From IMG/VR virus record IMGVR_UViG_3300035145_000557, positions 1 to 22,377 of that record: 22,377 nucleotides of DNA. One strand, given 5' to 3'. The translations under genes were made by a program, and so were the position numbers. Source of the stretch: a virus. The notes below the pieces were generated by a model that ran no database searches, was not told the DNA's origin, and was given only the letters and a program-made list of their open reading frames with translations. Positions 1 to 22,377 of the stretch are shown here, piece by piece (position 1 is the stretch's first letter; the number at the start of each line of letters is the position of its first letter).

Positions 1-1
1 C

Positions 2-37
2 GACCTAAATGATTACTTAGTTAGAGAAACTTTATGA
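2..37 (+). CDS. 3' end of an unknown gene (partial)
   Basis: An open frame enters from the left edge and reads DLNDYLVRETL before a TGA at 35-37. The next gene starts 3 bases after this stop, which fits the tight packing seen elsewhere in the window. Only 11 residues are visible, so no function can be given. It could also be a chance open stretch. Confidence 0.45.
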   Translation, partial: DLNDYLVRETL

Positions 38-40
38 GAA

Positions 41-235
41 ATGGTATATTTAGACAAAGATGCTTGTTATGAGGACACCTTGTTATGTTTGCAGACACAC
101 TCAACAACACTAACCGATGTGGTTATAATATTACAACATTATGAGGATCAAGAGGAATATGAATGTTGTAGTGGAATATTAAGAGCAATTAATGAGTACA
201 AGTCATCGCTTCGAGTTCTTGAATATAGAGATTGA
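41..235 (+). CDS. small hypothetical protein, 64 aa
   Basis: I do not recognise this 64-residue protein. It is acidic and fairly Cys-rich (DACYED, LLCLQ, ECCSG), with no signal peptide or membrane segment. The ATG at 41 follows the upstream stop by 3 bases. An ATG at 34 in another frame gives only 12 codons, so 41 is the better start. Its last 44 bases overlap the start of the next gene in a different frame, which is long even for this compact genome. It lies at the head of a run of small genes leading to the terminase genes and is probably co-transcribed with them. Confidence 0.55.
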   Translation: MVYLDKDACYEDTLLCLQTHSTTLTDVVIILQHYEDQEEYECCSGILRAINEYKSSLRVLEYRD

Positions 236-425
236 AAGTATTGAGTATTATACTAATTATAAAAATGCTTTATGTCAATTCGTTATTATTAATGGGTCAT
301 ATGATAGTGGAAGAAAACTACATAATAGAGAAAGGATCAACACTCAAGACATGACAAGATTGTTAAAAGAAATTCAAGACATTGAAATATTAATATATAA
401 GTTAAAGTATGAAAAATACATATAG
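192..425 (+). CDS. small hypothetical protein, 77 aa
   Basis: This is a 77-residue protein of unknown function, rich in Ile, Tyr and Lys. Its C-terminal half (about residues 50-77, with TRLLKEIQDIEILIYKLKYE) is predicted helical and possibly coiled. The ATG at 192 is the only sensible start, because the next in-frame Met is at residue 54. It overlaps the upstream gene by 44 bases and the downstream gene by 17 bases. Continuous reading frames and the conserved strand support it, but no family is recognised. Confidence 0.6.
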   Translation: MSTSHRFEFLNIEIESIEYYTNYKNALCQFVIINGSYDSGRKLHNRERINTQDMTRLLKEIQDIEILIYKLKYEKYI

Positions 426-747
426 AAAGTTATTACAAAAAGAATCTCCTAATTTATACAAGAATTATGAATCTATTATGCTAGAGCAATTTGAGTTGTT
501 TGCCAAAAAACAATTAGATTATGGCATAAGTAATATAAGCACAGGAGCTGATCTAAACACAGATGAGGGTAAAAAGTTTGCGTTATCTGGATTATGGTTT
601 AGAATGAATGACAAGATAAGTCGTTGGAAAAACCTAATCATTAAGAATCGAAAAGCTAATAATGAATCTTTAGTTGATACGTTTCAGGACTTAGGTAACT
701 ATTCAATTATATCACAATTAATAAGTAAAAATCAATGGAAGAATTAG
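409..747 (+). CDS. DUF1599 / nucleotide modification associated domain 1 protein
   Basis: The 112-residue product resembles the DUF1599 (Nmad1) family, small all-alpha proteins common in phages and thought to be related to MazG/dUTPase-type NTP pyrophosphatases. Visible hallmarks are KKQLDYG (residues 33-39), GLWFRMNDKISRWKNL (61-76, the family's RMxDKxxRxxNL core) and ESLVDTFQDLGNYSI (86-100, the DxxxDLxNY helix). The family is linked by comparative genomics to modified-base metabolism in phages, but its reaction has not been fixed, so a role in nucleotide pools or DNA modification is only inferred. The gene overlaps the small terminase gene by 13 bases. No other base-modification gene is visible in this window. 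Confidence 0.78.
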   Translation: MKNTYRKLLQKESPNLYKNYESIMLEQFELFAKKQLDYGISNISTGADLNTDEGKKFALSGLWFRMNDKISRWKNLIIKNRKANNESLVDTFQDLGNYSIISQLISKNQWKN

Positions 748-1103
748 AAGATAAGAAAAAGAAACCTGATGGTCGTAGAAACAATGGTGCAGTCAAAGGC
801 ATCTCAAGAGGGCAAGGAAGAAAACCTAAAGCGACTGAAAAGAAGTTAAGTAGTTTTGCATTACAAAGTATGAAAAAAGTATTTGGAAGCGAAGAGAAAG
901 CATGGTTAGAACTTGCCAAGATGTCAAAGGAAAGTTTCCCTCACATGAGATTACTTTGGGAGTATAAATATGGCAAACCAAAAGAAAGAAAAGAAATGGA
1001 TATTAAAACAGAAGTAAATATTCCTGTTATTAATTTCTTAGATAAAAAAGAAGATACTATTGATATTGAAGCAGAAATAGATGAGGAATCTAAATCTAAA
1101 TAA
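735..1103 (+). CDS. terS: terminase small subunit (putative)
   Basis: This 122-residue basic protein lies directly upstream of the large terminase and overlaps it by 23 bases, the usual position of the DNA-recognition subunit of the packaging motor. The N-terminus (about residues 9-33) is rich in Lys, Arg and Gly with the pattern KPDGRRNNGAVKG...GRKPK, like the flexible GRPKG-type leader of many small terminases. It is followed by a helical region (about 37-80, ending LLWEYKYGKPKERKE), common in TerS-like proteins where 'YKYGKP' precedes an acidic tail. The C-terminus is acidic and probably contacts TerL. The call rests on position and these features, since TerS sequences are poorly conserved. 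Confidence 0.75.
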   Translation: MEELEDKKKKPDGRRNNGAVKGISRGQGRKPKATEKKLSSFALQSMKKVFGSEEKAWLELAKMSKESFPHMRLLWEYKYGKPKERKEMDIKTEVNIPVINFLDKKEDTIDIEAEIDEESKSK

Positions 1104-2295
1104 AAAGTATCAAGCTCTATTCAATTCAAAGAATAGATATTTTGTCGTTACAGGTGGTAGAGGAAGTGGAAAGTCCTTTGCAGTCAATACCTTTCTAGTA
1201 CTACTAACCTTTGAAAAAGGACATAGAATACTATTCACTCGTTTTACAATGACTTCAGCAGGTATGTCTATTATACCTGAATTCATTGAGAAGCTTGAGT
1301 TAATGGGTATTGCTGAACAATTCACTATAACTAAAACAGAAATAATAAACAATTTAACAGGCAGTTCAATATACTTTTCTGGTATCAGAACAAGTAGTGG
1401 AGATCAGACTGCAAAGCTAAAATCAATTCAAGGGGTATCTACATTTGTGTTAGATGAAGCAGAGGAATTAACGGATGAAGAAAGTTTTGATAAAATAGAT
1501 TTTAGTATCAGAGCAAGGGAAGTGCCGAACAGATGTATATTAATTCTAAACCCTACAACAAAAGAGAATTGGATATATCAACGATTCTTTCAGAATAGAG
1601 GTATTCCTGATGGATTTAATGGCAACAAAAATGACATAACTTATATTCATACTACATATTTAGATAACTTAGAGCATTTATCAAAATCGTTTGTAGCTCA
1701 AATAGAAGATATGAAAGTTAGAAGACCTGAGAAATATAAGCATCAAATTATGGGTGGTTGGTTACAGAGAGCAGAGGGTGTTATATTTACTCATTGGAAT
1801 ATTGGTAAATTCAATAATGATATAGATTCAATATTTGGATTAGACTTTGGTTTTAGTGTAGACCCATCAGCATTAGTAGAAGTTGCAATAGATAAAACAA
1901 GAAAGATCATTTGGTTAAAAGAACACTTTTACAAGACAGGATTAACTACAAGTCAGATATTTGATTTATGTATTAGATATGCAGGTAAGAATTTAATCGT
2001 AGCCGACAATAGCGAGCCGAGACTTTTGACTGAACTCAAGGTCAAGGGATTGAGTATTGTGCCGACAATAAAAAAGAAAGGAAGCATACTCACAGGAATC
2101 AGTTTAATGCAAGATTATCAAATAGTCATTGACAATTCAAGTATCAATTTAATTCGTGAATTTAATAACTATTGTTGGAAACTTTCTGGTGCTATTCCAC
2201 AAGATAACTTTAACCATGCAATTGACGGAAGTCGTTATAGTGTTCAATATTTATTGACTCGATCAGTACCTCATGGCAGTTACTTTGTAAAATAA
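1081..2295 (+). CDS. terL: terminase large subunit (ATPase-nuclease)
   Basis: The 404-residue protein is the packaging motor and genome-end nuclease, which docks on the portal. The ATPase domain carries Walker A GGRGSGKS (residues 25-32), Walker B TFVLDEAEE (121-129, with Asp125 and Glu126) and a coupling motif LNPTT (156-160). The C-terminal RNase H-like nuclease domain shows three acidic positions: Asp255 in GLDFGFSVDP, Asp309 in VADNSE and Asp382 in HAIDGSRY. The length matches compact PBSX/Terminase_3-type large subunits. The ATG at 1081 lies inside the end of terS and puts the Walker A motif at the usual distance from the N-terminus. A cassette of small genes follows instead of the portal gene, which is unusual. 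Confidence 0.96.
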   Translation: MRNLNLNKKYQALFNSKNRYFVVTGGRGSGKSFAVNTFLVLLTFEKGHRILFTRFTMTSAGMSIIPEFIEKLELMGIAEQFTITKTEIINNLTGSSIYFSGIRTSSGDQTAKLKSIQGVSTFVLDEAEELTDEESFDKIDFSIRAREVPNRCILILNPTTKENWIYQRFFQNRGIPDGFNGNKNDITYIHTTYLDNLEHLSKSFVAQIEDMKVRRPEKYKHQIMGGWLQRAEGVIFTHWNIGKFNNDIDSIFGLDFGFSVDPSALVEVAIDKTRKIIWLKEHFYKTGLTTSQIFDLCIRYAGKNLIVADNSEPRLLTELKVKGLSIVPTIKKKGSILTGISLMQDYQIVIDNSSINLIREFNNYCWKLSGAIPQDNFNHAIDGSRYSVQYLLTRSVPHGSYFVK

Positions 2296-2372
2296 TTTAC
2301 AGAGGTAGATTAAACTTTTTGGTTATTTTATTTGGAAATGTCATGTGCAATGTTTAGTATTGTCATATGGAA
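2296..2372 (+). promoter_or_regulatory. control region of accessory cassette 1
   Basis: The gap directly after terL holds three repeated elements. TTTACAGAGGTAGA (2296-2309) is an exact copy of a 14-mer at 4640-4653. ATGTCATGTGCAA (2338-2350) and TTGTCATATGGAA (2360-2372) are two copies of a 13-bp motif that also occurs at 4690, 6742 and 7162. A possible Bacteroidota promoter is TTG (2332-2334), 21 bases, TAGTATTG (2356-2363), with one mismatch to TANNTTTG and overlapping the second motif copy. Such an overlap would fit control by a repressor or activator. The promoter is inferred; the repeats are seen directly. Confidence 0.6.
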
Positions 2373-2389
2373 ACATTAAATAACATACA

Positions 2390-2524
2390 ATGAAAAAAGC
2401 AAATTTAAAAGCAACCTTAAAAAGATACGATGAGAACAGATACTTTCATCGTAACGACTTTGATTGGATAGCAAAGAAAAATATCCAATTGATTGATGAA
2501 ACATTTAAAAAGAAAAAGAAATGA
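2390..2524 (+). CDS. small basic hypothetical protein, 44 aa
   Basis: This 44-residue Lys/Arg-rich protein (MKKANLKATLKRYDENRYF...) ends in a run of lysines (KKKKK). It is the first gene after the repeated control elements, and its stop overlaps the next start in an ATGA arrangement (2521-2524), which argues for translational coupling and against a chance frame. It has no membrane segment or recognised domain. Nucleic-acid binding is conceivable from its charge but is not shown. Confidence 0.65.
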   Translation: MKKANLKATLKRYDENRYFHRNDFDWIAKKNIQLIDETFKKKKK

Positions 2525-3114
2525 GAAAAGAAAAAAGAACAATAAAAGAAAGATACTTTAATGATATTATTAAGAAAAATGATATATACAGAAGTTATGA
2601 GGGTGTTGAAAGAGGTATAAATTATTTTAGACATCGCGTTGTTCAGGAATTTATAAAACTCGTAAAATACAATTTATATGAATCTTTTAATTTATTTATA
2701 AAAGAAACTGATTTATGGTCTATACATACTAAACAAGATTTTATATCTGAATTGAGTGATTTTTATGATCCAATATTGGGCGAGTGTGATTATTTTAATA
2801 CATGGGACACACAATGTTATTCTTATAGACAAAACTTACTTTGTTCGTTACAAGACGGAGTGAATACAATATCTTTTACTAAAAAACTTATATCTGAATG
2901 GTATAGGTGTAATACTCTCGCTATGGATGGTGTTATGGACAATATGATACAAAGACAATTTGATTTTGTTGATTTTTTGCCAAATGAAAAAGCACTAAGA
3001 GGATATAGACTTTCTGATTTTAATTTAATAAAATTATCTGATGTATTGTGGTATTTAAAGAGTATTGACAATAAAGAAATTAATCCTGAAAATGAAATAA
3101 TACAAATATCATGA
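2521..3114 (+). CDS. hypothetical protein, 197 aa (largest gene of cassette 1)
   Basis: I do not recognise this 197-residue protein. It is soluble, mostly helical in appearance, and rich in aromatic residues (CDYFNTWDTQCYSYRQN around 89-105, SEWYRCNTLAMDGVM around 126-140). No Walker, metal-binding or nuclease motif stands out. It overlaps its neighbours by ATGA on both sides (2521-2524 and 3111-3114), so it is part of a coupled operon. It sits between the terminase and tail modules, where phages often carry host-interaction genes, but no function can be assigned. Confidence 0.8.
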   Translation: MRKEKRTIKERYFNDIIKKNDIYRSYEGVERGINYFRHRVVQEFIKLVKYNLYESFNLFIKETDLWSIHTKQDFISELSDFYDPILGECDYFNTWDTQCYSYRQNLLCSLQDGVNTISFTKKLISEWYRCNTLAMDGVMDNMIQRQFDFVDFLPNEKALRGYRLSDFNLIKLSDVLWYLKSIDNKEINPENEIIQIS

Positions 3115-3278
3115 AACAAAGAGAAAAAATAATAGAACTTGCTGAGGGTATTATAGATTATATGTCTGAGCAAATGATTATGCCGAGAATATTTGAAGAT
3201 TTTGGGCATGAGTTAGAAGCAGAAGAATATGAAGACATAGCAAACAAAGTATATAATCAAATTAAATTAAGAATGTGA
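3111..3278 (+). CDS. small acidic hypothetical protein, 55 aa
   Basis: This is a 55-residue acidic, helical protein (MKQREKIIELAEGIIDYM...). Its start overlaps the upstream stop (ATGA at 3111-3114), and its TGA at 3276-3278 shares its last base with the next ATG. The coupled starts on both sides support it as a real gene. No family is recognised. Confidence 0.65.
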   Translation: MKQREKIIELAEGIIDYMSEQMIMPRIFEDFGHELEAEEYEDIANKVYNQIKLRM

Positions 3279-3385
3279 TGAAAGAGAAATTTGAATGTTT
3301 TGATTGTGGATGTTATTATTGGACTATTGACAGAAACGATTTTCAATGCCCAAATTGTGAACAAAATAATAATTATATAATATGA
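3278..3385 (+). CDS. 35-aa zinc-ribbon-like protein
   Basis: This tiny protein has the pattern C-F-D-C-G-C (Cys7, Cys10, Cys12), then about 13 residues, then C-P-N-C (Cys24 and Cys27). The CxxC...CPxC spacing is that of a zinc knuckle or rubredoxin-like ribbon. Its start shares a base with the upstream TGA (TGATG), and its stop overlaps the next start (ATGA at 3382-3385). Such mini zinc ribbons are frequent in phage early regions and may bind nucleic acid or a host protein. The metal site is inferred from the motif alone. Confidence 0.65.
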   Translation: MKEKFECFDCGCYYWTIDRNDFQCPNCEQNNNYII

Positions 3386-3543
3386 AAACAACAGATGAAT
3401 TAAAAGAAATGGAATTGGGTGATTTAATGGATCATCTAATTGAAGCTGAGGATACAATTAAGTATTGTAGTTACTCAAGAAGAGACTTAGATTATCTAAG
3501 AGCTTTACGATATGAATTTGAACGTAGACAACAAAGAATATGA
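3382..3543 (+). CDS. small hypothetical protein, 53 aa
   Basis: A 53-residue helical, charged protein (MKTTDELKEMELGDLMDHL...) ending in an Arg-rich stretch (RYEFERRQQRI). It has ATGA overlaps with both neighbours (3382-3385 and 3540-3543). The heptad-like leucines suggest a coiled-coil dimer. No known family is recognised, and the operon context is the main support. Confidence 0.62.
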   Translation: MKTTDELKEMELGDLMDHLIEAEDTIKYCSYSRRDLDYLRALRYEFERRQQRI

Positions 3544-3707
3544 GAACACTTGGCGAAATATTAAAGTCGTTTTTTACGACAGACAAAACTCAGTATTGGT
3601 TAAGAGTACCAAGCAGTTTTGAAAGTAAACAAGCTAAAGAAGATTTTATCTTTGGCACAATAGAATTTTTAAATAGTAAAACACAAATAGATGACACGAA
3701 CTCCTGA
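3540..3707 (+). CDS. small hypothetical protein, 55 aa
   Basis: A 55-residue protein (MRTLGEILKSFFTTDKTQYW...) coupled to the upstream gene by an ATGA overlap and overlapping the next gene by 17 bases. There are no cysteines, membrane segments or known motifs. It is kept because it fills the space between two other coupled genes in the same operon with no gap. Confidence 0.58.
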   Translation: MRTLGEILKSFFTTDKTQYWLRVPSSFESKQAKEDFIFGTIEFLNSKTQIDDTNS

Positions 3708-3861
3708 TATTGTAAGAGTGGAAATAAACCACCTTAGACAACTTCTGCATAATGCCACAGAAAAGAATGTAGAATATGAAAAACGAATTCAAGAATTAGA
3801 AGCTAAACTTGAGGTTTACCATACTAATTTAGAGCATGAGTACAGAAAGCAAAATGTATAA
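3691..3861 (+). CDS. small coiled-coil protein, 56 aa
   Basis: This 56-residue protein is almost entirely a predicted amphipathic helix. From about residue 10 it reads VEINHLRQLLHNATEKN, then IQELEAKLEVYHTNLEHEY, a heptad pattern typical of a short coiled coil. It overlaps the previous gene by 17 bases and the next by 8. It may dimerise or act as an adaptor, but the partner is unknown. Confidence 0.6.
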   Translation: MTRTPDIVRVEINHLRQLLHNATEKNVEYEKRIQELEAKLEVYHTNLEHEYRKQNV

Positions 3862-4015
3862 ATATACTTTTCATATTAAAGAATTTAATAGTGATGAGTA
3901 TATCAAAGAATTCAATACTGATCGTAGTGTTGAGTGGACTATAAAACAATATAGAAGAAATCGAAACATCGAATATATGAATTTAATAACAAAACAATGC
4001 AACACAAATTTGTAA
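3854..4015 (+). CDS. small hypothetical protein, 53 aa
   Basis: A 53-residue protein (MYKYTFHIKEFNSDEYIKEF...) with a beta-like N-terminus and a basic middle (KQYRRNRNIEY). It overlaps the preceding gene by 8 bases and the following one by 19. No family is recognised. Support comes from the uninterrupted chain of overlapping genes on one strand. Confidence 0.55.
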   Translation: MYKYTFHIKEFNSDEYIKEFNTDRSVEWTIKQYRRNRNIEYMNLITKQCNTNL

Positions 4016-4257
4016 GAGAATTAGTAATCTTTAAGTTTAAAAGTATTCGTAAAGCTACAAAGAGAGCAAAGCTTTTTGTTGATTATGATAATTCAATGAT
4101 ATGGATAGCAAACTTTATGATACATAGATTTAAATGGGATAAAATAAACAAAGTCGTAACTGTTATGTGTCATAAAAAATACTTAGTAACCATTATGAAT
4201 TCAGAACGACATAAATTTGAATTTAAGAGACACAATAAAAATAAATTTAAAACTTAA
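3997..4257 (+). CDS. basic hypothetical protein, 86 aa
   Basis: The 86-residue product is strongly basic (KFKSIRKATKRAKLF around 13-27; ERHKFEFKRHNKNKFK at the C-terminus) with aromatic residues between (MIWIANFMIHRFKWDK). This charge suggests nucleic-acid binding, but there is no recognised fold. The ATG at 3997 overlaps the end of the upstream gene by 19 bases, and the next start is 10 bases beyond the stop. Confidence 0.65.
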   Translation: MQHKFVRELVIFKFKSIRKATKRAKLFVDYDNSMIWIANFMIHRFKWDKINKVVTVMCHKKYLVTIMNSERHKFEFKRHNKNKFKT

Positions 4258-4267
4258 ACTTAATACA

Positions 4268-4480
4268 ATGAAAACAAAAGAAGAAACAAAAACAAGACAT
4301 CAAGCCCTTTGTGAATTATATAGCACCTTGTCAAACGATGATCTAATAGATTTAATTGGCATGGCAAGAGATAGAATGTTTGTTTGGAATCCCAATGACA
4401 ATTCAATGCACCACTTAGATTTTGAAGTGTCTGCTTGTAGAAATGGGAGTTCAATACAAATAAATTTAATAGAGGAATAA
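4268..4480 (+). CDS. hypothetical protein, 70 aa (last gene of cassette 1)
   Basis: An in-frame ATG lies upstream at 4217, but it is inside the previous gene, so the ATG at 4268 (ACTTAATACAATGAAAACA context) is preferred. This leader resembles the A-rich start contexts of the neighbouring genes. The 70 residues include an acidic N-terminal helix (LYSTLSNDDLIDLIGMARDRM) and then a polar C-terminus. No family is recognised. The gene is followed by a terminator-like hairpin, so it closes this transcription unit. Confidence 0.68.
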   Translation: MKTKEETKTRHQALCELYSTLSNDDLIDLIGMARDRMFVWNPNDNSMHHLDFEVSACRNGSSIQINLIEE

Positions 4481-4535
4481 TTATGATATTATAAATTTAA
4501 TACATAAATTTAATACTTAATTTCATGTTGGTTTT

Positions 4536-4577
4536 ACCCCTGTCAATTCAATAGCAATTCGATGGGGGTTTTCTTTT
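4536..4577 (+). terminator. intrinsic terminator closing cassette 1
   Basis: ACCCCTGTC (4536-4544) pairs with GATGGGGGT (4561-4569) over nine positions, including two G-U pairs, around a 16-base loop, and is followed by TTTTCTTTT. It lies 55 bases after the last gene of the cassette and ahead of the next promoter. Confidence 0.75.
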
Positions 4578-4639
4578 GGCATTCACTCAAAACAGACCAC
4601 ACCAACAAACAAACATATAAAAAAAATATTTAATATTAT

Positions 4640-4715
4640 TTTACAGAGGTAGAGTAAAAAAATTAGTTTTTTTATTGCAAATGCTTGTTTTGTCATGTGG
4701 AATTGTATATATTTG
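4640..4715 (+). promoter_or_regulatory. Bacteroidota-type promoter with shared control elements, cassette 2
   Basis: TTG (4685-4687), 20 bases, TATATTTG (4708-4715) is a perfect match to the Bacteroidota primary-sigma promoter pattern (TTG then TANNTTTG). It is 21 bases upstream of the ATG at 4737. Between the two boxes lies TTGTCATGTGGAA (4690-4702), a copy of the 13-bp motif. The region opens with TTTACAGAGGTAGA (4640-4653), identical to the 14-mer after terL. A factor bound between the boxes would be well placed to block or alter transcription, which is an inference from position. Confidence 0.78.
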
Positions 4716-4736
4716 AATAATTAAAACTATTAAAAC

Positions 4737-4988
4737 ATGGAAACACAAACAAAAATTTTTCTAATACTCGAAGAAAACAAGTTAAAAATACATGAGTGTT
4801 TAAACAGAGAAACGGGTAAAATTGAACCTTTAAAATTTGAAGATTACGAAACGGCTAACGAATTTGCCAACATCCATTCTGACATTTGGCAAGTTATAGA
4901 AGTTAACTTTAATTCAAAAAGAGTGAAACATGAGCCAAATATGACAGGCACGTTTACAACAAACATTTTTCCTGTATCATTAATTTAA
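4737..4988 (+). CDS. hypothetical protein, 83 aa (first gene of cassette 2)
   Basis: An 83-residue protein (METQTKIFLILEENKLKIHE...) of likely alpha/beta type, with no recognised domain, signal peptide or membrane segment. The ATG follows TATTAAAAC, the A-rich leader shared by most genes of this cassette. It is 21 bases behind the promoter -7 box, so it is the promoter-proximal gene. Function unknown. Confidence 0.72.
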   Translation: METQTKIFLILEENKLKIHECLNRETGKIEPLKFEDYETANEFANIHSDIWQVIEVNFNSKRVKHEPNMTGTFTTNIFPVSLI

Positions 4989-4998
4989 AATCAATAAC

Positions 4999-5274
4999 AT
5001 GAAAACAAAACAAGATTTTATTCAACACCTTATTAATAATTATTATATACAGAGATATATAAAAAATGATAAAGTATATTTTGACATTTTTAGCGAAAAA
5101 TATAAAGATTTTATTGAAGGTAAATTTGTAAAAGGTTATACAAGAATACTTGTAAACACTTTTGACACAAACCCTGATTTTAAAGATTTATTTACTGCAG
5201 AAATTATTTGCTCATTAGTAAATAATAAGAAAATAAAAAATTACACTCATTACGAATTAACCCAAAATTGTTAA
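4999..5274 (+). CDS. hypothetical protein, 91 aa
   Basis: A 91-residue protein (MKTKQDFIQHLINNYYIQRY...) rich in Tyr, Phe, Lys and Asn. It starts 10 bases after the upstream stop with the leader AATAACATGAAAAC. No catalytic motif or known family is recognised. Its place inside a single promoter-terminator unit implies a role shared with its neighbours. Confidence 0.7.
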   Translation: MKTKQDFIQHLINNYYIQRYIKNDKVYFDIFSEKYKDFIEGKFVKGYTRILVNTFDTNPDFKDLFTAEIICSLVNNKKIKNYTHYELTQNC

Positions 5275-5277
5275 AAC

Positions 5278-5391
5278 ATGAAAACATTAAAAAACCTATT
5301 TACAAAAATTATTTTAAGCGATAGATTTATAAAGCTATTTATTTATTTAAGTGCTTTTGTATTTACTATCTTTTTCAGTATCGAACTTTAA
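5278..5391 (+). CDS. 37-aa single-pass membrane peptide
   Basis: The product has a basic N-terminus (MKTLKNLFTK...DRFIK) and one hydrophobic segment at about residues 20-35 (LFIYLSAFVFTIFFSI), so it is predicted to be a short inner-membrane peptide. It starts 3 bases after the upstream stop with the cassette's usual TTAAAACATG leader. Small membrane peptides in phage accessory operons can be host-takeover, exclusion or lysis proteins; nothing here decides between these. Confidence 0.65.
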   Translation: MKTLKNLFTKIILSDRFIKLFIYLSAFVFTIFFSIEL

Positions 5392-5402
5392 AAACTATTA
5401 AC

Positions 5403-5630
5403 ATGAAAAAAATCTATTTACCATTATTAAAGGAACAGAAGCAAAGAGGGGTTTATTTTTCCTCTACTTTATCCCCTTACAGATTTGAAACAGACAAATC
5501 AACAAGGCATGAAATAACAATACAGGAGTACAACATAGACAGAAACTCAGCTATTGAAACAGAAAGAAGATTAAAGGATGACAAATTTTTTAATAATTCG
5601 CATTTTAACTATAATATAATAAGACAATGA
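5403..5630 (+). CDS. hypothetical protein, 75 aa
   Basis: A 75-residue polar protein (MKKIYLPLLKEQKQRGVYFS...) with no recognised domain. The leader is ACTATTAACATG, as for the other genes in this unit. Its stop overlaps the next start in an ATGA arrangement at 5627-5630, indicating coupled translation with the 172-residue protein downstream. Confidence 0.68.
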   Translation: MKKIYLPLLKEQKQRGVYFSSTLSPYRFETDKSTRHEITIQEYNIDRNSAIETERRLKDDKFFNNSHFNYNIIRQ

Positions 5631-6145
5631 AAACAAATAAAGAATTAATTAAAACATACTTACAACAAGAAAAAACACACGGACAAGTTAACAGTTTATT
5701 TTTTGAATATGATAGGATATATTCTTACGGATATCACTATATACTCGGAAAATTTATTGATGACAATATTTTAATTGTAAACGATATTGGTTACTCGGTT
5801 ACTACATCACAACATATCAATTTGTTAATTTGGCAAGCACAGGAAAAAGGAATACAAGTCCACAGAATTACACAAATTGAAACGGATTTTGTTTATGATA
5901 AAGCAAAATATTTAGAAAGCAAATTGCACAAAGCAAGAAAGCCCGAAATTTGGTACAATGCAATAAATACTTTATACAAAAAATGGTGGGGTTTTAAAAC
6001 TGTTTTTGGTGGTTGCACTCTTTCAAATAATGATATTAAAGTAAATTTAATGTCTAAATTTGGAGCAAAGTCCTGTGATACCATGAGCATATTTTTAAGA
6101 GCCGAAAAATATTATACAACATTAACATTAAACTTACAAGCATGA
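5627..6145 (+). CDS. 172-aa protein with the IYSYGxH...YSxTTxxH motif (mobile-element family)
   Basis: Residues about 31-64 read IYSYGYHYILGKF, then NDIGYSVTTSQH. I recognise this as the core of a widespread uncharacterised phage and plasmid domain (the DUF8033-like 'IYSYGxHFxxA...YSxTTxxHxxxV' pattern), which handles an unknown substrate. The rest is helical up to about 125 (AKYLESKLHKARKPEIWYNA), followed by a Gly-rich turn (WWGFKTVFGGCTLSN) and a mixed C-terminus. It is the largest gene of cassette 2 and is coupled by ATGA overlaps to both neighbours (5627-5630, 6142-6145). The family link is from memory of the motif and has not been searched. Confidence 0.72.
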   Translation: MKTNKELIKTYLQQEKTHGQVNSLFFEYDRIYSYGYHYILGKFIDDNILIVNDIGYSVTTSQHINLLIWQAQEKGIQVHRITQIETDFVYDKAKYLESKLHKARKPEIWYNAINTLYKKWWGFKTVFGGCTLSNNDIKVNLMSKFGAKSCDTMSIFLRAEKYYTTLTLNLQA

Positions 6146-6396
6146 AAACATTAAAACAACAGAGAAAGCTTCAAGATCCTTTGACACAAATTAACACCAT
6201 GAAAATTGGCGAACATAAAGACATTATTTTCGGTAATGGCATTTTAAGAAGCACAAAGACATTAATAAGAAATTCACAATATGAATGGGAAATTAATCGA
6301 TTTACTGACGGATGGGATACGGCAACCCTAACACTAACTGAAGCCGTTAAATATTGCAAAGGCGAATTAAAAGACAATAATTTAAATTGGTATTGA
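6142..6396 (+). CDS. hypothetical protein, 84 aa (last gene of cassette 2)
   Basis: An 84-residue protein. Residues about 20-84 look like a small beta-rich domain (MKIGEHKDIIFGNGILRS, then YEWEINRFTDGWDTATLTLTEAVKYC). The ATG at 6142 overlaps the upstream stop (ATGA); an internal ATG at 6199 could give a 65-residue form. The gene is followed 33 bases later by a terminator. The family is not recognised. Confidence 0.7.
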   Translation: MKTLKQQRKLQDPLTQINTMKIGEHKDIIFGNGILRSTKTLIRNSQYEWEINRFTDGWDTATLTLTEAVKYCKGELKDNNLNWY

Positions 6397-6429
6397 CAAT
6401 TAAAAATTAATTAAAGTTTATTAATAATT

Positions 6430-6460
6430 AAGAGAGGTTTTTTAATCTCTCTTTTTTTTT
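6430..6460 (+). terminator. intrinsic terminator closing cassette 2
   Basis: AAGAGAG (6430-6436) pairs perfectly with CTCTCTT (6447-6453) around a 10-base loop, and is followed by a run of T up to 6460. It ends the transcription unit that starts at the promoter near 4708. Confidence 0.85.
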
Positions 6461-6682
6461 GCATTATGTTAATTGGTTGATTATCAGATATAAAAGATTA
6501 ATTAAACTAAATTTTTTTATTTTCTATTCAATTCTCACGCAAGAGACACCCACAGAAGCAATTTAAAGCACTTTTAACGCATTATAAATTTAATTTAATG
6601 GTAACACACCAGAAAGCACACAAAAACGCTTAAAAACGTTTTATTTTTGTTTGTATTTGATTTTTATTGTGTTGTTTTGTTG
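6461..6682. other. AT-rich non-coding stretch
   Basis: I see no gene longer than about 20 codons on either strand here. It holds a perfect 10-bp palindrome, AAAACGTTTT (6633-6642), and an isolated TATTTTTG (6642-6649) that matches the -7 pattern TANNTTTG but has no TTG at the right distance upstream. The stretch is otherwise simple AT-rich sequence between a terminator and the foldable block that follows. Confidence 0.5.
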
Positions 6683-6736
6683 AGTATGCCGAAAACAGAC
6701 TCGGATGGTGTAAGGAACTTACTCTCTACACATACT
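6683..6736. other. GC-richer block able to fold as a three-way junction
   Basis: Three perfect helices fit together: AGTATG (6683-6688) with CATACT (6731-6736) closes two hairpins, CCGA (6689-6692)/TCGG (6701-6704) with an 8-base loop and GTAAG (6710-6714)/CTTAC (6718-6722) with a GAA loop. An alternative pairing, GTGTA (6708-6712)/TACAC (6727-6731), excludes the second hairpin. The block is clearly GC-richer than its surroundings. It may be a structured RNA on either strand, or a DNA structure in an origin or control region. A 21-codon frame at 6686-6751 also crosses it. The helices are short, so chance folding is possible. Confidence 0.4.
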
Positions 6737-6741
6737 ATGGT

Positions 6742-6754
6742 TTCCACATGACAT
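6742..6754 (-). promoter_or_regulatory. copy of the 13-bp motif, reverse orientation
   Basis: TTCCACATGACAT on the + strand reads ATGTCATGTGGAA on the other strand, matching the motif copies at 2338, 2360 and 4690. It lies between the foldable block and the small gene at 6785. It is a probable binding site for a regulatory protein. Being inverted, it could act on the gene to its right or on a leftward transcript. Confidence 0.55.
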
Positions 6755-6784
6755 TTGTTAGTTCTTTATGAATTCAATACCTTT

Positions 6785-7042
6785 ATGAATCTAATGGGTA
6801 AAAAGATTTCTACTTTATACTATACTAATCTGGCACATTCAATTAATGCGATTGCATTTTGTGTAAACAAAGGAATCAAGATATATGCTGTGCCAAAGAA
6901 TGATAAAGAATACTATGTTGAAGTAAATGACAATGATGAGATCATTAGAAGTCCTGTTACTTATGGCAAAAAAGAATGGAGTGAAAAAATATATGAATTA
7001 TATGTTCACTACTATAAGAAATATAATCCAAGTGTCAAATAG
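6785..7042 (+). CDS. hypothetical protein, 85 aa
   Basis: The protein is small and probably alpha/beta. It reads STLYYTNLAHSINAIAFCVN (about residues 8-27), GIKIYAVPKNDKEYYVEVND and a C-terminal helix (WSEKIYELYVHYYKKY). An upstream in-frame TTG at 6755 would extend it by 10 residues, and an ATG at 6794 would shorten it by 3; the ATG at 6785 is a compromise. It stands alone between two copies of the 13-bp motif (6742 and 7162) with the iteron array behind it, so it might be a regulator or a replication-linked protein. No DNA-binding motif is recognised. Confidence 0.68.
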   Translation: MNLMGKKISTLYYTNLAHSINAIAFCVNKGIKIYAVPKNDKEYYVEVNDNDEIIRSPVTYGKKEWSEKIYELYVHYYKKYNPSVK

Positions 7043-7064
7043 TCATAACATATATATTATATAT

Positions 7065-7130
7065 ATAATACATAGTGTATATAATACATGGTGTAATATA
7101 ATACATAGTGTATTATATACATCGTGTAAT
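7065..7130 (+). repeat. four tandem 16-17 bp iterons with palindromic core
   Basis: Four head-to-tail units occupy 7065-7080, 7081-7097, 7098-7114 and 7115-7130. Each contains TACATNGTGTA (cores at 7069, 7085, 7102 and 7118), in which TACA and TGTA form an inverted repeat around three bases. Core spacing is 16, 17 and 16 bases, about 1.5 helical turns. Only the middle base varies (A, G, A, C). This is the pattern of an operator array or replication iterons, placed about 100 bases upstream of the late tail operon. Confidence 0.8.
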
Positions 7131-7161
7131 ACATATATGTTACATACATAAATAATACATA

Positions 7162-7174
7162 TTCTACATGACAA
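7162..7174 (-). promoter_or_regulatory. copy of the 13-bp motif upstream of the late operon, reverse orientation
   Basis: TTCTACATGACAA on the + strand reads TTGTCATGTAGAA on the other strand, with one base different from the copy at 4690. On that strand it is preceded by AATATTTG, one mismatch from a -7 box. It lies 55 bases before the first tail gene and 32 bases after the iteron array. It is probably a regulatory site for the late operon; which strand's transcript it affects is unknown. Confidence 0.55.
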
Positions 7175-7228
7175 ATATTCACTTGGAGTATTGAGATACA
7201 AAAAAAAGATAATTTATTAATTTATTAT

Positions 7229-7939
7229 ATGGCAAGAAAAACTATAGAACTTGAAGTGCCAACTAGCCTTGCAGACATCAAGCTGTGGCAATATCAAAAG
7301 TATATGAAAATACTTAACGCACACGAAGATCAAGAACAAACAGAAGAATTAACAAACTTTTTAAATATGAAGCTTGTTGAGATATTTTGCAACATATCAT
7401 TAAAAGATGTTTCTGAAATACCTTATACTGAATACGGAAAGATATTAGATATATTAAATCAAGCGTTTAGCGAAAAACCTAAATTGATAAATAGGTTTAT
7501 GTTATTAGATGTAGATATGGGGTTTGTGCCAAAACTAGATGATATAAGTTTAGGTGAATATGTAGATATAGAAAATAACATTTCTGATTGGCAAAAAATA
7601 CATAAAGCAATGGCTGTATTATACAGACCAGTTAATTTTAAGTCAAAAGATAAATATGGGATTTCGCCATACAAGGTAAATGAAGAAATACAAGAGTTGA
7701 TGAAAGAGATGCCGTTAGATGTAGTAATGAGTTCGATGCTTTTTTTTTACAATTTAGGAAAGGACTTACTGAAAGCTATACCGAAATATTTGGAACAGAA
7801 CCTGAAGAAAGAGGATATGCAGACGCTAGACAAGCATTTGCAAAAAAGTGGGGGTGGTATCAATCAATTTATGCACTCGCTAAGGGAGATGTCAGACATT
7901 TCAATACAGTTACCGAGCTTCCACTCTATGAGTGTTTAA
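7229..7939 (+). CDS. tail assembly chaperone, unshifted product (gpG-like)
   Basis: The 236-residue zero-frame product begins MARKTIELEVPTSLADIKLWQYQKYMKIL, a pattern I associate with tail assembly chaperones of Bacteroidota siphophages. These proteins coat the tape measure protein while the tail tube forms. The body (residues 1-173) is helical and lies before a run of nine T (7740-7748). After it the zero frame continues for 63 residues (FYNLGKDLLKAIPKYLEQNL...) and stops at 7937-7939. A second frame over the same bases is also coding, so the gene makes two products like lambda G and GT. It is the first gene of the late operon; a leader of AATTTATTATATGG precedes it with no Shine-Dalgarno sequence. 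Confidence 0.8.
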   Translation: MARKTIELEVPTSLADIKLWQYQKYMKILNAHEDQEQTEELTNFLNMKLVEIFCNISLKDVSEIPYTEYGKILDILNQAFSEKPKLINRFMLLDVDMGFVPKLDDISLGEYVDIENNISDWQKIHKAMAVLYRPVNFKSKDKYGISPYKVNEEIQELMKEMPLDVVMSSMLFFYNLGKDLLKAIPKYLEQNLKKEDMQTLDKHLQKSGGGINQFMHSLREMSDISIQLPSFHSMSV

Positions 7940-8010
7940 ATTATTTGGCATTTGAAAAAGAAAAAATAGAAATAGAACAAAAAGAACTAAAGAAAGCATA
8001 TAAAAGATGA
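7229..8010 (+). CDS. tail assembly chaperone, -1 frameshift product (gpGT-like)
   Basis: If ribosomes slip back one base at T-TTT-TTT (7741-7747), translation continues as LQFRKGLTESYTEIFGTEPE and on to a TGA at 8008-8010. This gives a fusion of about 260 residues (173 zero-frame plus 87). The added part contains KKWGWYQSIYALAKGDVRHF, then LPLYECLNYLAFEKEKIEIE and a basic end, KELKKAYKR, which reads as a genuine T-like domain. The -1 frame is open from 7684 but has no ATG, GTG or TTG start before this domain, so frameshifting is the only evident way to express it. Its stop overlaps the next gene start (ATGA at 8007-8010), the normal coupling in this operon. It probably recruits tube subunits to the tape measure complex. 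Confidence 0.85.
7741..7747 (+). other. slippery site for -1 frameshift
   Basis: The zero-frame codons are CTT TTT TTT TAC. The heptamer T-TTT-TTT has the X-XXY-YYZ form that lets both tRNAs re-pair after slipping back one base, inside a run of nine T (7740-7748). A homopolymer this long could also cause slippage by RNA polymerase. I see no clear stimulatory stem-loop or Shine-Dalgarno element nearby. Confidence 0.8.
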
Positions 8011-8498
8011 CAAGTTTTTACGACATACTAGACAAACTAAAAACATACTTACAAGGAAATACAAGTGTGAATACAGTTACATTTGGAGATATATTTGAAG
8101 TAGATTTATCTAAGCAAACAATATTTCCTTTATCACATATAGTTGTGAATAGTTGCACATTCCAAGATCATGTTGTTGTATTTAATTTACAAATAATATG
8201 TATGGATATTGTAAATGAAACAAAAGAAGATAGAAAAGACTTAGACAACTACTTTCACGATATAAATAACAAACAAGATGTGCTAAACACACAATTTGTT
8301 GTAATTAATGGCTTACAGTCTGCGTTAAGAAGAGGACAATTGTTTAGTCAATTATATCAAATAGATGCAGATTATACTGCTAATATGTTTGAAGACAGAT
8401 TTGAAAACTTACTTGCTGGTTGGACACTTGATATAAGTATAACTGTACCAAATAATGAAATATCAGATATTAACGCTAACGGACAATCTCCTTGCTAA
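8007..8498 (+). CDS. tail completion/terminator-like protein (putative), 163 aa
   Basis: The N-terminus (MTSFYDILDKLKTYLQGNTSVNTVTFGDI) followed by beta strands (TIFPLSHIVVNSCTFQDHVVVFNLQIICMDI) and an acidic Asp/Asn-rich turn is like the small alpha/beta proteins that cap the tail tube or join it to the head. Position supports this: it lies between the chaperone and the gp10-like protein, with overlaps to both. The exact role (terminator versus minor tail protein) is inferred from size and place, since the sequence is not diagnostic. Confidence 0.6.
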   Translation: MTSFYDILDKLKTYLQGNTSVNTVTFGDIFEVDLSKQTIFPLSHIVVNSCTFQDHVVVFNLQIICMDIVNETKEDRKDLDNYFHDINNKQDVLNTQFVVINGLQSALRRGQLFSQLYQIDADYTANMFEDRFENLLAGWTLDISITVPNNEISDINANGQSPC

Positions 8499-9082
8499 TG
8501 AGTTTAAAACTAACAAATACTAAAAAATATTTAAGACAGTATGCTAAGACTTTACTAAAATTAGCTTATGCTGAAATAGAAAGAAAAGACAGATCAAGAA
8601 ATTATAAAACTGGAAATATAGTTGGACCTATTGATGCGAGTGGAAGTTTAAAAGAAAGTTTAAAGTTAAGAGGTAAAAAAGAAGATGGTGTTGTTTATAC
8701 TTATAATATTACAGGAAATGAATATGGAGAATATGTAGATGAAGGAACAAAAAAATCAACACCACCTGTGAATAAATTAGTAAACTGGCTTGTATCAAAA
8801 AATAGAACATTACAAGATATAAATGGAAATACAGTTAGTTTAAATGATTTAAAGAAAGTAAAACGAATTGCTTACGCTATACAGAAATCATTAAGTATAA
8901 GAGGTATAAAAAGAACAGGTTTTTTGACCGATTTAGTTAAAAAAGAATTTAAGCAGTTAGATAATATTTATGATCCTGTAGTAAAAGACATTATTGAAGA
9001 TTTAGAGAATGTACTTTTAAAAGCAGGTTTCAAAAAGAAAGATAAAGATAAATATACGATAGAAACAAAAATAGTAGAATAA
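8498..9082 (+). CDS. HK97 gp10-like tail completion protein (putative)
   Basis: The 194-residue basic protein has the gp10-like layout: an N-terminal helix (TNTKKYLRQYAKTLLKLAYAEI), a middle NKTGN-type stretch (NYKTGNIVGPIDASGSLKESL) and then NITGNEYGEYVDEGTKKSTPP (about residues 72-92), whose 'YGxYVDEGT' segment is typical of this head-tail joining family. The C-terminus is Lys-rich. An upstream TTG at 8492 could add two residues, but the ATG at 8498 overlaps the previous stop (TAATG) and is preferred. It probably acts at the tail-head interface. Confidence 0.72.
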   Translation: MSLKLTNTKKYLRQYAKTLLKLAYAEIERKDRSRNYKTGNIVGPIDASGSLKESLKLRGKKEDGVVYTYNITGNEYGEYVDEGTKKSTPPVNKLVNWLVSKNRTLQDINGNTVSLNDLKKVKRIAYAIQKSLSIRGIKRTGFLTDLVKKEFKQLDNIYDPVVKDIIEDLENVLLKAGFKKKDKDKYTIETKIVE

Positions 9083-10233
9083 TGTCCACAATAATTAACA
9101 CAAGAAGTCCATTCTATAAAAAAGTAACTAATGCTTCTTTAGCATCTGCAAGACTAGAGTTATACATTTTTACTGGCACATATTCCAGTTCTCTAGTTGC
9201 AGCAAACAAAAAATACACACTAAAGAAAGAAGCTATAGGGAGTAATACATATGTTACATTTGAATTAAGTAAACTTATAAGAGATTATATGGAAACGGAA
9301 TATAATGATTACGCTACAGATGCTTTATGGATACAAGCAGTAATCACTATATACAATTCATCTGGCACTAGCATATCTAATACAACTGAACCTTACTTAG
9401 CAATTGACGGATATGGATATTATGAAGATGGCATAAATCCAAGAACTACAGAATATGATACCCCTATGTTATTGCAAGACAATACAACAATTTATTATAA
9501 CGATGGAGATGATATAAAAATACCCATATATGCAGAAGCTGAAACGATTACTGCAACCATATCGCCTTCTTCTGGCATCCCTGATGTATATTGGGATAGT
9601 GCCGATAACTTTTGGGAAACTTACGATCAAACATGGAGTGCTGGTTCTGGTTCTTATACAATAACAGATAATGGAAACACAGATCAAAAAATACAATATC
9701 TTCTTATAACAGGAACTGAAGATTTGGCATCTAATGCTACTGTAACACTATCAAGCGATAACTCATCTTATAGCGATATTACAATAAACTTAGAAAAAGT
9801 AAACGAATGTAAGTTTACTCCACTAAGTATAATATTCTATAATAAATATGGTGCATTACAGAATATGTGGTTCTTCAAAAAGTCAATGACAGATATAAAT
9901 ATTAAATCAGAGACATTCAAGAACAATATGATTGACTTTGATAATAATGGTGGTAATCCTAGCTATACATTAACTAAACATCAAGAGAAAAAGTTTATTG
10001 CCAATGGTAAAGAATCTATTACAATTAACTCTGGTTTTTATGATGAATCTCATAATGAAGTGGTAAGACAAATGTTATTATCAGAGCAAGTTTGGATATA
10101 CGATGGAACAAGCACTTTACCAATAAACCTTAGATCAAATACATTACAATTTAAGAAGTCAGTTAATGACAAACTGATTAGTTATACAATATCATTTAAC
10201 TATGCGTTTGATAAAATAAATAATATTATATAG
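9082..10233 (+). CDS. tail structural protein, distal tail-like (putative), 383 aa
   Basis: This Asn-, Thr- and Ser-rich, beta-rich protein has no signal peptide. The first 120 residues include a short repetitive beta segment (RLELYIFTGTYSSSLVAANK). Residues 147-235 look Ig-like, and the C-terminal part (FTPLSIIFYNKYGALQNMWF around 246-265; SEQVWIYDGTSTLPINLRSN; LISYTISFNYAFDKIN) resembles the reinforcing domain of distal tail or baseplate proteins. The start at 9082 is the last base of the previous stop (TAATG). It is followed by the 912-residue tip protein, with which it probably forms the tail tip. Dit-like is my best guess but is not proven. Confidence 0.6.
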   Translation: MSTIINTRSPFYKKVTNASLASARLELYIFTGTYSSSLVAANKKYTLKKEAIGSNTYVTFELSKLIRDYMETEYNDYATDALWIQAVITIYNSSGTSISNTTEPYLAIDGYGYYEDGINPRTTEYDTPMLLQDNTTIYYNDGDDIKIPIYAEAETITATISPSSGIPDVYWDSADNFWETYDQTWSAGSGSYTITDNGNTDQKIQYLLITGTEDLASNATVTLSSDNSSYSDITINLEKVNECKFTPLSIIFYNKYGALQNMWFFKKSMTDINIKSETFKNNMIDFDNNGGNPSYTLTKHQEKKFIANGKESITINSGFYDESHNEVVRQMLLSEQVWIYDGTSTLPINLRSNTLQFKKSVNDKLISYTISFNYAFDKINNII

Positions 10234-12971
10234 TGAGACAAGTTGTATTATATATAAAAGATAAAGACAATGTTTATCAGCAAGCAGAAATGTTTAGCGA
10301 TGAAACAATTAGCATTACATCTAAAATACAAGATGTAAAAGAACCTGAGAAAATATTTACAGATTTCACCCAATCATTTAATATACCAGCTTCTAAAGAA
10401 AACAATAAAATATTACAACATTGGTATAATGCTAATGTGCAAGATGGTTTTGATTATAGAATAAAAAAGGATGCTATACTAGAAGTAGATTATACACCAT
10501 TTAAAAGAGGAAAGATACAATTAAAGAAGGTTGTATTAAAAAATGGTGTGCCATTCTCATATAGTATTGTGTTTTATGGAAACACAGTAAACCTAAAAGA
10601 TTTAATGAAAGATGATGAATTACAGCAATTAGATTATCTTGATAATTATAATCACGCTTATAACGCTGGTAATGTTTATTTAGGATTTCAACAAGGACTA
10701 AGTTTAAACTCAACTAACTATTCTATAATATATCCACTTATAACACACACAAAAAGATTATACTTTGATTCTGAAAGCTATACAAAATCAGGAACAACTA
10801 CAAGTCAAGATTCTAGTAAACTTATTGATAATACTACTAATTTTACAGGAGTTGCAATTGGTTATTATGTTGTAAACACATCAAACAATACTTCAGCTTT
10901 AGTTACTCAATTTGATTCATCAAATCAATTATCATTGAGTGAAGATATTTTTGATTCTGGTGAAAGTTATCAGATTTATGAAAAGATACAGTATGATGGT
11001 AATTTATATTATGATAATACACAATTTAAAAGAGGTTTATCATATGTTGATTTAAAACCTGCAATTCTTTGTAGCGAAATTATAGAAGCAATAGAAAGCA
11101 AATATTCTATAGATTTTGTAGGAGATTTTTTTACATCAGATGCTTTTTCTAATTTATATATGTGGTTACATAGAAATAAAGGAGGTATAACAACGGAAGG
11201 TTCACAAAGTGTTATCATAGGAGATCTTGTAAAATCATCAGGCGATACATATTTTGATGTAGGAGATACAAATTGGGAATTCGATATTGTTGGAGAAGAA
11301 AGAGAAGAGTATCAGTTTAGTCTAGCGATAGATGTTAAAACAGGTTATACTGATGTAAAATACAGTATAAAAGCTTATGATTCTATTTCCGATACTATAC
11401 TTGCAGAGTTTAGAGATGTAACTGACGATCAAACATTAAATTGGTACATAAGACCTGTAGAAGCTATAGACCCAACAAATTATAATATAACTTGGACAGT
11501 TACTGCAGAGTCTACTTTATATTTTACACCCACATTAACTTTAGATTATAAAGAATATGATAATGGTCCTAATCAAACAGCTACAAATACTAAAAACGCA
11601 GTATATGTTACAAGCCCAGCAGCAGAAATAAACACGCTAGATCAAATAATTGTAAAAGAACATATGCCAAAAATGAAAGTCATAGATTTTTTAACTGGCA
11701 TATTTAAAATGTTTAACCTAACAGCATATTATATAGATGACTATGCTGATGTTAATTTTGGTAAAGTAAGGGTAGAAACATTAGATGACTTTTATCAAGA
11801 TGCTTCAGAAAATATTTCTGGTGGCAGTTATAATATAACTAAATATGTTGATGTAACTGAAAGTGTTATTGAAGCTCCTGTAACTTATAAAACTATTGAG
11901 TTTAAATACAAAGAACCAAAGACACTTATAGCACAAGAACACAAAGAACAGTTTAATGATACGTTTGGAGACGAAAAATTTACATTGTCTTCAATAGACT
12001 CTGGAGAAACTTATGAAGTTGAGTTGCCATTTGAACACATGAAATATGAAAGGTTATTTGATGATAATAATGGTGATATAACTGAGATATTATGGGGATA
12101 TGCAGCAGATGGTAAATTTGATAGTGATATAGATGAATATCCAGCAAAAGGTAATTATGATCCTGTACTAACTAATCCATTATTATTTTATGGAATTAGA
12201 GAGCTTATGGCTGGATCAACACAATACATAAACTGGATAGATGTGGACAATGTACCAAATTACCCACCCAACAACGTAACTAGATATTGGAGACCAAGTA
12301 ACACAAATACTTCTGGAGAAAGTCAGATATTATATAACTATAATAATTCTTATAGTGGTAACGTAAATATATTTCCAGAATATACAATAAACTTTGATAA
12401 TGAAGTTGATGAGTGGACATTGACAGATTATAATGGAAATACTAATTCTCTGTTTAGAAACTTCTATAGTAATTATATAAGAGATTTATTTGACAAGAGA
12501 AAAAAGATACACAAATTAACTGCACATTTATCTCAAGAGATTTTGATAAATCATAGATTAAATGATAAGTTAATTATAAACGATGAAGAATATATTATAA
12601 ACCAAATACAAACTAATTTTATGTCTGAGAAAAGTAAATTAGAATTGCTTAATGTTTTACCTCCGACATATTATGAAATACAATTACGATATGATTTTAC
12701 TAGCAATAATTGTGGTTCTGGAACATTAGTTACAGTTTATTCAGATGTGCCAACAATTACATTTGGATCAGAAACTATAGGTAAAATATATGCTAATAAA
12801 TCACTAACAATCTTTGCTCCAACTGGTAAATACAGTAACGGAACTAATTATGATACTTGGACAGCAGACGGATACACACCCACAACACCTTCTTTAAGAG
12901 CACAAGGTTTTTGGGAGTCAGAATATGATGAACTAACACAATATCCATTAACTTGTAATCAAGGAGGATAA
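10233..12971 (+). CDS. tail tip / hub protein (putative), 912 aa
   Basis: This is the largest gene of the window. It starts with GTG at 10233, overlapping the previous TAG. The N-terminal ~150 residues (MRQVVLYIKDKDNVYQQAEM...) look like a hub-type domain. Residues about 188-249 (TSQDSSKLIDN...FDSSNQLSLSEDIFDSGESYQIY) form a small beta domain that I recognise as recurring in many phage virion proteins, apparently inserted between YFDSESYTKSG and YEKIQYDGN. Residues about 480-600 and 700-810 continue as mixed beta regions (a ...LSQEILINHRLNDKLIINDE segment). The C-terminal ~90 residues (NCGSGTLVTVYSDVPTITFG...) look like a separate binding domain. It would sit at the tail tip and contact the host; receptor binding is inferred. 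Confidence 0.65.
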   Translation: MRQVVLYIKDKDNVYQQAEMFSDETISITSKIQDVKEPEKIFTDFTQSFNIPASKENNKILQHWYNANVQDGFDYRIKKDAILEVDYTPFKRGKIQLKKVVLKNGVPFSYSIVFYGNTVNLKDLMKDDELQQLDYLDNYNHAYNAGNVYLGFQQGLSLNSTNYSIIYPLITHTKRLYFDSESYTKSGTTTSQDSSKLIDNTTNFTGVAIGYYVVNTSNNTSALVTQFDSSNQLSLSEDIFDSGESYQIYEKIQYDGNLYYDNTQFKRGLSYVDLKPAILCSEIIEAIESKYSIDFVGDFFTSDAFSNLYMWLHRNKGGITTEGSQSVIIGDLVKSSGDTYFDVGDTNWEFDIVGEEREEYQFSLAIDVKTGYTDVKYSIKAYDSISDTILAEFRDVTDDQTLNWYIRPVEAIDPTNYNITWTVTAESTLYFTPTLTLDYKEYDNGPNQTATNTKNAVYVTSPAAEINTLDQIIVKEHMPKMKVIDFLTGIFKMFNLTAYYIDDYADVNFGKVRVETLDDFYQDASENISGGSYNITKYVDVTESVIEAPVTYKTIEFKYKEPKTLIAQEHKEQFNDTFGDEKFTLSSIDSGETYEVELPFEHMKYERLFDDNNGDITEILWGYAADGKFDSDIDEYPAKGNYDPVLTNPLLFYGIRELMAGSTQYINWIDVDNVPNYPPNNVTRYWRPSNTNTSGESQILYNYNNSYSGNVNIFPEYTINFDNEVDEWTLTDYNGNTNSLFRNFYSNYIRDLFDKRKKIHKLTAHLSQEILINHRLNDKLIINDEEYIINQIQTNFMSEKSKLELLNVLPPTYYEIQLRYDFTSNNCGSGTLVTVYSDVPTITFGSETIGKIYANKSLTIFAPTGKYSNGTNYDTWTADGYTPTTPSLRAQGFWESEYDELTQYPLTCNQGG

Positions 12972-12982
12972 AATAAAAAATT

Positions 12983-13129
12983 ATGATAAAAAATATACTT
13001 GATTTACTTAATGCAGATAACTGGTATGGTATCAGCGAAAACATAGAGATTGCTAAAGGCAAATATTCTGGTGTGAAAGATTTTAAACAATTGAAAGAAC
13101 AACTAAAAAGATTAAAACATGGCAACTAA
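12983..13129 (+). CDS. small hypothetical protein between tip and tape measure, 48 aa
   Basis: The 48-residue product (MIKNILDLLNADNWYGISEN...) has an aromatic N-terminus and a basic C-terminal helix (DFKQLKEQLKRLKHGN). It overlaps the tape measure start by 11 bases. An AGGAGG at 12962-12967 lies too far upstream (15 bases from the ATG) to be its clear ribosome binding site. It is probably real because it fills the gap exactly; function unknown. Confidence 0.6.
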   Translation: MIKNILDLLNADNWYGISENIEIAKGKYSGVKDFKQLKEQLKRLKHGN

Positions 13130-15233
13130 AAAAGTATTAATACAAGTCATTTTAAATGACAAAGCAAGTCAAAAAGCTAAAAAAACAGGTGATGCTATAG
13201 AAGGCTTATCTAGTAAAGTTTTAATACTTAACAAAGAGCAAAGGCAACAGATCATAAATGACGAAAAATCTGCTATACAAAAGAAAAATTTAATAAATGA
13301 GCTGAAGGCACAAGCAGCAGCAGAAATGAATGTTGTTGCAGCACAAAAACAAGGTAGAGCACAATCTGGATTAAACAACGCAATTTTATTAGAAACTGGT
13401 CGTTTGGCATCAGATGCTTCTTATGGTTTTACAGCAATGGCGAACAACTTAGGTCAAATAGTTACCTTGTTCAGTAGTTTTGTTGAAACCAATGATGGAG
13501 TTATTGCATCTTTTAAAGAGTTAGGAAAATCATTATGGGGTATGGGTGGTATATTAATTGGTGTTCAATTATTAATATCATTCGGTCCTAAAATAATAGA
13601 CTTCTTTACTGGAATGGATGAAGCAGCTAAAAAAGCTGCAAAATCTAATGAAGAGTTATCTAGTGCTTTAAGAGAGCTTGACTCTAATATGGTTATAGCA
13701 CAAGAGTACGTTAGTCTAATAGAAGATGTTAATACAACAGAACAAGAGAGAAAAAACATAATAAATGAATTGATAAAGATTATTCCTGATTTAAAAAAAG
13801 AAGATTTTGAGTATGGTGAAAATTTAGATATTGTAAGAGAAAAAATAAATGAATATGCTATAGCACAAGCATCAAGAATAAAAATAGATAAATTGGTTCA
13901 AGACAATGTTGAAATATTGTCTAAAAGAAGAAGGGTTGATATTATAAAATCTATAGAAGATGATAAAGAAAGATTAGAAGCTATTAAAGATTTTGCCAAA
14001 GAAGAAGATACAACTCAAAAAATACAAACAGATTTAACGGGAAGAAATCAGAAATTAGTAGAAAAATCTAATGAAGATTATATTTCATCTTTTGAAAAAA
14101 GAAGTAAATCTGTTGTAGAAGAATCTGATAAAATATTAGATAAAATTAGAGAACTTACAGATACATCATTCTTAGGAGGAAAAGAAGATGAAACAAAAGG
14201 TCTTAAAAACAAATATGACAAAGAGTTTGATGAGCTTAATAAGTTTTTAGCAAAACAAGAAGAATTAGAGCAAAACTATTTTGATAGTTTATTATCTCAG
14301 GAACAAGTAGAGGTAAATCAAGTTAGAGATAAATATTTTAAGTTTATTAAGCTTGCTGAGGATTTTAATTTTAGTACTGTGTTTTTAGAGAAAGCTAGAG
14401 ATGCAGAAATTGCTGGTGTAAGAAAAAAGTTTAGAGACGAAGAGCTAGCAGAAGAGGAAAAAAAACAAAGAGCATTACAAAAAATAAGAGACAAATATCA
14501 ATTAGGCAAGTTAAAAATAGAAGAGGACATTGCAGAAGACCCAGAAACTTTAGATGAATTAGAGATACTTGAACAAAAACAACTTGCTAGAATAGATAAA
14601 GAAGAAGAGCTTGCTATATTGTCTTTAGATAAATTAAAGCTTACAACAGAAGAAAAAGAAAAAGCAGTAACAGATATTGAAGCTTATTATGGTGCAGTAA
14701 GATTAAAAAATGCAGAAGATAATCAAAAAGCTAAAGAAAAAATAGATGAGTTAGAAACTAAATCAAAACTACAAGCTTTAGATAATGTAGGAAAAGGATT
14801 AATGGCTGCTTCACAAATTGCTGGTCAATCTACTGGAGTAGGTAAAGCATTGGCTGTTGCAGGAACAATGATTTCTACATATTCATCAGCACAAAAAGCT
14901 TATGAGAGTCAAATGCAATTAACTCCTGATTCACCAATAAGAGCAAAAATTGCATATGCTGCTGCTGTAGTACAAGGTTTAGCAAACGTAAAATCAATTA
15001 TGTCTGTAAAAACGCCTGCAATGAAAGAAACATCAGCAGTTACAGGAGGAACAGGTCCAATTAATGTTGCAGCACCTGACTTTAATGTAGTAGGGCAAGG
15101 AGGAGTAAATCAATTAGGTCAAGTTATAGGTGCTAGATTTGGTCAGCCAATAAGAGCTTATGTAGTAAGTGGAGATATTTCTAGTGCACAAGAATTAGAA
15201 AGAAGTATAACAGCAGGAGCAAGATTAGATTAA
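13119..15233 (+). CDS. tape measure protein
   Basis: The 704-residue protein has the tape-measure layout: a basic, Ala/Gln-rich N-terminus (QAAAEMNVVAAQKQGRAQSG around 65-84), a hydrophobic segment at about 139-158 (LWGMGGILIGVQLLISFG), long charged helices from about 165 to 560 rich in Glu and Lys (such as EEEKKQRALQKIRDKYQ), and an Ala/Gly-rich region near 565-640 (MAASQIAGQSTGVGKALAVA). Such proteins set tail length and are ejected with DNA. Using the usual 0.15 nm per residue, 704 residues suggest a tail of about 105 nm, an inference. The start at 13119 lies inside the small upstream gene. It is followed 18 bases later by the protease gene. Confidence 0.9.
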   Translation: MATKKVLIQVILNDKASQKAKKTGDAIEGLSSKVLILNKEQRQQIINDEKSAIQKKNLINELKAQAAAEMNVVAAQKQGRAQSGLNNAILLETGRLASDASYGFTAMANNLGQIVTLFSSFVETNDGVIASFKELGKSLWGMGGILIGVQLLISFGPKIIDFFTGMDEAAKKAAKSNEELSSALRELDSNMVIAQEYVSLIEDVNTTEQERKNIINELIKIIPDLKKEDFEYGENLDIVREKINEYAIAQASRIKIDKLVQDNVEILSKRRRVDIIKSIEDDKERLEAIKDFAKEEDTTQKIQTDLTGRNQKLVEKSNEDYISSFEKRSKSVVEESDKILDKIRELTDTSFLGGKEDETKGLKNKYDKEFDELNKFLAKQEELEQNYFDSLLSQEQVEVNQVRDKYFKFIKLAEDFNFSTVFLEKARDAEIAGVRKKFRDEELAEEEKKQRALQKIRDKYQLGKLKIEEDIAEDPETLDELEILEQKQLARIDKEEELAILSLDKLKLTTEEKEKAVTDIEAYYGAVRLKNAEDNQKAKEKIDELETKSKLQALDNVGKGLMAASQIAGQSTGVGKALAVAGTMISTYSSAQKAYESQMQLTPDSPIRAKIAYAAAVVQGLANVKSIMSVKTPAMKETSAVTGGTGPINVAAPDFNVVGQGGVNQLGQVIGARFGQPIRAYVVSGDISSAQELERSITAGARLD

Positions 15234-15251
15234 TTATATAAATACGTTAAT

Positions 15252-16259
15252 ATGAAAATAGTAGAATTATTAATAGACGAAGAACAATTATTATCTGGCA
15301 TAGAAGCCATATCTATTGTAGATCAACCTGCAATAGAAGAGAACTTTATCGCTTTATCAAAACAGCACGAAATAAAACTTGCACAAGTAGATGAAGAGAA
15401 AAGAATACTTATGGGTGCTGCATTAGTTCCAGACAAGAATATATACAGAAGAGATGGTGAAGAAGAATATTATATATATTTCTCAAAGGATACTGTAAGA
15501 CAAGCATCACAATTATTCTTAATGAGGGGTAATCAAAACAAATCTACATTAGAGCATCAAGCTGAATTACATGGATTATCTGTAGTTGAATCTTGGATTA
15601 TAGAAGATGAGGTGCATGATAAATCAAGAAAGTATGATATGGATTTACCTGTAGGTACTTGGATGGTATCAATGAAAGTAAATAATGATGATGTTTGGAA
15701 AAATTATGTAAAAACAGGATTGGTAAAAGGATTTAGTATTGAAGGATATTTTAAAGATAAATTAGAAATGTCTGCTATAAATGATGTAGAAGACGAAGAT
15801 GAAGCTAGAGAAATACTATTAGAAATAGCTAATTCAATATTAGACAATAAGTATGAATTAAAAACTTATGGTGATTACGGAAGTGGTGTTAGAAATAATG
15901 CCAAAAGAGGTATTGAACTAAATAAAAAAGTAAACAATAAATGTGCAACAAGCGTGGGGAAAATAAGAGCTCAGCAATTGTCAAGAGGTGAGAAATTGAG
16001 TGTGTCTACGATTAAGAGAATGTATTCATATTTAAGTCGAGCAGAAACTTATTATGATGCCAATGATACTAAAGCGTGTGGAACTATATCATATTTATTA
16101 TGGGGTGGTAAAGCAGGCTTAAACTGGTCAAGAGGTAAACTAAGAGAATTAGGAGAACTAGACTTGAACGATGATGATCCATGTCAAGCAGGATATGAGC
16201 AAATCGGTATGAAAACTAAAAACGGAAGATTAGTTCCTAATTGTGTACCTAAAAAATAA
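15252..16259 (+). CDS. XkdF-like prohead protease with C-terminal Cys domain
   Basis: The 335-residue protein has an XkdF-like putative serine protease domain at residues 1-175. Recognisable elements are EAISIVDQPAIEENF (18-32), STLEHQAELHGLSVVESWII (98-117, with candidate His102 and Ser114) and VWKNYVKTGLVKGFSIEGYF (148-167). These are common in prohead proteases that clear the scaffold, although which residues are catalytic is not settled here. Residues about 205-300 form a second domain (KCATSVGKIRAQQLSRGEKL..., with ACGTISYLLWGGKAGLNWS) found attached to this family in several phages. The last 25 residues (DPCQAGYEQIGMKTKNGR, VPNCVPKK) carry two more cysteines. The scaffold and capsid genes follow. 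Confidence 0.82.
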   Translation: MKIVELLIDEEQLLSGIEAISIVDQPAIEENFIALSKQHEIKLAQVDEEKRILMGAALVPDKNIYRRDGEEEYYIYFSKDTVRQASQLFLMRGNQNKSTLEHQAELHGLSVVESWIIEDEVHDKSRKYDMDLPVGTWMVSMKVNNDDVWKNYVKTGLVKGFSIEGYFKDKLEMSAINDVEDEDEAREILLEIANSILDNKYELKTYGDYGSGVRNNAKRGIELNKKVNNKCATSVGKIRAQQLSRGEKLSVSTIKRMYSYLSRAETYYDANDTKACGTISYLLWGGKAGLNWSRGKLRELGELDLNDDDPCQAGYEQIGMKTKNGRLVPNCVPKK

Positions 16260-16261
16260 TT

Positions 16262-16399
16262 ATGAAAAAGACAAATGAAACATTAGGCAGGAATGTGCCA
16301 AAGAACGGAAGAAGAGGTTGTCTGTGTAAAGATGGAAAAACATATTCCAGAAAGTGTTGTGATGGCACTTTAAGATCACAGGGAATAGGCAAAATCTAA
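16262..16399 (+). CDS. 45-aa Cys-rich protein of the head module
   Basis: The ORF is short but distinctive. Residues 18-35 read RGCLCKDGKTYSRKCCDG, with C-x-C and C-C pairs, followed by LRSQGIGKI. I recognise this pattern as recurring in small proteins next to capsid genes of Bacteroidota phages. It starts 2 bases after the protease stop. The four cysteines could bind a metal or form disulfides, but its function is not known. Confidence 0.72.
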   Translation: MKKTNETLGRNVPKNGRRGCLCKDGKTYSRKCCDGTLRSQGIGKI

Positions 16400-16429
16400 C
16401 AACCTTTTTTTATTTAATTACTTTGTTAG
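16396..16429. repeat. inverted repeat before the scaffold gene
   Basis: CTAACAA (16396-16402) and TTGTTAG (16423-16429) are perfect inverted arms around 20 bases that include a T-rich tract. The T-tract is in the loop, so it is not a standard terminator. The gap to the scaffold start (16457) is AT-rich. A role as a weak promoter or operator for the scaffold-capsid pair is possible. Confidence 0.35.
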
Positions 16430-16456
16430 TAAAATTAATTTTATAATACTTAATTT

Positions 16457-16990
16457 ATGGAAAAACAAAAAGCTACATCAATTCTAAACGACATCATGGA
16501 GAAATTATCTCTTATTAAAAAAGATGACGTTAAAGAAGTTGAGCTTAAAGAAGAAGAAGTTCAGCTTTCTGAACAGCTTACTGAAGAAGAAGAAATGTCT
16601 CAAGAACTTACTGAACTTGCTTGCCAAGAAGAAGTAGTAGCTGAAGAACTTTCATCTGATGAGGTAGAAGCTGAAGAACTACAAGAAGAAGCTCCTGTAG
16701 AGGAAGTTTCTGAAGAGATTGAAATGAACGAAGACAAGTACGTTTCAAGAGAAGAATTTGATATGAAAATCAAATCAATTATGGATAAGATTGACGAAAT
16801 GAGCTTAGGTTATCAAGAAGAAAAAGTTTCTATGAGCAAACAAATAGAAGAGCTTTCTAAAGAGCCTGCTGCAGAGCCAATCAATCAAGGTACTGAAGAA
16901 CAACCTAGAAAAAAAGTTCTTTACTCGCAAAACAGACAATTCAGTACAAAAGATAGAGTATTGAATCAAATTTTTAACATTAATAGATAA
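16457..16990 (+). CDS. capsid scaffolding protein (putative)
   Basis: The 177-residue protein is strongly acidic: about residues 25-95 consist mostly of Glu in patterns such as EEEVQLSEQLTEEEEM and EEVVAEELSSDEVEAEELQE. It is followed by a basic helix (REEFDMKIKSIMDKIDEM, about 98-115) and a short basic C-terminus (RKKVLYSQNRQFSTKDR). Location between protease and major capsid protein and an acidic coiled-coil-like sequence are typical of scaffolds. Its start context is AATACTTAATTTATGG. Confidence 0.75.
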   Translation: MEKQKATSILNDIMEKLSLIKKDDVKEVELKEEEVQLSEQLTEEEEMSQELTELACQEEVVAEELSSDEVEAEELQEEAPVEEVSEEIEMNEDKYVSREEFDMKIKSIMDKIDEMSLGYQEEKVSMSKQIEELSKEPAAEPINQGTEEQPRKKVLYSQNRQFSTKDRVLNQIFNINR

Positions 16991-17004
16991 ATAAATAGAC
17001 AAAA

Positions 17005-17952
17005 ATGGCTACATCTACATCAATTACTACTACTTATGCAGGGGAATTCGCTGGTGATTATATTTCGGCTGCATTATTATCTGGTGATACTTTAAATAAA
17101 GGTAACATCGAGATCAAACCAAACGTAAAGTTCAAAGAAGTAATCAAAAAAGTTGCAACTGATTCTAACGTAATTAAGGATGCTACTTGTGATTTTTCTG
17201 ATACTGCTACTGTAACTTTAACAGAAAGAATCCTTCAACCAGAAGAGTTTCAAGTAAACCTTGAGCTTTGTAAAAAGGACTTTAGAAGCGACTGGGAAGC
17301 TATCCAAATGGGATACTCAGCGTATGACAACTTACCTCCAAAATTCTCTGATTTCTTAATCGGACACGTTGCAGGTTTAGTTGCAGAAAAAACAGAACAA
17401 AATATCTGGGGTGGTGTGAACGCTAACGCAGGTGAGTTTGACGGATTTACAGTTTTAATGGCTGCTGATTCTGACGTAAATGACGCTGCTAATGGTTCTG
17501 AAACTTCATTCACTTCATCTAACATTGTTACTTTATTAAGCAATGTTGTAGACTCAATTCCTAACGCAATTTATGGAAAAGAAGATTTAAAAATCTATGT
17601 TCCACCTGCAGCTTGGCAAGCATATATCAGACACTTAGGAGGATATGGTGCTAATGGACTAGGTGCTGCTGGTTACAAAGCTGAAGGAAACCAATGGTGG
17701 AATAACAATGCTTCATTATCATTTGAAGGAATCGAAGTTGTTTATACTTCAGGTATGCCTTCAGATCATATCGTTGCAGGACAAAAATCTAACTTATACT
17801 TTGGTACTGGTCTTTTAGCTGACCACAATGAAGTAAAAGTATTAGATATGGCTGATCTTGATGGTTCTCAAAATGTGAGAGTCGTTATGAGATTTACATC
17901 TGGTATTCAGTATGGAATCGGTTCAGAATTAGTATTATTAACTTTAGCTTAA
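17005..17952 (+). CDS. major capsid protein, HK97 fold
   Basis: This 315-residue protein has the features of a small HK97-fold shell protein. It has an N-terminal arm (about 1-65), a long-helix region around LCKKDFRSDWEAIQMGYSAY (87-106), FLIGHVAGLVAEKTEQNIWG (117-136), and a C-terminal beta part ending RFTSGIQYGIGSELVLLTLA (296-315). Position after the scaffold and before a strong terminator supports the call. Its codons use more C-ending and GCT/GAC-type choices (for example GACGTAAATGACGCTGCT) than the neighbouring genes, as expected for the most highly expressed virion gene. The ATG at 17005 follows an A-rich leader (ATAGACAAAAATGG) with no Shine-Dalgarno sequence. Confidence 0.9.
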   Translation: MATSTSITTTYAGEFAGDYISAALLSGDTLNKGNIEIKPNVKFKEVIKKVATDSNVIKDATCDFSDTATVTLTERILQPEEFQVNLELCKKDFRSDWEAIQMGYSAYDNLPPKFSDFLIGHVAGLVAEKTEQNIWGGVNANAGEFDGFTVLMAADSDVNDAANGSETSFTSSNIVTLLSNVVDSIPNAIYGKEDLKIYVPPAAWQAYIRHLGGYGANGLGAAGYKAEGNQWWNNNASLSFEGIEVVYTSGMPSDHIVAGQKSNLYFGTGLLADHNEVKVLDMADLDGSQNVRVVMRFTSGIQYGIGSELVLLTLA

Positions 17953-17974
17953 TAACTAAATAATTGTATAACAC

Positions 17975-18011
17975 AAAAGGGGTAGGTGGTATAGACTACC
18001 TGCCCTTTTTT
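17975..18011 (+). terminator. intrinsic terminator after the capsid gene
   Basis: The AAAAGGGGTAGGTGGT arm (17975-17990) pairs with 17995-18010 through 16 base pairs, including three G-U pairs, around the loop ATAG, and a T-rich 3' side follows. This is one of the strongest hairpins of the window and separates the capsid gene from the next unit. Confidence 0.9.
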
Positions 18012-18028
18012 ATTAAAAAATAAATATT

Positions 18029-18589
18029 ATGGCTTGTGATTTAACATTAGGAAGAAAAGAACCTTGTAAAGACGTAGTAGGCGGTATTAAAGCTGTTTAC
18101 TTTGTAGATTTTGGTGATTTTTCATCTATTTCTTATGTAACAGATACTGATGTAATTGACACATTAGGATCAACGCTTACTTGTAGACAATATGATGTAA
18201 AAGGTAACTCATCATTTGAGCAAAACATTACTTCGTCAAGAGAAAACGGTACTACATTCTTCGAGCAAACACTAAATTTAACATTACATAAATTAACTAA
18301 GGAAGATAATAAAGAATTAAAATTAATGTCTTATGGAAGACCTCATATTATTGTTGAGGACTATAACCTTAATTTATTTGTAATGGGATTAGAGCATGGT
18401 GCTGAAGTATCTGGAGGTACAATAGTAACTGGTGCTGCTATGGGTGATTTAAGTGGGTATACTTTAACATTTACTGGAATGGAAAAAGTACCTGCAAATT
18501 TTATTGAAAGAACTACTGATACTGAATCTGCTTCTACACAGCTTACAAACGCTGGATTTAGCTCGATTACAGCAGGAAGTAATGAATAA
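18029..18589 (+). CDS. major tail tube protein (putative), 186 aa
   Basis: The protein begins MACDLTLGRKEPCKDVVGGI and contains SSRENGTTFFEQTLNLTLHK (about 71-90), SYGRPHIIVEDYNLNLFVMG (about 104-123) and a conserved-looking GLEHGAEVSGGTIVTGAAMG (123-142) before GDLSGYTLTFTGMEKVPANF. I recognise the pattern from small structural proteins of flavobacterial siphophages, and the size and beta-rich character fit a tail tube subunit. Its own strong terminators on both sides suggest high, separately tuned expression, which also fits a tube protein. I would not exclude a head decoration protein. Confidence 0.65.
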   Translation: MACDLTLGRKEPCKDVVGGIKAVYFVDFGDFSSISYVTDTDVIDTLGSTLTCRQYDVKGNSSFEQNITSSRENGTTFFEQTLNLTLHKLTKEDNKELKLMSYGRPHIIVEDYNLNLFVMGLEHGAEVSGGTIVTGAAMGDLSGYTLTFTGMEKVPANFIERTTDTESASTQLTNAGFSSITAGSNE

Positions 18590-18611
18590 TAATTAGATAT
18601 ACTTTGTAGAT

Positions 18612-18643
18612 AAAAGAGGGATGCTTTATGTATCCCTTTTTTT
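18612..18643 (+). terminator. intrinsic terminator after the tube gene
   Basis: GGGATGC (18618-18624) pairs with GTATCCC (18630-18636), extended by AAAAGA against the T-run to about 13 base pairs with a five-base loop TTTAT, followed by T7 (18637-18643). It limits read-through into the downstream portal operon. Confidence 0.88.
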
Positions 18644-18678
18644 ATGCAAACAATTTTGTATAACTTTATTATTTATAT

Positions 18679-19014
18679 ATGACAATATTAACAACATCTA
18701 CAGATGCTCAAACTTTTAAGGTAATTCCTAGAAGCACACCGAGCTCTGTTACATTTGAACTTACTGATAAATCTAAACGTACTACAAGTACAGTTTCTGT
18801 TACAGTAAGTAATTCAAACGGATATATGTCTATTACTGGCACATTTGGATTAGTTGCCAATAGATTTTATTCGTATATAGTAAAAGATGGTGATACAGTA
18901 ATATATAGAGGAAGTATATTTTGTACTGACCAAACGGATTATAACGTATTTGACGTACACTCTGGAGATTATACAACAGAAGACTCATACGATAATGACT
19001 TTGTAATAATATGA
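18679..19014 (+). CDS. small beta-rich structural protein (hypothetical), 111 aa
   Basis: The 111-residue product is Thr/Ser-rich and predicted mostly beta (SSVTFELTDKSKRTTSTVSV, then YSYIVKDGDTVIYRGSIFCT), like a small virion decoration or connector domain. The ATG at 18679 is in an AT-rich leader, and its stop overlaps the portal start (ATGA at 19011-19014), so it is translationally coupled to the portal gene. A partial match to the 13-bp motif overlaps its start (TTATATATGACAA, 18673-18685, reverse strand), which I regard as weak. No family is firmly recognised. Confidence 0.65.
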   Translation: MTILTTSTDAQTFKVIPRSTPSSVTFELTDKSKRTTSTVSVTVSNSNGYMSITGTFGLVANRFYSYIVKDGDTVIYRGSIFCTDQTDYNVFDVHSGDYTTEDSYDNDFVII

Positions 19015-20273
19015 CAAAAAAAAGCAATAGAGCTAGTAGAAGAAAATTAACAGCTCAACAACCGAAACTAGAAGTGCAACAAGGTAAAATCCATGTTGTA
19101 AATCTTTCCTCCTATACAAGACCTGAGATTAATGAAAGATATAATCAAGAATGGATTGAATACGGAGATGACAATAATTATTTCCAATATCTAATAGATA
19201 GATATAACGGAAGCCCTACAAACAATGCTGCGATCAACGGAATAGCAGAAATGGTTTATGGTAAAGGATTAGATGCTGTAGACAGTAAAGATAAACCAAA
19301 AGAGTATGAAGAACTGAAAGAGTTATTCAAAAAAGATTGCATGAAGAAGACTTGCTATGACTATAAAATGATGGGTCAAGCTTCGCTTCAAATAATCTAT
19401 TCTAAGGACCGATCTAAGATTGTGCAAGTAGAACATATACCTGTAGAGAAGTTAAGGGCAGAGAAGGCAGATAAAAAGGGCGTAATCAACGCTTATTACT
19501 ATGCTAACGACTGGTCTGAAATAAAAGGTAGTAAAGTGCCAAAAAGAATACCTGCATTTGGTACAAGTAACTCAGGATTAGAAATACTTTATATTAAACC
19601 TTATAGAGCAGGATTTTATTACTATTCTCCAGTAGATTATCAAGGAGGTTTACAATATGCAGAACTTGAAGAAGAGATAGCAAATTATCATATCAATAAT
19701 ATTCAGAATGGTCTTGCTCCAAGTATGCTTATTAACTTTAATAACGGAGTACCTACGGAGGAACAAAGAGAACTTATTGAAAGAAGTATACAAGAAAAGT
19801 TTAGTGGATCGTCTAATGCTGGTAGATTTATATTGGCATTTAATGATAGCAAAGACCTTGCAGCTTCTATAGAACCTGTCATACTTTCTGATGCTCATGA
19901 ACAATATAAATTTTTATCTGATGAGTCAATGAGAAAAGTAATGGTATCACACAGAATTGTATCTCCTATGTTAGTAGGCATAAAGGATACTACAGGTCTT
20001 GGAAATAATGCAGAAGAGTTACAAACTGCTTCAATACTTATGGATAATACTGTGATTAGACCAATGCAAGTAACAATACTTGATGAGTTAGAAAAGATAT
20101 TAGATTTTAATGGTATTGATTTAGATATATACTTTAAAACCCTACAACCTCTTGAATTTACTGATTTAACTAATGCAATTACAGATGCTGAAGTAGAAAA
20201 AGAAACAGGTATAAAAAAAGAGGATCAAGAACCAGAACAAGAAGTTGAACAACCAGAAAATATTGAAGAATAA
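19011..20273 (+). CDS. portal protein
   Basis: The 420-residue protein has features of a siphophage portal. It has an N-terminal region with QEWIEYGDDNNYFQYLIDRY (about 45-64) and NNAAINGIAEMVYGKGLDAV (71-90), then the clip/stem-like middle (MMGQASLQIIYSKDRSKIVQ, VEHIPVEKLRAEKADKKGVI), and the crown-side helices (SDESMRKVMVSHRIVSPMLV, GIKDTTGLGNNAEEL). It is the dodecameric channel through which the terminase pumps DNA. It is unusually located after the capsid and tube genes, about 17 kb from terL. Its acidic C-terminus (EDQEPEQEVEQPENIEE) overlaps the next gene by one base. Confidence 0.88.
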   Translation: MTKKSNRASRRKLTAQQPKLEVQQGKIHVVNLSSYTRPEINERYNQEWIEYGDDNNYFQYLIDRYNGSPTNNAAINGIAEMVYGKGLDAVDSKDKPKEYEELKELFKKDCMKKTCYDYKMMGQASLQIIYSKDRSKIVQVEHIPVEKLRAEKADKKGVINAYYYANDWSEIKGSKVPKRIPAFGTSNSGLEILYIKPYRAGFYYYSPVDYQGGLQYAELEEEIANYHINNIQNGLAPSMLINFNNGVPTEEQRELIERSIQEKFSGSSNAGRFILAFNDSKDLAASIEPVILSDAHEQYKFLSDESMRKVMVSHRIVSPMLVGIKDTTGLGNNAEELQTASILMDNTVIRPMQVTILDELEKILDFNGIDLDIYFKTLQPLEFTDLTNAITDAEVEKETGIKKEDQEPEQEVEQPENIEE

Positions 20274-20776
20274 TGGCAACAGCACTATTTATAAAAAGGT
20301 CAGACATTGTTAAGAATACAGCATTGAGTGCTAATGTGGATACTGATAAATTTATTCAGTTCATTCATTTGGCACAAGAGATTCATGTGCAAAATTATTT
20401 AGGTACAGATTTATATGATAAAATAAGTGCCGATATAATTGCAGGTACATTATCTGGCGATTATTTAAGTTTAGTAAATGATTACATACAACCTATGTTA
20501 ATTCATTTTGCTATGATTGAATACTTGCCATTTGCTGCGTATTCTATATCAAACGGAGGTGTATTTAAGCACAACTCAGAAAACAGCTCACAAGCAAGTA
20601 AAGAAGAGATTGATTATTTGATACAAAAAGAAAGAGATTATGCTGAGTATTATGCACAAAGGTTTATTGATTATATGAGCTTTCACGCATCAACAAAATT
20701 TAGCGAATATTATAGTAACAACAATGAAGATATATATCCTGATAAAGACACAGGATTTCATGGATGGCAACTGTAA
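20273..20776 (+). CDS. head-tail connector/adaptor (DUF6712-like, putative)
   Basis: The 167-residue helical protein begins MATALFIKRSDIVKNTALSA, with DTDKFIQFIHLAQEIHVQNY (about 23-42), LGTDLYDKI, and QPMLIHFAMIEYLPFAAYSI (72-91). This resembles DUF6712 proteins of Bacteroidota phages, in the head completion/adaptor class that binds the portal's lower face. It overlaps the portal gene by a shared TAATG and the small following gene by 13 bases. The order portal-connector is the usual one. Confidence 0.78.
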   Translation: MATALFIKRSDIVKNTALSANVDTDKFIQFIHLAQEIHVQNYLGTDLYDKISADIIAGTLSGDYLSLVNDYIQPMLIHFAMIEYLPFAAYSISNGGVFKHNSENSSQASKEEIDYLIQKERDYAEYYAQRFIDYMSFHASTKFSEYYSNNNEDIYPDKDTGFHGWQL

Positions 20777-20862
20777 AAAAGACATACAAACCTAAAGAGG
20801 TTAATAAAGAGAAGTTACTAACTTATCTGAAAAAGGTAAACGATAAAAAGATTAAAAAGTAA
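20764..20862 (+). CDS. 32-aa basic protein
   Basis: The 32-residue product (MATVKKTYKPKEVNKEKLLT, then YLKKVNDKKIKK) is almost a third lysine. It overlaps the connector by 13 bases, and its stop (20860-20862) shares TAATG with the tail fibre start. Precise interlocking with both neighbours argues that it is translated. It might be a small accessory virion or coupling peptide; no family is recognised. Confidence 0.58.
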   Translation: MATVKKTYKPKEVNKEKLLTYLKKVNDKKIKK

Positions 20863-22377
20863 TGGCTTCACTCACTAATAATAAAATAAAAGAAACTTAT
20901 CAATCACTTGTTAAGTTTAACGACAACGGAAATATAACTACATCAGCAAAGAGACTGACTGATGGTTTTGGTAATAACTCTCCCTTTTTTGTATCTACAA
21001 CACAAATTGGTATTGGTGTAACACCAACACTAGGTTTTGATCTTCATGTAAATTCTAATGCCAAGATAGGTGGTAATTTAAATGTAGGTGGTAATCTTAC
21101 AGTATCTGGTACTCTTACATATTTAGATGTAGAAGATTTAGCTACAGAAGACCCATTAATAAAGCTAGCAAGAAACAATACAGATAATACGCTTGATATA
21201 GGTTTTTTTGGTAAATATGTAGAGTCATCAGTAACTAAATATAAAGGCATATTTAACGATGCTGACGATGATAAATGGAAATTCTTTATAGGAACTAGCA
21301 CAGAGCCTACAACAGTTGTAGACACAGCAGGAACAGGATATACTAAAGCAAATGTTGTTGTAGGCGATTTAGAAGCAGAAACATTAACCTTAACAAGTGG
21401 TAATGATAATTTAACTTTTACACAGTCAAGTGATGATTGGACAATCAATAATGAACAACAAAATAATGGTATTACTATTTATGATGGTACTGGAGGCATT
21501 GATTTTAAATATAATGGCACAGCACAAATGGCAGTTAATACAAATGGTGTAGAAGTTTTCAATGGTTATGATTTTACTGTTGATACTAATTTATTATATG
21601 TAGATGCTGCAAATAATTTAGTAGGTATTGGTAAAACTCCTAGCACTTATAAACTTGATGTAAATGGTAAAATAGCTAGTAATAATTATATAATTGCTGG
21701 ATTAGGAAGTGGTGGTGTGGCATTAACTCATAATGACGGTTATGGTAATGCTAATGTTGCATTTAACCATGTTTCAGGTACTCCTGAACAAAATGGTAGT
21801 TCTTTTAGAATTGAGTGTAATACAGATTCTAGTGTAAATCCAGCAATGATATTTGAATTAGCTGCTGGTGTAACACAAGGTGTGGCAGTTTCTACTGCTG
21901 AAAGAATGAGGATAGATGAAACTGGCTTGAAAGTTAGAGATACTAGTGGTGGTATAATACATTTAGAAAGAGATGATGCTAGTATTGTTGATGGCAATCC
22001 TTTAGGTAGGTTAAGATTTACTGGTGATGACCCAGTTAATGGAACATTTAATTTTGGTGCTGAAATTAGAGGTGTGGCTGCTGGAACATGGGGTACAGAC
22101 AACTATCCATCTAAATTAAGATTTTATACAGCAACAACAGATACTTTAAATTTAGCACTAACACTTGATGAATCACAAAATGCCACGTTTGGTGGTGATG
22201 TAGATGTAAATAGTTTTGTAGAAATTGGAGAGGATGTAACGTACCCTACTAATTATGGTTCAATAGGTTTTGGTGGCAGAACAAATGGTTATCCTAGAAT
22301 TTTTGGTGGTTTATCAAATAAACATATCTATATAACATCTGGTACAAGTGGTGATATTAAATTAAGAGTAAATGGTA
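20862..22377 (+). CDS. tail fibre/spike protein, 3' end outside window
   Basis: The frame runs open for 505 codons to the window edge, so the C-terminus is missing. It begins MASLTNNKIKETYQSLVKFN, a common N-terminus of phage tail fibre or appendage proteins that attach to the tail. Residues about 70-95 contain GGNLNVGGNLTVSGTLTYLD, typical of beta-helical trimeric fibres in marine phages, and a following segment reads DPLIKLARNNTDNTLDIGFF. Two copies of a 'GIGxTP...LDVNGKIA'-type repeat are visible (IGIGVTPTLGFDLHVN at about 49-64 and VGIGKTPSTYKLDVNGKIAS at 254-273). The missing C-terminal end would often hold an intramolecular chaperone. It is likely to mediate host recognition. Confidence 0.8.
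   Translation, partial: MASLTNNKIKETYQSLVKFNDNGNITTSAKRLTDGFGNNSPFFVSTTQIGIGVTPTLGFDLHVNSNAKIGGNLNVGGNLTVSGTLTYLDVEDLATEDPLIKLARNNTDNTLDIGFFGKYVESSVTKYKGIFNDADDDKWKFFIGTSTEPTTVVDTAGTGYTKANVVVGDLEAETLTLTSGNDNLTFTQSSDDWTINNEQQNNGITIYDGTGGIDFKYNGTAQMAVNTNGVEVFNGYDFTVDTNLLYVDAANNLVGIGKTPSTYKLDVNGKIASNNYIIAGLGSGGVALTHNDGYGNANVAFNHVSGTPEQNGSSFRIECNTDSSVNPAMIFELAAGVTQGVAVSTAERMRIDETGLKVRDTSGGIIHLERDDASIVDGNPLGRLRFTGDDPVNGTFNFGAEIRGVAAGTWGTDNYPSKLRFYTATTDTLNLALTLDESQNATFGGDVDVNSFVEIGEDVTYPTNYGSIGFGGRTNGYPRIFGGLSNKHIYITSGTSGDIKLRVNG

Follow-up and report, generated by a model that had tools for sequence, protein, structure and literature searches.

A large group of Bacteroidota phages and prophages keeps a run of nine or ten T's where two reading frames of a tail-cluster gene meet. 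We favour, with modest confidence, the reading that this gene yields a G/GT-type pair of proteins by programmed slippage at the run, mainly by RNA polymerase, the pair presumably serving as tail assembly chaperones. Comparison of the homologous sequences shows that both frames are kept, that the run holds nine or ten T's in every register, and that most of the -1 open reading frames have no independent start; the slip itself, its place in transcription, and the chaperone role of the products are what we infer. Frameshifting in G/GT pairs is already known. What is new is the length-conserved T9 across a large Bacteroidota phage group, the long dual-coding overlap, and the missing annotation; in the openly accessible literature that we searched, we found no account of a tail assembly chaperone made by transcriptional slippage.

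The stretch analysed here (the window) comprises all 22,377 nucleotides of IMG/VR record IMGVR_UViG_3300035145_000557. This 22.4-kb virus record also encodes a portal, a probable capsid protein and protease, and tail genes, and the features that matter for the argument are as follows.

1081-2295, + strand: terminase large subunit (Terminase_3 match, 3.5e-37).
7229-7939, + strand: zero-frame gene including its stop, G-like product of 236 aa; matches phrog_32199 (function unknown) with E 1.4e-22 and is kept in all homologues.
7740-7748, + strand: T9, the candidate slip site, with T_TTT_TTT (7741-7747) in the zero-frame register.
7747-8010, + strand: T-like second domain, read in the -1 frame, of 87 codons and a stop; fusion to zero-frame residues 1-173 is its predicted sole route of expression.
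7748-7936, + strand: dual-coding stretch, zero-frame residues 174-236 over the -1 domain; stop-making codon choices are absent from the overlap.
7755-7757, + strand: TAG that transcripts one U short would meet, with a short product predicted from the sequence.
8007-8498, + strand: next gene, a conserved neighbour (phrog_30964 match, E 3.3e-15), whose start overlaps the -1 stop.
13119-15233, + strand: probable tape-measure protein of 704 aa, from its length and composition and a weak phrog_30292 match.

The local features on which the original prediction was built can be read directly from the sequence. The zero-frame codons across the run are ATG CTT TTT TTT TAC, which puts T-TTT-TTT in register within the nine T's at 7740-7748, as had been claimed. 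The -1 frame is indeed open from 7684 to 8010 (stop 8008-8010), and ATG, GTG, and TTG are absent before its conserved part, in agreement with the proposal that it is startless ahead of its coding-like portion; the overlap of its stop with the next start as ATGA is found at 8007-8010. The claim that the same bases also code in the zero frame up to 7939 likewise holds, the 236-aa frame being open throughout and stop-making codons being avoided in the overlap. When the synonymous codons of one frame are resampled, the other frame of the window stays open in <1% of cases. With the slip point at 7747, the predicted fusion has 173 + 87 = 260 residues, its post-slip -1 sequence (87 aa) beginning LQFRKGLTESYTEIFGTEPEERGYADARQAFAKKWGWYQSIYALAKGDVRHF; WGWYQSIYALAK is an example peptide of the -1 part.

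In the model that we favour, standard decoding would give the 236-aa G-like product, RNA polymerase would add one U at the T9 in some transcripts, and ribosomes on these U-added transcripts would read the -1 domain in frame to give a 260-aa GT-like fusion. The first 173 residues would be common to both products, and the fusion would in addition carry the KWGWY...FEKxK domain. By analogy with lambda, the common part may bind the tape measure, and recruitment of the tail-tube protein may fall to the -1 domain. As a separate observation, a conserved TTTAG after the run places a +1-frame stop three codons on, at 7755-7757, where a U-deleted transcript would end in a 175-residue product; TTTAG is dictated by both coding frames, so its conservation does not demonstrate selection on the +1 stop.

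Homologous loci were collected by scans with each frame and then with alignments, which gave several hundred, or 311 distinct loci once identical copies had been removed. Aligning both frames with homologues, the check suggested at the outset for conserved slippery runs, gave a clear answer: 310 of the 311 encode the second domain in the -1 frame, and the junction run is T9 in 280 and T10 in 31. The run of nine or ten T's is kept in ~345 related Bacteroidota phages and prophages, and the farthest members checked have a zero-frame identity to the window of ~34-40%. Prophages carrying the homologous locus include those of Flagellimonas onchidii and a Winogradskyella MAG, and the isolated Nonlabens phages P12024L and P12024S have T9 at the homologous gene pair. 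A distant match in a Bacteroidia genome (E 3.8e-10) led to 30 prophage loci of one other Bacteroidia family, T9 being present in 29; isolated relatives of two more distant Bacteroidia prophages were not found in the phage collection. Flavobacterium phage 6H came up as a weak BFVD match; runs of at least nine T's are absent from its candidate gene. In the relatives, the terminase large subunit gene lies directly upstream of the chaperone gene.

Past the slip point the zero frame continues for a median of 190 nt (range 49-271), whereas known tail-chaperone frameshifts have means of 26 and 36 nt from slip to stop in two sets (PMC10274946). Within this overlap, the -1 frame has 1789 Leu, Val, or Ile codons followed by A or G, none of which creates a zero-frame stop; beyond the zero-frame stop, 712 of 908 such codons would create one. 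The avoidance of stops implies that selection holds both frames open and hence that both are translated. Among the 321 Leu codons of the window's remaining genes CTC is found twice, but the first clade uses it 126 times at such stop-prone positions in the overlap. Zero-frame tail identity, 0.67 against 0.41 expected from the -1 protein, was set aside, since the excess is inflated by shared ancestry, and we rely on stop avoidance instead.

The slip site had been proposed to be a homopolymer and not a lambda-type heptamer, which agrees with a run that is never shorter than nine in the 311 loci. Sorted by the first and fourth codons of the junction, these loci fall into the classes NTT,Tvx (275), NTT,TTx (22), TTT,Tvx (8), TTT,Vxx (4), and NVT,TTx (2), and the register classes that would yield T7 or T8 are absent among them. 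Loci without a T after the core all have TTT before it, and wherever the first codon has a base other than T in second position, TT follows the core. Additional NVT,TTx cases are L449 and the 29 T9 prophage loci of the other Bacteroidia family, which read GCT, GGT, AGT, or AAT followed by TTT TTT TTR in genes whose GC content is 30-50% and in which Leu is otherwise often encoded by CTG. Because of common ancestry these cases do not all count as independent, though compensation is seen in several lineages. Across the whole collection, a pattern search for T8 with the conserved context downstream returned 41 sites, none in the chaperone family, and no T7 or T8 homologue appeared in four further IMG/VR profile or protein scans and two DNA-pattern scans. 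Because the run is kept at nine or more across NTT TTT TTT T, TTT TTT TTT C, and NVT TTT TTT TT, what is conserved is run length and not the heptamer alone.

In the other genes of these contigs, runs of at least nine T's are avoided about tenfold, with 2 seen in 738 kb of other ORFs against 19.8 expected from synonymous shuffling; T8 occurs there 10 times against 31 expected. The 243 chaperone ORFs contain 244 runs of at least nine. T7 is depressed to the same degree in the slippery register (27 seen, 53.9 expected) and in the other registers (24 seen, 49.5 expected), so avoidance follows length and not frame, which is what slippage by polymerase or in replication would predict.

These patterns bear on the chief alternative, a programmed -1 ribosomal frameshift in which paired tRNA-Phe would slip on U_UUU_UUU as in other phage tail chaperones, which we regard as possible if somewhat doubtful. 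A ribosomal -1 slip and the insertion of one U yield the same fusion, so that sequence cannot fully separate the two mechanisms. T_TTT_TTT, an in-register heptamer of the X_XXY_YYZ form, is present in the correct register at every site examined, the shift is in the -1 direction, and the lambda G/GT site, with a product ratio of 30:1, is described as ribosomal, lambda-like ratios needing low efficiency only (PMC5009743). Bacterial transcriptional slippage at such runs has been measured at 15-55% (PMC4256274), far above the lambda ratio, which by this comparison would count against a transcriptional slip. Any T9, however, supplies T_TTT_TTT whatever its register, and ribosomal slippage fits poorly with a length of nine or ten that is held across three registers, losses on one side being offset by gains on the other, and with the finding that T_TTT_TTT in other genes is avoided no more than out-of-register T7. 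The stimulators that are common at ribosomal frameshift sites, though not always required, are likewise not in evidence: 60 representatives gave no RNA-structure signal upstream or downstream (mean z -0.3 to 0.2 for pseudoknot-free structures), and an upstream Shine-Dalgarno stimulator is unlikely because Bacteroidia ribosomes do not recognise such sequences (PMC9976891). Were the ribosome responsible, the extra T's would be residues wanted by both frames, or a longer run would aid the ribosome; two-frame amino-acid constraint does explain part of the T run.

Slippage by RNA polymerase is suited to a run of A or T of at least about nine whose length is kept in any register, as observed here, and it is at A/T runs of nine that many bacterial genomes, a large share of them, come to show selection against slippage (PMC1088944). 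Bacterial examples of transcriptional slippage (Thermus dnaX, Shigella mxiE and spa genes, and Citrobacter and Yersinia tssM) likewise have a run of about nine bases within a gene, give two products, and do without a Shine-Dalgarno sequence or RNA structure (PMC1088944, PMC4256274); in the present case a large phage family keeps the run, the second frame is long, and the putative slippage would take place in Bacteroidota. In potyvirus P3N-PIPO, too, an overlapping-frame domain is joined to a shared N-terminal part when the polymerase slips at a conserved A-rich site (PMC4552492, PMC4761962), although an RNA virus polymerase, an A-run, and unrelated proteins make this an analogy only. Judged from the sequence patterns, programmed slippage at the T9 seems somewhat more likely to be the work of RNA polymerase than of the ribosome.

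It is very improbable that the run is a replication-slippage (phase-variation) switch, in which genomes would be mixtures of T9 and T10 and some would encode the fusion directly. Two length variants are of the kind expected, locus L301, which has T9 where L307 has T10, and locus L485, which has T10 beside a T9 copy, but the frame differs in only these 2 of ~345 loci, so rarely that nearly no particle would carry the second form. Within single genomes, moreover, both frames are open and conserved, and assembly error could account for both variants. As to the variants themselves, L301 and L307 are near-identical contigs, and L301 is the sole locus of the 311 outside the -1 frame; L485 and L483 are prophage copies, ~87% identical, in one Bacteroidia genome, and in L485 the T10 places the second domain in frame zero as a direct fusion, with the G-tail frame open as well. 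These off-by-one runs may be real or may be assembly errors; if L485 is real, its short product could be obtained only through base-losing slippage.

We give even less credence to the -1 ORF being a separate gene with its own start, the T run being incidental, as the annotation of P12024L gp40/gp41 would have it. GenBank does list the P12024L and P12024S pairs as two adjacent hypothetical proteins, and an ATG or GTG occurs somewhere in the open -1 stretch at 27 of 310 loci; but at 283 of the 310 neither codon precedes the WGW motif, conservation of the -1 protein starts at the slip point itself, and runs of at least nine T's are universal at the chaperone locus and avoided elsewhere. Homopolymers are prone to sequencing error, but an erroneous T count, named at the outset as one thing that could undo the prediction, is excluded, as is a decayed gene, by the recurrence of the identical run in hundreds of independent assemblies, in cultured-host genomes, and in two isolated phages.

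A tail-assembly-chaperone role is suggested by analogy, from the two-product layout and the position in the tail cluster. In Pfam, NCBIfam, PHROGs, and the PDB, no known tail assembly chaperone was clearly matched; three members match phrog_166 'tail protein' weakly (E 0.0012-0.08), and in BFVD there are weak matches named tail assembly chaperone (E 0.65 and 3.2) along with unnamed viral structures. Predicted folds of the zero-frame product (236 aa, pLDDT 78.5) and the -1 domain (87 aa, pLDDT 73.2) had no Foldseek match in the PDB, and a second look at the zero-frame model with VIA returned low-Z helical matches only.

Like lambda G/GT, the locus would give two products with a shared N-terminal part, has a startless -1 extension, and lies in the tail cluster upstream of the (here probable) tape-measure gene (PMC5009743). 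The fusion layout, with the -1 frame kept in 310 of 311 loci and mostly startless, and the slippery site conserved in 311 of 311 as T9 or T10, are those of a lambda-type pair. It differs in its T9 run where lambda has a mixed heptamer, in gene order, and in that no sequence or PDB fold match was detected; four genes (8007, 8492, 9082, and 10233) separate the chaperone gene from the probable tape measure (13119), where a place directly upstream is usual if not strictly defining. Of the siphophage G/GT chaperone scheme in the original prediction, a programmed switch at the T run into the -1 frame and a fusion of ~260 residues thus appear sound, while profile and fold searches lent the chaperone identity weak support or none, and the gene is not beside the tape measure. 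Given the weak similarity and the separation from the tape measure, we describe the pair as working like G/GT and stop short of classing it with the lambda-type pairs by descent. The Nonlabens P12024L and P12024S pairs (gp40-gp41 and gp38-gp39) are homologous and have the same T9, but were deposited as unrelated hypothetical proteins and overlap by only ~75 nt.

The chances seem to us about even that a large group of Bacteroidota siphophages and prophages relies on slippage of RNA polymerase at a T run of constant size to set the ratio of its two tail-assembly proteins, the second frame overlapping heavily with the first. If so, the textbook ribosomal frameshift would gain a transcriptional counterpart, a non-ribosomal answer to the G/GT problem perhaps tied to hosts without usable Shine-Dalgarno stimulators, in a phage group with hundreds of contigs and numerous prophages. 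phrog_32199 and phrog_38404, now unlinked families of unknown function, would receive a joint role; a long dual-coding region would have been conserved over wide distances; and ribosome and polymerase slippage could be compared in nature at one site. Automatic annotation overlooks the fusion, as in P12024L and P12024S.

Three further observations concern the window itself. The head genes (protease, capsid, portal, and DUF6712) lie at 15252-20776, after the tail genes, an order inverted relative to lambda. Another T9, at 6452-6460, is intergenic, lying between ORFs and outside any recognised gene. Just 5' of the zero-frame gene, positions 7049-7150 are AT-rich with repeated ATACAT/GTGTA-like motifs, for which a regulatory role is possible.
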